DNA of 64,000 bases from Nitrospira sp. Its GTDB lineage: Bacteria; Nitrospirota; Nitrospiria; Nitrospirales; Nitrospiraceae. The notes under the pieces were generated by a model that made no database searches, was not told the DNA's origin, and was given only the letters and a program-made list of their open reading frames with translations. The DNA is taken from contig JAHBWT010000006.1 of the NCBI GenBank assembly GCA_019636815.1, positions 1-64,000 of the forward strand, read 5' to 3'. Every line of letters begins with the position of its first letter. Position 1 is the stretch's first letter. This document shows positions 1 through 64,000 of the stretch, piece by piece. The position numbers and the translations under genes are program-made.

Positions 1-444
1 TGTTCAGCCAAGGACTTCAACTCGTCCATGAATTGCTCGATGTCCTTGAACTCCCGATACACGGACGCAAACCGGACATACGCAACCTGGTCCAGTTGAT
101 GCAACTCTTTCATGACTTCCTCGCCCACCACTCGGCTTTCGATCTCCGTTTCGCCCATTTCCTGAATCCGCTTCTCGATTCGATCGGTCACGGCTTCGAT
201 AGTGCCGGTGCTGATCGGTCGCTTTTCACAGGCTTTCTTGAGGCCCGCGAGAATCTTCGTGCGGTCAAACGACTCGCGGCGACCGTCTTTCTTCACCACG
301 ACCGGCAAAATTTCTTCAACTCGCTCGTACGTGGTATAGCGACGTTTGCAACCAAGACACTCACGGCGGCGGCGAATAACCTCGCCTTCCTTGGCCATGC
401 GAGAATCGACCACCTTGTCTTCGAGTTCATCGCAGAAGGGACAT
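1..444 (-). CDS. nrdR: Transcriptional repressor NrdR (partial, cut by window start)
   Basis: NrdR represses ribonucleotide reductase genes by binding NrdR boxes in response to ATP/dATP. The N-terminus carries the zinc-ribbon cysteines C3, C6, C31 and C34 (CPFC ... CLGC), followed by RRYTTYE and an ATP-cone domain ([17 protein letters not shown]...). 148 codons are visible and the frame is open at position 1, so only the extreme C-terminus is missing. The ATG at 444 is chosen because MKCPFC is the invariant family start. It lies 37 bp downstream of the glyA stop in the same direction, an rplI-glyA-nrdR order, so co-transcription is likely. Confidence 0.95.
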
Positions 445-481
445 TTCACTGGAAGCGACCTGCTCTCTCACTCGCGGCCGA

Positions 482-1747
482 CTAGTAGGGATAAAAGATT
501 GGGAACCTCGCACACAACGCCTTCGCTTGCATGCGAACATCTTCCAACACCTCTGATTCCTGCCGATGCTGGAGAACACGGTCGACCAGTTCGGCGATCT
601 GTTTCATTTCCGGCTCGCGCATCCCACGCGTGGACACGATGGGCGCCCCCAAACGGATGCCGCTGGCGACGGCAGGCGGTTTTTCGTCGTAGGGCACGGC
701 GTTCTTATTGACAATGATCCCGGCCGCATCAAGCGCGGCATCAGCCTCTTTCCCGGTGATCCCCTTGTTCGTGAGATTCAGGAGCATCAGATGGGTGTCC
801 GTTCCCCCCGAGACGATCTTGTAGCCGCGGTCGACAAACTCTTGGGCCAGCATCTTGGCATTGGCCAAGACTTGTTGCTGGTAGCGCTTGAACGACGGAG
901 ACAACGCTTCCTTGAAGGCCACCGCTTTGGCGGCGATCACATGCATCAGCGGCCCACCCTGCAGACCTGGGAAAACCAGCTTATCGACCGCCTTGGCATG
1001 TTCGGCTCGACACATCGTGACACCACCACGCGGCCCACGCAGCGTTTTATGGGTGGTGGTCGTCACGAAGTCGGCATAGGGGACGGGATTCGGATGCAGT
1101 CCGGCTGCAATAAGTCCGGCAACATGGGCAATATCCACCAGCAGATAGGCCCCGACTGACTTGGCAATCTGTTGGAATCGTGGAAAATCCAAGACACGGG
1201 CGTAGGCACTGGCCCCCACAACAATCATGCGAGGTCGGCATTCCTCCGCGACTTTTTGGACGGCATCATAATCGATCATTTCCGTCCGGCGATCGACCCC
1301 ATAAGAGAAGACGCGGAAGAGGATGCCGGAGAAGTTGACTTTACTGCCGTGCGTGAGATGTCCGCCCTGAGCGAGATCCATCCCTAGTATGGTGTCTCCC
1401 GCCTTCAATACCGACAAGTAGGCCGCCATATTGGCCTGCGAACCAGAATGGGGTTGCACATTGACGTGCTCGGCGCCGAAGATTTCCTTGCACCGCTGAA
1501 TCGCCAAATCCTCGACCGTATCGGCATGTTGGCATCCACCGTAGTACCGCTTGCCGGGATAGCCTTCCGCATACTTGTTCGTGAGCAAGGAACCTTGCGC
1601 CGCCAAGACAGCCGGGCTGGCAAAATTTTCCGACGCAATCAAGAGCAGCTTCTCGCGCTGCCGGACTCCTTCCGCCTCGATCGCGGCGTACACCTCGGGA
1701 TCTGCCGTGTTCAATGCGTCCCATGAACCGATCGCGTCGCTGCTCAT
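482..1747 (-). CDS. glyA: Serine hydroxymethyltransferase
   Basis: PLP enzyme of 421 residues, normal family length, that interconverts serine and glycine while loading one-carbon units onto tetrahydrofolate; cytosolic. Visible motifs are [15 protein letters not shown] near the N-terminus, the glycine-rich [11 protein letters not shown], and [14 protein letters not shown] around residue 235 with the PLP-binding lysine. It starts 19 bp after rplI ends and is followed by nrdR. The link to the nearby kbl/tdh genes, which make glycine from threonine, is metabolic rather than operonic. Confidence 0.97.
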
Positions 1748-1766
1748 CTTCTCCGTGCTCCAAATT

Positions 1767-2234
1767 CTACGCCGAAGGCTCTTCGGGCTCTTGCTTCTTC
1801 ACCACATGGACCGCCACTGTCGCCACCACATCCCTGGGCATCTTGATCGGCACGGACACCGTACCAAGCTCCTTGATCGGATGTGCCAATTGGATCTTTC
1901 GTCGATCCACCATCACACCTTGCGCCGCCAGTCCTTCGGCGATGTCTTTGGCGGTGACGGACCCGAACATTTTATCGTCCTTGCCGACCTGCGCCTCAAT
2001 TGTCAGCGAAACCGCCGACACCTTGTTGGCATGGGCTTCAATTTCCAGCTTTTCTTTCTTGGCTTTCTCGGCCGCCACTCGTTTGGCATGCTCGAACGCT
2101 TTGATGCTCCGACTGTCGGCTTCCACGGCCTTGCGACGCGGTAGCAAATAGTTCCGTGCAAATCCATCGGCGACGTTGATGAGGTCGCCAAGATGCCCCA
2201 CCCCTTCCAGGGTCTCTTGAAGAATGACTTTCAT
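1767..2234 (-). CDS. rplI: 50S ribosomal protein L9
   Basis: Large-subunit protein binding 23S rRNA. The start is set by the family signature [17 protein letters not shown] and by AAGGAGTAGGGGC just upstream; a longer open frame to 2351 exists but its extra 39 residues have no L9 character. The 155-residue product has the N-terminal L9 domain ([13 protein letters not shown]), the long connecting helix and the C-terminal domain ([15 protein letters not shown]), with a short acidic tail. First gene of the rplI-glyA-nrdR run; the usual rpsF/rpsR neighbours are not upstream in this window. Confidence 0.95.
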
Positions 2235-2447
2235 GCCCCTACTCCTTGCCTGATAAAGGAGCTGAGAATACTGGGGTGACTGCGAAAAGTCAATTCGGAT
2301 GAATACCATTGAACCGGCTTTCACTACGTAAGCAAGTTCATCCATGGGCATAGCCGCAATGCGATCCTACCAGGAATGCGCCATGCCCCCCGGCACGACG
2401 GACAATGTTTTCAGATATCAGGGAGGGGGAAACTTTTGAGATGAGGG

Positions 2448-2661
2448 TTACAGCGCGTTGAATTCTTCCACGGTCAGAGCAGCTTGGCGAATCAATTTAC
2501 GAAGGAGCCCAGGACCCAATTCATCATGCTGTGGAATGGAGAGCGTGTACTCGTATCCAGATTTTACCAACATGACATGCGACCCTCGTTGCCGTGCGAC
2601 CTGCTCGTTCAAATTTTCGCACGACGCCTGACCCCGAACACACCCGAAGGCGTGCGGCCAT
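2448..2661 (-). pseudogene. hicA: HicA-type mRNA interferase toxin, frameshifted
   Basis: The 3' two thirds encodes a typical HicA C-terminus (VARQRGSHVMLVKSGYEYT, then IPQHDELGPGLLRKLIRQA), including the catalytic-type SH. The ATG at 2661 opens a different frame that reads MAARLRVCSGSGVVRKFERAG, which matches the HicA N-terminus (SGxxVxRxLExAG). The two halves are joined by a one-base frameshift near the codon after FERAG, so the toxin should not be made. The start overlaps the stop of the upstream hicB remnant as TGATG, the usual coupling of such pairs. HicA toxins are double-stranded-RNA-binding-fold RNases. The lesion could also be a sequencing error. Confidence 0.75.
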
Positions 2662-2777
2662 CACACGACGACCTCAACCATCCGTTCGGCATCAATCGCC
2701 TGTTTCGCCTCCATCACCTCAAACCATCCTTCGATAGCATCCTTCACGTTGGCGATTGCCTCATCCTGTGAATTGTT
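2661..2777 (-). pseudogene. hicB: HicB-type antitoxin, C-terminal fragment
   Basis: The open frame just before hicA reads DEAIANVKDAIEGWFEVMEA and ends MVEVVV, matching the C-terminal helix and final strand of HicB antitoxins (the EAlxNlxDAI signature). Nothing of the N-terminal RNase-H-like part remains: the frame runs directly into the kbl stop codon at 2776-2778. The antitoxin is therefore 5'-truncated exactly at the kbl gene end, consistent with a deletion that fused the kbl terminus to the middle of hicB. Together with the broken hicA it is a dead toxin-antitoxin module. Confidence 0.65.
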
Positions 2778-3966
2778 ACGGAATGACGCCCAATGCCCGG
2801 CCCACCTTCGCAAACGCCGCCACGGCTTGTTGCAGCTGAGCCGTCGTATGGGCCGCCGACATTTGAGCGCGGATCCTCGCCTGCCCTTGCGGCACCACCG
2901 GATAACTGAACCCGACCGCGTAGATCCCTTCCTTCAGCAACGCTTCCGCCATCGATGTTGCAAGGGCGGCATCACCGAGCATCACGGGAATGATTGGGTG
3001 CTCGCCCGAAACGAGGCGGAAACCAAGAGCGCTCATCTCCTTCCTAAAGTAAGCGGCGTTGGTACGAAGCTGTACTCTCAGATGATCGCCCTGTTTCACC
3101 AGGTCAAGCGCGCACAATGCTCCAGCCACGATGGGAGGAGGAAGCGAGTTCGAAAATAGATAGGGTCTCGATCGTTGACGCAAGAGCTCGATTACCTCGG
3201 CCTTGCCGGAGGTAAACCCGCCGGTCGCGCCACCGAGTGTTTTCCCCAAAGTGCTGGTCACAATCTCGACCCGCTCCGCTACTCCGAAATGAGCCGGTGT
3301 ACCCCGTCCTTGTGGGCCAAGAACACCGGTCGCGTGGCTGTCATCGACCACCACCGCCGCATCGTACCGTTCCGCCAGCTCGACGAGTCGGTCCAGCTTG
3401 GCCAGATCGCCATCCATGGAGAAGACTCCGTCGGTGACGATCAGCCGTAGGCGACAGCCGCTCGCTTCCTTGAGCCGCACTTCGAGGTCAGCCATATCGG
3501 AATGGGCGTATCGGAACCGCTTTGCCTTACAAAGTCTGATCCCGTCGATCAGGCTGGCATGGTTCAAGGCATCGCTGATGACGACATCGCTTTCGTTCAG
3601 CAACACCTCGAATAGGCCCCCGTTCGCGTCAAAGCAGGAACTGTAGAGGATGGTGTCAGCCGTTCCGAGAAACGCACTGACGGCCTGCTCCAGCCGCTTG
3701 TGCAAGTCCTGCGTGCCGCAAATAAAGCGCACGGAGGCCATGCCATAGCCGTGTGTCTCCAAACCCGTTTCCGCGGCCTGCACGATAGCGGGATGATTCG
3801 CAAGCCCCAGATAATTGTTGGCGCAGAGATTGAGAACCTGTCCTTGCGTCACGTGGATCTCGGACCCTTGCGGACCCATCAATCGACGCTCGGTCTTGTA
3901 CAAGCCTTGCGATCGGACCTCGGCGAGGTGAGTCTCAAGCGCCTGTTTAAGGGAGTCGTAGGCCAT
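2776..3966 (-). CDS. kbl: Glycine C-acetyltransferase (2-amino-3-ketobutyrate CoA ligase)
   Basis: PLP enzyme converting 2-amino-3-ketobutyrate plus CoA to glycine and acetyl-CoA, the second step of threonine degradation. The alpha-oxoamine synthase family features are present: [42 protein letters not shown] and [14 protein letters not shown] with the PLP lysine. About 396 residues from MAYDSLKQ at 3966, the family length; an 18-residue longer start at 4020 is possible but lacks family similarity. tdh lies upstream in the same direction, forming the standard tdh-kbl pair. Confidence 0.95.
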
Positions 3967-4057
3967 CGTGAAAAAATGTCGTTCGGAATCTGTCGGTCTG
4001 ATAAATTTCCGAACACTCAACAGATCGTCAGATCAACAAATCTCTCACATGCTTCGC

Positions 4058-5092
4058 TCACGGGATCAAGACCACCTTTCCACATTGCCCCGACTGGATC
4101 AAGTCAAACCCGGTCGCAAACTCGCGCAACGGGAACGAATGCGTGATGACCGGCCGAATATCGAGGCCCGCTTTGAAGAGGCCTGCCAATCGATACCAAG
4201 TACTAAAGAGGCGCCGTCCGGTGATCCCATAGACGCGAATACCTTTAAAAATGATTTCGTTAGGCAGATCGAAGCAGACCGAACCGGTCGGAATGCCGAA
4301 GAGGGTCACACGTCCGCCGTTCTTTACCGCTTGGAAGACTTGGTGCAACGCCGCGGGGTTTCCCGACATCTCCAGCGCGGCATCGGCCCCTTCCCCGGCC
4401 GTGATCTCGAGGATCGCTGCCGCAATCCGTTCGGGCAAGTCCACCTTGGCGTTCAGAACATGGTCCACTCCGACCTGCTTCGCCAAACTCAGTCGATAGT
4501 CGCTGACATCCGAGGCGATAATCGTCGCGGCACCAGCCGTTCGTGCCACAGCGGCGGCAAACAGCCCCGTTGGCCCGCACCCTGTAATCAACACCGTCTG
4601 CCCGGTCAGGTCTTCAATCAGCGCAGCATCAACGGCATTCCCAAGCGGTTCTTGCGCGCAAGCTAACTCCGGAGGAATATCTGGATCCGTGCGCCACAAG
4701 ACACTCTCTGGGAGCACAACATACTGCGCGTATGACCCGTCTCGGTCGATCCCGAGAATCTTGTAATTCTTGCACACGTGAGCCTGGCCTGTGCGGCATT
4801 GAAAGCAGGCTCCACAGGTCAAGTGTGATTCAGCGGCGACATAATCACCGACTTTGACAAGAGACACATCCCGTCCCACCTCCACAACATGGCCGCACAG
4901 TTCATGGCCGATGATGCGTGGCGGATGAACCCGCCGTTGCGCCCATTCATCCCAACGATAGATATGGACATCCGTTCCACACAATGATGTGGCCGCCACC
5001 TTCACCACCGCGTCGTGCGGTCCAGGGGTTGGATCTTCCCACTCGGTCAGAGTTAAGCCTGATCCCGCTGTAGTTTTGACGAGAGCTTGCAT
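4058..5092 (-). CDS. tdh: L-threonine 3-dehydrogenase
   Basis: NAD-dependent, zinc-containing medium-chain dehydrogenase that oxidises threonine to 2-amino-3-ketobutyrate, the substrate of Kbl encoded next. 344 residues. Catalytic zinc site TSLCGTDVHIY and GHELCGHVVEVG; structural zinc cysteines in CGACFQCRTGQAHVC; Rossmann motif TGCGPTGLFAAAVA. The TDH-specific HIYxWDEWAQ is present. Divergent from the TonB-like gene at 5191, with about 100 bp between them that must hold both promoters. Confidence 0.95.
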   Translation of the reverse strand: MQALVKTTAGSGLTLTEWEDPTPGPHDAVVKVAATSLCGTDVHIYRWDEWAQRRVHPPRIIGHELCGHVVEVGRDVSLVKVGDYVAAESHLTCGACFQCRTGQAHVCKNYKILGIDRDGSYAQYVVLPESVLWRTDPDIPPELACAQEPLGNAVDAALIEDLTGQTVLITGCGPTGLFAAAVARTAGAATIIASDVSDYRLSLAKQVGVDHVLNAKVDLPERIAAAILEITAGEGADAALEMSGNPAALHQVFQAVKNGGRVTLFGIPTGSVCFDLPNEIIFKGIRVYGITGRRLFSTWYRLAGLFKAGLDIRPVITHSFPLREFATGFDLIQSGQCGKVVLIP

Positions 5093-5190
5093 GCACTCTA
5101 TTGTATACCAGGTTCAACCGTTGGACCTTACTGTTTCAGCGAAAGAAACGAGTTGCGCCGAGGTCCAGCGATGGGTAGGATGCCCGAACC

Positions 5191-6183
5191 ATGGTTCATC
5201 CAGCTGCGACACGTCTCATTGTGGTCGCCGGATTGTTGGGTGTGGCGTCGTATCAAGGCCCCGCCGAGGCGAGCACGCCAACAGTGGCCCGCCCCATCAC
5301 GCCTCAGACTGCTTCTTTTGAACAACAACGGGCGACATTCGATTTTACGGGTTCGAATGGGTCCGGCAATCTGCAACTCGGTCAACCGCTTGAGCTGTCG
5401 ATTACACTCGACGGAATGGCTCCGGACTCCATGCCGTTTGTGGCCATCTGTGAATCGGCCCATTTTGAATCACAGATCGTGCCTTTGAAACATGATCCTA
5501 GTTCGTCGGTGATGAACGCGACCACCACCTTTGTGCCAGTCGCGCAAGACCGGCCTTCCCTTGGCCCACACGTTTCTCGACTCCACGTGACTTTCGCCAG
5601 ATCAACCGAAACAAAATTTGAACGCGTGATGACTCGGATTGTGTATCTCACAATGGGTGACACCAGGCCTGCCAGCGATGAACAGACATTGCTCACCACC
5701 AAGCAAGCTTCACCGAGTGAAAGCGATCTCGCCGCCGGCCAAGCCGAGCCTTTGCCTGGTGCGATCCCCCTGGTCAGCGAGGAAGTGATGGAGGAAGATC
5801 TCCTGCCATCTCGTTCCGCACAACCAACACCGGCCTATTGGCACCAGGTGCGAGACCTCCTGAACCGGAGTTGGAATCGTGCCACCCTGAGCATGCCGCC
5901 CTCTTCGTCCCACCAAACCGTGCGCGTGCAATTTCAGATCTATCCCGGGGGGCGCGCTCAGTTGATGCAGATTGCGGACGGATCGGGCGTCTCTGAAATC
6001 GACCAAGCCGGCATCCAGGCGATCGCCGATGCGCAACCGTTCCCACCGTTTCCTGTGGGGGTCGGAAACGAACCGATCGAGATCCACGTGCGATTACAGA
6101 CCGGTTCAAAAGCCGGAGTACGGGACTTCCGTACCGGAACCCCCAGGCAGCTTGGACGAACAATCAGCGCCCCGAAGCACTGA
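5191..6183 (+). CDS. Exported protein with TonB C-terminal-like domain
   Basis: 330 residues with an N-terminal hydrophobic segment (about 8-22, TRLIVVAGLLGVASYQ) that could be a signal peptide or anchor. The last 110 residues (VRVQFQIYPGGRAQLMQIADGS, then EIDQAGIQAIADAQPFPPFP) match the TonB C-terminal domain, which couples inner-membrane energy to outer-membrane receptors. The proline-rich spacer of classical TonB is weak or missing, and no exbB/exbD lie beside it, so it may be a TonB-fold protein with another role. Followed after 23 bp by the yceI-like gene in the same direction. Confidence 0.75.
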   Translation: MVHPAATRLIVVAGLLGVASYQGPAEASTPTVARPITPQTASFEQQRATFDFTGSNGSGNLQLGQPLELSITLDGMAPDSMPFVAICESAHFESQIVPLKHDPSSSVMNATTTFVPVAQDRPSLGPHVSRLHVTFARSTETKFERVMTRIVYLTMGDTRPASDEQTLLTTKQASPSESDLAAGQAEPLPGAIPLVSEEVMEEDLLPSRSAQPTPAYWHQVRDLLNRSWNRATLSMPPSSSHQTVRVQFQIYPGGRAQLMQIADGSGVSEIDQAGIQAIADAQPFPPFPVGVGNEPIEIHVRLQTGSKAGVRDFRTGTPRQLGRTISAPKH

Positions 6184-6206
6184 GCCGGCCGCTCATGGAG
6201 GAGTTC

Positions 6207-6845
6207 ATGAAGAAACCGCACGTCAAAGGGGCGCGCCTCGGATCGAATTGGACGGTCGGCATGGCGATGGTGAGTCTTCTCACACTCTTCCCAATCGCCG
6301 CCGGAGCGGAAACCGCTCGCTGGGACATCGATCCGGATCACTCATCGATCGAGTTTCGCGTCGCACATATGGTGGTCTCCAAAACGTCGGGTCGGTTCAG
6401 AGACTACCAGGGATTCGTCGAGATGGACGCAGACGCGAAGACGTTGAAGTCGATCGAAGCTACGATCAAGACGGAGTCTATCGATACCAATCATGACAAA
6501 CGCGACGCGCATCTGCGCAATGCCGATTTCTTGGATGTCGAACGGTTTCCGACGATGACATACACGATGAAGCAGTACCGGAAGCAAGGAGACACCTACA
6601 CCGTCATCGGCGACCTTACTCTGCGTGGCGTGACCAAAGAAATCACGCTCAATGTGACATTCAACGGCGTCACCAAAGATCCCTGGGGCAACACGAGGGC
6701 CGGTTTCAGCGCCGATGGCACACTCAACCGCAAGGATTTCGGCATGGTATGGAACAAAGTCCTCGATAGCGGTGGGCTCGTCGTTGGAGACGAGGTACAG
6801 ATCCGTTTGGACATTGAGTGCATTAAGGCCAAGAAACCTTCTTAA
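6207..6845 (+). CDS. YceI family protein
   Basis: Periplasmic lipocalin-like beta-barrel that binds polyisoprenoid or other lipophilic molecules. Signal peptide (SNWTVGMAMVSLLTLFPIAAGAE), then the family opening ARWDIDPDHSSIEFRVAHM, DTNHDKRDAHLRNADFLDVE and GDLTLRGVTKEITLNV. The ATG at 6207 is preferred over 6195 because TGGAGGAGTTC sits directly before it; 212 residues. Sits 23 bp behind the TonB-like gene, probably one transcript. The precise ligand cannot be told from sequence. Confidence 0.93.
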   Translation: MKKPHVKGARLGSNWTVGMAMVSLLTLFPIAAGAETARWDIDPDHSSIEFRVAHMVVSKTSGRFRDYQGFVEMDADAKTLKSIEATIKTESIDTNHDKRDAHLRNADFLDVERFPTMTYTMKQYRKQGDTYTVIGDLTLRGVTKEITLNVTFNGVTKDPWGNTRAGFSADGTLNRKDFGMVWNKVLDSGGLVVGDEVQIRLDIECIKAKKPS

Positions 6846-6899
6846 CTCACCTTGGCGGCGGTATTACATTAGATCGCCTATCACATGAGGCAGTGATCA

Positions 6900-7898
6900 A
6901 TGAAGGCGATGGTGCTCGACCATACGGGCGATGTGTCCAGCCACCCCTTGCACCTTCGAGATCAGCCTCCCCCTACCCCGCAGCCTGGTCAGGTCCTCGT
7001 TAAGGTTCACGTCTGCGGCATCTGCCGCACCGATCTCCATGTGGTGGAGGGTGAACTTCCTGACCCTACCTTACCGTTGATCCCAGGCCATCAGGCGGTC
7101 GGCGCGGTAGTGCGAGTCGGTTTCCAGGTCTCAGAGATCAAGGAAGGGGATCGTGTCGGAATTGCGTGGCTTCAAGGAACATGTGGGCAGTGTGAGTTCT
7201 GCACAAGCGGGCGAGAAAATCTCTGTTTACATGCGAAGTTCACCGGCTATCAGGTTGATGGAGGGTATGCTGAGTATGCTGCCGTACCTGCGCGATTCGC
7301 CTACCTCATCCCATCGATCTTTTCGGATGATGAAGCCGCGCCGTTGCTCTGTGCCGGCATCATCGGCTACCGAGCCTTGCGGCTCAGCGGTATCAAGCCT
7401 GGCCAGCGTCTCGGCTTGTATGGATTCGGCGCATCGGCTCATATCGCCATCCAGATCGCGCGCCACTGGGGCTGTCAGGTATATGTGAGTTCGCTGAAAC
7501 GAGAACACCAGGAATTGGCCAGGCAATTGGGAGCTGTCTGGGTCGGCGGAGCGACGGAGATGCCATCCGATAAACTGCATGGGTCGATCATCTTTGCACC
7601 GGCCGGTGAACTTGTGCCTCCTGCATTGCGAGCGCTCGACAGAGGCGGCACGTTGGCCTTGGCCGGCATCCACATGTCAGCCATTCCTTCGCTAGACTAC
7701 GATCGTGAGATATTCGGGGAGCGAGTCATCCGCAGCGTCACAGCCAACACGAGGCAGGACGGAATCGATCTGTTGCGCGAAGCAGCGGCGATTCCGATCA
7801 AACCACATACAGTCCGTTTTCCGCTTGAAGAGGCCAACCGAGCGCTACAAGAATTGAAAGCCGGGAACTTTCAGGGGGCAGCAGTGCTTACGCTGTGA
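6900..7898 (+). CDS. Zinc-dependent alcohol dehydrogenase family protein
   Basis: Medium-chain dehydrogenase, 332 residues, with catalytic zinc residues in VCGICRTDLHVVEG and GHQAVGAVVRVG, and structural zinc cysteines GTCGQCEFCTSGRENLC. The nucleotide-binding region is LGLYGFGASAHIAIQIA, a GxGxxA variant. Resembles the AdhA/AdhP class acting on primary alcohols, but the substrate is not evident. The terminal 200 bp of this gene is repeated at 8684-8887, on the far side of a toxin-antitoxin pair. Confidence 0.92.
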   Translation: MKAMVLDHTGDVSSHPLHLRDQPPPTPQPGQVLVKVHVCGICRTDLHVVEGELPDPTLPLIPGHQAVGAVVRVGFQVSEIKEGDRVGIAWLQGTCGQCEFCTSGRENLCLHAKFTGYQVDGGYAEYAAVPARFAYLIPSIFSDDEAAPLLCAGIIGYRALRLSGIKPGQRLGLYGFGASAHIAIQIARHWGCQVYVSSLKREHQELARQLGAVWVGGATEMPSDKLHGSIIFAPAGELVPPALRALDRGGTLALAGIHMSAIPSLDYDREIFGERVIRSVTANTRQDGIDLLREAAAIPIKPHTVRFPLEEANRALQELKAGNFQGAAVLTL

Positions 7899-7986
7899 TC
7901 GTAGCCGGCCAAGGGCCGGCACGACGACCGGTGCCGTCGGGCGGCTCCATGTTGACAACAGGCACACATCGTCATAGCATCTCAAC

Positions 7987-8274
7987 ATGGAGGAAGGGGA
8001 CTATGCCTTTGATCCGGACAAGAACGCCTGGCTCATCCGGGAGCGAGGAATCAGCTTCGAGCAGATCATCGCACTGATCGAAAGCGGCCATCTCGTTCAG
8101 GTGTTGGAACATCACGATCGCCAGCGGTATCCCAACCAGCTTCTTTATGAGGTTGATATCGATGGATATATCTACGTCGTTCCGGTGATCAGAGAGCACC
8201 GGACACTGTTTTTAAAGACGATCTATCCGAGCCGAAAAGCTACCAGAAACCGTACGAAAGGAAGCACACCATGA
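7987..8274 (+). CDS. BrnT-like toxin of a type II toxin-antitoxin pair
   Basis: 95 residues beginning with FDPDKNAWLIRERGISFEQI and ending with a VPVI ... LFLKTIYPSRKA segment. The pattern FDxxKNxWL, RGISFE and LKTIYPSR is that of BrnT-type small RNase toxins, which share a RelE-like fold. Its stop overlaps the start of the following antitoxin gene (ATGA at 8271-8274), the usual translational coupling. Flanked by the dehydrogenase gene and its duplicated 3' tail, suggesting insertion as a cassette. Family assignment is by motif recognition only. Confidence 0.7.
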   Translation: MEEGDYAFDPDKNAWLIRERGISFEQIIALIESGHLVQVLEHHDRQRYPNQLLYEVDIDGYIYVVPVIREHRTLFLKTIYPSRKATRNRTKGSTP

Positions 8275-8552
8275 AGAAGAAAGCGGTGTTGGACAAAGAC
8301 GAAGAAGAGCTGATTGCTGAGTACGAACGCGGCGCTTTTAGACCGGTCAAGAACCAGAACACGGCCAGAAAGGAAGCCATGGAAGCCGCTCGGCGTTACA
8401 CCCGCAAGGACGCCCGGATCAATATCCGATTGTCGACCGCCGACCTTGAAATGCTGAAGCGGCGAGCTGCCGAAGAAGGTCTGCCCTATCAAAGCTTGAT
8501 TGCCAGTATCCTGCATAAATACGTCAGCCGCTCTGCGCCACAGGCAAATTGA
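8271..8552 (+). CDS. Ribbon-helix-helix (CopG/BrnA-like) antitoxin
   Basis: 93 residues. The C-terminal half, ARINIRLSTADLEMLKRRAA followed by GLPYQSLIASILHKY, is a ribbon-helix-helix DNA-binding domain like CopG antitoxins; the N-terminal part EEELIAEYERGAFRPVKN would bind the toxin. AAGGAAGC lies before the ATG, which overlaps the toxin stop by four bases. Expected to neutralise the toxin and repress the pair. Confidence 0.8.
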   Translation: MKKKAVLDKDEEELIAEYERGAFRPVKNQNTARKEAMEAARRYTRKDARINIRLSTADLEMLKRRAAEEGLPYQSLIASILHKYVSRSAPQAN

Positions 8553-8683
8553 CCAACCCTCGTTTGGATAGGCCTGTCGAAGGGCTTAGCCTGAACGGAA
8601 AATCCTAGTCGTTTCAGATGATCACTCCGTTCCCCTGAGCAGATCGAAGGGGGAGCAGAAGGTTCGCACGCAGCCTGCTCGAC

Positions 8684-8887
8684 TGCGATCGCGACGTGTT
8701 CGGCGAGCGGGTCATCAGCAGCGTCACAGCCAACACGAGACAGGACGGAATCGATCTGTTGCGCGAAGCAGCGGCGATTCCAATCAAACCGCATACAGTC
8801 CGTTTTCCGCTTGAAGAAGCGAACCGTGTGCGGCAGGAACTCAAAGCTGGGAGCTTTCAAGGAGCAGCAGTGCTGGCAGTGCAATGA
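8684..8887 (+). pseudogene. Duplicated 3' end of the alcohol dehydrogenase gene
   Basis: The translated stretch FGERVISSVTANTRQDGIDL onward is nearly the same as the last 63 residues of the dehydrogenase at 6900-7898 (FGERVIRSVTANTRQDGIDL...). DNA identity is very high over about 95 central bases (compare 7733-7830 with 8716-8813) and lower at both ends. No 5' part of the gene is present: upstream lies non-coding DNA with a palindromic repeat-like stretch (cctgtcgaaggg / cccctgagcagatcgaaggg, 8570-8655). It is a remnant of a paralogue or a segmental duplication. Confidence 0.85.
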
Positions 8888-8904
8888 AGCACGGGTGAAG
8901 AACC

Positions 8905-9126
8905 ATGAAGGACTACCATATCAACATTTTCTACAGCGAAGTAGACAGAGGATACATCGCCGACATTCCCGACCTTGATGCCTGTTCAGCGTTTGGGAAG
9001 ACTCCAGCCGAAGCGCTCAAGCAAGCGGAAGTCGCGAAACGAGCCTGGCTGTCAGCGGCGCGCGCTGAAAAGAAACCTATTCCCAAACTGCGATATCGCC
9101 CGGCCATCTATCAAACCGGCGCATAA
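8905..9126 (+). CDS. HicB-family antitoxin, orphan
   Basis: 73 residues, MKDYHINIFYSEVDRGYIAD then IPDLDACSAFGKTPAEALKQ: the compact HicB N-terminal domain (a partial RNase-H-like fold) with YSExDxGYIADxPDL. The C-terminal tail KPIPKLRYRPAIYQ lacks an obvious DNA-binding domain, as in short HicB proteins. No hicA is found next to it; a decayed hicA/hicB fragment exists at 2448-2777 but comes from a different copy. May be a solitary antitoxin or a leftover. Confidence 0.8.
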   Translation: MKDYHINIFYSEVDRGYIADIPDLDACSAFGKTPAEALKQAEVAKRAWLSAARAEKKPIPKLRYRPAIYQTGA

Positions 9127-9195
9127 GCTCAACCGTCCATTCTGGCGTTCGGCTCCTCAGTGCCGAGTGATGCACAATACAAAGTGACGTCTCCT

Positions 9196-9340
9196 CCCGA
9201 AAACGACGGCAGTTCAGAACTAGAGTAAGATACCTGCTTCGGGGGTCCTCGACGAAAGGAGAGGATCGATGAAGCGGTCGAAATTCTCGGAAGAGCAGAT
9301 CGTCTATGCCCTCCGGCAAACCGAAATGATGGCAGGATGG
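9196..9340 (+). mobile_element. IS3-family remnant: left end and start of orfA
   Basis: The stretch CCCGAAAACGACGGCAG ... CTAGAGTAAGATAC, a short leader with AAAGGAG and the coding start MKRSKFSEEQIVYALRQTE match the left end and N-terminus of an IS3-family orfA (helix-turn-helix subunit). The same left end recurs at 26664. Similarity stops after about 18 codons; the following 9341-9630 holds no recognisable gene, only the space before the oxygenase gene on the other strand. Confidence 0.8.
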
Positions 9341-9630
9341 TCCTGCATCTCGTGGCGGTCTCGTTCGTGGCACGCCGCTTTAGCAGTTGGAGCAATGTCC
9401 ATGACTAGCTGGCGAAGAGATCCCCGCTCACTCCCGATGTGCGAAGTGTCGCGAGCTTGTAGGGCTCCTTTTGAAGATTGCCCACGCCAGGCTTGCCGGG
9501 TGGTGCACTCAATGCCTCGAAGCCAGACACCATGGCTGTCTCGGGCTTTGGCGCATGCTCTTCACTCCGGTTGTTCACTAAGACATAAGCTGGTTTGGCT
9601 ATTCAGGTGAATCTCGGATGCACCCTGCAC

Positions 9631-10200
9631 CTAAAGTTTGTACATCACATCCGTTCGCAGCACGTATTTCTCTCCGCTGAGCACAACCGCCCCTTCGTGC
9701 CAAATCGGGTGCAAGAATACCAATGCGGTTCCTGTTGTCGGTTTGACAGACAGGTATGGTTGCCCGTGCACTGCCTGTTCTGCATCAGCAAAAAATCGAG
9801 TTTCCCCACCCGTCATTTCATGGTTGAGGTAGATCATAAATGTCACCTCACTCTTTTCGTAGGTTTGAAATGATAGATACGAGCCATCCCGATGAGGTTG
9901 GAACGTTTGCCCTGGTCGATAGCGGTAGAACCGCCATCGTTCGTTAAACCCTACAAGGCGATGCCCTTCAACCTCTTTCGGTAGCCATGGCTCAGCACGG
10001 TGAAACAATGTGTCCGACAGGGGCTTGTCGTCGAACAAGACCCGCTCATTGTTTCTGAGTCCCTCAGCAATGACCCCACCGACAGTACCCGTCTCATAAC
10101 TGAGATCTTCGTTCCTACGGATGAGCGCCACGCATTCGTCGGTCGAAAGAAATTCGTGCAGTACAAATATCCTGTTGAACTCTAATTCTTCCTTAGTCAT
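9631..10200 (-). CDS. 2OG-Fe(II) oxygenase (prolyl 4-hydroxylase-like)
   Basis: About 189 residues from MTKEELEFNRIFVLHEFLS; the open frame extends to 10266 but this start follows GCGGAG with suitable spacing. Double-stranded beta-helix dioxygenase: HxD iron ligands in FQPHRDGSYLSF, MIYLNHEMTGGETRFF, distal His in WHEGAVVLSG and 2-oxoglutarate-binding Arg in YVLRTDVMYKL. The set is complete, so it should be active; the protein or small-molecule substrate is unknown. Stands alone, convergent with no plus-strand gene nearby. Confidence 0.88.
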   Translation of the reverse strand: MTKEELEFNRIFVLHEFLSTDECVALIRRNEDLSYETGTVGGVIAEGLRNNERVLFDDKPLSDTLFHRAEPWLPKEVEGHRLVGFNERWRFYRYRPGQTFQPHRDGSYLSFQTYEKSEVTFMIYLNHEMTGGETRFFADAEQAVHGQPYLSVKPTTGTALVFLHPIWHEGAVVLSGEKYVLRTDVMYKL

Positions 10201-10266
10201 TTGCTGTACTCCGCGAGTGACTCGCCCGGAAGGGGTGGTACCGCACACTACAAAGCTATCATCCAT

Positions 10267-10632
10267 GCGGTCTGGTTGAATAGCTTTCTCGGTAAAGCAT
10301 CCTGGTCTTAACCATGATGGAATACGCTTGCTCGGCTGGAGTCCGCAAGCTCGATGAGCGGTTCAAACCCCTTCCCCACCAACGTTTTGTGAGGCGTGAC
10401 TGATGCATTGCTTGCCGGGCCAAATGAGATCAAGAAGGGCGTCGGGAACGAGGACTCTTTCCTTGGCAGTTGCGACGGCATCCTGATTGATCGGCGGGGG
10501 ACCAGATACGAACTAGACAGGCTTGGCCTAGCGTTCCAGGGACTGTACAACTTCTTCAGGTGGCTGTTGGCGTGAAACGACAGGCCGTTCCAGCCAACGA
10601 GCCGCGAGCGAATGGATGTAGAGTAAAAGCTG
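10267..10632. other. Intergenic region, possible decayed coding sequence
   Basis: No intact gene. Read on the minus strand, a coding-like stretch (YIHSLAARWLERPVVSRQQP, later VATAKERVLVPDALLDLIWP) is broken by several stops, so it may be an old pseudogene continuing from the direction of hemD. I do not recognise the family. Confidence 0.3.
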
Positions 10633-11451
10633 TCAACACCCGTCAGCCTGCACCTGTTCAGACACTTCTTTGACCAAGGTTCCCATTTTGGGATGTGACG
10701 GCACGAAATCGACTGGCCAGTCGTGGTGGCGCAACCGTTCGCTGGCGGTAGGACCGATCGACGCGATGACGATCTTCTTGAGTGCCGCATGAAAGGGTTG
10801 TACCTTTCCATCCTGTTCCAACACCTGCATGACATGGTCCACGTGCGCGGCGTTGGTGACCAATATCACATGGACGCGCCCGGCGATGATTTCATCAAGC
10901 ACGTGCCGAATCGGACCCAGGTCCTCCGGTAGGGCCCATTTATAGATCGGAACTGGAAACACCTTCGCGCCTCGTTGTTCCAGTGCGTGCAAGAGATCTG
11001 GGTTAGAGACCCCGTACTCTTGCACAGCGACCCGCAGACCTTTCACAGGGCGATGTTGATCCAGCACGGCAATCAGATCAGCCCAGGTGTTGGGCTCCGG
11101 CGCTGTGAGTGTCGATTGAAGACCGACAGCTTTGAGTGCGGCAACCGACTTGGGGCCGCGTGTAACGACGGCTGTCTGTTGGAGAACAGTCATGATCGAT
11201 GACCAGGGGAAGCGCGTCTTGAGTAACTCCAACAACGCGGTTGTGCCCACGCCGGTCAGGAGTATAAGCAAGTCGACGCGGCCGGCCATGAGCCGAGCCC
11301 CGAACTCGTGCACGACTGGATTGTCTTGGAGCGGGACTTCTCGAAGAACAGGAGCAACCAGTGGCCGGCCGCCATAGCGCTCGATTAACCGCGTGATCTC
11401 GGTTGACATCCGGCTCTCGAACGAAACGACGGTCTTTCCCTTGAATGCCAT
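10633..11451 (-). CDS. hemD: Uroporphyrinogen-III synthase
   Basis: 272 residues with the two-domain HemD layout: GKTVVSFESRMSTEITRLIE at the start, LLILLTGVGTTALLELL, TVVTRGPKSVAALKAVGL, and in the second half VILVTNAAHVDHVMQVLEQ and VIASIGPTASERLRHH. HemD cyclises hydroxymethylbilane to uroporphyrinogen III in haem, sirohaem and corrin synthesis. Sequence conservation in this family is low but the TNAxxV and SIGPTxxExL patterns are clear. Not clustered with other haem genes here. Confidence 0.88.
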   Translation of the reverse strand: MAFKGKTVVSFESRMSTEITRLIERYGGRPLVAPVLREVPLQDNPVVHEFGARLMAGRVDLLILLTGVGTTALLELLKTRFPWSSIMTVLQQTAVVTRGPKSVAALKAVGLQSTLTAPEPNTWADLIAVLDQHRPVKGLRVAVQEYGVSNPDLLHALEQRGAKVFPVPIYKWALPEDLGPIRHVLDEIIAGRVHVILVTNAAHVDHVMQVLEQDGKVQPFHAALKKIVIASIGPTASERLRHHDWPVDFVPSHPKMGTLVKEVSEQVQADGC

Positions 11452-11574
11452 GGATGTTCACATCGTACCATAGCCGTCGGCTTTGACCGACTGAGCGGAT
11501 TTTTCATTGACGGCTCAGCGGTCGTCTCCCTACTATACGAACTTCAACCTGACGTACTCACTCGTTGCTCTGAC

Positions 11575-12012
11575 ATGACAACTCCACTCCATCGAGGCCT
11601 TCGCCATCTCGCGCTGCGTGTCATTGACCTTCCTCGCTCGCGCCGATTCTATGAGGAGCTCCTCGGCTTCCAGTCGGTATGGGAACCGGACCCGGCCAAC
11701 GTGTATTTCAGCTCGGGAAATGACAACTTGGCCCTTCATCAGATCTCAAAGAGCGAACTTGGTTCCTACGATCCCTCGAACACCCAACTACTCGATCACC
11801 TAGGAGTGATCCTCGAGAGCCCACAAGCCGTCGATCAGATGTACCAGAGCATCGCTCCGAAGATCGAGGCGATGGGCGGACGCATCACCAAGGAACCCAA
11901 GCAGCACCGTGACGGCAGTTATTCGTTTTATTTTTCCGATCCCGACGGCAACCTGATCCAGGCTTTGTATGAACCGGCGATCAGCCGGCTGAAGTTCAGT
12001 GCCACACCATAA
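11575..12012 (+). CDS. VOC-family (glyoxalase/dioxygenase-like) protein
   Basis: 145 residues with the paired beta-alpha-beta-beta-beta folds: LRHLALRVIDLPRSRRFYEE then LLGFQSVWEP, NLALHQI, and in the second half DHLGVILESP and SFYFSDPDGNLIQALYEP. His-9-region, His in LALHQI and Glu in QALYEP are likely metal ligands. Reaction unknown. Ends five bases before the metallo-beta-lactamase-fold gene, so the two are probably one operon. Confidence 0.88.
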   Translation: MTTPLHRGLRHLALRVIDLPRSRRFYEELLGFQSVWEPDPANVYFSSGNDNLALHQISKSELGSYDPSNTQLLDHLGVILESPQAVDQMYQSIAPKIEAMGGRITKEPKQHRDGSYSFYFSDPDGNLIQALYEPAISRLKFSATP

Positions 12013-12017
12013 ACCCG

Positions 12018-13640
12018 ATGTTGACCGGTATCCCACACAATCACTACGTGAGCCTCGTCCCCTGGTGCTGGGTGCAATTGGAGAGCGCGGACCCTCCTGG
12101 CCCATTCCCGTTCATCGGTGGCGTTGCCCCCGCAGTCGTCGCCAGCCTCCAGGAAGCCCATAGCCTCCTGTCCAGCGCGATCGATACGGCCATCAGCGAT
12201 GTCTTTTCCAAACGGGCGCCGCTCGACGACCCCGATCGCCGGCGACGATTGGAGGATGCCTACGCCGAATTGGTCAACGCGCGGCCATACCTGAAGCAGC
12301 ACGTTCGTTGCGGTCGTGGGCCGGATGGAACGTTCCAGTGGGAATTTCCAGTTGATCCGACCAAATCTGCGACCGTGACCAATGGTGGCCTTCGCATTTT
12401 TCATGCGCTCAACCGTCAAGCACTCCCAATGGGCTTCAATGACCGTCGACTCGGCCCAGCCGTCGGAAAGTTACTCGGCATGCTCGGCGGTACCCATACT
12501 GCCGATGAGCTCCGATCCACCATAGCCGGCATGGCTCGCGATGCACAAAACCTGATCATGAGATTACTCGAAATGCTGCAGCAGTACGGGTGTTTGGCCG
12601 CTTCGCCCACGACGGCAGTCCGTCGGCATTGGTTCGACGTCGTTCAGGATCAGGACACGGTCCATCTGGGACACGCGGCCCTGCTCTATCGGCAACGTGA
12701 GACCGTCTTCTTGTTCGATCCATGGCTGCTGCCATGGTTTGCCGAATCACCCTTGCCGTCGCTCTGGGGTGGGCTCCTACCCAAGCCAGCCGCAGTGTTC
12801 CTCACTCACGATCACGATGATCACGTCGATCCTCGCACCTTGCTCCATTTGCCCAAAGATATCCCGATCATCGTCCCCAGTCGTCGGAACCGAAGACAGC
12901 TGTACTTTGATTATCGAGCCCTCCTCACAGAACTGGGGTTTGATCAGGTCGTCGAGCTGGCCCATGGCGAAAGTTGGGCATTCGAAGGTGGTGCGGTCAT
13001 CGCGGTCCCGTTCTACGGGGAAGATCCTTGTGACATAGAAATGCCGAGAAATTGCTACCTGATCTCTGATCGTGGGTACAATGTCCTGGTTCATGCCGAC
13101 AGTGGTCCGACGAACGACGGACGATCGGCCCTCAAGGACAATGTCATTCAACAACTAGTCGGAAAATATGGGGCGATCCCCTTGGTGTTGGCCTCGCAGC
13201 AGCAACTGCTTGAAATCAGAAGTCATGCCACCCACGCTCCGCTGTCCCACCCCGGAAAATGGTTGGATGTCGGTGAGAACGGCTACCTTACAAACACGTA
13301 TCTTGCCGAAGTCTGCGCCGCTGCTCACGCTCGATTGTTTGTTTCCTATGCCACTGGAGGTGCGGACTGGTATCCGGATCACCTCTCCTTCATGTTCAGC
13401 CGCCGCAATCCTGCCAGAACCTCGCTACTGACGGCTCACTGGGAACCTCCTGAGAAATTGAAAGACCTTCTTGTTTCGCAAGAATGTCGCTATCATCGTG
13501 CCCATGCCCTCGATCTCTATCGAGCAACGGACCGAGGCGAGATCCAAGTCATTTCATCGGCGGATGCCCTGGCTCCGCTGAGTTTGTATCGCCTCGATCA
13601 CGGCGACCCACCATTCATGAAGTCGGAAAAACAGCAATAA
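12018..13640 (+). CDS. Metallo-beta-lactamase-fold hydrolase with long N-terminal region
   Basis: 540 residues. The zinc motif [12 protein letters not shown] (about residue 260) and the later [10 protein letters not shown] and LFVSYATGG mark an MBL-fold hydrolase, similar to UlaG/L-ascorbate-lactonase-like proteins. The first 210 residues are outside that fold; they include [20 protein letters not shown], which looks like a winged-helix or PqqD-like element, and a section reading [20 protein letters not shown]. Function unknown. Preceded by the VOC gene (5 bp) and followed after 26 bp by the nucleotide-sugar epimerase gene. Confidence 0.85.
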
Positions 13641-13666
13641 GAGTTCCTTTTTGCGGAGAATCAAGC

Positions 13667-14689
13667 ATGAACACGCAACGGTCAGCTATTCTGGTCACGG
13701 GCGCCGCGGGATTCATCGGGTTTCACGTGGCACATCGCCTGCTGGACAGAGGCGAGCACGTCATCGGCCTCGATAACATCAACGACTACTACGACGTCCG
13801 GATAAAAGAGGCTCGCCTCGCGCAATTGAGGACGCGCGAGCGATTCAATTTCGTCAAGATCGATCTCGCCAATCGACAAGGCATGCGCGATCTCTTCGCC
13901 GATAACACGATACGGCGCGTCGTACATCTCGCGGCTCAAGCAGGTGTACGCTATTCCCTCGTTAATCCTCACGCCTATACAGAGAGCAACATCGAAGGAT
14001 TCATGAACATTTTAGAAGGCTCTCGCCACGGTGGGATTGAACATCTCGTCTATGCCTCTTCTAGTTCGGTTTATGGCGGCAACACCCGCATGCCGTTTTC
14101 CATCCATGACAATGTCGATCATCCGGTCTCGCTCTATGCCGCCAGCAAGAAAGCCAATGAACTGATGGCCCACTGTTATGCGCATCTGTATCGACTGCCC
14201 TGCACGGGCCTTCGATTTTTTACCGTCTATGGGCCTTGGGGCCGACCCGATATGGCTCTGTTTATCTTTACGAAAGCGATCTTGGAAGGCAGACCGATCG
14301 ATGTGTTCAACCAAGGGAAGATGCAACGCGATTTTACCTATGTGGATGACATTGTTGAAGGCATCATCCGGACGCTTGATCATCCAGCGACGGCCAACGC
14401 GGCATGGTCAGGTGAGAAACCGGATCCAGGAACCAGCTCGGCTCCGGCGAGAATCTATAATATCGGCAACCACCAGCCGGTTGAGCTACTGCACTTCATT
14501 GATGTCCTGGAGAACGCGCTGGGGAAGAAAGCAGAGAAGCGGCTGATGCCGTTACAACCGGGAGATGTTCCCGCGACTTACGCAGATATCGACGATCTCA
14601 CCAACGATGTCGGCTTCAAACCGACTACACCGATCGAGGTGGGGATTCCCCGATTTGTGAAGTGGTATCGGGAGTTCTATCGAATCTGA
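13667..14689 (+). CDS. NAD-dependent epimerase (UDP-glucuronate 4-epimerase type)
   Basis: Extended short-chain dehydrogenase of 340 residues. The ATG at 13667 follows GCGGAGAATCAAGC and gives the Rossmann start [20 protein letters not shown]; a much longer frame overlapping the previous gene is not used. YAASKKANE holds the catalytic YxxxK, SSSSVYGG the Ser, and [20 protein letters not shown] with [12 protein letters not shown] match GlcA epimerases making UDP-galacturonate for surface polysaccharide. Last gene of a VOC-MBL-epimerase run. Confidence 0.93.
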
Positions 14690-14705
14690 CGTAGCTGACC
14701 GTGGC

Positions 14706-15269
14706 TTAGAAACACCCTATCGGCACAAATCCCGTCCCGAAGAGTCTCGACAGAGCGATGTAACGAGCATTATCGTAAAATGAGTGGCTTGGCCCGTGTT
14801 GATTGCGCCCGGTAATGTCTCCCCCATAGGATGGATCAGACCCAAAGAAAAATCCGCCCCGAGTCTTCTGCACAAGATGCATCCATTCTGAGTAGAGTGA
14901 GCAAGCTTCCTGCTGAGCAGAGCCGGATGGTGCAATGCCTGCACGCCAGTCGCGCGCCCAATCCGGCGTCTGACGTTCCATCATCTCAGATGAGTGGTCC
15001 TGATAGGGAAACGTCTCATAGTGTGATGCGCCGGTGGTTAGGGCTCGAGGAGTCGTTGGCATATGCTCCAAATCTGGCACGACAGAAATCGGCTTGAGTG
15101 CCAATACAGAACATCCATCTTTCCCTTTGTTCGTATACAGGCGGCTACCGTCTGCTTGATGACATTCCCAGGTCGTCTCGTTTCCGGCTGACGAGTCATC
15201 GAAGGCCGAGACTGCGGAGGCAGCTGTGAGGATTACTGCCGAGAGGCAAAACGCTTGATTCATTCGCAT
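14706..15269 (-). CDS. Exported DUF4124-like protein
   Basis: About 187 residues starting at the ATG at 15269, six bases after GGAGG. Signal peptide MRMNQAFCLSAVILTAASAVSAF, then WECHQADGSRLYTNKGKDGC, a short domain resembling DUF4124 with two cysteines that may pair. The remainder is not recognised; it ends with a phenylalanine-containing tail (FVPIGCF) and further cysteines. Probably periplasmic. It is downstream of the Rieske gene, separated by a 210 bp leader with inverted repeats. Confidence 0.75.
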   Translation of the reverse strand: MRMNQAFCLSAVILTAASAVSAFDDSSAGNETTWECHQADGSRLYTNKGKDGCSVLALKPISVVPDLEHMPTTPRALTTGASHYETFPYQDHSSEMMERQTPDWARDWRAGIAPSGSAQQEACSLYSEWMHLVQKTRGGFFFGSDPSYGGDITGRNQHGPSHSFYDNARYIALSRLFGTGFVPIGCF

Positions 15270-15480
15270 ATGGCACCTCCAGACCATGGGTGCCTTCACC
15301 CTACGCAATGCCCTCTTTTTTCGTCTATGCCTCTTTAGAGGGGGAAACCCAAAGACACCGGAAAGCCCCCTCGCTCTGCCGCCCAGAGCCGGCACGGAAA
15401 CGATTTGGCGCCGCCGACATACGCCGGTATCATGAACATCGCCGCCAGTACCGACACGAAGACCAGTTGAAAGAGGCCGG
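15270..15480 (-). other. Leader region with inverted repeats before the exported protein gene
   Basis: Holds a perfect 12 bp palindrome CCTCTTTAGAGG (15331-15342 region) and a longer arm pair GAGGGGG / CCCCCTC that overlaps it on the minus strand, so alternative hairpins can form upstream of the exported protein gene. A hydrophobic peptide (LFQLVFVSVLAAMFMIPAYV) can be read across 15410-15475 but has no clear start. A regulatory leader is possible; I cannot match it to a known riboswitch. Confidence 0.3.
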
Positions 15481-16563
15481 TTAGCTTCGCCACCGGAGCG
15501 TGACTCGCTCTTTGAGAGGGTGATCAAAAGGCTGCCCTGTTTGGACCGACGCCAGATGAGCTGCCTTCAGTTTGTAGTACCATTTAGCCGGCATATCGGC
15601 ATCGCCAAGAAACATCGAGGAAGGCTTGTGACGAAGTCCCACTGCCAGGTGCTTCATGGCCCGCTCATCCTGCCCCAGAAACATTTTCGTCAATGTCCGA
15701 AAGATCAGATTCCCAAACGGCAACCAATGCAGCCCACGCCAATAGGCAGAGAAATCGATGCGACATTCCATATCGGACATGGGTGTCGCCATCAATCGGT
15801 TGGCGAGCCACGCCGTCCCGCATTGCATGAGTTCCACCCGTTGGTTCGGCAGCAAGAAATCGATGGTCGTGGTTAACGGGCCCCCGTAGATCCGCTCCAT
15901 CCAATGAAACGGGCCGCTGTTCTTGGCCGGTCGATGGGCTGTCATTCGGAAGCCATGAGGAATCGGTTCGAACGTTTTCGTCTTCTCGTGCATACTCGCA
16001 TCACTGCGCCACCATGAATGGACGTACGGGCCATGGACAGGATCGATGAGACCGATGATGCCGTCGTCCGCAGTACACGTATAGATCAAGGAAATATGGA
16101 ACGATTGCCGAGGTTCCGATGGGAGCGGCATGCGAGGAGCAGGCGGAAGCGGAACGCTGCCGCCACGCTCATCCGGGAGATACAGCCAGATCATGCCGTC
16201 GGTCTCTTCAACCGGATAGGCGGTGATGCCGATCTTGTCGGGTTGAAAAGCCGTACCGTCCGGCAGGGCAGGAATACGCCGGCAGCGGCCGTTCATGTCG
16301 AATTGCCATCCGTGATATGGACATTCCACTCGTTCGCCGTCGAATCGTCCGAACGACAGAGGCATTCCACGGTGCGGACAGATGTCACGCATCGCAGCGA
16401 GACGCCCCGCTCGATCACGACAAAGGACAAGCGGTAGACCCAACATCTGCAGCGCCTTCATCGAACCTGGGCGCAGGGTGTGGCTGGGTACGGCCGGGTA
16501 CCAGAACCCAAAGAGAGGGGCGCTCCTAGACGATACGACTTCGGGTGATGGTTGTTCAATCAT
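15481..16563 (-). CDS. Rieske [2Fe-2S] oxygenase-like protein
   Basis: 360 residues. The Rieske cluster ligands are C62, H64, C81 and H84 in CPHRG ... CPYHGW. The C-terminal domain has an aromatic-ring-dioxygenase look (GLIDPVHGPYVHSWW, the D..H..H iron-site pattern), as in vanillate demethylase or pheophorbide oxygenase relatives. It would hydroxylate or demethylate a ring substrate with electrons from a separate reductase, none of which is encoded nearby. Substrate unknown. Confidence 0.88.
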   Translation of the reverse strand: MIEQPSPEVVSSRSAPLFGFWYPAVPSHTLRPGSMKALQMLGLPLVLCRDRAGRLAAMRDICPHRGMPLSFGRFDGERVECPYHGWQFDMNGRCRRIPALPDGTAFQPDKIGITAYPVEETDGMIWLYLPDERGGSVPLPPAPRMPLPSEPRQSFHISLIYTCTADDGIIGLIDPVHGPYVHSWWRSDASMHEKTKTFEPIPHGFRMTAHRPAKNSGPFHWMERIYGGPLTTTIDFLLPNQRVELMQCGTAWLANRLMATPMSDMECRIDFSAYWRGLHWLPFGNLIFRTLTKMFLGQDERAMKHLAVGLRHKPSSMFLGDADMPAKWYYKLKAAHLASVQTGQPFDHPLKERVTLRWRS

Positions 16564-16786
16564 TGATGGGCAGGAAGCTCAGGTGACAGCAGACATCGTA
16601 CGATACAAGTGGGTGTCGAATATAGCGAGGGGATGGGAATAGGTCAAGCCGCGAGCAGCGCGGCAATGGTACGGTTTGATTACCAGATACCTCAGTTTTC
16701 AATCCAATGAACGCGTCGGTTCATGAACAATTCCTTGGCACCAATTCAATTACCCAGCTTCTTCCGCAGCTCGGCGCTATGGATGA

Positions 16787-16808
16787 GCCCCGCCCGTACG
16801 GGCGGGGC
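16787..16808 (-). terminator. Perfect GC palindrome after the BamA-like gene
   Basis: A 22 bp perfect palindrome (arms GCCCCGCCCGT / ACGGGCGGGGC) 12 bp beyond the stop of the minus-strand barrel gene. It lacks a T-tract, so it may be a 3'-end stabilising hairpin or a factor-assisted terminator rather than a classical intrinsic one. Confidence 0.55.
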
Positions 16809-16820
16809 CTCCCGCCAGAA

Positions 16821-18128
16821 TTAGAAGTACTGGGTAATCCCGAACTGGACTAACGTGTTCTGGTTCGGTGCGAGCAGCTGGCCCACATCCACCCGCACAA
16901 GCGTGTTGGAGAGAAACGTCGGGATGAGGCGGAACCCAGCCCCGACACTCACCGCTCCCTTCCAGGGCCGTAAGGCGCCATCTTCGGCAAATGACTGAAA
17001 GGCGCCGACATCGGAAAAAAGGACGCCTTGCAACGCCCACCGGGGAGCGATCGACACGGCGTGCCGGAACTCCAGATTGGTATAGGTCTGAGCACGGTTC
17101 CGATACAGATTGTCGGACAGTCCCCGTATGCCGGCAATACTGCCGAGGAGCAGACTGTGATTGGGATTCCCAGTGTCATTGACCGCCTGCGCCACGCTGT
17201 TGACCATCAACACGGTCATAGCCCCCAGTGGCACGCCCTGGAGGTACTGCACTTTCGCTTCATGGCGCTGCTGATTCGCCCCGAAGAAAAATCCAGGCTT
17301 GAGCTCAAGAGTGATGCGGTATCCTCTTGGCACCAGGTCGTGCCACTGATATCGGTCCCACATGAATTCGGGAATCAATCCGACGTAGTACCCGTTGGGC
17401 TGTGGACGGGAAGCCTGTTCCTCAAGGATCGCCTCGCGATAGACCTCCAAGAGGACCTCGTACCGAAGAGGGGAGCCGTAGCCATACGGACCTCGTAATT
17501 CCAGCTCAGCGCCGAACCGGTTTCTCGTCCAAGAGAAGGGGGAATCCGCGAACCGGATGCCGTTCACATTGTAAAATCCCTTGATCTCTTTGCCCCATCG
17601 CGCAGGCTCAAAGGGGTGCTGTGAGAGCCAGACCTCGAAATTGGGCCCCCGTTGGCTGTAATTGAACTGCCCGCCGAGTTGTGTGCCGGTCCCCCACATG
17701 TTGTATTCGACCAGCCCCACTGTAGCGTTGAGATCTTGCACAGTGCTGCCACTCGTAAAGTTGAGGATCGGCGCCAGGGTGATCTTTTCTCGCACGGCCA
17801 CTCGGAGCAGCGCTCCCTCCTGCGTGACATCGACCTGATCGAAGAGACTCAAGTTTCGGACCCGCCGCTCGAACTCGTCGACCTCCGCGCGGGTAAAGCG
17901 ATCCGGCACGGGACGAGGCAACAATCGAATGAGCGTGGTCTCTCGTGTATGAATCGTTCCTTCGATGACCACGCGATCGATCCGAACCGGATCTTCTGCC
18001 GACAGATTGGCCGCCCCTTGAACATCGGGAGCGAATGAAAAAAGCGACAGCATCACCGAGAGAGACGGGATGAATAGCCACAACCGAACCGCAGACCAAG
18101 CTTTTCGACTGAAATAAAGGTACAGCAT
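16821..18128 (-). CDS. BamA/TamA-like outer-membrane protein with one POTRA domain
   Basis: 435 residues. Start at the ATG at 18128, six bases after GGAGG. Signal peptide to about residue 40 (WLFIPSLSVMLSLFSFAPDV), then a single POTRA domain (RIDRVVIEGTIHTRETTLIR ... VDVTQEGALLRVAV) and a 16-strand-type barrel ending in the outer-membrane signature GITQYF with terminal Phe. BamA proper has five POTRA domains and about 800 residues; this is a short paralogue of the surface-antigen family, likely an outer-membrane translocator or assembly factor. IAGIRGLSDNLYRNR resembles the conserved loop with the RGF-type motif. Confidence 0.85.
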   Translation of the reverse strand: MLYLYFSRKAWSAVRLWLFIPSLSVMLSLFSFAPDVQGAANLSAEDPVRIDRVVIEGTIHTRETTLIRLLPRPVPDRFTRAEVDEFERRVRNLSLFDQVDVTQEGALLRVAVREKITLAPILNFTSGSTVQDLNATVGLVEYNMWGTGTQLGGQFNYSQRGPNFEVWLSQHPFEPARWGKEIKGFYNVNGIRFADSPFSWTRNRFGAELELRGPYGYGSPLRYEVLLEVYREAILEEQASRPQPNGYYVGLIPEFMWDRYQWHDLVPRGYRITLELKPGFFFGANQQRHEAKVQYLQGVPLGAMTVLMVNSVAQAVNDTGNPNHSLLLGSIAGIRGLSDNLYRNRAQTYTNLEFRHAVSIAPRWALQGVLFSDVGAFQSFAEDGALRPWKGAVSVGAGFRLIPTFLSNTLVRVDVGQLLAPNQNTLVQFGITQYF

Positions 18129-18205
18129 CACAGGCCTCCATGAGTAAAAGAAGACGCTCGTCGCTCACGCGAGCGAGCGCAAAACGTGGTGGCGCTGTGA
18201 TGGAA

Positions 18206-18562
18206 TCAAATACGAAGTGGAATGGTGAACGAAACCGGGTTGCTGCGGGTAGGCGGGTGATGGCACGCCGATGTGATACGCACCCACGCCGTCGCAGGCT
18301 GAATGGAGAGGGAGACCATGGCACCGTCAACACTCGGGGCGAGTGTGACGAGCTTCACGGCTGAACCGTTCGTGCTGACTGAGCGCAGGAGCAGATGCTC
18401 ATCTGGATTCTCCGCCTCTTCAGAGGCGGGATTGATCCCGTCGACGACATCCGTGTCTTCGAACGCCAGATCCTCGACCCGGTCGATCGTGACCCCCAGG
18501 CAGAGGACGAGCGCGAGCCAGCTCACGACGGTAGAGAGGGGAAGCAATCGGCGGCGACGCAT
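18206..18562 (-). CDS. Hypothetical exported protein
   Basis: 118 residues. Arg-rich start and a hydrophobic segment MRRRRLLPLSTVVSWLALVL form a signal peptide or anchor; the rest has no recognised domain. It lies 77 bp upstream of the BamA-like gene in the same direction, so the two may be expressed together. Coding status rests only on the signal peptide, codon pattern and position. Confidence 0.5.
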   Translation of the reverse strand: MRRRRLLPLSTVVSWLALVLCLGVTIDRVEDLAFEDTDVVDGINPASEEAENPDEHLLLRSVSTNGSAVKLVTLAPSVDGAMVSLSIQPATAWVRITSACHHPPTRSNPVSFTIPLRI

Positions 18563-18697
18563 GAGCGCAAGTATAGCACAGCATGGCGAAGGGGATAAAA
18601 GGCACCTACACCGGTAGCGGATCAGTTTGAGGAATTAAAACACCATCTCAACAGGCCATCGAGTGACAACTGACCCACTACCCGGGAGCTCGGTTCC

Positions 18698-18727
18698 TTG
18701 ACACTCTGAAGGATCACATACTATTCT
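18698..18727 (+). promoter_or_regulatory. Sigma70-type promoter for dsrE2-tusA
   Basis: TTGACA at 18698-18703, an 18 bp spacer, and TATTCT at 18722-18727, about 48 bp upstream of the DsrE2 start, which itself follows GAGGTGACGTT. Confidence 0.5.
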
Positions 18728-18775
18728 GTTCGTACATGGAATGTGCTGAGTTTGAGCGTGTCATGAGGTGACGTT

Positions 18776-19306
18776 ATGATTGCCACGCACATAGAGCCGA
18801 CGGCGACGTTGGCACAACTGCAAGAATCCAAGCCCGAGAGAGTGACGATTGTGCTGCTCAGTGGCGATCTCGATCGAGCGATGGCGGCGTTTATCATCGC
18901 GACAGGTGCCGCTGCGATGGGAATGCGCGTCACGATGTTTTTTACATTTTGGGGATTGAATGCTATTCGTCGAAGAGGGGCCACCAGTTCGGCAAAAGAT
19001 TGGCTCCGACGGATGTTTGGCCTGCTCAACAAAGGCGGCGCCGACACACTTCCGTTGTCCCGATTCCACTTCGGCGGGTTGGGCACTAAAATGATGCAGA
19101 CGGTCATGAAGCAAAACCGGATGCCCGGGGTACCTGAGTTGATGCAAACGGCTCTCGATCTGGACGTCCGGTTTATCGCCTGCACTACGACGATGGGTCT
19201 CATGGGCATTACCAAAGACACACTGATTGACGGCATTGATCAGTTCGCCGGTGTGACGACGTATCTGGCGGAAGCCAAGCAGGGTAGTGTCAACCTGTTC
19301 ATCTGA
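18776..19306 (+). CDS. DsrE2-type (DsrE/F/DsrH-like) sulfur-carrier protein
   Basis: 176 residues. VTIVLLSGDLDRAMAAFIIA and AMGMRVTMFFTFWGLNAIRR are the DsrE/F-like fold; LDLDVRFIACTTTMGLMGIT carries the conserved Cys that would bear persulfide. Hydrophobic segments mark the DsrE2 subtype, membrane-associated partners of TusA. Followed after about 27 bp by tusA, the standard pairing for moving sulfane sulfur. No rhodanese, Hdr or Dsr genes adjoin it here, so donor and acceptor are unknown. Confidence 0.9.
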   Translation: MIATHIEPTATLAQLQESKPERVTIVLLSGDLDRAMAAFIIATGAAAMGMRVTMFFTFWGLNAIRRRGATSSAKDWLRRMFGLLNKGGADTLPLSRFHFGGLGTKMMQTVMKQNRMPGVPELMQTALDLDVRFIACTTTMGLMGITKDTLIDGIDQFAGVTTYLAEAKQGSVNLFI

Positions 19307-19333
19307 ACCATCAACTCAAACGAGGGCACGTTG

Positions 19334-19579
19334 ATGATGCAAGCCGATGTCAAACTCGATACCTTGGGGTATTTCTGTCCGATGCCGATCATCCTGACGT
19401 CCAAAAAAATAAAAGAGCTGGCATTGGGACAGGTATTGGAAGTTGTCTCCGATGATGAAGGCATTAAAAAGGATATGCCCGCCTGGTGTGAAACCACGGG
19501 TCACCAAATGATGGGCTTGGAAGAAGAGCAGGCGAAGTCTGGTCGGATCTACAAAGCCTTTGTCAAGAAAACCAAATAG
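19334..19579 (+). CDS. TusA-family sulfur carrier
   Basis: About 81 residues; start at the ATG at 19334 or the next codon, both behind CGAGGGCACG. LDTLGYFCPMPIILTSKKIK contains the CPxP motif whose Cys accepts sulfur from a cysteine desulfurase or rhodanese; the rest follows the TusA/YedF fold (LEVVSDDEGIKKDMPAWCET). Acts with the DsrE2 protein just upstream. A strong terminator follows, so this pair forms its own transcript. Confidence 0.92.
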   Translation: MMQADVKLDTLGYFCPMPIILTSKKIKELALGQVLEVVSDDEGIKKDMPAWCETTGHQMMGLEEEQAKSGRIYKAFVKKTK

Positions 19580-19608
19580 TCGGATCTGTCGAAGATTCGG
19601 AGAGCACG

Positions 19609-19645
19609 AAAGCCGGAAGGACGATATTCGGTCCTCCGGCTTTTT
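19609..19645 (+). terminator. Intrinsic terminator after tusA
   Basis: Stem AAAGCCGGAAGGAC / GTCCTCCGGCTTT (one bulged A) with loop GATATTCG, followed by TTTTTCG. Confidence 0.85.
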
Positions 19646-19665
19646 CGTTTTACCCCAGACGGTGC

Positions 19666-21132
19666 ATGAACCAAATCGTCGAATGTGTCCCCAACTTTAG
19701 TGAAGGTCGCAATCCAGCGACGATTCAGGCGCTGATCGATGCCGTGACCTCGACCGCGGGTGTCGCGCTATTGGACCACTCGATGGATACGGATCACCAT
19801 CGAGCTGTGTTGACGTTCTGCGGAACCCCTGCTGCCATCGTTGAGGCCGCGTTTCGTGCGATTCGGATCGCGACCGATCTTATTGATTTGCGGACACCTA
19901 TCGGCGTCCATCCTCGCATCGGAGCGACCGATGTGGTGCCGTTCATACCAATCAGAGGCACAACTATGCAGGACTGCGTCCAACTTGCCAAGCGACTGGG
20001 AGGAAGAGTTGGACGCGAGCTTGAGATCCCCGTCTTCTTATACGAGAGTGCGGCAGCTCACCCCGACCATGTCCCACTGGAGGCCGTCAGACGAGGAGGA
20101 CTTGAAGGCTTGGCTTTCCGCATGGCTTCCGATCCTGATTGGACACCGGACTTCGGCCCGCCTCGCCTTCATCAGAGCGCGGGAGCAATCGCGATCGGCG
20201 CGCGCCCCCCCCTTATCGCCTACAATGTAAACCTTCGCTCCAGCGACGTTGAAATTGCCCGATCCATTGCCAGGGTGATCCGTCAATCGAGTGGAGGGTT
20301 GTCCCATCTGAAAGCGATCGGCGTAGAGCTAGCCAGTCGCGGCCTGGTTCAGGTTGCGATGAATTTGACCAATTACCAAGTCACTCCGATCCACACCGCT
20401 CTGCAGGCTGTCAAAACCGAAGCCGCAAAGCATGGAATAGAGGTGGCTGGAAGTGAACTGATCGGATTGGTACCACAGGCAGCATTGGACCAAGCTGCGG
20501 CCGCTTTGCTGAATCTAAGCCGATTCGATTCCGGCCATATACTGGAAACACGAATAGCTGAAACGATACTGAAAAAAGACGAGGCCGAACAAACCCTGTC
20601 GAACTTTCTCGCCGCAGTAGCGGAAGCCAAACCAACACCAGCCGGCGGCAGTGTTGCGGCGCTCGTCGGAGCCTTGGCCGCCTCATTGGGAGTAATGGGC
20701 GCCCGCCTCAGCCAGCAATCGGACAGCACCGCCCGCCTCCTCGAATTGAGCCTGCAACTCCATCGCCTCGTTCACGAAGACATGGACGCGTATGAGAGAC
20801 TGAGTACCGCTTATAGAATCCCTCAACATCGGCCCGACCGATCCGTTGCAGTTTCCAAGGCGCTCCAACGGGCCACCGAGGTACCCATGGAGATTGTCGA
20901 GGCCGCTTGCGAAGTAGGACGGTACCTTGTTGCGGTGCGCGAGAAGGTAAAGCCAGCCGTCCGCTCAGACCTCACCGTGGGCCTCACCATGGCCATTGCA
21001 GCAGCCCAGGCCGGCTTATCCACGGTCAAGGCCAACATTGAATCTCCAATAAATCATCAGCTTATGGAGATTATCCGGGCCAGAATAGCAAAAGCCATCA
21101 CTAATCTTGATGAACTGAGGGGGTTGTGCTAG
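19666..21132 (+). CDS. ftcD: Bifunctional glutamate formimidoyltransferase / formimidoyl-THF cyclodeaminase
   Basis: 488 residues in two parts. Residues 1-300 are the formiminotransferase (IVECVPNFSEGRNPATIQAL, DTDHHRAVLTF, GVHPRIGATDVVPFIPI, VAMNLTNYQVTP). Residues 310-488 are the cyclodeaminase (AEAKPTPAGGSVAALVGALA, then NIESPINHQL). Together they feed formimino groups from histidine breakdown into 5,10-methenyl-THF. No hut genes lie beside it, so it may serve a general one-carbon role. The fused form is seen in animals and many bacteria. Confidence 0.93.
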   Translation: MNQIVECVPNFSEGRNPATIQALIDAVTSTAGVALLDHSMDTDHHRAVLTFCGTPAAIVEAAFRAIRIATDLIDLRTPIGVHPRIGATDVVPFIPIRGTTMQDCVQLAKRLGGRVGRELEIPVFLYESAAAHPDHVPLEAVRRGGLEGLAFRMASDPDWTPDFGPPRLHQSAGAIAIGARPPLIAYNVNLRSSDVEIARSIARVIRQSSGGLSHLKAIGVELASRGLVQVAMNLTNYQVTPIHTALQAVKTEAAKHGIEVAGSELIGLVPQAALDQAAAALLNLSRFDSGHILETRIAETILKKDEAEQTLSNFLAAVAEAKPTPAGGSVAALVGALAASLGVMGARLSQQSDSTARLLELSLQLHRLVHEDMDAYERLSTAYRIPQHRPDRSVAVSKALQRATEVPMEIVEAACEVGRYLVAVREKVKPAVRSDLTVGLTMAIAAAQAGLSTVKANIESPINHQLMEIIRARIAKAITNLDELRGLC

Positions 21133-21135
21133 ACT
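21107..21135 (+). promoter_or_regulatory. Predicted sigma70 promoter for rpsU
   Basis: TTGATG at 21107-21112, a 17 bp spacer and TAGACT at 21130-21135, inside the last codons of ftcD and about 70 bp before rpsU. Confidence 0.4.
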
Positions 21136-21204
21136 CCGCCCCCGAATTCATGAGGATCATACGCAGCAGGCTGACCTGGCCTGAGAAAGTCGAAAGCCAA
21201 CCGA

Positions 21205-21399
21205 ATGGAAATCAAGGTTTTTAACAACAACGTTGAAAAAGCCCTCAAGGTCGCGAAAAAGAAATTGGCGGGAGAGGGTCTGTTCCGCGAGCTAAAACGT
21301 CGTCGTTTCTATGAGAAGCCCAGCGTCAGGAAGAAAGCCAAACAGCGCGAAGCGCAGAGGCGTCGACAAAAGTGGCTCTCCAAGCGGAGACCTGACTAG
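21205..21399 (+). CDS. rpsU: 30S ribosomal protein S21
   Basis: 64 residues, MEIKVFNNNVEKALKVAKKK, then LFRELKRRRFYEKPSVRKK and a basic tail, the S21 pattern. Small-subunit protein near the anti-Shine-Dalgarno end of 16S rRNA, assisting initiation. Its usual neighbours (dnaG, rpoD) are absent; nth follows. Confidence 0.95.
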   Translation: MEIKVFNNNVEKALKVAKKKLAGEGLFRELKRRRFYEKPSVRKKAKQREAQRRRQKWLSKRRPD

Positions 21400-21462
21400 G
21401 CATACCCTGACAGTCTTCGCATCCTCCTCGGTATTTGTCTCCTTCGTTTTCATGCAGGTCTG

Positions 21463-22122
21463 ATGCGCCGAGATGAAATCCACGAGGCGATCCGACTTGT
21501 CAGGCAAGAGGTTTGCCGGTGGCAAGAACCGGTCCTCGGCGTCGTCGCCAAGCAGTCCGACCGAGACCCATTTTTGATCCTCATCTCCTGTCTCCTGAGC
21601 CTTCGCACAAAAGACAAGACCACACGGGAAGCCAGTGATCGATTGTTTGCCCTGGCGCGCACCCCGGCATCCTTGCTGAAGCTGCCCCTGAAAAAGATCG
21701 AACAAGCGATTTATCCGGTCGGATTCTACCGAACGAAGGCCAAATCAATTCACCAAATTTGCCGCCGGCTGATCGATGAGTACGGAGGCATGGTACCGGA
21801 CTCCATCGACGAGTTGGTGACACTCCCAGGAGTTGGAAGAAAGACCGCCAATCTGGTTGTCACCGTAGGATTTCAAAAGCCGGGAATTTGCGTCGATGTG
21901 CATGTCCACCGCATCAGCAACCGGTGGGGCTATATCAAAACAAAGACGCCGGAAGAATCAGAAAAGGCCCTCAGGCGCAAGCTCCCCAAAGAGTACTGGA
22001 TCACCTACAACGACCTCCTCGTCCCCTATGGACAAAATCTTTGCTTTCCGGTTTCGCCGCTCTGTAGCCGCTGCAAGCTGGCCGAGCTCTGCGATCGGGT
22101 CGGAGTAACGAGATCGCGCTAG
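21463..22122 (+). CDS. nth: Endonuclease III
   Basis: DNA glycosylase/AP lyase of 219 residues for oxidised pyrimidines. Helix-hairpin-helix VTLPGVGRKTANLVVTVGF, catalytic Lys region (LSLRTKDKTTREAS) and catalytic Asp (CVDVHVHRISNR). The C-terminal [4Fe-4S] cysteines are C(FPVSPL)C(SR)C(KLAEL)C, the C-x6-C-x2-C-x5-C form, complete. Stands 63 bp after rpsU. Confidence 0.95.
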   Translation: MRRDEIHEAIRLVRQEVCRWQEPVLGVVAKQSDRDPFLILISCLLSLRTKDKTTREASDRLFALARTPASLLKLPLKKIEQAIYPVGFYRTKAKSIHQICRRLIDEYGGMVPDSIDELVTLPGVGRKTANLVVTVGFQKPGICVDVHVHRISNRWGYIKTKTPEESEKALRRKLPKEYWITYNDLLVPYGQNLCFPVSPLCSRCKLAELCDRVGVTRSR

Positions 22123-22146
22123 TGGCGGAAGGTGCGGCGTAGGCGG

Positions 22147-22566
22147 TCAAATAAACAGCTTCGTTTCGGCCTCGGCAGTCAGCGAAAGGATGGCCGGCAG
22201 CCCCAGGACCTCATCGACATTTTTTTCGACCGCGCCCGCGTCCACGCCCATATATTCCAACCCCGCGCTGCAGGCGATCAGCCGAAGCTTTCCTACATGT
22301 TTGGCGTCCTGGAACATCTCTGAGATCTTCGGCACATTTTTTTCTTTGAGCAGCCGAGCAACCTCCTCAGCCGATTCAGCATATTCCGATGGAAAATCAA
22401 CCTGATCGATTTTGCCTTCCGCGAGTTTCTTGATCGTCCAGAACAACAACACAACGATGACTTCTTTGCCCATTGCGGCGGCCGTCATACCAAGCGTCGC
22501 AACCTGGTGCAGCTTATCGTACGTCGCATTGTGGGCAAAGATCACAAACTTCTGTGTCGTCGACAT
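22147..22566 (-). CDS. DsrE family protein
   Basis: 139 residues, KFVIFAHNATYDKLHQVATL, GMTAAAMGKEVIVVLLFWTI and LRLIACSAGLEYMGVD: the DsrE/F fold with a single Cys in the position of the persulfide residue (RLIACSAG). Likely a sulfur-transfer or regulatory protein. Its ATG lies two bases after the stop of an upstream exported-protein gene that is broken by an amber codon. Convergent with nth. Confidence 0.85.
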   Translation of the reverse strand: MSTTQKFVIFAHNATYDKLHQVATLGMTAAAMGKEVIVVLLFWTIKKLAEGKIDQVDFPSEYAESAEEVARLLKEKNVPKISEMFQDAKHVGKLRLIACSAGLEYMGVDAGAVEKNVDEVLGLPAILSLTAEAETKLFI

Positions 22567-22568
22567 TT

Positions 22569-22922
22569 CTAGTTCTTCTGTGCGCGAGTTCTCACGCTGT
22601 TCACATAGTCGGAAACGGCCGCATCGATTTCCGCGGCAGTCAATGGACGATCATGTATCTCACCTTCATCGATACGATATCGATCATGATCGTTCTCCTG
22701 CCTGATGACGACCGCGTTCTCAGGAGTCACATCGATCAGCATAAACCATTCCTTCGCTTCTTGTGAAATAACGACCTATTTGCCGGCTCCCTTTCTTGTC
22801 ATCTCGATCCGAAGGTCGTCCCCGACATCAGCGGCCGTGCCCGCAAGCGAAGCGAACCAGACCATCGATATCAGCCCGAGCAGAATCCCTACAGCCACGG
22901 AGTACGGTCGGGAGAGTGTCAT
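22569..22922 (-). pseudogene. Small exported protein interrupted by an in-frame TAG
   Basis: From the ATG at 22922 one frame runs 117 codons to the TAG at 22569. It begins with a signal peptide (SVAVGILLGLISMVWFASLA, cleavage near AGTAA) and ends DYVNSVRTRAQKN, but codon 49 (22776-22778) is TAG, between RKGAGK and VVISQEAKEW. A short restart at the ATG at 22742, six bases after AAGGAA, would make a 57-residue protein without signal peptide. The gene ends two bases before the DsrE gene, so they were probably one operon. Family not recognised. Either a true nonsense mutation or a base error. Confidence 0.6.
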
Positions 22923-23030
22923 GTCGCGGCTCCATGCCCGGTGATTATAGCGAGCCCAACTGCGTAAACACGAGACTTCGCCTTAGCATCGCCTTGAGGG
23001 GCGCGCAGGCCCATGTTAGGATGCCGCCCG

Positions 23031-23462
23031 ATGGATTGGCTTCTTACGACGGTTCAGCAGTACGTCTCGACCGAAACACTCGTAACCTTAACGGCGCTCT
23101 CGGTGGTCTTCTTTATCGGATCGCTGATCGCCATCCCGTTCATCCTTGTCCGGCTTCCGACAGATTTCTTCGATACGCGTGTTCCGCGCCGCTGGATGGA
23201 AAATCATCACCCGGTGCTTCGACTATTCGGCCACCTCGTGAAGAACGTGATCGGGGCCATCTTTCTGTTCGTCGGGTTTTTAATGTTGTTCTTGCCGGGC
23301 CAGGGCATTCTCACCATGTTGATCGGTGTGACCATGCTGGATTTTCCCGGCAAGCGAAAGTTGGAGGCGAGGATGATCGGCCAACCGGCGGTGCTGAACA
23401 CCGTCAACAGTATGCGTCAGAAGTTCGGGAAGCCACCGCTCACAATTGCGCCGCAACCGTGA
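23031..23462 (+). CDS. PGPGW-like integral membrane protein
   Basis: 143 residues; the ATG at 23031 follows AGGATG. Two hydrophobic segments (TLTALSVVFFIGSLIAIPFI and VIGAIFLFVGFLMLFLPGQG), the second leading into LPGQGILTMLIGVTMLDFPG, the pattern of the transmembrane PGPGW family (the loop here is PGQG). Function unknown. Precedes polA by about 90 bp. Confidence 0.75.
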   Translation: MDWLLTTVQQYVSTETLVTLTALSVVFFIGSLIAIPFILVRLPTDFFDTRVPRRWMENHHPVLRLFGHLVKNVIGAIFLFVGFLMLFLPGQGILTMLIGVTMLDFPGKRKLEARMIGQPAVLNTVNSMRQKFGKPPLTIAPQP

Positions 23463-23555
23463 AAACGCAACTCGCTCGCTCTTCCCGATCGACCCTCAAA
23501 CGTCGTAAGAAGTCTATTTCTGAACGCTCACCAAACCGGAGGATAGACTCCATCC

Positions 23556-26213
23556 ATGTCTGACGCGATAGACTCAAGGAAGATCCTCTACCTGATCGAC
23601 GGCAGCGCCTACATTTATCGGGCCTTCTTTGCCCTGCCGGCGCTGAACAATTCAAAAGGTCTCCAGACCAACGCGATCTACGGATTCATGACCACCCTCC
23701 TCAAGATTATCCGCGAACACAAGCCGGATGGTCTAGCAATCGCCTTCGACGAAAAGGGACCGACCGCCCGACACGAGGAATTCAAAGACTATAAGGCGCA
23801 GCGACCGCCGATGCCGGACGGCATGAAAGCGCAGATCCCATACATTCATCGGGCAGTGGAGGCGCTGAACATTCCCGCCGTGAGGCAGGTCGGATATGAA
23901 GCGGACGATCTGATCGGCACGTTGGCCCGGCAGGCGGAGCACGCCGGCTACGACGTCGTGATCGTCACAGGTGACAAGGACATGCTGCAGTTACTGACTC
24001 CACACGTTCGCATCTACGATCCGGTGAAAGATAAGTGGTCTGGTGCTGCAGAATGTGTGGCGAAGTTCGGAGTCGAGCCTGGACGCGTGGTTGAAATCAT
24101 GGGATTGATGGGAGATGCCAGCGACAACATTCCCGGTGTAAAGGGAATCGGCGAGAAAACCGCGATCAAGCTGATCGCGCAGTTCGGCACGATCGAGGAA
24201 CTGTTGTGCCGCCTCGACGAGGTGACACCGCTCCGCATCAAGACCCTGCTCACTGAGCAGGCGGATCATGCTCGCCTGAGCCGGAAACTGGCAACCATCG
24301 ATACACAGAGCCCGGTTGAATTTCATCCGGACTCCTATCGGATCAAGCCGCCGCACGACGAGCAACTGACCAGCCTGCTTCGCGAGCTGGAATTCACATC
24401 CCTTCTCAAAAGTCTACAGTCATCGCCGAAGCAGCAGGAAATGAAGCCTCATGATACGACCGTCATCGAAGACGAAGCGGCTGCACAACGATTTGTCGGC
24501 AGCTTACCAAAAGACGCGCCCCTCGGCGTACACTGTTTGTTGGCCGGCCAATCAGGCGTCCATGCAGATGTGCTCGGCCTAGCCCTCTCCACCGACGGTC
24601 AAACGGCCTTTGTTCCGATCGACGTTCACACGTTCATGCGGCCGATTCTGTCACTTCTGCACGATACACACAGAACCAAAGTCGTGCACGACCTCAAAGG
24701 AACCCTGCTCGCCTTCCATCGAATAGGTGTCCGCTTGGTCCCTCCCTACATGGACACGATGATCGGAGACTATTTGCTCAATCCGAATCGCCGCGACCAT
24801 GGCCTCGAAACGATTGCCTTGGAGCGGTTGGGAGAACGACTGGGATCAGGAAACCATGAGAAGGCACAGCCACAATCGCTTTTCGAGGTCGACACCGGCT
24901 CCCGCGAGGCGGCAACAGAGGCTGCCGCCGTCTTGGCTAAGCTCGGCCCGATCCTGACAGAACAGTTAAGAGAGCAAGGGAGCTTGCACCTCTTCAACGA
25001 GGTTGAGATGCCACTCGTGCCAGCGTTGGCCGACATCGAGCGGAATGGGTTTCTGCTGGATGTCCAAGGGCTCCATGAACTGAGCAAGGAACTCGAACGG
25101 GAACTCGATCGCATGATGGAGACCATCGCCGGGATGGCCGGCGGCGAGTTCAACATCAATTCGCCGAAACAACTCGCGACGGTCCTCTTCGACAAGCTCG
25201 GCTTGAAGCCGATCCGCAAGACCAAAACCGGCTACTCCACCGACGAAGATACCCTGACGCAACTCGCGACGCGCCATGAACTGCCCGCGCAGATTCTCAA
25301 TTACCGAAGTCTCAGCAAGCTCAAGTCGACCTATGTGGATGCCCTCCCCGAACTCGTCAGGCCGGAGACGAAACGGCTCCACACCTCCTTGAATCAGACC
25401 GTCGCCGCCACCGGACGCCTCTCGTCCACCGATCCCAATCTTCAAAACATTCCCGTGAAAGGCGATTATGGCCTCCGCATCCGCGAAGCCTTTATTGTCC
25501 CCAAAAGCCATGAACTCCTCTGCGCGGACTACAGCCAGATCGAGCCGCGCATTCTCGCCCATCTCTCGCAAGATCCACGCTTGCTGTCCATCTTTACTCA
25601 GGGAGAGGATATCCACATGGCTACAGCCATGGAGATCTTCGGCCTCCTCTCCAATCAAATCACCAGAGACATGCGCCGGACCGCCAAGACCGTCGTCTTT
25701 GGCATCGTCTACGGCATCAGCCCGTTCGGCCTGTCCCAGAACTTAGGCGTCTCCCAAGCCGAAGCCAAGAAATATATCGACACCTTCTTTGAACGATTCG
25801 CTGCCGTACGAGCCCTGATGGACCGGAACATCGCCGAAGGACGAGAGAAGGGCTACACGACGACCATCCTGGGCCGCCGACGGCCGATTCCCGAGTTGCA
25901 GAGTAGTGACCCCACACAACGCAGCTTCGGCGAGCGCATGGCGGTCAATAGCCCTATCCAAGGTTCCGCTGCGGATTTAATCAAAGTAGCCATGATCAAC
26001 GTTCACAAGAAGCTCCACGAAGAGCTGCCGCACGTCAAGATGATCCTCCAAGTCCACGACGAACTCATCTTCGAGGTACCGGATCATGATCTGGAGGAAG
26101 CGAAGCGGTTGGTAAAACAGGAAATGGAAGGCGTCGGTACACAGTTAGGCTTGTCAGTGCCGCTCAAAGTGGACCTGGGCGTCGGCAAAAACTGGCGAGT
26201 CGCGCATCCCTAA
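23556..26213 (+). CDS. polA: DNA polymerase I
   Basis: 885 residues. The 5'-3' exonuclease domain is intact (LIDGSAYIYRAFFALPALNN, GYEADDLIGTLAR, VTGDKDMLQLL, GDASDNIPGVKGIGEKTAIK). The polymerase domain has TGRLSSTDPNLQNIP, ADYSQIEPRILAHLS, RRTAKTVVFGIVYGISPFGL and VHDELIFEVP. The middle 3'-5' exonuclease domain looks degenerate: the position of the DxE motif reads GVHCLLAGQSGVHADVLGLA, and the downstream Asp motifs are partly missing. It probably lacks proofreading, as in several other bacterial Pol I enzymes. Acts in Okazaki fragment processing and excision repair. Confidence 0.96.
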   Translation: MSDAIDSRKILYLIDGSAYIYRAFFALPALNNSKGLQTNAIYGFMTTLLKIIREHKPDGLAIAFDEKGPTARHEEFKDYKAQRPPMPDGMKAQIPYIHRAVEALNIPAVRQVGYEADDLIGTLARQAEHAGYDVVIVTGDKDMLQLLTPHVRIYDPVKDKWSGAAECVAKFGVEPGRVVEIMGLMGDASDNIPGVKGIGEKTAIKLIAQFGTIEELLCRLDEVTPLRIKTLLTEQADHARLSRKLATIDTQSPVEFHPDSYRIKPPHDEQLTSLLRELEFTSLLKSLQSSPKQQEMKPHDTTVIEDEAAAQRFVGSLPKDAPLGVHCLLAGQSGVHADVLGLALSTDGQTAFVPIDVHTFMRPILSLLHDTHRTKVVHDLKGTLLAFHRIGVRLVPPYMDTMIGDYLLNPNRRDHGLETIALERLGERLGSGNHEKAQPQSLFEVDTGSREAATEAAAVLAKLGPILTEQLREQGSLHLFNEVEMPLVPALADIERNGFLLDVQGLHELSKELERELDRMMETIAGMAGGEFNINSPKQLATVLFDKLGLKPIRKTKTGYSTDEDTLTQLATRHELPAQILNYRSLSKLKSTYVDALPELVRPETKRLHTSLNQTVAATGRLSSTDPNLQNIPVKGDYGLRIREAFIVPKSHELLCADYSQIEPRILAHLSQDPRLLSIFTQGEDIHMATAMEIFGLLSNQITRDMRRTAKTVVFGIVYGISPFGLSQNLGVSQAEAKKYIDTFFERFAAVRALMDRNIAEGREKGYTTTILGRRRPIPELQSSDPTQRSFGERMAVNSPIQGSAADLIKVAMINVHKKLHEELPHVKMILQVHDELIFEVPDHDLEEAKRLVKQEMEGVGTQLGLSVPLKVDLGVGKNWRVAHP

Positions 26214-26236
26214 CTCACACACATGGGAGGTGACAT

Positions 26237-26494
26237 ATGCTGACCATACGCATTTCAGTTGCGTGGACGATAGCACTCGTCAGTCTGGGAGCCCTTGGCC
26301 TTTTGCTCATCTTGGGCCAACCGTTCGCTGTCAAGGCGCAGGAGCCGAAACGGTTTCAGTACCGAATCGTCGAGGTGCTGCCTGATACCCAAAATATGCA
26401 AACCACGCTGAACGAGTTTGGATCAAGCGGATGGGAGTTGGTGGCGGTCCCGATGGGAAGCATGACGGAGCCGAGGCTGATCTTTAAGAAGTGA
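26237..26494 (+). CDS. Small exported DUF4177-like protein
   Basis: 85 residues; start follows GGGAGGTGACAT. Signal peptide (ISVAWTIALVSLGALGLLLI ... AVKAQ), then a mature part of about 50 residues, FQYRIVEVLPDTQNMQTTLN and FGSSGWELVAVPMGS, whose Leu-Asn ... GWELV pattern resembles DUF4177. Periplasmic; role unknown. Confidence 0.7.
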   Translation: MLTIRISVAWTIALVSLGALGLLLILGQPFAVKAQEPKRFQYRIVEVLPDTQNMQTTLNEFGSSGWELVAVPMGSMTEPRLIFKK

Positions 26495-26663
26495 CGCACG
26501 AAACTGAATCGCTGAGCTCGGTTACATATATATCGACAGTTTGCAAGACGGCCCGTTCTTTTTGAGTCTTGCGTGTTCAATTACCTGTTCCCCTTTCTTT
26601 TGCCCGAAAGAGGATCTTATGTTGCACCTGTCGATTCATGAGACAGAACTCGCTGGCATCTCC

Positions 26664-27060
26664 CTCGAAAACGATGGCATCTCAAAAGTAGAGTAGACTG
26701 GCAGCTTCGGCGGTCTTCGACGAAAGGAATGGACCCATGAAGCGATCAAAGTTTAGCGAAGAGCAGATTGTCTACCCCCTTCGACAAGCCGAATCGAGCA
26801 CCCCGATTGGGGATCTGTGCGGCAACACTGGACTGCCGAGCAAGCCTTCTCCGCCTGGAAAAAGAAGTACGCGCATCTATGGGTCAGCGAGCTGCGGCGG
26901 CTCTGGCAGGTGGAAAAAGAGAACCGCCGCTCGAAGTGGCTGGTGCCCGATCTCTCGCTCGATAAGCACATGCTCTCGGAGGCGCTCCGAAAAACAGTCT
27001 GAGGCCTGCCCGCACAGCGCACGGGGCACCTGACGCCGAGTGAGTTTATCAGCCCACGTC
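26664..27060 (+). mobile_element. IS3-family remnant with broken orfA
   Basis: The left end (TCGAAAACGATGGCATCTC, AAAGTAGAGTAGACTGG) matches that at 9196. From the ATG at 26737 orfA reads MKRSKFSEEQIVYPLRQAES then loses frame after about 28 codons; the remainder continues one frame over as TAEQAFSAWKKKYAHLWVSE and ends LSLDKHMLSEALRKTV at 27002. orfB is missing: downstream 27003-27248 has no coding sequence I can recognise. Not mobile by itself. Confidence 0.85.
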
Positions 27061-27248
27061 AGGACGAACGAAAACATCCACTTGGTCGATAGACACCACC
27101 TTCGAGAGTTCAGGTTTCATGCATGAGATTACGGTACCATTTGTCACGTTTCTAGTCCTATCCCGCACCGCTTGTTTTGTGACTCCTCGTGGATACATTC
27201 TTCCCATTGCTTCATCTCCCGCTTGATTAGCCGGAGCCGCTCAGCACC

Positions 27249-28184
27249 TCAACGGTCTTGAAGAGCCCCATCCGTTAACGGGATGGCAGGACAGAGATCT
27301 TGAGGAGAATTACCGGATCTTTTTGGAAACTGCTCTCTCCTCAACTCCGTGCCATTGCTCTCGCGATATACGAGTTCGTCAGTATCGAGGTCATATTCAG
27401 GAATCTCAGGACTTTCCCATCTTCTCGTGAAGTATTGATAGAAGAGCGTATACAGGCCATAGTCATTCTGGTTTTGCTCAAAGACATATTCTGGCATCGT
27501 GTGTACATCCAAACCGGTGTGATAATGCTGCAACCAGATGAAATCACCGAGGATGGCCAGTTTGACATGTGGAGGGTCCGAATAGAGTTTGAGGCGGACG
27601 GACTTCTGGCCAGCCTTGAGTCGTTTGCACAACTCGATAGATTGTTCGATCTCTTCACCGAGAGCCTCAGGGGTCACCGCGGAATCAAGGAGGGCGCTCG
27701 CCCGGATCCGTGCTCCTTCACTGTAGGGGTTGAGCAACATAATTTTGGATTCTAAGGATTTCCAGATGCGTGTATGCAGATGCCCTTCCGGTTTCACGAA
27801 GGTGTGGTACCCAGTGGATCCAATGATCATGAGATTCTTGGCTCGAGCTTGTCTGGTGAGCACCTGATCCATTTGAGTCCGAGTGAGAGTTCCATTGGCG
27901 GGGAACACATATTTGAGTCCCGCATACGTCGCCATCTCGGCAAGACGTTGATTCTTCATCGTGCGGCACAGACCATTGATCCCGGCAATGAGTAAAATGG
28001 CCACGGCAACTTCAACGGCAATGACCGCCACTTTATTGTTCTCAATAGCCGACTGGGCGACAAAGTTCGCCGCATTCGGCAGAGCCGATGCAACTCCTGC
28101 ACTCAGGGTGATGACGGCCACATGATACACAACTAGTCCGACTTCCTCGAGAAACTCCCGGCGATTGGTCAATCTCTCAGTCAT
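27249..28184 (-). CDS. Unrecognised membrane protein with a phospholipase D-like C-terminal half
   Basis: 311 residues from MTERLTNRREFLEEVGLVVY; the frame extends to 28268 but this ATG overlaps the stop of the upstream gene by four bases (ATGA). Two hydrophobic segments (VVYHVAVITLSAGVASALPN and VAVIAVEVAVAILLIAGING) are followed by a soluble domain: NLMIIGSTGYHTFVKPEGHL, SKIMLLNPYSEGARIRASAL and PPHVKLAILGDFIWLQHYHT. The HxK with a following hydrophobic strand resembles half a PLD (HKD) motif but no full HxKxxxxD is seen. Lies between two IS3 remnants. Function unknown. Confidence 0.7.
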   Translation of the reverse strand: MTERLTNRREFLEEVGLVVYHVAVITLSAGVASALPNAANFVAQSAIENNKVAVIAVEVAVAILLIAGINGLCRTMKNQRLAEMATYAGLKYVFPANGTLTRTQMDQVLTRQARAKNLMIIGSTGYHTFVKPEGHLHTRIWKSLESKIMLLNPYSEGARIRASALLDSAVTPEALGEEIEQSIELCKRLKAGQKSVRLKLYSDPPHVKLAILGDFIWLQHYHTGLDVHTMPEYVFEQNQNDYGLYTLFYQYFTRRWESPEIPEYDLDTDELVYRESNGTELRREQFPKRSGNSPQDLCPAIPLTDGALQDR

Positions 28185-28537
28185 AATTGGACCTCTCCAT
28201 GGACGGTTCCTGTGCGCCTCTTTACCAACTCGAAAGAATGTTGAACGCTTGAGGCAAGCACTACCCACGTGGTATGCAGATCGAGAGAGAACTGTTTAGG
28301 AGGATCTCTAGACAGCAGGACGGCTAAGGGGGTTTGGCCATCAGTGGATCGCAGCCGGTATATCGAAAAGAACCACAACCAAGGCGGTGCCAGTGCGAGC
28401 AGAACTCCTTGCAGTGTCGGATAGTATTTCTGAGCACAACAAGCCTGTTGGTTGGATCGTGTAACGTGAGCTTCCTGACAGATATCTTCCTCCCCTGAAT
28501 AACGATCCAGGAGTGAACGTACGGCACGGCATGTCAT
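28181..28537 (-). CDS. Hypothetical protein coupled to the membrane protein gene
   Basis: 118 residues beginning MTCRAVRSLLDRYSGEEDIC and containing several cysteines (C3, C20, C33-C34) and a short hydrophobic stretch (LLALAPPWLWFFSIY). The opening loosely recalls zinc-finger anti-sigma factors (MxCxxVRxLL ... H ... CC), but the rest does not fit. Its TGA overlaps the ATG of the next gene, which supports it as a real, translationally coupled partner. It may itself be damaged by a frameshift. Confidence 0.4.
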   Translation of the reverse strand: MTCRAVRSLLDRYSGEEDICQEAHVTRSNQQACCAQKYYPTLQGVLLALAPPWLWFFSIYRLRSTDGQTPLAVLLSRDPPKQFSLDLHTTWVVLASSVQHSFELVKRRTGTVHGEVQL

Positions 28538-29222
28538 CGTTAGTTCCTTTGCAGGTTCTCATCAACGACTACACCCTATCAAACAGCATTTTCATACATA
28601 TTACTGTCATGTTAAATCTTACTGTTATGGAACAATTTAATGTCCAATGAGATAACCTGGCTATCTCCTGCTCGGCTCTCGTGATGGCGATCTCACCTCT
28701 TGAAGCCGAATCTGCTCGTCTCGATGAAATCCACCAAGCGTCGCCCTGAACAGACGGTCATAACTCTGGTCTATGGGAAGATCATCTCGACGAAGCAGGG
28801 AGAGCCATGGAGTTCATGAACTTAGACGGTCTGGTCAACTTGTCTGATGCAGAATATTGCTCAGCATCTATGGGATACTGTCACCTGGTGGCCACGAATC
28901 ACGCCTATGTCGTGACAGTCATGGTCGAAGGGACTTCCCACCTCACCTTCACGGTCAAACCCCTCTTTGCTGAACATCCAGGGCCTAGCCCGCACCCATC
29001 TGGGGTTCCCATTCAAAGAGGCATAGACCACATGGGCATGCACGTTGACTGACGTTGGTCCCATTCCGAGACAACTATTAACCTGAGCAGATGACTGCTT
29101 CGGTGGTCGGTTGTTCCTGACGCTGAGTGATAAACTTGCTCGGGGGCAGGTTCCCAAGCGAGCTATATGGGAAGGCCTATGAGGAATCAGCGCAGATCGT
29201 AGAATGTCGACTGAAGTACACC
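28538..29222. other. Long region without a convincing gene
   Basis: 685 bp between the two-gene membrane module and the IS3 orfB remnant. An 81-codon frame on plus (28807-29049) and a 98-codon frame on minus exist but neither shows a family pattern or ribosome binding site. GC is lower near 28570-28640. Confidence 0.4.
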
Positions 29223-29783
29223 TTCACCAAGTCCCATCGCCGAGAGTGTGATACGGCCATGATGTGCCGTCTTCTCGACGTGTCGCGCAGCGGATTCTAG
29301 GCCTGGTTACGGAACCCCCTCTCCGATCGAGCGGTGGAGGATCAGCGCTTGCTCGGCCTGATCCATGCGGCCTATACGGCGAGCCACGGTGTCTATGGTG
29401 CCTCTCGTATCGTTCTCGATTCGCGAGAAGCGGGGGAGACCTGTAGCAAACATCGTGTTGCGCGGCTTAATGAGGATTAATAACTTGACCGGTACGGCTA
29501 CCGCGCTCCCCCGGTATATCAAAGGCCACACGGCACTTCTGACACCCACTACGCTGCAACGAGGGTTTACCGTCCCCCGACTAAATCAAGCCTGGATCAC
29601 CGACAGTACGTACGTGCGCACGTGGGAAGACTGGCTCTCTCTGGCTGTCGTGATAAACCTCTACTCTCACCGCATTGTCGGCTGGTCCACAACGCCCATG
29701 ATGACCCAAGACCTCGTGCTGGATGCGCTTCTCATGGCCGTGCGGTGGCGCATGCCTAAGAACACCCTCGGCACAGTCATCTG
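29223..29783 (+). mobile_element. IS3-family orfB remnant (transposase core)
   Basis: 29223-29457 reads as the orfB N-terminus, KSHRRECDTAMMCRLLDVSR, with an in-frame TAG at 29298-29300, then RLLGLIHAAYTASHGVYGAS, and a TAA. After a frame change the integrase core continues to 29783: TVPRLNQAWITDSTYVRTWE contains the first catalytic Asp, followed by LSLAVVINLYSHRIVGWSTT. The third acidic residue region is lost. Degraded copy of an element related to those at 9.2 and 26.7 kb. Confidence 0.82.
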
Positions 29784-30084
29784 AGCGGAGTCAGTCCAGA
29801 GGTATTTGAAGCAGTATCGCTCCGGGCGTAAAGGTGTCCACAAAAGTCTGGGAAGCCCAAACTGATCCTCTTCTACTTTTCTTCATGCAGCGCGCAGGGG
29901 AACCATGGAATACAGATACCGGCGCACGACTCCGCGATGTACGCTGAGATGTGCGCAACGCCAGCCCGGGGGGGCCGGCGTTGTTCGCGGCTATCACCGG
30001 AACCGACGTGGCCACGTACACGTGCGACGAGGTATGAGCGCGCATTCATGCTCGCAATGAATGCTTTAAAAACGCTCAGAATCC
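29784..30084. other. Intergenic region with a GC hairpin
   Basis: No gene seen. Contains an imperfect hairpin with arms CAACGCC and GGCGTTG at 29956-29983, which could end transcripts of the phytase-like gene on the minus strand although no T-tract follows. The 5' part (29784-29870) may still be IS3 orfB 3' debris. Confidence 0.35.
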
Positions 30085-31484
30085 TCATGGTTCGTTGTTA
30101 ATACCGCCTGGGAAGGGTGGACCTGGACGAACAAAGGTGCCGAGATCGGCTTCCGACACTTTGTAGGCTAGGAGCATACCCGGCAGCAGTGCGTAATCAG
30201 TCGTCAGCGTTGCCGGACCGGTTGAATCACCGTTCGCATCGTGAAAAAAGCAGCCGCTCGTCCGTCCCAGCGGGCAGAAGATGGACGTTTGATAGGGGTC
30301 GGCATCGGTCATGCGAAAATACACGTCGAATTGCTGACCGCTCGAGTTCTGCGTCACACTGTAGTCGTTGTCCGTGCCGATCACCAGGAGGTAGCTGCCG
30401 TCTTTCAAGCGGGGTCCGATGGCCAATCCCTCCAACTTCTCCGGCAGCTTGTTCCCCAGTTCAGGAAGCGTGTGAGTGATTTCTAGGAAGGGAGTCGCGA
30501 CCTTCGTCACCTTGCCGGCTGGACAATTAGCAGCAGAGAACGCCGCCGCGGGTGGGCTGAAGTCCGTCGCGGCTGTCATGTCGATGCGGAATAGTTTCTT
30601 GTTGGGCGGTGTCAGCTCCGCCCCCACGCCGATGCCTCGATTGTTTCGTTCGAGGACCAAGAATTCGTGATCGTTGATCGCGAATAGGCCGAGATCCCGC
30701 GGCCCTGGCTGGAGCCTTCCATCTGATAGGCGTACTGGGCAACCGCGGTTCCGGATTCAGTGCTAAATTTCACGATGCGGTTGCACACGCCGTCGCCACC
30801 GCCTTCGTCGAGCATCGCGCTTTGCAGCATAGCATAGAGGTAGTGGCCGTCGGGGCTGATGGCAAGCCCTTCGAATCCGCGGTTTGTCCGTTTCCCTTTG
30901 GTATTGCCGGTGTCGCTGGCAAAGTTCGGCATAGTGGCGTTATCGCGCGGGATGAGGTTGGCCGGGGTGACGAACGTCCTTACGCGGACTCCTTTGTCGT
31001 TGAATTCGTACAGCGAGGGCCCGTACTCGTCCGAGACATAGGAATTATGAGTGCGAGGGTTGATGACGAAGCCCTCAGGATCGAAGGCGTTCCCGAGAAC
31101 GCTCGGCGGATTGGGGGCGATGCCATCCAGAGGATTGCGAAATTCGTCCTTGAAGACAATGGTCCCCAGGATTTTGAAGCCGCTGATCGCTCCGGTCTTG
31201 TTGTCCACCTTCAGGCGAAATTGTTGAACCCGAGTCTGGTAGTTCAGGAAGCCGCCCCCCGGGCCGCGGTCGGAGAGGCCCCACCATTGATTGCGCTGTG
31301 GATCGTAGTAAATGTCCGAGAAATAACCGACGCGGCCCGTGTTGGCGTCCGTGCCGCCGCTGCGGTCCAGCAGCGCGCCGTCAAGCACGAGACCATTGAC
31401 GAACTCGGGCGCAGCTCGGACAACAGGAGCCGTAGCGGCGCAGATGAGGGCGAGACCGATGGTGAGAGCCGTGAGACGGATCAT
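30085..31484 (-). pseudogene. Esterase-like phytase-family exported protein, frameshifted
   Basis: Starts at the ATG at 31484 behind CGGAGGTCACA, with signal peptide LTALTIGLALICAATAPVVR. The first frame carries the family pattern (YDPQRNQWWGLSDRGPGGGF, FDPEGFVINPRTHNSYVSDE, GFEGLAISPDGHYLYAMLQS) up to GSSQGRGISA. From near 30685 the continuation is one frame over: INDHEFLVLERNNRGIGVGA, then KLEGLAIGPRLKDGSYLLVI and a normal end at 30085. One missing base explains this. Intact, it would be about 465 residues of beta-propeller with secreted phosphoesterase-like activity. Real mutation or sequence error cannot be told apart. Confidence 0.85.
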
Positions 31485-31620
31485 TGTGACCTCCGATGTT
31501 TGAACGGCACGTGAATAAGCAGTGGGAAGACCCACTCCAGAGTAAGAGTACGGGTGTCACATGTAAGCAAAGAGGTTTATTGGAGCATCAGGCCGGAATG
31601 AAGATTGGGTAAATACTTGG

Positions 31621-31944
31621 TTACCGGTGTGTTAGTGGCTGGAAGTAGTCTATGCCGCTGAGCGGAGGGGCGGCCTTTTCCAACTTCGTGCCCACCCTCG
31701 TCCAGACAGTTCCACGCCGTTTTCCCTGCATAGCCGTTCGAACTGTCATCTCGATATCTTGGCAGAGCAGCGAAAGAAAGCGGACGAGACGCTCGATGGA
31801 GAATCCAGCCATTTGACCAGCCAGAAGTTTTGACACCTTGGCTTGGTCAATCCCCCGCTGAGCCGCCACTTCAACCTGTTTCCAGCTACGCCCTTTGATG
31901 AGTGTCGGCCACATAGTCGCTTGGAATTCTTGACTCCCTGTCAT
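31621..31944 (-). CDS. HTH-type (XRE-like) antitoxin
   Basis: About 107 residues from MTGSQEFQATMWPTLIKGRS. A helix-turn-helix is visible (WKQVEVAAQRGIDQAKVSKL, then LAGQMAGFSIERLVRFLSLL), the arrangement of HigA2/HTH_37 antitoxins, which usually follow a RelE/HigB toxin gene. No toxin gene is present upstream: instead a divergent antitoxin starts 42 bp away. It may be an orphan or a leftover. Start codon uncertain. Confidence 0.65.
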   Translation of the reverse strand: MTGSQEFQATMWPTLIKGRSWKQVEVAAQRGIDQAKVSKLLAGQMAGFSIERLVRFLSLLCQDIEMTVRTAMQGKRRGTVWTRVGTKLEKAAPPLSGIDYFQPLTHR

Positions 31945-31985
31945 GTAGAGCCTAAACTTCAGACCAAGCAACGTGAGGGACATTG

Positions 31986-32165
31986 ATGCCCACAGCAAAA
32001 AAGCAGGCCATTGATATGGTGAAGAAGTTGCCTGAGAAAGCGACATGGGACGATATTATGCATGAAATTTTCGTCCGCAAGAAGATTGATGCCGGTATCC
32101 ACGCCGCTGATGAAGGGAGAGTCGTTCCGCACGAAGTGGTGAGAAAGCGTTTCCTCAAGAAATGA
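31986..32165 (+). CDS. Short antitoxin paired with ParE-like toxin
   Basis: 59 residues, AIDMVKKLPEKATWDDIMHE, then IFVRKKIDAGIHAADEGRVV and PHEVVRKRFLKK. The KLPExATWDDIMxxIxxRxxIxxGL pattern is that of small RelB/ParD-like antitoxins paired with ParE/RelE toxins. Its TGA overlaps the start of the toxin gene (ATGA at 32162-32165). Confidence 0.8.
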   Translation: MPTAKKQAIDMVKKLPEKATWDDIMHEIFVRKKIDAGIHAADEGRVVPHEVVRKRFLKK

Positions 32166-32314
32166 CCAGAGTTGAATGGACTGAGCCCGCCATTTCCGAT
32201 CTCGAGAACATCCAAAACTACATTGCCAGAGATTCTGCCGAGTACGCCGATGCTATGGTCGAGGGTCTCGTCCTCTCTGTGGGTCGGCTCGCCTTTTCCC
32301 GCCTGATCCATTAG
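32162..32314 (+). pseudogene. ParE/RelE-family toxin, truncated
   Basis: Begins like a full ParE toxin (MTRVEWTEPAISDLENIQNY, IARDSAEYADAMVEGL) but after VGRLA runs into FSRLIH and stops at 50 residues, about half the normal 95-100. The normal SFPxxGRxVPE segment and the C-terminal catalytic strand are lost, most simply by a frameshift at GCCTTTTCCCGCC followed by deletion. The following 120 bp do not restore the toxin. The antitoxin next to it is intact. Confidence 0.8.
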
Positions 32315-32435
32315 CCAATTCTGATCTCGGCAGGTTGCAGGAGACGAGAAACCTTGCGAGAACGCGTCTTGATGAAAAAGGACGAGCTAATGGCACGTGC
32401 AACCAAAGATAGCCCCGCGATGCCCGTCTGCTCGT

Positions 32436-32819
32436 TCACGGTGCGCCTTGCCATAACATGTCATAGCCGAGCTCCTTGGTCTCCGAGCACATGTTCGCCA
32501 AAGATGAAAACTTGCTGGTAAATACTTCGTCGGCATGGGACTTCTCGTGCGCCTCAAAGGATCGCCAATACGTCACGATGGCGTAATGTTCGTCGGTGGT
32601 TTTGTTGTCGACCAGCGAGCCTTCCTCGGACACGAAGCCGGAAAACTTGAAGACTTGTCCGGCCAAGAAGCCCCCCTTCTCACCGCCGTAGGTTTCCTTG
32701 ACCACCATGCACATTTCTCCAACGGCCAACTCGACGTCTTCGAAACTGACGCCGGGTTTCAGCTTCACAATATTGAACAACATCTTGGCTCCAAACGGCA
32801 GCGTAATTGGGCCGAACAT
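32436..32819 (-). CDS. Antibiotic biosynthesis monooxygenase-like / dimeric alpha-beta barrel protein
   Basis: 127 residues; GGAGGTTCAC before the ATG. Ordered as strand-helix-strand repeats (MLFNIVKLKPGVSFEDVELA, EHYAIVTYWRSFEAHEKSHA). TYWRSFEAHEKSH is reminiscent of the YWxSxEAxxxxH signature of ABM-like heme-degrading or ligand-binding proteins. No cofactor can be named. Confidence 0.6.
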   Translation of the reverse strand: MFGPITLPFGAKMLFNIVKLKPGVSFEDVELAVGEMCMVVKETYGGEKGGFLAGQVFKFSGFVSEEGSLVDNKTTDEHYAIVTYWRSFEAHEKSHADEVFTSKFSSLANMCSETKELGYDMLWQGAP

Positions 32820-32929
32820 GTGAACCTCCTATGAAAGGCTGGGACAAGCCACAATCGAGCCGGTGATTCCGGCAGCATATCCGGCTCGCATTAGATAGTC
32901 TACCCGGAGCGAGCTGTCGCAAATCGTGG

Positions 32930-33324
32930 TCAGTCCTTGACTTTGCACACGGCAAAGACTCGGGCCTGCTGAGGAAACCGTGATGCGGCTTCGATGGCGT
33001 TCTGAATTTTCGAAATTCGTGATATGGAGAGATGCGAAAGCGAATCGTGACCTCGACATCTTGACCCATCGGCGAGAGAACGTGAACAGGGCGTTCGATC
33101 GAAACCCAGCCATCGGTCTGTGAGAAGTCTCGACACCTTGCCTTGACGGTGCACTGCTGGCTTGCTAAGGTTTGAGCGCACGGGGACACCAAATGCCTAA
33201 AGTTGGCCATCCACACATCATTACCGAGATAATCGAGCGGAGAGCGATGGTGAGATCGAGGAGAATCGTGAAGAGCACCTGCGAAAACAGCACCCTGCTT
33301 AATCCCTAGCCTTCGCCAGTTCAT
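32930..33324 (-). pseudogene. Unrecognised protein gene with a probable frameshift
   Basis: From the ATG at 33324 the frame is coding-like through QTDGWVSIERPVHVLSPMGQ and DVEVTIRFRISPYHEFRK. After that the coding character continues one frame over as IQNAIEAASRFPQQARVFAV and ends KVKD at 32930. One base lost or gained near 33005 would explain it. I do not recognise the family. It lies between the ABM-like gene and the DUF2007 gene. Confidence 0.4.
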
Positions 33325-33340
33325 ATAAGAATCAATACCA

Positions 33341-33658
33341 ATGAGAAAAGTCTTCGTCTCTCAGAATTTGATCGAGGTCGAGATGCGCAAGGAGCGACTT
33401 GAGCAGGCCGGCATCCGATGCATGATCAAGAATCAGCGTTTATCGGGACTTGCGGGAGAGATTCCCTTTGCGGAGATTTTCCCGGAACTGTGGGTCATTC
33501 GAGACGAGGATGCCTACCGGGCACGACAAGTACTGGAAGAAGAGTTGATCTCGCAGCCGTCAAACCCAGACTCCTGGGTATGCGCCGGGTGCGGTGAACA
33601 TCACGAGAGTCAATTTTCGGAATGTTGGAAATGCGGACGAGCGAGCGCGGCGCCGTGA
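33341..33658 (+). CDS. DUF2007 (putative signal-transducing) protein with zinc ribbon
   Basis: 105 residues. N-terminal DUF2007 domain (MRKVFVSQNLIEVEMRKERL, then EQAGIRCMIKNQRLSGLAGE, ELWVIRDEDAYRARQVLEE), a small alpha-beta PII-like fold. The C-terminus has CAGCGEHHE ... CWKCGRA, a four-cysteine zinc ribbon. Function unknown; widespread in Nitrospira-like and delta-proteobacterial genomes from memory. Confidence 0.85.
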   Translation: MRKVFVSQNLIEVEMRKERLEQAGIRCMIKNQRLSGLAGEIPFAEIFPELWVIRDEDAYRARQVLEEELISQPSNPDSWVCAGCGEHHESQFSECWKCGRASAAP

Positions 33659-33686
33659 TTCAGCATACCCGCACACCCATGCCTCA

Positions 33687-34010
33687 TCACTTCTTCCCGC
33701 ACACAAACTTCCAGACTGATTGCGCCAGCGTTCCTCGGGGGATAGACGTCCAGTTTGATTGGCCCGCGTGTCTATAGACGACGTCGCCAGTGCCCATGCG
33801 CCCCACGAAATTCTCCACGGCCAGCACCCGAAAGCGTTCGTTGGTGCAGTCGTGCTCTTCCTGAGCGCGGGAAGAGAAGTATCTGCTAAACCCTCTCATA
33901 TGAGCCGTCCTCAGATCGTCCAAGACCCAGACGTTGACCAAGTTTCCGTTTCGGGTTATGGATTCAGCATCGATATAGACTGTCGCCTTGGCATTGGTCT
34001 CGACCAACAT
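33687..34010 (-). pseudogene. Surface-adhesin-E-like protein, 5' end damaged
   Basis: The frame reads MLVETNAKATVYIDAESITR, then VNVWVLDDLRTAHMRGFSRY, FSSRAQEEHDCTNERFRVLA and SVWKFVCGKK, with two cysteines that can pair, typical of the periplasmic surface-adhesin protein E family (about 130-160 residues with a signal peptide). Upstream the same frame reads APVFAEW, the expected signal-peptide end, but before it comes a TGA and no start codon. So the N-terminus seems to be lost by a frameshift or deletion around 34030-34085. Confidence 0.6.
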
Positions 34011-34116
34011 CCATTCGGCAAAAACAGGTGCTCCACCTAGCCACTGGAACTGGTACTTTGGCGTTCGAGACGTAGAACTGGTTCACCCCTGCACAGAAAA
34101 CCGGGCCCATCGGCTG

Positions 34117-34374
34117 TCAATCGTCCGATGGATGCTGGACGCTTTCATCCGCTTTTTTCAAACAGTCGTTAAAAGCGACACGCCTTTGGACGAAAGACCA
34201 GAAGAGCTTGTACCGATTGAGCATTTCCAACTGCTCCACATATTCGTTACATTGCTTTTCCTTCCAAGGCTCGACGTGGTCCGGAGGCGCGGTAATAATC
34301 CACGCCCCCCCTACCAGAGATGCAATTCCCAAAACTGCGCTTCCTATGATCATCATACCTTTCTTTCCGACCAT
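34117..34374 (-). CDS. Small single-pass membrane protein
   Basis: 85 residues; ATG at 34374 preceded by GAGGGGTTC. VGKKGMMIIGSAVLGIASLV is one membrane span near the N-terminus, then a charged helical tail (EPWKEKQCNEYVEQLEMLNR) with two cysteines. Not recognised. Next to tRNA-Leu. Confidence 0.6.
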   Translation of the reverse strand: MVGKKGMMIIGSAVLGIASLVGGAWIITAPPDHVEPWKEKQCNEYVEQLEMLNRYKLFWSFVQRRVAFNDCLKKADESVQHPSDD

Positions 34375-34441
34375 GAACCCCTCTTTCAGTACGTTGTGGG
34401 CCAAAAACCCGATGAGTCTTTTCTAACTCAACTTTTGAACA

Positions 34442-34531
34442 TGGTGCCGGAGACCGGGATCGAACCGGTACGGGTCTTTTGGACCCGAGGGATTTTAAGT
34501 CCCTTGCGTCTGCCTATTCCGCCACTCCGGC
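34442..34531 (-). tRNA. tRNA-Leu(UAA), CCA encoded
   Basis: Acceptor stem GCCGGAG / CTCCGGC, D-arm, anticodon loop CTTAAAA flanked by GGGA / TCCC giving anticodon UAA, long variable arm CGGGTCCAAAAGACCCG (class II), T-arm CCGGTTCGATCCCGG, discriminator A and a genomically encoded CCA. Complete. It ends the IS- and pseudogene-rich zone that starts near 26.5 kb. Confidence 0.97.
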
Positions 34532-35065
34532 GCGAGGCGGATTTTAACATAGCGACTACGGCCCACAGCCACTTTTCTCGCCGCCCTTTCTCTTACCCCA
34601 TTGGCTCTGCCTGTACATCGAGCGGAGTGGAACTACGATCGGCACCTGTGACTCCGAGCGCATATCCTTGACATCGATAACATAAGCAAGTCCCCAGAAA
34701 AACCAACCAGAAATTCCTCCTCTCCTCGGGGCCGGTGTGCACACCCGACCAGGAGCGAGCAGTCCCGGCAAGCCTTCTGCAAATGGCAGGGACCACCTTC
34801 GTCCCCTGGGGAGGTCGAGACCCGACCGATCGTGAAGCTTAAGACCATTGCGAACGTAATCTTTCGAGCGTACAAATAACAATTCAGCGACAGAAAACTT
34901 GACAGCTCATGCGTGATATAAACCGGACATCTTAACTTGCCATTTACATAAATGATGGTGCGGTTGGGCTACAATGCGGCGGACAAGTGACAAGGTATCG
35001 GTGAAGCGATGGTCATGTGGTGAGGTGGCCCGCTGAGGACACAGGCCTTCCGGTTCTTAGTCGGT
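34532..35065. other. Intergenic region without a recognised gene
   Basis: 534 bp between tRNA-Leu and the beta-barrel gene. Minus-strand frames exist but none resembles a protein family. Contains TTGACA at 34899, but with no well-spaced -10 element. Confidence 0.4.
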
Positions 35066-35638
35066 ATGTTCGCACTCGCCATGGCATTGCCTCCAACAGC
35101 GGCCGGCCAAGAAGCGGTTCTTGACATTCTCCCCCTCCGTCCTTTCAACTTCGATATCTCCTTCAACCAGCGCACCTTTGCGCCGAAAGCCAGGGTCATC
35201 GCTGGTCAGGTGGGGATCACCGCCCTTCGGTATGGCCCGCTTGAAATACGAACGGTGTATCAATACTACAGTCAACACACACCTACGTTCGTCACCGATC
35301 AACATTCGCTGTTTCTTAACCCTCGTTGGAATAATTTCATCGACATCTTGGATTTCCCCAAAGCAAACCCGCTCAATCGAGTGATCCGGCATGTGCTCTT
35401 CGGGCCGCTCGAAGATCGGGCGGTCCCCTACATCGGTACGCTGATTGGCGGAACCCTTCCCGGACGGGACGCCGATTCCCTCGGTTATCTCTATGGCGGA
35501 CAGGTGGGCGTCCGATTCCCGGTCGCTCGCGGGTTTTCAGTCGACATGGGGCTCCAATACTCTCGGTTCGAAATCGACTTCAATGGCGTTTCCGATCTCT
35601 CGGATCAATGGTTGTTTACGATCGGAATTAGGCTGTAA
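35066..35638 (+). CDS. Outer-membrane beta-barrel protein
   Basis: 190 residues with a signal peptide (MFALAMALPPTAAGQ from the ATG at 35066, possibly with a few residues more from an upstream non-ATG start). Alternating strands and the C-terminal phenylalanine-leucine type ending (GLQYSRFEIDF ... QWLFTIGIRL) suggest a small OmpW-like barrel. Function unknown. Followed closely by the binding lipoprotein and the haem protein, perhaps an operon. Confidence 0.7.
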   Translation: MFALAMALPPTAAGQEAVLDILPLRPFNFDISFNQRTFAPKARVIAGQVGITALRYGPLEIRTVYQYYSQHTPTFVTDQHSLFLNPRWNNFIDILDFPKANPLNRVIRHVLFGPLEDRAVPYIGTLIGGTLPGRDADSLGYLYGGQVGVRFPVARGFSVDMGLQYSRFEIDFNGVSDLSDQWLFTIGIRL

Positions 35639-35687
35639 TGATCTGGGCGTCATGGAATTGATCGCACAACGAAGACGAGTCGCTCGC

Positions 35688-36716
35688 ATGAGCGACCGAA
35701 GGAAGTATGCCGACTGGCAGCGTTGGTGCCTCTTGATGTCCACCATCCTGCTGTTGCAGGGATGTGGGCTGATCTACGATGCAGTGACCATGGTCCATCC
35801 GTTGACCCGTGACGAACTGTCCGCGATTTGCGCCCGTGAGCGATTGCGTGTCGGCATTTCAGTGGAACCGTTTCGCCCGTTTGTCTTTCCCGCCGTGTAT
35901 ACCGACGAAGGCATTCGAGTCACAGGCCTGGATATCGAACTGATCCGAGAGATCGCCGACGCACTCACAACCCATTGCGGCGGACAGAACCCCATCGTTC
36001 CAACTCTGCACGTCACACGATTTCCCGATCTGTTCATCAAGATGAGCGAGGGGCAGCTTGATCTCTTCGTCTCGTCCGTGAGCGGGACCGTTCCAGGCAC
36101 CCGGCCGGCCGGCCTCTGGTTTTCGGCACCGTACCTGCACGACGACGGGATTGCCGCCATCACCCAAAAACCGGAGATTGCCGAACGCATCTGGACACAG
36201 TTCAAAAAGCAGGATGGAAAGCAGGATACGCTCACAGCCGTCCAGGAAGCCTTTGCCGGCTTGACGGTCGCCGTTCAGAAAAGAAGATCCTCTCACCTGT
36301 ACGCGGAAGCCAACCTCAAGCGGATCCGCATGGTCATCTGCGATTCGCTTCCCGCTTCGATCGAAACGAAGGACCTGAACATCGATGTTATCCTGACCAA
36401 CCATTCCATCCTTCAGTATGTGACGAAACGGGTCTGGCAGGATTGGCGAATCTTGACACAAATCGATGGTACCCCTTGGATTCTCACTCATGAAGACCTT
36501 TCCATCGTAACAAGCGACGACCACAGGCAGTTACAATGGTTCTTGAACAACCTGCTGTTTCGCCTGGAGGAATCAGGTCGGCTGAAGCACATGCATCGGC
36601 GATGGGTGGAAGCAGAATACGCGCCTACTCGTCGGGCGACAACCGAAGGGTTGCCGCTTGAGGTTACACAAGTTCCTGAACATTATGATCAGGGACAGTG
36701 CCGTTTGGCAGAGTGA
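35688..36716 (+). CDS. Periplasmic amino-acid-type substrate-binding lipoprotein
   Basis: About 342 residues from the ATG at 35688 (35652 also possible). Lipoprotein signal WCLLMSTILLLQGC with lipobox LLQGC. The mature part has the type-3 extracellular solute-binding fold: ERLRVGISVEPFRPFVF, GLDIELIREIADALTTH, SEGQLDLFVSSVSGT, WFSAPYLHDDGIAAI and EESGRLKHMHRRWVE. Normally part of an ABC importer or a receptor; no permease or ATPase is encoded here. Confidence 0.85.
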   Translation: MSDRRKYADWQRWCLLMSTILLLQGCGLIYDAVTMVHPLTRDELSAICARERLRVGISVEPFRPFVFPAVYTDEGIRVTGLDIELIREIADALTTHCGGQNPIVPTLHVTRFPDLFIKMSEGQLDLFVSSVSGTVPGTRPAGLWFSAPYLHDDGIAAITQKPEIAERIWTQFKKQDGKQDTLTAVQEAFAGLTVAVQKRRSSHLYAEANLKRIRMVICDSLPASIETKDLNIDVILTNHSILQYVTKRVWQDWRILTQIDGTPWILTHEDLSIVTSDDHRQLQWFLNNLLFRLEESGRLKHMHRRWVEAEYAPTRRATTEGLPLEVTQVPEHYDQGQCRLAE

Positions 36717-36739
36717 CAATAGGGAAAACCGAGGTGTTC

Positions 36740-37486
36740 ATGATCGTTCCGCCGAACGTCTTACGAGTTTTTGTGTTGGTCTTGTCCCTCCTATGCCCCC
36801 AGATCGGCTGGACACAGGACTCGCGCAAGGAAATAGAACAGACCGCGGAGCTCTTGACAACCCTTCTTAACGCAGGACGTGTCGTCGTCGAACGAAACCA
36901 ATCATTGATCAACGATCCGGTCAAAGCCGATAAGGGATTCACGCCCGAGGTCTTTGAACAGCTGGTACGTGAGGAGTTCCTCCAACAGACTCTCATTGAT
37001 TTGCAGCATCCCCCTTCGTCCTTACCGCCTCTTACCAAAGATCTTTTGGCTACGCTGCTCCTCACAAGCAAAGAAGTGGTAGGGGACGCGCAGTTCGTGA
37101 TCAATCAGCGCGGGATCGGATATAAGAACTTCATCCCGGCCACATTCGGCAGCCAGGCCGCACGGAAGTTTTCCAATCGCTCACACGTGACGATCAAACA
37201 GACCACCCTCAACCCGAGGAACTTGAAAAATAGTCCGGATGCGTACGAAGAGATGGCGTTGAGTCGACTTGCGACCAGACCATCAGCGACCACGCCCGTC
37301 GTCGAGTGGATCGACGGTGGGCAGCTACTCAGGGCGATGATGCCGATATATTATTCAGAGGACTGTCTGACGTGTCATGGAAGCCCGAAAGGGATACTCG
37401 ACATTTCCGGCTATCCAAGGGAAGGCGCTCAGGTGGGTGAACTAGCCGGTGCCATCAGCATTCAGATTCCCACGGACCATCGATAG
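36740..37486 (+). CDS. DUF3365 (Tll0287-like) haem-binding periplasmic protein
   Basis: About 248 residues; CGAGGTGTTC precedes the ATG at 36740. Signal peptide LRVFVLVLSLLCPQIGWTQ, then a helical sensor-like domain and, at the C-terminus, SEDCLTCHGSPKGILDISGY, a c-type haem CxxCH. DUF3365 domains are small-molecule/redox sensors or electron carriers. Sits 23 bp after the binding-protein gene in the same direction. Confidence 0.85.
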   Translation: MIVPPNVLRVFVLVLSLLCPQIGWTQDSRKEIEQTAELLTTLLNAGRVVVERNQSLINDPVKADKGFTPEVFEQLVREEFLQQTLIDLQHPPSSLPPLTKDLLATLLLTSKEVVGDAQFVINQRGIGYKNFIPATFGSQAARKFSNRSHVTIKQTTLNPRNLKNSPDAYEEMALSRLATRPSATTPVVEWIDGGQLLRAMMPIYYSEDCLTCHGSPKGILDISGYPREGAQVGELAGAISIQIPTDHR

Positions 37487-37530
37487 CAGATCCAGCCGTG
37501 ACGGAGGAGGGACACAACGGGTGGATCTGC
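37486..37530. terminator. Long hairpin between convergent genes
   Basis: Arms GCAGATCCA-G-CCGT and ACGG-G-TGGATCTGC (one G/G mismatch) around a loop of about 17 bases; lies between the DUF3365 gene and the convergent YtxH gene. No T-tract. Confidence 0.5.
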
Positions 37531-37552
37531 CACCGATGATCTTCCGCAGGAA

Positions 37553-37822
37553 CTAGTTCAATACTGCGGTGAGTTGTGGGGGCTGTCCTTCGCAACTCGT
37601 GACAATCGGTGGCTTTTGGTCGAACGCGACTTTCACGCCCGACTTGACCGCTCGCCCCCAGCGATTGGTCTGCGCCTGCGCCTTCCGAGCGTACCGGCTG
37701 ATGCTCCGACGCGTTTCGGATCCGGTCTGTGGAGCGAAGAGGAGCCCCAGTCCCGCTCCGATGACGGCTCCACCGGCGATGAATGCAGCTGCCTTGGCGA
37801 CGTGCTTCCCCTGCTCCGACAT
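37553..37822 (-). CDS. YtxH domain-containing protein
   Basis: 89 residues; GGGAGGTTCGCC precedes the ATG at 37822. AAAFIAGGAVIGAGLGLLFA is the glycine-rich membrane segment, followed by PQTGSETRRSISRYARKAQA, the YtxH signature. Usually a small stress-induced membrane protein of unknown role. Confidence 0.85.
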   Translation of the reverse strand: MSEQGKHVAKAAAFIAGGAVIGAGLGLLFAPQTGSETRRSISRYARKAQAQTNRWGRAVKSGVKVAFDQKPPIVTSCEGQPPQLTAVLN

Positions 37823-38128
37823 GGCGAACCTCCCTCGTAATGGTGGTGATGTGCCGGAAGACCGTTCAATCGTTCTTCCTACTGAAGAATGTATCAGCAT
37901 GCTTTGTGCCAGCGTGAGTACGGGCAAACGGCCAGCGATTACCTCGGAAAATCAAGGAGACGATCTGCAACGATGAGAAGTGACAAATATTGGGTCTCTT
38001 TTTCTCGACAGAGTGAGACACAGTCGTTTCAGAAATCCAACACTTGTCCCTCTGCAATTCCTGGAAATCGTTTGTAGGCAACGTTTTCCCATGACAACGT
38101 CCTAATCATCCTTTAATCCTAGATACGC

Positions 38129-38157
38129 TTGCATTGACAGGTGGGCCCCCGTATGAT
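38129..38157 (+). promoter_or_regulatory. Predicted sigma70 promoter for lgt
   Basis: TTGCAT (38129-38134), 17 bp spacer, TATGAT (38152-38157), about 115 bp before the lgt start. The 300 bp before it (37823-38128) hold no recognised gene. Confidence 0.45.
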
Positions 38158-38270
38158 CCGTCGGCAAGTCCGCGCAGTGCCTCGCACGAGCAGCGCGAAT
38201 CAGTGAGGCATTATGAACATGTTCAGAATACGAACAATATCTTTCAAAGAGCAATCCTGACAGAGAATAT

Positions 38271-39083
38271 ATGGGTTCTCTAGCCGCGATTCCTTATCCA
38301 AACATCGATCCAGTCATTGTGGCGCTGGGTCCTATTCAGTTGCGCTGGTATGGGCTGATGTACCTGATCGGCCTCACTGCGGCCTACTTCTTGATTCAGC
38401 GCAAGGTCACCCGTAAGGGGTTGGAGATTAGGAAGGACCAGATCTACGACATGGTCGTCTACGCGGCCTTCGGCGTGTTTCTGGGGGGGCGTATCGGTTA
38501 CACACTCTTCTACAACTTTTCGTACTACATTCAGAACCCACTGAAGTTACTCGCGGTATGGGAGGGAGGCATGTCCTTCCACGGTGGGCTCATCGGAACG
38601 ATCGTCGCACTGATCTGGTTCAGCCATAGGCAAAGGATTCCTGCCTATACGATCGCGGACCTGGCGGCTTCCGTCACACCGATCGGGTTAGGGTGTGGTC
38701 GGATAGGGAATTTCATCAATGGCGAGCTCTTTGGTCGGTCAACCGATGCAGGGTGGTGTATGGTCTTCCCGACCGGAGGTCCGGTTTGCCGCCATCCTTC
38801 GCAATTATACGAGGCAACGCTGGAAGGCCTGGTGTTGTTCACCGTCTTGTGGTGGATCGATCGGCGCCCTACTCCTCCCGGTACGATCTTTTGGACCTTT
38901 GTGACCGGATACGGCATCAGCAGACTGATCGTCGAACTCTTCCGTGAACCGGATCAACATCTCGGCTTCATTCTGGGCCCGATTACCATGGGCCAGATTC
39001 TCTCCCTACCCATGGTATTGATCGGGATAATCATGCTCGTCTTGGGCTACCAACGAGCGAGGCAAAATCCCGCGTACTCTTAA
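38271..39083 (+). CDS. lgt: Prolipoprotein diacylglyceryl transferase
   Basis: Inner-membrane enzyme of 270 residues that transfers diacylglycerol to the lipobox cysteine of prolipoproteins. GCGRIGNFINGELFGRSTD is the invariant Lgt signature; VFLGGRIGYTLFY, GGMSFHGGLIG and about seven membrane helices agree. Several lipoproteins in this window (35688, 62055) are likely substrates. Confidence 0.95.
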   Translation: MGSLAAIPYPNIDPVIVALGPIQLRWYGLMYLIGLTAAYFLIQRKVTRKGLEIRKDQIYDMVVYAAFGVFLGGRIGYTLFYNFSYYIQNPLKLLAVWEGGMSFHGGLIGTIVALIWFSHRQRIPAYTIADLAASVTPIGLGCGRIGNFINGELFGRSTDAGWCMVFPTGGPVCRHPSQLYEATLEGLVLFTVLWWIDRRPTPPGTIFWTFVTGYGISRLIVELFREPDQHLGFILGPITMGQILSLPMVLIGIIMLVLGYQRARQNPAYS

Positions 39084-39168
39084 AAGTTCTGAGCGATACG
39101 TACTGAGCCGCTGGGGATCACGGTGTTTTCAACTCAACCCTGAGCACTTTATTCTTAGCACTGGTTCT

Positions 39169-39546
39169 TTAGTACGGCATTTCGTCATCATCCAGGCCGA
39201 CATGGTGCCCAAGTTCGTGCACCACCGTGTCGTACACTTCCTGCACCACTTCCTCCGGACTGTCACACAAGCGGAGGATCGGTCCGCGATAGATGGAAAT
39301 CCGGGGCGGTGGTTCACCGCCCGGTCTGAAGAATGAATCGTCCGCCAGCGATTGGCCTTGATAGAGGCCCAGTAAATCGTCCTTCTCATCCAGCTCCAAA
39401 TCTCGCAAGACGTCCTCGGGCGGCTCTTCCTCTACGACCACGGCAACGGATTCCATGAGCTTGGCGTAGGGAGGCGGAAGATCCGCGATTGCCTGCTGGA
39501 CCAGCTCCGCAAAGACTGCAGGGGAGATATGTTCTCGCCTAGCCAT
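39169..39546 (-). CDS. Zincin-like metallopeptidase family protein
   Basis: 125 residues with HELGHHVGLDDDEMPY at the C-terminus, the HExxH zinc motif followed by a downstream acidic ligand as in the MPN-unrelated PF06262-type small metallopeptidases. Starts at the ATG at 39546, 18 bp after the addA stop, and so is probably the last gene of the addBA operon. Confidence 0.85.
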   Translation of the reverse strand: MARREHISPAVFAELVQQAIADLPPPYAKLMESVAVVVEEEPPEDVLRDLELDEKDDLLGLYQGQSLADDSFFRPGGEPPPRISIYRGPILRLCDSPEEVVQEVYDTVVHELGHHVGLDDDEMPY

Positions 39547-39563
39547 TTCCATAGTCCATGAAT

Positions 39564-42500
39564 TTACAATTCTATGTCGACACCACAGCGTAGAAAAAGG
39601 CAATGGAATCGCGGCTCGACTCCCAGACTCTGTTTCACAGCAGCCTTGTAGATTTCACTTTGTGTTCGGTACCGTTCGGCGCGACCCGCCGCCTGATCGG
39701 CCGATACCCCGTCTGTTTTGTAGTCGGCGATCCAAAGCTCTCCATCACGCCGATAGATGAGGTCGATGGCACCTTCCATCACCTGCCGATCACCCCATGG
39801 TATGATGAACGGAACTTCACGACCAAAAATCTGAGATGATCGCAGTCGCGCATAGGCTTCTGATTGACCAAAGGTCGCAAGGAGATCGTTCACTGAATCC
39901 TCGACCGCTTCAGCCTGGGATTGTTGGTCGGGCCCAAGGACCGACCGAAGAGCGGCGCCAACCTGAGCGGATAACCCGGAAGGGTCCAGTGAAAAGTCCC
40001 ATCGCTCCAGCAGGCGATGAGCCACCACGCCGGCCAACCGGCCAATCACCGCCTCCTGTCGAACCAAAGTCGTACCGCCTCGGGTCAACCCCGCGCGTCT
40101 GCCCAGCTCCGTCGGCGTCAGATGATGCGCTCTCTCGCCAGTTTCTTTCCATCGAGCGATCCTCACCTTCCACAGAAGCGCGATTTCCTGTGGATCGATC
40201 AATGTCACACTGACCGCCCTGTCCCCGCCTCGCCGGAATCGCTTTCGTTCCGGTGCCGTGACGACTTGTTGCGGAATCCTACTGGCTCCGATGCTCAAGG
40301 CTTCAGTCGAAGGATCTCCGATTTCTCCTGTCCCGATGTTCCTCAACAGCTCGAAGACCGTTTCGCCGACCGAGCGAGCCGTGATTCCGCCGGACAAGAG
40401 TAACAGCTCTTTCGCCCTGGTCATCCCGACGTACAGCACTCGTCGCCGTTCCGCGTCTTCTCGTAGCCGCAGCTTGTGTTGGACCAGCAACGAGCCGAGC
40501 GATCGGTATCGGCCCAGGGAAAGCCCATAGGTTGAGCTCGACCAATCGTAGGAGACCTGTGGCGCGCCCCGCTCACGCCCACTCCCCTGATGAAGACCCG
40601 GCAACACGACGATAGGAAATTCCAACCCCTTGGCCTTATGGATCGTCAATACATGTACCGCTTCGACCGACTCTTCGGCGAGCAAACTTTCGGATTCATC
40701 CGGTTGTTCTTCGAGTCGGGCAATCATGAGTTCTATGAATCCGCTTAGAGTCATGTGGGGCCGGTCAGCGAGTGACGCAGCCGTTTGCTTCACTTTCAGG
40801 AGATTGGCCACAGCCTGTTCCCCATGGAGCGACGCAGCGGCCAGATCGAGAACCGGCAATCGATCAAAAATCAGCTCAAGCGCCTCGGCCAACGGCAAAA
40901 CAGGGATGGCCCGGTGGAGCCACGACAGATGCTCATACAGCCGCCGAACGACATCGGCGCGGGCATGAGGCCATGTCCTAAGATTATCTCCCAAGAGATA
41001 ATTAAAGTGCCCTGCCCGCTTGAACTCATAGAGTTCTCGATCCATCAGCCCCCCGAGCGGCGAACGAAGGAGGCCGGTCAAAGCAACCTCATCGTGAGGA
41101 TGGTCCAAGACGCGTAAGAGGTTGACGAGGTCGATGACTTCTTGACGGCGATAGAAATGTTTCTCCCCCTCGATGACGTAAGGAATCTCATGTCGTCGCA
41201 ACGCATCGAGGTAGACATCGGCCTGTGTCAGTTTTCTGAACAGCAGCGCCACATGACCTGGCTTCACCGTGGGACGACCGAGAATGTCATCGGTCAGCCA
41301 ACGAGCCAGCACTTCGCTTTCAGCTCGTGTCGCCCCGGCCGCATCGAACATGTCGCCTTCGCCATCCGGCGTCGTCACGCAGAGGCGGACACCCGGCTCG
41401 ATCGAAGAGGGCTTCCGTTGAGGGCATACCTCCAACCGCACGTTCGCCGGCTGAACCAGTGGTCGTCGTTCAAAGAGCCGATCAAAGGTTTCATTGACCG
41501 GCTCCAAAACCGCTCCATCGCTTCGGAAGTTCGTCGTCAATGCCTGCGCAACTCCCTCCTCGGCCGCAACCTTCTCCACGACTCGATCGAACGCTTCGAT
41601 GTCGGCTCGCCGAAAGGCATAGATAGACTGTTTGGGGTCTCCCACGATGAAAAGCTTTCCCGGTTCGAGGGCCATCTCCTGCCAGCGGACCGCTTGCATT
41701 CCCTGACGTTCGGAGACCGCGAGAATGATTTCGTACTGCGTCGGGTCCGTATCCTGAAATTCATCGACCAACAATGCACGATATTCTCGTTTGATCCGCT
41801 CGCGGACGGTCGGGTGCTCGAAGAGCAACGCCCGCGCCCGCGCCAGCAGCCCATCAAAGGAAAGCCAACCCTGCCGAACAAACGTTTCTCGGATGTTTCG
41901 CACCAGCGGGATGAGTAGCGTCACCAGGTCATTCAAAAACGCCTGATCGATCGTGATGAGTTGTTGCGTCGTCTCGATGAGGGCGCCCGCCTCTTTGAAA
42001 TCATTTTTCTCCCATCCCGCCACAGTACTCCCAAGGTCTTTGTCGAGCCATTCTCGTTCCACCGCCGTCACATCTTCCCGGCCGGCCAACCCCTTGCTTG
42101 CCACGAGGCGGATCACGGAAGCCGCAGCGGCCAGCATCTGCTCGACCTTACGGCGCTTCGGTCTGTCGTGTTCGTTCAACAGCTGGTCAGCCCGCGCGCT
42201 CATATGCTGCATCCAGTCTGACATGGCCGGCGATATCGCCGTTGAGGCGAGTTGTTCCCGCATCGCGTCGAGATCGACCAATTCACTGCACAAGGACCGA
42301 GCCAACGATCTGACTTCATCGAGCGTGGCCGATGACAAGATCGATCGCCACAACGGATGGTGTTGGCTGTTGCGGCTCAATTCCTGATCGAGCCAGCAAT
42401 CCCACGCAGCAGTGAACTGTTCTTCAAAGCGCAAGCCATCATCTTCCTTGAAATCAGGATCGACGCCGCTTTCCAGCGGGTGGAGTCGTAACAGGTGGGC

Positions 42501-42911
42501 CGCGAAACTATGGAGTGTGCCGATCTGCGCTTTTTCTAATTCGCGCAATGCGGTTTGGGCACGGGCGGCAATCGCATCGCCGCTCAGTCCATACCGCTCT
42601 TGGAGATCGCTCCTCGAAACAGCCCCTCCGTCTGTTGTTCGCATCGAATCGGTTTGTGGATGGGCAAGGACGGTCAGTCGCTCCCGCAGTCGCACTTTCA
42701 TCTCGGTCGCCGCCTTGTTGGTGAACGTCAGCGCCACCACTTGCGTGATCGGCACCGGAGCCGGTTCTTTCATCAGCAGATGGACGAGACGATTGACGAG
42801 CAACGTCGTCTTCCCGGTCCCTGCGCCGGCCACGACCACGACGTTGCGATCGAAGGTCGTCTCGGCTGACTGTCGGGCCGCACGATCCGGTATCAGAAAC
42901 TCATTATTCAT
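39564..42911 (-). CDS. addA: AddA-type helicase-nuclease subunit (UvrD/Rep family)
   Basis: 1115 residues. N-terminal UvrD-like ATPase with Walker A GAGTGKT at 29-35, VVALTFTNKAATEMKVRLRE, ALLVDEFQDTDPTQYEII (motif II), GDPKQSIYAFRRADIEAF and TIHKAKGLEFPIVVLPGL. C-terminal PD-(D/E)xK nuclease (MEGAIDLIYRRDGELWIADYKTD). Together with AddB it resects double-strand breaks for RecA-dependent repair. Its start overlaps the addB stop by eight bases. Confidence 0.93.
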   Translation of the reverse strand: MNNEFLIPDRAARQSAETTFDRNVVVVAGAGTGKTTLLVNRLVHLLMKEPAPVPITQVVALTFTNKAATEMKVRLRERLTVLAHPQTDSMRTTDGGAVSRSDLQERYGLSGDAIAARAQTALRELEKAQIGTLHSFAAHLLRLHPLESGVDPDFKEDDGLRFEEQFTAAWDCWLDQELSRNSQHHPLWRSILSSATLDEVRSLARSLCSELVDLDAMREQLASTAISPAMSDWMQHMSARADQLLNEHDRPKRRKVEQMLAAAASVIRLVASKGLAGREDVTAVEREWLDKDLGSTVAGWEKNDFKEAGALIETTQQLITIDQAFLNDLVTLLIPLVRNIRETFVRQGWLSFDGLLARARALLFEHPTVRERIKREYRALLVDEFQDTDPTQYEIILAVSERQGMQAVRWQEMALEPGKLFIVGDPKQSIYAFRRADIEAFDRVVEKVAAEEGVAQALTTNFRSDGAVLEPVNETFDRLFERRPLVQPANVRLEVCPQRKPSSIEPGVRLCVTTPDGEGDMFDAAGATRAESEVLARWLTDDILGRPTVKPGHVALLFRKLTQADVYLDALRRHEIPYVIEGEKHFYRRQEVIDLVNLLRVLDHPHDEVALTGLLRSPLGGLMDRELYEFKRAGHFNYLLGDNLRTWPHARADVVRRLYEHLSWLHRAIPVLPLAEALELIFDRLPVLDLAAASLHGEQAVANLLKVKQTAASLADRPHMTLSGFIELMIARLEEQPDESESLLAEESVEAVHVLTIHKAKGLEFPIVVLPGLHQGSGRERGAPQVSYDWSSSTYGLSLGRYRSLGSLLVQHKLRLREDAERRRVLYVGMTRAKELLLLSGGITARSVGETVFELLRNIGTGEIGDPSTEALSIGASRIPQQVVTAPERKRFRRGGDRAVSVTLIDPQEIALLWKVRIARWKETGERAHHLTPTELGRRAGLTRGGTTLVRQEAVIGRLAGVVAHRLLERWDFSLDPSGLSAQVGAALRSVLGPDQQSQAEAVEDSVNDLLATFGQSEAYARLRSSQIFGREVPFIIPWGDRQVMEGAIDLIYRRDGELWIADYKTDGVSADQAAGRAERYRTQSEIYKAAVKQSLGVEPRFHCLFLRCGVDIEL

Positions 42912-45900
42912 CGCCGATCTTCTGCGTACGCAGCGTCCTCAGCGCCTTCGGCTCGGTCGCTCGATACGCCCTCCACCACGTCGGAGCATGTTCTCTCCGA
43001 CAGATCACACGAAATTCGCAATTGTCGCAATAGCCGTCCGGGATGATAAAAAATCGCCCGGCCCGGATCCCGTCGATCACGGTCTTGATCGTGCGTTGTA
43101 TCAGGCCCCCGGTCTCCGATGCCCACGGCTTCGCCTCGAATGTCGAACGACTGATCGGCATGGGCCACTCGGGGGCAAGAAACAGAAATTGCACATGCCG
43201 CGCCGTGGACTGTCCGGAAACGGCGAGAGAGCTATAAAACGGCGGTTGCAGTCGATACCCACGGACGGCAGACTGAGTTAGGTTACGATCTTCCGGTTTC
43301 ATGGCCGAACCGAGTTTGAATTTGTAGTCGACGACCCGTACTGCGGCGGAATCCCGGTCTCGATCGAGACGATCGATCCGACCACGGATCTTCAACGGTT
43401 CTCCGTCGAGAATGTCAGGAATCGCCCCTTCCCCATCCACTTCAAAGGCAATAGGCTGGTACGGATGCTCGGCCTGCTCCGCTTCATCCGCCTCTACCGC
43501 CGCGGCCACAAGCGTCACGATCTGTTCTTTCGCCAGCTGCCACAAGAGATAATGACCGGTCCGATGCTGCGATTCCAAGTCCGCTGCCGCTTGTTCAACC
43601 GACATACGGATCGTTCGTTCCTTCATATCATCCGTCGCCTGTGTACTCGGCCACCCGGCCTGCACAAGTCGTTCGTAGCACCGGCGCAAGGCGGCATGAC
43701 AGAGTGTGCCCACCAACGCTGCATCCGGTTGTTGGGATATCGACCTACGGCTCGGTTCGAGTCGCAGCACATCGGAGGCAAAGTATTGGAAGGGACAGCG
43801 GGCATACCGTTCGAGTGGCGTGGGAGCGACGCCCCGTTCGATGAGCCGGGCCCAATGGAGCTCGACCGCTCCGGTCATCCCATCGAATGGATTCAACCTA
43901 CTACCCTCCTCTTCGATGCGATCCAGCGCCGCGGTTGCCTGTTGGAAGGATTCCGCGTCACGCCCGAGCGCCTGTACCAGTTCGATGGGGTCTTGCCCGC
44001 TCATGGCCAACCACCGGGTCAGTTCAAGAGGTGGTAAGAACCGTTTGATCGTCGGCCGTTGCACAACACGATCGGTCAGGCGGCGAGGCACCACATCGAT
44101 CGGTTGTTCATTGCCGCCGAACCGCCGTCGAGCTTCTTCGAGATATGGAGAGGACGCCAGCATACGTCCGGTTTCATCGGCCCGTTGATAGGAGAGATAC
44201 AGCCTCTGACTGGCGGCTTGGCAGAGCAGGTGGAAGAGCAAGGTCTCCTCCTCATAGGCCGTCAATTTTTCGTCGATTTTGAATCCAAGCGTGGCGTCGA
44301 GCACGCGCCGATGGCGATCCCTGAGAAAGGCATCCTCCCGGATATAGCGCGGAAATACTTTTTCGTTCAGACCGAGGATGAACAGGGCTCTGAACGGGAT
44401 CCCACGAGCTGCCATCACGTCACACACCATCACCCCACGCGGAGAGCCATCGTGAAGAGGTGTTCTCGTCCGTTCAAAGATATGCGTCAGCAGTTCCACG
44501 AATTCCGCCCAGGTCAGCTCTTCAGTGAGCGGCTCCAATTCCAGGAGTGTGATCCAGATCTGATCGATGACTTCCCATATCAGCGGCCGGTCAACGGCCT
44601 GAACGCTCTCGGCAGGTGATTCCGCGACATCCGTCCGCCGCAGACGCCGCTCGACGAGGGCCCGACAAGCCGTGACCATCTGGCCGATCGTGCCTCGAGA
44701 AGGTAAATATGAACGGTCTTCCATGAGCTGTGAAACCACCTGCCAGAGCAGACCGATCACTCCCGGCGCAATCGCAAGAGAACCGATTGGGCTCTCCTCT
44801 CCATCGAGTATCAATGCGGCGTGACCCGCCCGCTCCAGGCGCTTCCACTCCTCGACTCCGCGAGTGATGTCGAGGGCTTGAACCAGCAGTTTCCATTGGT
44901 CGGGTCGGTAGGACTCCGACAGGTCATCGAATAGATCCGTCCCATAAAGCGGGGACGTCACCACATCGAGGACTGACGCGCGATAAAAATCGTTCACCGG
45001 TAAAGAGGCCAGCTGCAGCACGAGCTTGCAGATCGGTTCGTGAATCAATGGTCGCGACGCGGTCGTATGGAAGGGGATCCGATGGCGATCGAAGATCGAC
45101 TGAAGAAACGGGCTGTACGGATCGAGTGTCCTGGCGGTGACACCGATCTCGTCGAACCGATAGCCGTTGGTTTCAACCAGATCGAGGATCGTGCGGCAGG
45201 CTGCCGCCAATTCTTCCTCCACACCGATCACACTTCTGAGAGTGAGCTGGACTGGATGCTCCCTTACTTTAGAAACCTTCTGTTCCAGTCGGACCTTTGC
45301 ATCGTCTGACATCCCCAACGGCTGGATGTATCGATCGAAAAAGCGCCGGGCAAATCCATAGGAGGGATCATCCTCAAGTGGGAAAAACAAGGTCGTGTCC
45401 TTGGTCCGGCTGACGGCTCCAAAGAAGGACAGCTGTACTTGCGTCAGATCATAGAACCCGTAATAGAACACTCGCTTCAACGACTGGAGGAATGAGGCGG
45501 TCGGGACAAGAGGAATAAGCGCCTCCGCCAGATCGTCTTGCGTTCCGACCTCCAGCATCCTGCCTGCTTCCTTCACGGCCGCGTAGAGCGAGATCAGGGC
45601 ATCGACCCACTCGCGATCGTCCTCTTCAAAATAACCTTCTCGGAGACTTTGCCACGCCTGGCTTGGATCGACATCGGCATCCCGCAAGTCGCGAATCGTC
45701 GCCCAGAGCGCTCCCCACGTCCCCGCTGATTGCCCGATTCGTTGTAGCGGAACCTGGCTGGAGAGCTTGCTGCGAACAATGTGACGGACTAGTCGTTCAA
45801 AGAACAACTCATCCACCATCCGTGGCAACGGACAACGGTTGGATACTTCTCCAGACAGCCGCAGCGCTAATTGATGAAAGGTCAATATGTGGAGGTTCAG

Positions 45901-46074
45901 GAACGACAATCCATGTTCGACGGAAAGGAGAGTGCGAATCCGGTCGGCTAGTGGCTTGGACGGAACGAAGATGGCGACCGGCGCAAGCGGATCAGCGGCC
46001 TTGACGCGCGCGAGATGATCGACAAGAGCGGTTTCGAGAAATGGGTGAAAGCGACCGGTAACGACCCGCAACAT
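42904..46074 (-). CDS. addB: AddB-type nuclease/helicase-like subunit
   Basis: 1056 residues. The N-terminal part is an inactivated UvrD-like region (LAPVAIFVPSKPLADRIRTL, LNLHILTFHQLALRL). The C-terminus is a PD-(D/E)xK nuclease (GRIDRLDRD ... VRVVDYKFKLG) with a Fe-S cluster formed by an upstream Cys (YARCPFQYFASDVLRL) and three near the end (CDNCEFRVICRREH), the AddB staple arrangement. Co-transcribed with addA (8 bp overlap). The 51-residue zinc ribbon gene ends 16 bp upstream. Confidence 0.88.
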   Translation of the reverse strand: MLRVVTGRFHPFLETALVDHLARVKAADPLAPVAIFVPSKPLADRIRTLLSVEHGLSFLNLHILTFHQLALRLSGEVSNRCPLPRMVDELFFERLVRHIVRSKLSSQVPLQRIGQSAGTWGALWATIRDLRDADVDPSQAWQSLREGYFEEDDREWVDALISLYAAVKEAGRMLEVGTQDDLAEALIPLVPTASFLQSLKRVFYYGFYDLTQVQLSFFGAVSRTKDTTLFFPLEDDPSYGFARRFFDRYIQPLGMSDDAKVRLEQKVSKVREHPVQLTLRSVIGVEEELAAACRTILDLVETNGYRFDEIGVTARTLDPYSPFLQSIFDRHRIPFHTTASRPLIHEPICKLVLQLASLPVNDFYRASVLDVVTSPLYGTDLFDDLSESYRPDQWKLLVQALDITRGVEEWKRLERAGHAALILDGEESPIGSLAIAPGVIGLLWQVVSQLMEDRSYLPSRGTIGQMVTACRALVERRLRRTDVAESPAESVQAVDRPLIWEVIDQIWITLLELEPLTEELTWAEFVELLTHIFERTRTPLHDGSPRGVMVCDVMAARGIPFRALFILGLNEKVFPRYIREDAFLRDRHRRVLDATLGFKIDEKLTAYEEETLLFHLLCQAASQRLYLSYQRADETGRMLASSPYLEEARRRFGGNEQPIDVVPRRLTDRVVQRPTIKRFLPPLELTRWLAMSGQDPIELVQALGRDAESFQQATAALDRIEEEGSRLNPFDGMTGAVELHWARLIERGVAPTPLERYARCPFQYFASDVLRLEPSRRSISQQPDAALVGTLCHAALRRCYERLVQAGWPSTQATDDMKERTIRMSVEQAAADLESQHRTGHYLLWQLAKEQIVTLVAAAVEADEAEQAEHPYQPIAFEVDGEGAIPDILDGEPLKIRGRIDRLDRDRDSAAVRVVDYKFKLGSAMKPEDRNLTQSAVRGYRLQPPFYSSLAVSGQSTARHVQFLFLAPEWPMPISRSTFEAKPWASETGGLIQRTIKTVIDGIRAGRFFIIPDGYCDNCEFRVICRREHAPTWWRAYRATEPKALRTLRTQKIGDE

Positions 46075-46090
46075 GGCCGGTCATTGTACG

Positions 46091-46246
46091 CTACCCGGTC
46101 TCCGGCCCCAAGAGCTCGCCGTTGCAATCGACGCAGGCCCAGTCACCGTCGATGAAGGACATCGGATCGCCGCAGATCGGACAATCCGGCGGCGGCCCCT
46201 TATCAAGGCGCGGAAGAATCGGCAGCTCGATATCGTCTTCATCCAT
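46091..46246 (-). CDS. 51-residue zinc-ribbon protein
   Basis: Starts at the ATG at 46246 after GGGGGACCG; reads MDEDDIELPILPRLDKGPPP then CPICGDPMSF ... WACVDCNGE. Two CxxC pairs make a zinc ribbon. Encoded between the thioredoxin-like gene (eight-base gap) and addB (16 bases), so it is probably a real member of the operon; function unknown. Confidence 0.65.
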   Translation of the reverse strand: MDEDDIELPILPRLDKGPPPDCPICGDPMSFIDGDWACVDCNGELLGPETG

Positions 46247-46254
46247 CGGTCCCC

Positions 46255-46521
46255 CTAGCCTTCCCGTTGTTTGATCTTTAATTGAAGGGCTTTTTCCGCG
46301 CTCTCTCGACTGGGGACTCCGACGAACGTCAGCTTTCCATCCATAATCGTCGCAGGCACGGCACGGACCGAATGGCGGTCCGCCAATTCCTGACCGTCTT
46401 TCGTGGTGATATCCACTTCCCGGTAGGAAAAGCTGTACTTCACGCGCAGCTGCTTCCACAGGCTCTTCGCTGAGGGACAGGCCCCGCAACTGGGTGACAC
46501 AATCAGAGTAATGTTGGGCAT
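46255..46521 (-). CDS. Thioredoxin-family protein (CGAC active site)
   Basis: 88 residues from MPNITLIVSPSCGACPSAKS, with redox motif CGAC and the cis-Pro region VRAVPATIMDGKLTFVGVPS. A small glutaredoxin/thioredoxin-like fold. First clear gene of the operon continuing with the zinc ribbon, addB and addA. Confidence 0.85.
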   Translation of the reverse strand: MPNITLIVSPSCGACPSAKSLWKQLRVKYSFSYREVDITTKDGQELADRHSVRAVPATIMDGKLTFVGVPSRESAEKALQLKIKQREG

Positions 46522-46616
46522 TGTCAACCGACCAACGTTCAGGTTGATGTGAAAGGTGCGAATCCTTGTCGGGTTCAATCTTAGCATCGGCCGAAAAGCC
46601 GGCGCAAGGACCGGAG

Positions 46617-46853
46617 CTACCGCGCAAGTTTGTCGCAATCGATATGTGTGTCAAGATGAAGCCGGCGGTCTCCGGCCATCCACTCGATTGATTTTCCGTG
46701 CTGTTCATCAATAGGCAGGTGATCCTGCCGGATTTCCCGGAGGCGCCACGATGTACCGGCCGTGTTGCGATAGTACGAAGGTCTTGTCCTCGGAGTAGGA
46801 CTTCCCGGATTCCCTGCATGTTGAGCCAGAGAGTTTTGAGTTTCCTTTGGCAC
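46617..46853 (-). CDS. Possible small protein of unknown function
   Basis: 78-codon frame, upstream of the thioredoxin-like gene. The latter half (TSWRLREIRQDHLPIDEQHG, KSIEWMAGDRRLHLDTHIDC) has a natural-looking composition, but there is no recognised domain, no clear ribosome binding site and a 95 bp gap to the next gene. The remaining 46854-47057 has no gene. Confidence 0.3.
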   Translation of the reverse strand: MPKETQNSLAQHAGNPGSPTPRTRPSYYRNTAGTSWRLREIRQDHLPIDEQHGKSIEWMAGDRRLHLDTHIDCDKLAR

Positions 46854-47057
46854 ACACCCTACACCTGTCAGCAGTACTATGACGCATGGAAACAGCGGAA
46901 TAGACTCGTTACAACAAGATCGGCTTGATACGAGACCAATTTCGACCTCTGGGATGGAGATCTCGGAGCGAGGAAATGTTCAAGCCGGTTTAAAGCTCAG
47001 TTCTTACTATTCGTCTTCTTCGGAAGACATGTGCGATGATCTGCATGCCGTAAGTTC

Positions 47058-47375
47058 TCATTTCTCCACTGGAGGATTCTCTTCAGGCTGAAGCGAGGGG
47101 TGCCGCTCCTCGTCACTTTTTGCCTCCGGGTCAATGGCCATTTTAGGATCGATCACTGGTGGATTCACAACAGAATCCGGGTGAGGAATCGTTTCGGGTT
47201 GTTTCACCATGCCTGGATCACGCGTGCTTGGGGAATTGTCCGGTTGCGATTTCTCGGTTGAGGGATCTTGCGGCCTTACCGGTGGAGGCGATTGGGACGG
47301 CGGCGTGATATCAGCTGCCCGTGCAGAGGAGAAAAATACGCTCAACGATAGGAGAATAGCGTATAACAACGACAT
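47058..47375 (-). CDS. Proline-rich exported protein
   Basis: 105 residues: signal peptide LLYAILLSLSVFFSSARA, then a low-complexity Pro/Asp/Glu-rich mature part (TPPSQSPPPVRPQDPSTEKS ...). Probably periplasmic and disordered. Divergent from the EEP gene at 47456 with about 80 bp between them. Confidence 0.6.
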   Translation of the reverse strand: MSLLYAILLSLSVFFSSARAADITPPSQSPPPVRPQDPSTEKSQPDNSPSTRDPGMVKQPETIPHPDSVVNPPVIDPKMAIDPEAKSDEERHPSLQPEENPPVEK

Positions 47376-47455
47376 GCTTTATAGTATCGAAGGTCGCATC
47401 GACGGCGTACTAGCAAATCACCCAGTCGTATCCATGAGATCCGTGTAAATTGTCC

Positions 47456-48466
47456 ATGAAAACGGTCACTCGCTCAGCCTCGCGATCATTCCACTGGGTG
47501 ATGATCCGAATGATCATGGCCTTATTGAGCATTTGTTTCGTGCTGACCCAACTGACACATGAACCAGTTATGGCTCAAGAACAGCCAGCGCAACTTCGGG
47601 TTCTCACCTATAACCTGCTCCACGACGGCCCATGGTCTGGATTCTTCGAGAACGGCACTCACCTCGAAGAGCGGCTCGACATGACTATCCAGGAACTGCA
47701 GCGGCTGGAACCTGACGTGATCGCGCTTCAAGAGGCGTCGGACAGCCGAAAGCACGGCAACGTCCCGAATCGGATCGCCGATGCGCTTGGATATCAGATG
47801 GTGTTCGAGCCCGCCACCCAACACATCTTCGGCATCGGTCTCTTGGATCGATTGATCACATCAGCCATCGGCTTCAAAGAGGGACCAGCCATCTTAAGTC
47901 GCCATCCGATCGTCGCCTCGGAAGTCTACGACCTGCCTCGCTGCCAACGCCGCATGGATCCCCGCATCCTCTTACGGGCTGAGATCAATGCACCGGATGG
48001 ACCGATCCAAATCTTTTCGGCCCATACCTCAAAAGGTGATGAGTGCCAGCTCCGGCGAGTCGGAGAACTGTTCCGTGAACATCAAGGAACGGGGCGAGCG
48101 ATTCTGATGGGCGACTTGAATACTGGGGAGTAATCTGCCGTGCTGGCCGAATGGCAGAATAAACCTGGATTCATTGATGTCTTCCGGGTTGCGAATCCGA
48201 GAATGCCTGGAGGTACCGTCTGGCAAAACATCCACGTCGAATGGTCCACCGCCGATCGCCGCGTCGATTTTATCTTCTTGATTGATGGGAAGAACGGCAG
48301 AGATCCGGTCGTCCGATCAAGTCGTTTGGCGTTTGATCAGCCCGGTCGCCTCCCGAACGGCGACGCACTCTGGCCGTCGGATCATCGCGGCGTGCTGGCG
48401 GATATTGAGTTGGCGCCGGTCGACGGGCCACGGATGAGTCGACTCTCCGATACAAGAACTCGTTAA
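47456..48466 (+). pseudogene. Endonuclease/exonuclease/phosphatase-family exported protein with in-frame TAA
   Basis: From the ATG at 47456, signal peptide (HWVMIRMIMALLSICFVLTQ ... VMAQ), then LRVLTYNLLHDGPW, DVIALQEASDSRK, FKEGPAILSRHPIV and AILMGDLNTGE. At 48131-48133 comes TAA in frame, after which the same frame continues SAVLAEWQNKPGFIDVFRVA, ADRRVDFIFLIDGK and WPSDHRGVLADIEL to a stop at 48466. The catalytic SDH lies beyond the stop, so the truncated product should be inactive. GAA to TAA (Glu in GDLNTGEES) is the simplest origin. Mutation or sequence error. Confidence 0.8.
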
Positions 48467-48574
48467 AAAACCTGCTCAAGATGAGCAAAGCTGCAGGTGG
48501 GCGAACGTGCGCGATCGCGGGCTAGCGAAGCATACCAACTGGCTCTTCGTCACGGAGGGGAGACACCCACATAG

Positions 48575-49069
48575 TCAAGGAGAGTGAGGCTGGCCGACAA
48601 TCGTCGGTTCGACGGCCTTGGAGAGAATGGAAGAGGTGGAGCCGGCACGCGAGTGGATGAAGGTCAGCAGCCGCCTGTTCTCTTGAGCCTTTCGCAGGAA
48701 CTTGAATGAAATCCCGCGCGCACTGACCGACCGGACCATAGCGGCGACCTCAATGGGAGGCTCGTTCTCGGCGATGACGATCTCCAGGTAGAAAATATCG
48801 TCAACGTGCACGTGCGTGGCGCTCTTGATAATGCACCCCCCTAAAGACAGATCCATCACAGTCCCCTCACCCCTGACTTTCCCTCCCGAAAACGATAGGC
48901 AGAGCTTGACCGGGATACGGAGATGTTCACGGCGCTCAATAGCGCGTGACGACCTTCCCGTACTGAGGCGACGCGCAAGAAACCGATGAAGGCAGCGCTG
49001 GCACTCGAACGGTGCCATCCAGATCAGCATGGCAATACGCTCACGCGGCGATTGTGGCAGCATATACAT
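48575..49069 (-). CDS. PilZ-domain protein
   Basis: 164 residues. PilZ c-di-GMP-binding pattern RxxxR ... DxSxxG: RREHLRIPVKL, GTVMDLSLGGCIIKS, then FYLEIVIAENEPPIEVAAMV. N-terminal part has CQRCLHRFLARRL, a possible zinc pair. Likely a c-di-GMP effector; partner unknown. Upstream of sdh with different orientation of surroundings. Confidence 0.88.
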   Translation of the reverse strand: MYMLPQSPRERIAMLIWMAPFECQRCLHRFLARRLSTGRSSRAIERREHLRIPVKLCLSFSGGKVRGEGTVMDLSLGGCIIKSATHVHVDDIFYLEIVIAENEPPIEVAAMVRSVSARGISFKFLRKAQENRRLLTFIHSRAGSTSSILSKAVEPTIVGQPHSP

Positions 49070-49246
49070 CGCGCCGCATTCGATACCATCCGCAACCAGC
49101 TTTAACCAATACTTCTCCCTGATGGCACTATAAAGGCCTTTCCCGCACAGTCAAGCTGATTGCCATCTGGAGCAAATCGGCCGCCAGAACGGTTTCAGGT
49201 CATTGCGCGACCGACATGGAAAGACGCCACATCTGAAGCAGTTCAA

Positions 49247-50035
49247 CTAGACGGACTCCGCGTGGGGAGACTCGGACTCACTCGAAAGAGCGGATTCTAC
49301 GATGCCGGCACGAAGATATTCGCGATTGAGGGTGGCAATGAAGCGCACGCTAATGCTTTTCGGGCAGACCGCCTCACATTCATACTGATTGCCGCAGGAG
49401 CCGAAACCCTCTCGATCCATGGCTTCAATCATGGCGCTCACACGGCGTGTTCGCTCGGGCTCCCCTTGCGGCAAGAGCGCCAGATGGGAGACCTTCGCCG
49501 CCACGAAAAGCATCGCAGAAGCATTCTTACAGGCTGCCACACAGGCCCCGCAGCCGATGCATGACGCCGCATCCATGGAAGTTTCCGCCCGATCCTTCCC
49601 GATCAGCAGCACATTCCCGTCCACCGCACCCCCGGTGTTGACGGAGATATACCCACCTGCTTGCATGACCCGGTCGAGAGCGCTGCGATCGACCACCAAG
49701 TCTTTGATGATCGGGAAAGCCCTTGCCCGCCACGGCTCGATCGTGATGCTGGCCCCATCTGGAAACCTTCGCATGTACAGCTGACAGGTAGTGATGCCTC
49801 GATCGGGACCGTGCGGAATGCCATCGATGACCAGCGAGCAACTTCCGCAGATACCCTCGCGGCAGTCCTGCTCGAACGCCACGGGTTCTTCCCCGGCAAC
49901 GAGCAGTTTCTGATTCACCGCATCGAGCATTTCAAGGAACGACATCCCGGGGCTCACGTCGGAAGCCTCGTAGCGGACAAACCGACCAGCTTCATTCGGC
50001 CCCTTCTGGCGCCAGATGTTCAACGTGAATCGCAT
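49247..50035 (-). CDS. sdhB: Succinate dehydrogenase/fumarate reductase iron-sulfur subunit
   Basis: About 262 residues from [12 protein letters not shown]; three clusters are complete: [2Fe-2S] [10 protein letters not shown] with a downstream Cys, and the ferredoxin-like [12 protein letters not shown] and [13 protein letters not shown] for [4Fe-4S] and [3Fe-4S]. Transfers electrons from SdhA to the quinone in the membrane. Ends the sdhC-sdhA-sdhB operon. Confidence 0.95.
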
Positions 50036-50089
50036 GACGCCTGCCAATCCCTCTCTCGTCTTACCGTCATGCCGGCCCCTTGTCACCGA

Positions 50090-52006
50090 TCACTGGTAAC
50101 TTCTCGTCGTCGGTTGCACGAATTCGAAGGCCAGCGGCTCTTTGTGCAAGATGGGAATGGTTCCTTCCCGGTACTCCCATGCCGCGACGTGCGCGAAGCG
50201 GCTGTCATCTCGCGTTGGTTCGCCGTCTCCGGTCTGATGCTCTTCGCGGAAGTGGGCTCCGCATGATTCCTGACGATGCAATGCGTCGTGACAGAGCAAT
50301 TCGGCGAATTCCAGATAGTCCGCCACTCGTCCTGCATACTCCAGCTCTTGGTTGAAGGCATCTCCCGAGCCTGGAACCACCACCTCACGCCAAAACGCAT
50401 CCCGAAGCGCAGGGATCGACGCGAGCGCCAGTTTGAGCCCCGCTTCATCGCGAGACATGCCGCAATGATTCCACAAAAGTCTTCCGACGTCTCGATGAAA
50501 CGAGGCGGCTGTTCGACCTCCCTTCGCGTCCAACAGGCGCGTGATTCGACTCGTCACGCGATGAAGCGCCGCGCTGGCCTGCGCGTGATCTTCCGCCACA
50601 GGGGGGAGTTTCGCAGTTGCCAAATAATGACCGATCGTATACGGGAGGATGAAATACCCGTCGGCGAGTCCTTGCATTAACGAGCTGGCCCCCAGTCGAT
50701 TGGCGCCGTGATCCGCGAAGTTGGCTTCCCCGATCACAAACAGCCCGGGGATCGTGCTCATCAGATTGTAATCCACCCAGAGCCCCCCCATGGTGTAATG
50801 AGGTGCCGGATAGATCCGCATGGGCGCGCGATAGGCGTCTTCTCCTGTAATCCGATGATACATTTCGAAGAGATTGCCATAGCGTTCGCGCACGACATCG
50901 AATCCTTGTTGTTCGATCACACCGGCAAAATCGAGGTACACACCGTGCCCGTTTGGACCGACCCCACGACCTTCGTCGCATACGGCCTTCACCGCACGTG
51001 ACGCGATGTCCCGTGGAGCGAGATTCCCAAATCGCGGATACCGGCGCTCCAGGAAATAATCGCGTTCTCCTTCCGAGATATCATGCGGAGAACGGGTATC
51101 TGCCGGAAGCTTTGGCACCCACAAGCGTCCGTCGTTGCGAAGTGACTCGGACATGAGTGTCAACTTCGCTTGATAGACGTCACCGGGTGGGATCGCCGTC
51201 GGGTGGATCTGCGTAAAACACGGATTGGCAAACGCCGCCCCTTGTTTCCATGCTCGGTACGTGGCCGTTACGTTACTCCCGTTCGCATTGGTCGAGAGGT
51301 AGTACACATTGCTGTACCCGCCCGTCGCAAGCACGACGGCATACGCCATATGGACGCTCAAGCGTCCGGTGACTAAATCCCTCACTACAATGCCACGAGC
51401 CTGACCGTCGACCACGATCAAGTCGAGCATTTCGGTACGCGGACGCATCGTGACCTGACCACGTTCAATTTGCCAGCACAGCGCCGAATAGGCGCCCAAC
51501 AGCAGCTGCTGTCCGGTCTGTCCCCGACAGTAAAAGGTACGGGAGACTTGGACGCCCCCGAAGGACCGGTTCGCCAGCTGCCCGCCATATTCCCTGGCAA
51601 ACGGGATGCCGAGCGCGACACACTGATCGATGATCTGCGTGCTGATTTGAGCGAGTCGATAGACGTTCGCTTCGCGCGAGCGAAAATCTCCGCCTTTGAT
51701 CGTGTCATAAAACAGTCGCCCCACACTATCACCGTCGTCCTGATAGTTCTTTGCCGCGTTGATTCCCCCTTGTGCCGCAATGCTGTGCGCGCGACGCGGG
51801 CTATCGTGAAAACAAAAGCACTCCACCTGATAGCCGAGTTGTCCCAAGGTCGATGCCGCACTGGCGCCGGCGAGGCCGGTGCCGACGACAATGATCGTGA
51901 GCTTCCGCTTATTGCTGGGACTGACCAATTTTTCACTGAACCGATGGCGGTCCCATTTCGTTTCCAGAGGTCCGGATGGAATTTTGGAGTCCAGTTTCGT
52001 GATCAC
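50090..52006 (-). CDS. sdhA: Succinate dehydrogenase/fumarate reductase flavoprotein subunit
   Basis: 638 residues. FAD-binding [18 protein letters not shown], the covalent-flavin His region [18 protein letters not shown], and substrate-site residues in the [11 protein letters not shown] and [10 protein letters not shown] segments. The ATG overlaps the sdhC stop by four bases (52003-52006). Sequence fits the SdhA of the menaquinone-linked type-B group; succinate oxidation or fumarate reduction cannot be told apart from sequence. Confidence 0.95.
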
Positions 52007-52680
52007 CGCACGATCCCCAAGAAGATTGCCAAGATGATGGCGACATTGCCAAGCACCACCAGCAACGCGACCGATGGACCAGCAGCCTTGAACAGTCGGT
52101 CCAGTGCCGCATGTTCGAACCCAAGGGTCTGTACGCTACTGGAAACGGCATGGCTCAGATGAAAGGCGAGCCCCACCTGCCCCGCCAAATAGACCACGAC
52201 CATGAGTGGGTTCTGGAAGGCATGAATCAGCGTGCCGTAGACATCGCGATGCCCTTCCGCGTCGATGAGACCCGCAGATGCAGGACCGATGATGCCGGCC
52301 GTCAGATGCAGAAGATGGAAGACGATAAAGAGCAGCAACACGATTCCGGACGCCGCCATCGTTCGAGAGGCAATCGAAGCTCGGCGATACCCGTGGATTA
52401 CATAAGCTATGGGACGAGCACGACGGTTATTCAGACTCAGATGGATAGCCAGCACGACGTGGACAACCGCAATACCTAATAATCCGATGCGGGCTGTCCA
52501 TAGCAGGATCGGCATATCACGGAGAAATGCCGCGTAGCTATTGAGCGCATGGGGTCCTTCGAATACCTGAAGATTTCCCAACATGTGGAAGATAACATAG
52601 ATGACGAGGCCCACCCCGGTTAAGGCCAATATGACTTTGGTACCGACCGACGATTGAAAATGGCTAAAGAGACGTGTCAT
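52003..52680 (-). CDS. sdhC: Succinate dehydrogenase cytochrome b subunit
   Basis: About 225 residues from [13 protein letters not shown]. Five hydrophobic helices and histidines suited to two b haems ([44 protein letters not shown]), as in type-B SdhC/FrdC. Anchors the complex and reduces quinone. First gene of the operon. Confidence 0.93.
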
Positions 52681-53827
52681 CCGGATGTCATTATACACTT
52701 CTCGGATTCAAGAAGAGGCTCAGATGTCTTGACATGGCGGGTAAGATCAACGGTGGCATTCGATTAGGTGATTGTAAAGCATTTGGCACCAGATCTAGGG
52801 ATGAGTCATGCGCGTGTGGCCTTTGAGAAGCCTGATTCAGAGCCAGGCCGCGTCGGTACAAAAAGAGCCGGTCTCCGAACCTTCACACATGGCTCTGCCC
52901 TCGTTATCTATATATTAAGTAAGGTTTATTACCTACATTATGACAAGAGTACCAGACGCTCATGGTTTGTCATCCTTTTTCGCTTTTGGCATGTCTCTCT
53001 GTCAAAGTGTTCCAACACGATCACGCCACCAGCTCTGTGCATGTTTCATCTCATGCGATAACATATGAACCTAGCGACAATGGAAACGATCGCACAAAGC
53101 GTGGTTTTCCTTTTTAGGAATCACATTTCTTGGTAAATTGCGTGGGACCGACAGAAGGAACAGAAGTACTGGATCCTTTTCGGCGGCTTACCGTGATATT
53201 TAAAAGAGCTTCTAAGATTATGAGGCGGACGGAAGCAACAAGGAACTCAACAGGCTTGCCTGCGCAAACTTTTCTCGGTCGGCTCGGCCGACCAGCACCG
53301 CTCCGACAGTCCAGTTCAATGTCTCGAACCTTCAGGGTTCTTACGCGAACATGTGCAACGTCTCTTCGACTCGCGATGAAGCGGTTAGCTACTGCGCTCA
53401 CTCGTGTGGTGAATGAGTATGAGTCGCGATTCGGAACATTCCATAATGAAGTGAATCCACAAACTACCGCAGCTTAAAGGAAGATATTTGTTGGCCATGC
53501 GGAGGGGTGGTTGCTTCAGGGTTCGGTATCCTCCTCCACCAGGAGAACATTTTTCCAGTGATCTCCAACTTAAACGGTTTTCGAGATTGTCTCGGTACAT
53601 CTCGCATGGTACGCTGCTTTGGTCGATTGCCTCCCTTTCTATGCAGGAGATCATCTTCATTTTCTTGCGTTAGGTTTTTTGAAATACACAGTTGTCTCTT
53701 TTTAGATACAGGACGATATTTATAAAAATTTAATTTAATCTTTATATAACAATGCCTTACGATGTATTATTCATAGCATAATTTTTGCTTACCCGTAATG
53801 CATGATGACTTTCATGATGGAGGAGCT
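52681..53827. other. Long non-coding region before lpxC
   Basis: 1.1 kb with no supported gene. Both strands have frames of about 95-115 codons near 53110-53480 but no recognised family. It contains a perfect hairpin GGTCGGC-TCG-GCCGACC at 53277-53293 and becomes strongly AT-rich from 53670 to 53800, which probably includes the lpxC promoter. Confidence 0.4.
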
Positions 53828-54760
53828 GTGCGCAATCAACAAACTCTAGCATCGGCGATCACATGTTCTGGTATCGGCCTTCACTCCGGACAATCCGCAA
53901 CCATTACCCTGCGCCCGGCTCCACCCGACACGGGGGTAGTGTTTGTCGGACGTCAGGGAGATGTCGATGCGTATCTCCCTGTCTCCATCGAACATCGAAT
54001 TCCTACTGAGCTGTGCACCGCTATCAGCGGGGGCGGATTTCAGGTCCAAACCATTGAGCATTTGTTGGCGGCGCTGGCAGGGCTCCACGTGGACAACGTA
54101 TTCATTGACGTTACAGCCAGTGAAGTGCCGGTCATGGATGGAAGCGCGGCGCCGTTCGTCCGCTTGATTCAAGCCGCAGGAATCGCCCCTCAAGATCGAA
54201 AACAGCCGTTCCTCAAGATTACGTCACCTATTGAAGTGACCGAGGGATCAAAGCAGGTGCGAATCGAACCATCCCCCACCCCGCGCATCACCTATTCGAT
54301 TCACTATGAACATCCTCTTATCAAGACTCAAACGTACGAGTATGACTACTCGGTCAACGCGTTCGAGAGCGAGATTGCTGAAGCAAGAACCTTCGGGTTT
54401 TTGCAGGAAGTTCAAGCCTTGTGGGCCCGTGGACTGGGGAAAGGCGGAACTCTCGACAACACTGTCGTGCTTTCGGAAGATGGTATCGTGAATGATTCCG
54501 GTCTCCGATTCACCAATGAGTTTGTCCGTCACAAGATTCTCGATCTGATCGGTGATTTCTCTCTGCTCGGGATATCCTTTATCGGCCACATTATCGCGAA
54601 CCGCTCGGGGCATGCACTCCATACACGCCTCGTCCAACAAATCCTCAAGCAGCCCGAAAAGTGGGTGCTGCTGAACGCTGAGCCAACAGTCGAAGGAATG
54701 CGACCGATCTCGCACAGATCACGATTCCAGCCGGCTGTGGCACTTCAGGCCGCTTCCTAA
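53828..54760 (+). CDS. lpxC: UDP-3-O-acyl-N-acetylglucosamine deacetylase
   Basis: Zinc enzyme of the committed step of lipid A synthesis; 310 residues. The GTG at 53828 follows GGAGGAG and gives VRNQQTLASAITCSGIGLHS, the normal family start; an ATG at 53798 has no ribosome binding site. Motifs: TIEHLLAALAGLHVDN with the zinc His, FVRHKILDLIGDFSLLG and HALHTRLVQQI. Confirms a lipopolysaccharide-bearing outer membrane. Confidence 0.95.
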   Translation: MRNQQTLASAITCSGIGLHSGQSATITLRPAPPDTGVVFVGRQGDVDAYLPVSIEHRIPTELCTAISGGGFQVQTIEHLLAALAGLHVDNVFIDVTASEVPVMDGSAAPFVRLIQAAGIAPQDRKQPFLKITSPIEVTEGSKQVRIEPSPTPRITYSIHYEHPLIKTQTYEYDYSVNAFESEIAEARTFGFLQEVQALWARGLGKGGTLDNTVVLSEDGIVNDSGLRFTNEFVRHKILDLIGDFSLLGISFIGHIIANRSGHALHTRLVQQILKQPEKWVLLNAEPTVEGMRPISHRSRFQPAVALQAAS

Positions 54761-54899
54761 TTCAAAGTCTTCTCACTCACTTCGGGATTGGATTCTTTTC
54801 TGAATTAAGGGGAGTGGAGAGTTTTGCCCGAGGTGGGTTATGGATGGTGCGCCGAAGGTAAGTGCACCCCACCTCCGGCGCATCACATCATGGCGGTGA

Positions 54900-54947
54900 T
54901 TACTTCTTCTTCTTCTTTGCTGCCTTCTTTGTTGCCAAGAGTCTCAC
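54900..54947 (-). other. Lysine-rich tail sequence downstream of the HARE-HTH gene
   Basis: A 16-codon frame reads ATKKAAKKKKK before TAA. Lys/Ala tails of this kind end many DNA-binding proteins. It is in a different frame from the HARE-HTH protein, whose stop is 32 bp upstream, so it may be a lost C-terminal tail. Confidence 0.35.
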
Positions 54948-54978
54948 CCCCCTTCGCCGTTGCAAGTTAGAACCAACC

Positions 54979-55560
54979 CTACACAGCCTTGATCAGCATG
55001 TCGTCTACAGCTTCAAACGTATTAGGGCCGACCTTTCTGAACCGTTTGTCACGCTTCAGCGACGTAGCAATCGAGGTCAATGGAGTCTTCCCTTTGATCT
55101 GCAACCCGCCCTCGATCAACCGTTGGACAAGCTCCTTCGCATGCATCGCTCGGTTGGATTCCCGGAGTATTTCGTACGCAGCTTGAGGGACACTTTTCCC
55201 AACGTACTTACTCCGCCCAAGAAGAATCTCCCTGGATTGATCGGTCACATCCATCACCGGTGGAGGTCGATTCCCTTTGGAGTCATCAGCAGGAATGATT
55301 TGATTTGACAAGCTGGCGAGCTTGGCCTTGTCAGCCTCGACGCGGTAGAGGGTCTCGGCAAGCTCGAGGTATTTCTTGATGGTGGCGATTTCGTCATCTA
55401 ATCGACGACGCTTTTTCTCTAAGTCCTGGAACCGGCTCTTGTACGCGTTGATCCGTTGTTCCAAACCAACGAGAATGTCCGTTAACTCTTCCACAATCTT
55501 CTCATTTTTTTCCAACTCAAAGCATGCTTGCTTTATAGCATTGCTTGTAATCATTGTCAA
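54979..55560 (-). CDS. Coiled-coil protein with C-terminal HARE-HTH domain
   Basis: 193 residues. N-terminal half is a long coiled coil (EKIVEELTDILVGLEQRINA, YKSRFQDLEKKRRRLDDEIA). The C-terminal half, VGKSVPQAAYEILRESNRAM, ELVQRLIEGGLQIKGKTPLT and SIATSLKRDKRFRKVGPNTF, is the HARE-HTH winged helix found in restriction endonucleases, ASXL and RNA polymerase delta. A DNA-binding or polymerase-associated role is likely. Flanked by AT-rich DNA. Confidence 0.75.
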   Translation of the reverse strand: MTMITSNAIKQACFELEKNEKIVEELTDILVGLEQRINAYKSRFQDLEKKRRRLDDEIATIKKYLELAETLYRVEADKAKLASLSNQIIPADDSKGNRPPPVMDVTDQSREILLGRSKYVGKSVPQAAYEILRESNRAMHAKELVQRLIEGGLQIKGKTPLTSIATSLKRDKRFRKVGPNTFEAVDDMLIKAV

Positions 55561-55691
55561 GATACCATATTTAAATAATACATTGTCTATTAGGTTACTT
55601 ATTTTGCAAGCAAGTAATCCTTGATCTAACCATGATCATAAGCCTTGTTCAGCCAAGACTAGCATAATTTATGGGAGCCGCAAGTCGGAGC

Positions 55692-56522
55692 ATGGTACAA
55701 TCCCACGTGCCAATTTCCTCTGAACCACTCTCCACCGACAGGCTGCTCGAAACCGCTATCGCAGCCAGTCGAGAAGCCGGAGCGCTTCTTCTCAACTATA
55801 GCGCACGCGGTTTTCGCGTCGAATACAAGAATCCGATCAATCTGGTGACAGATGCAGATCGCGCCGCAGAACAATGCCTGATCGACCATATTCGAAATTG
55901 TTTTCCCTCCCATCGATTTTTGGCTGAGGAACGCGGCCGAGTCGAACAAGCCCCCTCCCCCTATCTGTGGATTATCGATCCATTGGACGGAACCACCAAC
56001 TTCGCCCATGGTTACCCGGCCTACTGCGTCTCCATCGGACTCGAGTACCGGGGGCGATGTATTCTCGGTGTGATCTATGATCCTTCGCGAGATGAGCTAT
56101 TCACCGCCAGTGAGACGTGTGGGGCACAGTTGAACGATCGTCCTATCCACGTGTCAGAGACAACGAGCCTTGACAACAGCCTCTTAGTAACGGGGTTTGC
56201 CTACGACATCAGGGAATCACCGCGAAACAACCTCGACCATTTTGCCCAGTTTGCGCTCAAGGCACAGGGCCTCAGGCGAACGGGATCGGCAGCCTTGGAT
56301 CTCTGCTATGTGGCAGCAGGACGTTTCGACGGCTTCTGGGAAGTGCGACTCAACCCATGGGATATGGCGGCAGGGTCGGTGATCGTTCGAGAGGCCGGAG
56401 GGCGGCTGACCGACTTCAGCGGCAAGGACCTGTCCATCTATGAACAGGAGATCGTGGCCAGCAATGGACATATCCACGAGGCGATGCTTGATGTCCTCAA
56501 CCATCCCTCGCCTGGGACATGA
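55692..56522 (+). CDS. suhB: Inositol-1-monophosphatase family protein
   Basis: About 276 residues from MVQSHVPISSEPLS (an ATG at 55671 is also possible). Metal-binding motifs FLAEERG, IIDPLDGTTNFAHGYPAY and NPWDMAAGSVIVREAGGRLT are complete. Hydrolyses inositol phosphates or other polyol phosphates; in some bacteria SuhB also binds RNA polymerase. Stands alone. Confidence 0.93.
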   Translation: MVQSHVPISSEPLSTDRLLETAIAASREAGALLLNYSARGFRVEYKNPINLVTDADRAAEQCLIDHIRNCFPSHRFLAEERGRVEQAPSPYLWIIDPLDGTTNFAHGYPAYCVSIGLEYRGRCILGVIYDPSRDELFTASETCGAQLNDRPIHVSETTSLDNSLLVTGFAYDIRESPRNNLDHFAQFALKAQGLRRTGSAALDLCYVAAGRFDGFWEVRLNPWDMAAGSVIVREAGGRLTDFSGKDLSIYEQEIVASNGHIHEAMLDVLNHPSPGT

Positions 56523-56616
56523 ACCTACGACAAGACCGACACAGCCTTTCTCATTGGATGTACAATGCGACCAACGATGCGGTATGCTGCCCACGCGATC
56601 TGATTGAGGTGTACCA

Positions 56617-56898
56617 ATGGCACATTCCGTTCCTCCTTCCGAACAATCCAGCATGCCGCCTTCCGGCAACAACGCCCACAATATGACTTGGGACGTGGAA
56701 CTACTCCGCGTGCTGGTCAGCCGGAAAGGAACGCAAGTCGAAGCGCAGTGGGCCATTCATCCCCAGCTGAAGCAGGACTTGATGCCCACTGAGTGGCAGG
56801 AAATCGCGGATCTCATGAACAAGGTCACCAACATCGTTGGCGAGCGATTTTCCAAAGCCTTGGCCGCGGTCGATCTGATGCCTCCGGGCAATGCCTGA
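56617..56898 (+). CDS. Hypothetical protein
   Basis: 93 residues. The first 25 residues are Ser/Pro rich and probably disordered; the rest, MTWDVELLRVLVSRKGTQVE and EWQEIADLMNKVTNIVGERF, is a predicted helical fold. No recognised family. Ends just before the promoter of the AhpD-like gene. Confidence 0.6.
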   Translation: MAHSVPPSEQSSMPPSGNNAHNMTWDVELLRVLVSRKGTQVEAQWAIHPQLKQDLMPTEWQEIADLMNKVTNIVGERFSKALAAVDLMPPGNA

Positions 56899-56928
56899 TT
56901 GCACCACTGTTCGTCCTTTTTCTATACA
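56899..56928 (+). promoter_or_regulatory. Sigma70-type promoter for the AhpD-like gene
   Basis: TTGCAC at 56899-56904, 18 bp spacer, TATACA at 56923-56928, 27 bp before the ATG, which has AAAGGAGG upstream. Confidence 0.5.
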
Positions 56929-56954
56929 TCACGAATAGACAAAGGAGGCTCCAA

Positions 56955-57287
56955 ATGGACTCGTATTATCACGCTCATGATTTAGACAAGTTTGCCGATA
57001 TGGGGAAAGGCAACAAAACCCTCTGGGAAAAGTTCAAAGACTACTACGATGCCGTATTTGCCGAAGGCGCGTTGACCGAACGTGAAAAGGCGCTCATTGC
57101 CCTCGCCGTCGCCCACACCGTTCAATGTCCCTACTGTATTGATGCCTATACGCAAGCGTCGCTGGAAAAAGGATCAAACGTTGAAGAAATGACAGAGGCC
57201 GTCCACGTCGCCTGCGCCATCCGCGGCGGTGCGTCGCTTGTTCACGGCGTTCAGATGAGAAATGTGGCGGAGAAGTTGTCGATGTAG
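56955..57287 (+). CDS. AhpD-like / carboxymuconolactone decarboxylase family protein
   Basis: 110 residues, KGNKTLWEKFKDYYDAVFAE then GALTEREKALIALAVAHTVQ and CPYCIDAYTQASLEKGSNVE. CPYC and the EAVHVACAIRGGASLVHGVQ helix match the AhpD-fold peroxidase-like proteins often found beside the arsenosugar radical SAM enzyme ArsS. No such gene is present here, so the arsenic link is only by similarity. Confidence 0.88.
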   Translation: MDSYYHAHDLDKFADMGKGNKTLWEKFKDYYDAVFAEGALTEREKALIALAVAHTVQCPYCIDAYTQASLEKGSNVEEMTEAVHVACAIRGGASLVHGVQMRNVAEKLSM

Positions 57288-57633
57288 GAGCACAAGAAGT
57301 GAGATGATAAGATTTTTTAGGTGACTCCGTTGTTCTCTTGAACCGCATTATAGCTCTTCAATCCAAGAAATCCGTTGGTGATATGGCATCGTCTCAAGTG
57401 TCTGATAAAACTTCAGTCACCAGCGCCGCTAAGCCTTCATACCGTCGACGAGGCGGCGCCTTCGGATTGCGGACGTCGTAGACGATCACATCGGTCGGGG
57501 CTTTCAGTAATATGGAAACGACCGTTTGCCACGCGTCGCACACACATTCGGAAACCGCCGAGAGGTCACGATTTTCCAAACCCACGATAGTTTTTCAACA
57601 ACTTACTGTTCATGACAGGGAAATGGGATCCAG
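57288..57633. other. Region without a clear gene
   Basis: 346 bp. A minus-strand frame (57394-57585, with VSILLKAPTDVIVYDVRNPK and PPRRRYEGLAALVTEVLSDT) has a natural-looking composition but no known family; it could be a remnant. Confidence 0.35.
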
Positions 57634-57984
57634 CTAACCTGTGGTAGCTCGGAACGGTTCGAATTCCCGATCGGCTTTGGCCGCCAAATAGAAGTCGCTC
57701 TCCGTCAGGCCGTTGATCTTGTGCGTCCAGATTTCGACTTTGCACTTTCCCCAGGCGAGGTAGAGATCAGGGTGATGCCCCTCAACCTCGGCAACCGCAC
57801 CGACTTTGTTCACAAAGGACAGCGCTTCAGCAAAATCTTTGAAGGTGTACAAACGTTCAAGATGTCCTAGACCGTTGAGCGACCACCCTCGGCCGAGTTC
57901 TTTCAGCAATGCCTGAGCCCGATCACCGGGCAACGGTGGCACACCGCCGCGACAAGGGACGCATGTATTGTCGGCAAGACCCAT
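57634..57984 (-). CDS. 4a-hydroxytetrahydrobiopterin dehydratase
   Basis: Pterin carbinolamine dehydratase of 116 residues. EGHHPDLYLAWGKCKVEIWT is the conserved HHPxL...VxxxxxTH core and the fold is FKDFAEALSFVNKVGAVAEV. Regenerates the pterin cofactor of aromatic amino acid hydroxylases, or acts as a dimerisation cofactor. N-terminal CVPC is a small addition. No hydroxylase is encoded here. Confidence 0.93.
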   Translation of the reverse strand: MGLADNTCVPCRGGVPPLPGDRAQALLKELGRGWSLNGLGHLERLYTFKDFAEALSFVNKVGAVAEVEGHHPDLYLAWGKCKVEIWTHKINGLTESDFYLAAKADREFEPFRATTG

Positions 57985-58071
57985 TCGAGCCTCCTTTCAA
58001 TCGTTAGAAATTAAGTGACGTATTGTATAGAGATGCTCGGTAAAGAAACAAGAAACGGAGTACAAAGTAGG

Positions 58072-59070
58072 CTATTCGGAGTCGTCGGCAACTCCACTGG
58101 ATTTGGCCAGATCATCCATCTTGATCTTGTCTGGATTGAACTTCTGCGCGGCCTGCATCATCCGATCGAGCGCGTCATCGAACGACAAAGCAGGGGCCTC
58201 TTTCGCACGGAACCGAATCGGATTCACACGGGCTACGACGAAGCTTTTGAGATAGGGACTGGTCAGCCCCTTGGCTTTAAGCGCTTCAACTTGTTTGACA
58301 ATAAGATCATCCAACGCGAGGACGGTCTTGGCCCTCTGCTGACGGATGTCCAGAGTGGCATGGAGCGGTTTCTGCAGAAATTCGTCCACTCGCTTCAGCA
58401 CCGGATGGTACGCCCCACCGCTGAACCGAGGCCGTTCGTCATAGCACAGACCCAGTGTGATCAACGAGGGCTCCTCAAACTCCAGCGCGTACATATCCTC
58501 GGTTGCGCCATTGAGTTGCACCAGTTCCCGGTACATGCGGATGACTTCCAACGCCTTCTCGCGGAGATTATGGGCCTTTTCCGTATTCAGCGCGAGAATC
58601 TGATAGGCGGCAGCCACCTCTGGGACCACGATTGCGATGATGCTCTTCGCCCCCAGAGTCCGCATGGCTGACAGGCGATGGTTGCCGTTCGGAGTCCAAT
58701 ACTTTGCCGCATGGTCGGGCTTCGCGATCCGCACGGCAATGATAGGATCGAGAAAACGACCGATTTTTCCGATGACCCCTTCCAACTTTCGGACATGCGT
58801 GTCTGAAATATTTCGCTGATAGGGTGTCGGCTCGACCAGCTCGATCGGTAAGGCGGCTAGCGCGACCCAGTGGCCACCGTAGGGTTCACGATAGATCGAG
58901 AGGACTTTCCCTCCGTCCTCTTCAATTTCCTGATGCAGTTGAGCCACGACCCCAGGCGGCGCAGCGGCTTGTAGCTCAACCGGGGCCAAGCCGGTGGAAG
59001 CTCCGACCGGTTTCCGGCGCCGTCGGGCCTTCTTGGGTAATGGCGGTTTTTTAGATTTTTTTTCAGCCAT
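58072..59070 (-). CDS. ParB N-terminal domain-like protein
   Basis: 332 residues from MAEKKSKKPPLPKKARRRRK, a basic tail rich in Lys and Arg that may bind nucleic acid. The ParB-like domain is VEPTPYQRNISDTHVRKLEG, PIIAVRIAKPD and YWTPNGNHRLSAMRTLG (GNHR is the CTPase/NTP-binding motif of ParB folds). There is no partner parA and no HTH, so chromosome segregation is unlikely; may be a nuclease-like or regulatory protein. Divergent from GDPD with 22 bp between starts. Confidence 0.8.
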   Translation of the reverse strand: MAEKKSKKPPLPKKARRRRKPVGASTGLAPVELQAAAPPGVVAQLHQEIEEDGGKVLSIYREPYGGHWVALAALPIELVEPTPYQRNISDTHVRKLEGVIGKIGRFLDPIIAVRIAKPDHAAKYWTPNGNHRLSAMRTLGAKSIIAIVVPEVAAAYQILALNTEKAHNLREKALEVIRMYRELVQLNGATEDMYALEFEEPSLITLGLCYDERPRFSGGAYHPVLKRVDEFLQKPLHATLDIRQQRAKTVLALDDLIVKQVEALKAKGLTSPYLKSFVVARVNPIRFRAKEAPALSFDDALDRMMQAAQKFNPDKIKMDDLAKSSGVADDSE

Positions 59071-59092
59071 TGCGATATGGTAGGACAGCACC

Positions 59093-59782
59093 ATGGCAAA
59101 AGAAAACCCCCACCGTGAAGTCCTTCGCATCGGGCATCGTGGAGCCGGCGGCTACCGGCCAGAAAACACGCTCGCATCCATCGAACACGCGATCACACTT
59201 GGCTGCCACTTCACAGAAGTCGACGTCCGACGAACTGCAGACGGAATGCTCGTGCTCCTGCACGATGAACGGGTCAACCGCACAACGAATGGCATGGGAT
59301 TCATCGCCGACCTCACGCTGGAAGACACCCAAAAGTTGGATGCTGGAAGCGATCAGAAGGTCCCCACGCTCGAGGAGACGCTCGCCATAGCCAGTGGTCG
59401 GATCGGGTTGATCCTGGAATTCAAAGTGCCAGGCCTGGCTTATGATGCCTGCGCAACGGTCCGTGGCAGCGGCTTCATCGGACCTGCGATCTACGCATCT
59501 TTTCTACACGAAGAGCTCCAACACGTGCGAAGGATCGATCCCCAGGCTCTGACATTGGCGTTGTTCAAACGGCTCCCTGAGGACCCCAGTGCCACAGCCC
59601 TCAACCTCCAGGCGACTCATGTCGGTGTTCGCATCGATGCGGTCACGAGACCCCTCGTGCAGAGCCTCCACGATTCAGGCATGATGGTGTTCGTCTATAC
59701 TGTAGACAAACCGGCTGCGATCAAAAGAACAAAATTGCTCGGTGTGGACGGTATCATTTCCGACTTTCCAGACCGTGTGTGA
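59093..59782 (+). CDS. Glycerophosphodiester phosphodiesterase
   Basis: 229 residues. Catalytic motifs IGHRGAGGYRPENTLASIEH and CHFTEVDVRRTADGMLVLLH with the HD-type metal pair, and LILEFKVPG. TIM-barrel enzyme releasing glycerol-3-phosphate from lipid head groups. Cytosolic form without signal peptide. Confidence 0.93.
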   Translation: MAKENPHREVLRIGHRGAGGYRPENTLASIEHAITLGCHFTEVDVRRTADGMLVLLHDERVNRTTNGMGFIADLTLEDTQKLDAGSDQKVPTLEETLAIASGRIGLILEFKVPGLAYDACATVRGSGFIGPAIYASFLHEELQHVRRIDPQALTLALFKRLPEDPSATALNLQATHVGVRIDAVTRPLVQSLHDSGMMVFVYTVDKPAAIKRTKLLGVDGIISDFPDRV

Positions 59783-59847
59783 GAGCCCACACAAATGGAA
59801 TCTGCTGGCAGCCACTTAGCCGGTTAGGAACCTGCATAAAAAGAGCG

Positions 59848-59881
59848 CGGGCGACCTTGCACTCTGGTGGGAGGTCGCCCG
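59848..59881 (-). terminator. Hairpin with T-tract on the minus strand
   Basis: Ten-base arms CGGGCGACCT / AGGTCGCCCG; read on the minus strand it is followed by CGCTCTTTTTATG. It would stop transcripts from the ppk2 pseudogene side before they reach the GDPD gene. The rest of 59882-60195 has no gene. Confidence 0.55.
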
Positions 59882-60195
59882 TCTCCGGCGCTTGAGACGC
59901 CAAATGATGATTTTGGTTGTCGCGGCCCAGAAGACCCACGCGATACTGATGATGTACAGTTTCCAGCCGGGGGAGACCTCGTCAATCCCAGGTACCTAAG
60001 TTCCTCACGCTCCCGTAGCTCTCTCCGCTTCAACGGCTTCCGCCCTTCCTCTTGAGAAGGACTCTCCGTGCCAACGTGGCACAGCCAGCGAAGAACCGGC
60101 CAGCGTAACCGACGAAAAACCTACCCTCATATCGGTGGGCCTGATGGGCCAGGTGGCGTCGAGTCGTCCATATCCACCCTCCTCTCACTCTGAAG

Positions 60196-60872
60196 TCACA
60201 GAGAGACCTGGATGGCAGCCGCACGGTCTACCCGATCTCTCGCACTTCGATTGATAGAATGGGCCGCAGTTTCTTCCCTACGCTCATTCCAGAATCTTGT
60301 CAAGAGGTCGGTCGGATCTTTTCGCTCCGACTCGTAACACTTGGCAGATGCCGATTCCTTAATTTGATGGAAGCGGCGCTTGGCCGTCTTATTCGACACC
60401 GACCCATGGACGCGAGTAATGAGCACGTCCTCATAGTGCGACCGGTTGAAGAGGCCGATCTGTCCCTTGCGCGGAACTTGCACGATGCACTCGCCACAGA
60501 AAGTCGTGAGCCAGTTCATGGTAGGACGGTGCCTTAAAGGCCACACCTTTGCGCTTCTGTAGGTTCACTCCTGACATGACGCCCTGATCGTCCCATCTTT
60601 TCCGCTGGTATCCATTCCCTGCAGCACAATGAGTAGTGATCGTGTCCCATTGACAACAGCCGTTCTTGAAGTCCATCGAGCTTTGCGATAGGCTTAGCCG
60701 CTTCCGCCTTGGCACGGCCCTTCCCCTGCGCGTTCTTCTTGTACTCACCGGTATTGTCTGAATCGCACTGTGTCAGAGATAGTTTCATACCTGGCTTCAC
60801 ACAATAGTGTTTCACTGAGCGCCTCTCGGTCAGCGTGAGCACTACCGTCTCCTGACGGCTTACAGCCCTCAT
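60196..60872 (-). pseudogene. ppk2: Polyphosphate kinase 2 family pseudogene
   Basis: Three frames carry successive parts of PPK2. First: VKPGMKLSLTQCDSDNTGEY, AEAAKPIAKLDGLQERLLS (N-terminal PPK2 helix). Then in another frame VMSGVNLQKRKGVAFKAPSY and HELAHDFLWRVH, matching the VMSGVNPQGxxVxSFKAPSxxEL region. Then GQIGLFNRSHYEDVLITRVH (the invariant IGIFNRSHYEDVL) to the end. The Walker A segment is lost between frames. At least two frameshifts, so it is inactive. PPK2 uses polyphosphate to phosphorylate nucleotides. Confidence 0.8.
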
Positions 60873-60912
60873 AACGGAACTCGAACGATGAGAAGGTGCA
60901 CACGCCGTGTCG

Positions 60913-61887
60913 CTACGGCTGTTTCAGCACCTCTTGCGCACACCGGAAACCGACGTTGTGGTCCTGCTCGGTCGGATCGGCTTTTGTGCGAAACGAAGAC
61001 CGCAGCCGATACGGTGTGTTGATATATGACCCTCCGCGCTGAACCTTCGCCGTCCCTTCGCTCGGTCCACGTGGATTAACCGCAGGATTATTGATAAAAC
61101 TTGAATAAAAGTCTTCGTCGTACCAGTCCATCACCCATTCATACAGATTACCGGCCAGATCCTGTGCGCCGTAAGGGCTCTGCCCCATATGGTGATTCCC
61201 GATGACCGACACCGTCTCCGCGCCACCTTCCTTCAACCCATAGACGGCATGGACCGGCGTCGGTGGATCATTGCCCCACGGATACACCCGCTCGTCGGTT
61301 CCACGCGCGGCCTTTTCCCATTCCGCCTCGGTGGGAAGTCGCTTGCCGACCCAAAGACAGTACCCCATCGCATCCATCCAATTCACCCATCGCACCGGGC
61401 GATCAGCATGGATCACCGGCGTTTCCTTATCCGAAAATCCCCAGGGAGGCTCACTCTGAATGGTATCGACATACTTGGCAAATCGCCCGTTCGTCACTTC
61501 GAACTTATCGATGTAGAATGCGTTGACATGAACGCGATGCACAGGCGCTTCGTCCTCGTCGCCCTTGTCGCTACCCATGATGAAATCACCCGACGGCACC
61601 AACACCATCGGCACGCCATCTTTTCCGACATAGTCACGGCCGTTCGACTCGGCATGCACTGTCTGAGCAGTCGCACTTGTCACCGGTTTCATCTTATCGT
61701 TCGCCTTGTGATCACCATAGGGACCGTGAGGTTTCGCTGGGATGGAGGACATCCCAGGCTTCAGCGAAGTCGTTGGAAGCGATTCAGGTTTCGCCATTCG
61801 GCTTTCAGTCGCCGACGTGGCCCCATCCGTAGGAGACAGGGCACAAAAACCTGCCAGCAATACACCGAGAATTCGTCGAACAACCAT
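60913..61887 (-). CDS. Exported SUMF1/formylglycine-generating-enzyme-like protein
   Basis: About 324 residues; signal peptide VVRRILGVLLAGFCALSPTD, then a Lys/Pro linker and the FGE-sulfatase domain: GDFIMGSDKGDEDEAPVHRV, YIDKFEVTNGRFAKYV, GKRLPTEAEWEKAARGTDER and VGFRCAQ. The two active-site cysteines of true FGE are not clear, so it is likely a structural or ligand-binding member of the FGE/EgtB fold, acting in the periplasm. Confidence 0.85.
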   Translation of the reverse strand: MVVRRILGVLLAGFCALSPTDGATSATESRMAKPESLPTTSLKPGMSSIPAKPHGPYGDHKANDKMKPVTSATAQTVHAESNGRDYVGKDGVPMVLVPSGDFIMGSDKGDEDEAPVHRVHVNAFYIDKFEVTNGRFAKYVDTIQSEPPWGFSDKETPVIHADRPVRWVNWMDAMGYCLWVGKRLPTEAEWEKAARGTDERVYPWGNDPPTPVHAVYGLKEGGAETVSVIGNHHMGQSPYGAQDLAGNLYEWVMDWYDEDFYSSFINNPAVNPRGPSEGTAKVQRGGSYINTPYRLRSSFRTKADPTEQDHNVGFRCAQEVLKQP

Positions 61888-62054
61888 ATCTTTACCCCAT
61901 GAAGTACGGTACCGAAAACGCCTGGCTAAATCCAGCCCGCCTCCGATGCCGTTCCCAACTCTCAGCGCCGGCGTGTCGCGCAAGGGCGGGATGGCTCTCG
62001 GAAGGGCTCGTAGAGTTGCACTTACCGGTCGTCCGGTGTAGCGTATGCCTCAGC

Positions 62055-62504
62055 ATGCCGATCATGATCTCGTCCTCTATCAACCAATCGCTTTCCATTA
62101 TAGTGGGTGTCCTGCTCATCGCCCTGACGATTGGTGTCGGCGGCTGCGGAGGCCCCTGGCAAGACACCTATCTCAAGAAAGGGGTCGGTCGACTGATGCA
62201 CGAGGACGTTCGTGACCGATTAGGTCCGCCACATACTGCCAAGACCCCGGCCCTCGGCGGAGACAGTCTCTGGACCTATCGGTTTGCGCTCAGCGAACAG
62301 GAACTCACACCTTGGAATTCCAGCTTCGTCGCGGATGCCTCTAATTCAGTCTCCAGCTTGATGGGCAGGGGAGCAGAGATGGGGGCCAAACCGACCTTGT
62401 ACTGCTATCGGTATCTGTTGACGTTCTCCGAAGAGAAGGTCCTCAAGCAATGGGAGCGAGAGGAATGCGTTCCGGGTACCCGAGAGACGCTGACATCGAA
62501 ATAA
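62055..62504 (+). CDS. Lipoprotein, SmpA/BamE-like start
   Basis: 149 residues; ATG at 62055 or 62064. Lipobox LTIGVGGC with acylatable Cys. The mature part reads DTYLKKGVGRLMHEDVRDRL then GPPHTAKTPALGGDSLWTYR, a pattern (GxxxxDVxxxLGxP ... WxY) seen in BamE/SmpA-like outer-membrane lipoproteins. Ten bases before mscS. Confidence 0.7.
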   Translation: MPIMISSSINQSLSIIVGVLLIALTIGVGGCGGPWQDTYLKKGVGRLMHEDVRDRLGPPHTAKTPALGGDSLWTYRFALSEQELTPWNSSFVADASNSVSSLMGRGAEMGAKPTLYCYRYLLTFSEEKVLKQWEREECVPGTRETLTSK

Positions 62505-62513
62505 GGGAAGGCC

Positions 62514-63362
62514 GTGACGTCAGGAGAATGGTTCTCAATCGACAGCGCGGTGGCCTTCGACGGCGTGAAGTCTCTCATCCTATTGCTGGTTTTACTCATC
62601 ACCAGAACACTCATCGTACGCTGGCTGGCCAACAATCCGGCGCTCTCGATGGAGTCGAAACGCCGATGGGTGGTCACGACCAGAAATTCGGTCGTCTTGG
62701 CGTTTCTCATCGGTCTGGTGATCATCTGGGCACACGAACTGCAAGCCTTTGCGGTCTCGATGGTCGCATTGGCGGTAGCGTTAGTCTTGGCGACGAAAGA
62801 GCTGATCCTCTGTTGGAGCGGGGCGGCACTTCGAGTCGGCGGCAAGGTCTACACCGTCGGTGATCGGATTCAAATCGCCGGCTACCGCGGAGTAGTGTTA
62901 GACTACGATGTCTTCGCAACCAAGTTATTGGAGATCGGCCCCGGGCAATCCGCTCACCTGTACACGGGGCGCGTGACCGTTTTCCCCAACAGTTTGCTGT
63001 TCACCAACCCACTGGTCAAAGAGAATCCTCAGCAGGAATATGGGCTCTACACGTTGACCATTCCGATCAAGAGCGAGGAAGATTGGCAACGAGCGGAACG
63101 GGCTCTTCTGGAAGCAGCCAAGCACGAATGCGCCCCCTTCATGGACGAAGCGGTTCGGCAGATGAAGCTCCTCGAGCGAGCCAATCTGCTGGAGGCCCCT
63201 TCGCCTGAACCACGCATCACGATTCAATTACCGGAATCCGGCAAGATGCATCTCGTGCTTCGATTCCCGGCTCCCGACCGTGGGCGCTCACGCATCGAGC
63301 AAGCTATTCTGCGCCGCTACCTTGTGCAATCCACACCCCCTCTTTACAGAGCTGAGCAATGA
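62514..63362 (+). CDS. MscS-family mechanosensitive channel
   Basis: 282 residues from the GTG at 62514 behind AGGGAAGGCC. Three N-terminal membrane helices (LILLLVLLITRTLIVRWLAN, NSVVLAFLIGLVIIWAHELQ, ALAVALVLATKELILCWSGA), the last being the pore helix, then VGGKVYTVGDRIQIAGYRGV, the beta domain of MscS. The C-terminus is short and variable. Releases solutes on hypo-osmotic shock. Confidence 0.85.
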   Translation: MTSGEWFSIDSAVAFDGVKSLILLLVLLITRTLIVRWLANNPALSMESKRRWVVTTRNSVVLAFLIGLVIIWAHELQAFAVSMVALAVALVLATKELILCWSGAALRVGGKVYTVGDRIQIAGYRGVVLDYDVFATKLLEIGPGQSAHLYTGRVTVFPNSLLFTNPLVKENPQQEYGLYTLTIPIKSEEDWQRAERALLEAAKHECAPFMDEAVRQMKLLERANLLEAPSPEPRITIQLPESGKMHLVLRFPAPDRGRSRIEQAILRRYLVQSTPPLYRAEQ

Positions 63363-63403
63363 GAGAGGGCCTTCCTCGACCATCGGTTGAGGAAGGCCCT
63401 CTC
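63363..63403. terminator. Bidirectional 15-bp hairpin terminator
   Basis: Perfect arms GAGAGGGCCTTCCTC / GAGGAAGGCCCTCTC with loop GACCATCGGTT, right after the mscS stop and 27 bp before the end of the convergent peroxidase gene. Confidence 0.85.
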
Positions 63404-63429
63404 TTAGACTCGCCCTCTACGAGGTTGCG

Positions 63430-64000
63430 TTACTTTGGAAACGACTTTGGCGCCGAGGCGTGTTGCCAGCCTTCGCCGTTGAGCGACTTGAGCATGGCCA
63501 CGAGATCTTGCTTCTCTTGTTCGGTCAGCTCCAGTGGGATGACGGTATTGTCCAAATGTGGATTCTTGACCCCGCCCTGGTTGTAGAAATCCACCACCTC
63601 TTCCAAGGTCTTGAATCGACCATCGTGCATATACGGCGCGGTGCGGGCGATTTCCCGCAATGTCGGGGTCTTGAAGGCGCCGATATCCTCCGCATTGTTT
63701 GTTTCCATGTATCGGCCAAGATCCACCGTATTGGTATCCCACCCGATCCCCAGGTTGTGGAACTTCTCGTCGGTGAAGTTGAACCCTGAGTGGCAGCGGG
63801 TACAACGAGCTTTTCCACGAAACAGCTCCAGGCCGCGTTTCGCAGAATCGCCCAGTGCATTTTCATCTCCCCCGATATCGAACTTATCCACGGCACTGTT
63901 CCCGGACAGCACGGTCCGTTGGAAACTGGCGATCGCGCGACCGACATCCTCAATCATAATTTCACGGCCGAAGACCTCCTGAAAGAGCTTGCGATAGCCG
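63430..64000 (-). CDS. Di-haem cytochrome c peroxidase (partial, cut by window end)
   Basis: The C-terminal 190 residues of a CcpA/MauG-family di-haem protein: FRGKARCTRCHSGFNFTDEK carries the second haem CxxCH, and FHNLGIGWDTN, then TAPYMHDGRFKTLEEVVDFY with the axial Met and PLELTEQEKQDLVAMLKSLN are family-typical. It continues beyond 64000 (upstream codons read GYRKLFQEVFGREI). Reduces hydrogen peroxide in the periplasm or oxidises other substrates. Confidence 0.92.
   Translation of the reverse strand, partial: GYRKLFQEVFGREIMIEDVGRAIASFQRTVLSGNSAVDKFDIGGDENALGDSAKRGLELFRGKARCTRCHSGFNFTDEKFHNLGIGWDTNTVDLGRYMETNNAEDIGAFKTPTLREIARTAPYMHDGRFKTLEEVVDFYNQGGVKNPHLDNTVIPLELTEQEKQDLVAMLKSLNGEGWQHASAPKSFPK

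Follow-up and report, generated by a model that had tools for sequence, protein, structure and literature searches.

Two minus-strand open frames that share an ATGA (28181-28184), lying between insertion-sequence scars in a Nitrospira sp. genome, raise the question of what they encode and whether they belong together. We analyzed them within a window of 64,000 nucleotides (contig JAHBWT010000006.1, positions 1 to 64,000; assembly GCA_019636815.1). A sequence-only reading of this DNA had described a coupled two-gene membrane module of unknown function: a 118-residue protein, followed by a double-span membrane protein with a PLD-like C-terminal domain. Both frames and their overlap are seen in the sequence (Table 1), and the larger, 311-aa gene is real. 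Its codon score (0.105) exceeds the lower quartile of the coding stretches in the window (0.085) and falls short of their median (0.127), and the N-termini of its homologues favor the ATG listed in Table 1 as its start, over an upstream GTG at 28268.

Table 1. Features of the locus, in window coordinates.
Feature	Positions	Strand	Details and basis
Gene for 311-aa membrane-anchored protein, predicted degenerate PLD fold	27249..28184	-	coding 27252-28184; ATG at 28184, stop 27249-27251
Two-helix transmembrane hairpin, ~residues 17-70	27975..28136	-	hydropathy; model helices 2-42, 50-87
Predicted PLD-fold domain, ~residues 90-286, with K208, D214, H220, H222, E232 and tail PEYDLDTDELVYR	27327..27917	-	model, Foldseek, column counts
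118-aa open frame, claimed partner, probably spurious	28181..28537	-	no relatives, codon score, length
~6.8-kb genome-specific insertion between DUF4177 gene (after polA) and DUF2007 gene	26500..33340	.	empty in close relatives
IS3-family remnant: OrfA start, frameshifted, into OrfB C-terminal piece (GHLTPSEFIS, 27008-27069)	26737..27069	+	HTH_Tnp_1 match, end copies
The same IS3-family end in inverted orientation, with terminal repeat TGACGTTGG... and OrfB C-terminus	29049..29171	-	E=2.5e-6 against 27008-27069
Second IS3-family OrfB remnant (rve), frameshifted	29127..29784	+	rve match 29365-29784, E=1.2e-11; reading frames

The claim of a two-gene module is not borne out by comparison with other genomes. 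For the 118-aa frame, 59 near genomes and 198 genomes of the phylum yielded no relative beyond chance, and the plasmid collection none; the frame is missing beside all ~50 homologues of the 311-aa gene, and with this partner absent from every homologous locus the pair does not qualify as a toxin-antitoxin or other two-gene module. Two weak matches (L127 and L128) were rejected: they extend over 16 and 38 residues and resemble chance matches. A check of coding potential, which the sequence-only reading had itself put forward, also goes against the frame: with a codon score of -0.028, it falls under the 5th percentile for genuine 118-codon coding stretches in the window (-0.019) and into the range covered by shadow frames. 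Its length is at the level of chance: dinucleotide shuffling of the 866-bp region that lies upstream of the 311-aa gene yields a frame of at least 118 codons 27 times out of 200. A model built from the single sequence has a pLDDT of 49 and no confident fold, which is weak evidence because no alignment exists. All of these observations count against a real operon in which a fast-evolving, lineage-specific 118-aa membrane partner is translationally coupled to the PLD-fold gene. Such an operon, which we consider very unlikely, could draw on the ATGA overlap, on the frame having the highest codon score among the six frames of its stretch, and on a weak promoter-like site at 28615-28588 that is no better than chance. 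The 118-aa frame is probably a chance reading frame, and its status as a gene is unsupported.

The 311-aa protein, by comparison with its relatives and by modeling, is a member of an undescribed, conserved family of inner-membrane proteins with a predicted PLD fold. Relatives are carried by 52 GTDB genomes, mostly of Nitrospirota and mostly at 42-53% identity; one frameshifted relative reaches 66% over a segment. Of 79 genomes in the genus, 18 carry the family, and by profile search it is present in 89 of 396 Nitrospirota genomes, with outlying members in Desulfobulbales, Syntrophales, Methylomirabilis and, distantly, Azospirillum. It is common in Nitrospira and its relatives and is strongly conserved. 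Four family libraries (Pfam, NCBIfam, PADLOC and PHROGs) were searched, and no model in them covers the protein, which bears out the earlier impression that it has no named family. A sequence profile search of the PDB also returned nothing (best E=0.67). The suggestion of a DUF5919-like protein can be dropped, as the cut-off for that family (PF19319) was not reached in any of 30 family members, the one match having E=0.16. Some Nitrospirales copies of the gene are split by frameshifts (L053; G351:C60:75249-76147), which hints at dispensability or assembly error.

The host genome (4.0 Mb, Nitrospira group; the window corresponds to contig C100) has a second copy of the family on contig C78, at 43% identity. 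In a quick family tree, this paralogue clusters with Nitrospira sp. records, and the window copy stands alone on a long branch (0.6), with the main Nitrospira clade on one side and a clade of deltaproteobacterial and Methylomirabilis members on the other; for so long a row this placement is unsure. The distance between the two copies is expected of an acquired or an old copy; a recent duplication of the paralogue was rejected on the same grounds. The window copy retains all 29 invariant columns of the family alignment (A1).

The membrane anchor and the C-terminal domain of the sequence-only reading both held up. Kyte-Doolittle hydropathy peaks at residues ~17-35 and ~52-70, and an AlphaFold (AF2) model with 30 homologues in the alignment (pLDDT 82.9) places its two long helices there, followed by an alpha/beta domain at residues 90-285. 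The matches of this model in Foldseek are PLD-fold proteins, with E-values to 1e-6 and a probability of 1.0 for Nuc, NucT, Zucchini, PLD3 and PssA. Vaccinia F13 and PLD3 lead by E-value; the best-covered matches are single-domain PLDs, and the target TM-scores (TMt) of single-domain Nuc, NucT and Zucchini and of FAM83 are modest, at 0.41-0.59 (Nuc, 1byr: E 2e-4, TMt 0.58; NucT, 6ehi: TMt 0.59; FAM83, 5qhm: TMt 0.55). The assignment rests on predicted structure, since profile-profile comparison by hhalign of the family with Nitrospira PLDs (E=0.79) gave no relation at the sequence level. As judged from the model, the protein has the PLD tertiary fold, which is predicted rather than solved.

Does this domain carry the catalytic signature of PLDs? 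The HVK segment of the window copy had been taken as PLD-like; across 85 homologues the same motif reads L-[VLMI]-K-x4-G-D-x2-W-L-Q-H-Y-H, and position 206 is Leu in 77 of them and His in only 2. The HVK is thus an exception within the family, a tempting motif that can be a coincidence, as can the ATGA overlap. The columns that are near-invariant are others: K208 (83 of 85), G213 (83), D214 (84), H220 (83) and H222 (82), together with E232 and a tail, YDLDTDELVYR (PEYDLDTDELVYR in Table 1), that is nearly invariant across the family. The family departs from the signature that catalytic PLDs carry, HxK(x)4D with GSxN, because Leu occupies position 206, the Asp is at +8 from that position and not at +7, and GSxN or GGxN after the HKD is absent, its place being occupied by QHYH. 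Canonical PLDs of the same genus retain both HxK(x)4D and GSMN. The family also has no Pfam match to catalytic PLDc models (PF13091/PF00614).

Known PLD-fold systems offer partial likenesses. The Nuc and NucT nucleases, like the 311-aa protein, have a single PLD-fold domain; unlike them, the 311-aa protein is without HxK(x)4D or GSxN, and it adds a conserved C-terminal strand hairpin and the N-terminal membrane hairpin. Zucchini/MitoPLD (PLD6; 4ggj, 4h4a) is again a single-domain fold match, with no detectable sequence relation; it is anchored in the membrane by one helix and keeps its HKD motif. The archaeal regulators TrmB and TrmBL2 (2f5t, 5bpi) match the model in fold at high rmsd (7-16 Å). 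In TrmB the PLD-like fold serves ligand binding and not catalysis. TrmB carries a DNA-binding HTH, whereas the N-terminus of the 311-aa protein is a membrane hairpin, so the protein is not of the TrmB type. The DUF1669 domain of FAM83 has a PLD fold that does not perform PLD catalysis, as we propose below for the 311-aa protein; the likeness is one of fold only, as FAM83 is a vertebrate family without the membrane hairpin, and Pfam gives no DUF1669 match in the 311-aa protein. There is precedent in FAM83 for another use of the fold, its non-catalytic PLD domain being an anchor for CK1 kinases (PMC6008594).

We hypothesize that the 311-aa protein is a membrane-tethered pseudo-PLD sensor or scaffold, encoded by a lone gene, that binds a putative anionic ligand or a partner without PLD catalysis; we give this proposal an even chance of being right. 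The gene, its family, the predicted fold, the loss of the signature and the insertion are shown by the data presented here; the topology of the protein, its ligand binding and its lack of catalysis are what we infer. The N-terminal two-helix hairpin would keep a single PLD-fold domain on the inner face of the inner membrane, both ends of the hairpin probably being cytoplasmic, as their charge suggests. The domain, devoid of HKD and GSxN, keeps a cluster of basic and His residues (K208, H220 and H222, also R161 and K199) that would sit where the phosphate pocket of a PLD lies, and at the membrane it would most likely bind either a partner protein or a ligand that is phosphorylated or anionic. 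The window copy would have entered the genome with an IS-scarred island, with no genuine partner gene.

It counts against a pseudo-PLD that a Lys, an Asp and a pair of His close to the canonical active site are strongly conserved, which would also fit an altered catalytic center. The main rival is an active phosphodiesterase of the PLD superfamily, in which K208 is kept and H220 or H222, in the place of the GSxN loop, acts as nucleophile; the site may span a homodimer, as in Nuc, NucT or Zucchini. The near-invariance of K208, D214, H220, H222 and E232 speaks for such an enzyme, as do the single-domain PLDs among the best-covered fold matches and the example of Zucchini, which is likewise membrane-anchored and single-domain; nevertheless, HxK(x)4D and GSxN are both absent, and we place this alternative on the unlikely side. 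The invariant residues are scattered across the domain, some of them in a tail outside the PLD core, so that no catalytic site is singled out. Quite doubtful is the bolder version, that the family constitutes a novel class of PLD-fold enzymes anchored in the membrane, whose catalytic His has moved from HxK to H220/H222 and whose substrate at the Nitrospirota inner membrane is a phosphodiester of a nucleotide or a lipid. The pseudo-PLD sensor or scaffold is the best-supported reading; either it or an enzyme with a rearranged site, if true, would extend the PLD fold by a membrane-tethered branch.

The surroundings of the gene bear on how it arrived. In the window, the DUF4177 gene ends near 26497 and the DUF2007 gene is at 33341; in three close relatives (L114, L116 and L117), the sites matching these two positions are only 42-377 bp apart. 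The intervening insertion contains IS3 pieces, the PLD-fold gene, a split phytase-like gene, an HTH_37 gene, a remnant antitoxin and a truncated ParE-like toxin. The IS3 remnants that the sequence-only reading had noticed on either side of the pair are indeed there: a weak HTH_Tnp_1 match (26737-27033, E=0.01), the rve match, and inverted IS3-family ends. Fragments of this end, 120-130 bp long and comprising TGACGTTGG... and the OrfB C-terminus, have at least 7 further copies in the genome; dispersed copies were seen at C123:2751, C56:65318, C51:40909, C58:32538, C46:1229, C78:3, C56:80718 and C99:23531. When considered as an IS3 composite transposon, the locus has like ends in inverted orientation (27008-27069 and 29049-29171); the ends are truncated, and target duplications were not seen around them. 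The inverted repeats were also considered as integron attC sites or a MITE, and this was rejected: they are pieces of the OrfB end of an IS3-family element, terminal repeat included. The inverted ends around the 311-aa gene fit an IS-mediated arrival, and the gene looks to have come in with a scarred island and to encode an accessory protein. The site between polA-DUF4177 and DUF2007/tRNA-Leu is variable among Nitrospira relatives, its contents differing by genome.

Two further explanations lean on this setting. A defence or conflict effector borne on an island, a protein with two membrane helices and a sensing domain that disturbs the membrane once triggered, would suit the architecture of two transmembrane helices and a sensor-like domain, the insertion between IS remnants and beside decayed toxin-antitoxin genes, and the TerY/PP2C/STK triad next to one homologue. 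We nonetheless hold it to be highly doubtful, and the hint of defence or toxin function in the sequence-only reading is not borne out. The homologues are lone genes with varying neighbors, many in stable chromosomal contexts (in Nitrospira, for instance, next to the gene for an RbgA-like GTPase); no known anti-phage system is indicated by PADLOC or PHROGs, and none of 97 neighbors of representative homologues is a recurring defence partner, the PADLOC matches among neighbors being mostly generic helicases, methyltransferases, cysteine desulfurases and ABC ATPases. The family was not found in 50,697 phage records or in IMG/VR, and its relatives on replicons or plasmids are only the distant Azospirillum protein (34%, a full frame of 319 aa) and a C-terminal fragment on a Pseudomonas plasmid. 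It is also very improbable that the window copy is a decaying passenger, an expression-dead relic in a degenerating island: the neighboring phytase-like gene is split, the ParE-like toxin is truncated, the IS3 elements are frameshifted and the terminal branch is long, but the frame of the 311-aa gene is fully open and every family-invariant residue is kept.

Several smaller features accompany these loci. The phytase-like (PF13449) gene at 30085-31535 is split by a frameshift into two frames and is either decayed or misassembled. At 31983-32314, a small antitoxin-like frame precedes a truncated ParE/RelE-like toxin frame; these are toxin-antitoxin remnants by eye, and they adjoin the HTH_37 gene on the opposite strand. 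The TerY/PP2C/STK_OB triad, which is TerY-P-like (L008:1919-4836), is directly downstream of, and convergent with, one Methylomirabilis homologue. The Azospirillum homologue (L130:3229-6186) is on a large replicon between genes for a phage-type N-acetylmuramidase and a DUF6527 protein, a possible prophage setting.
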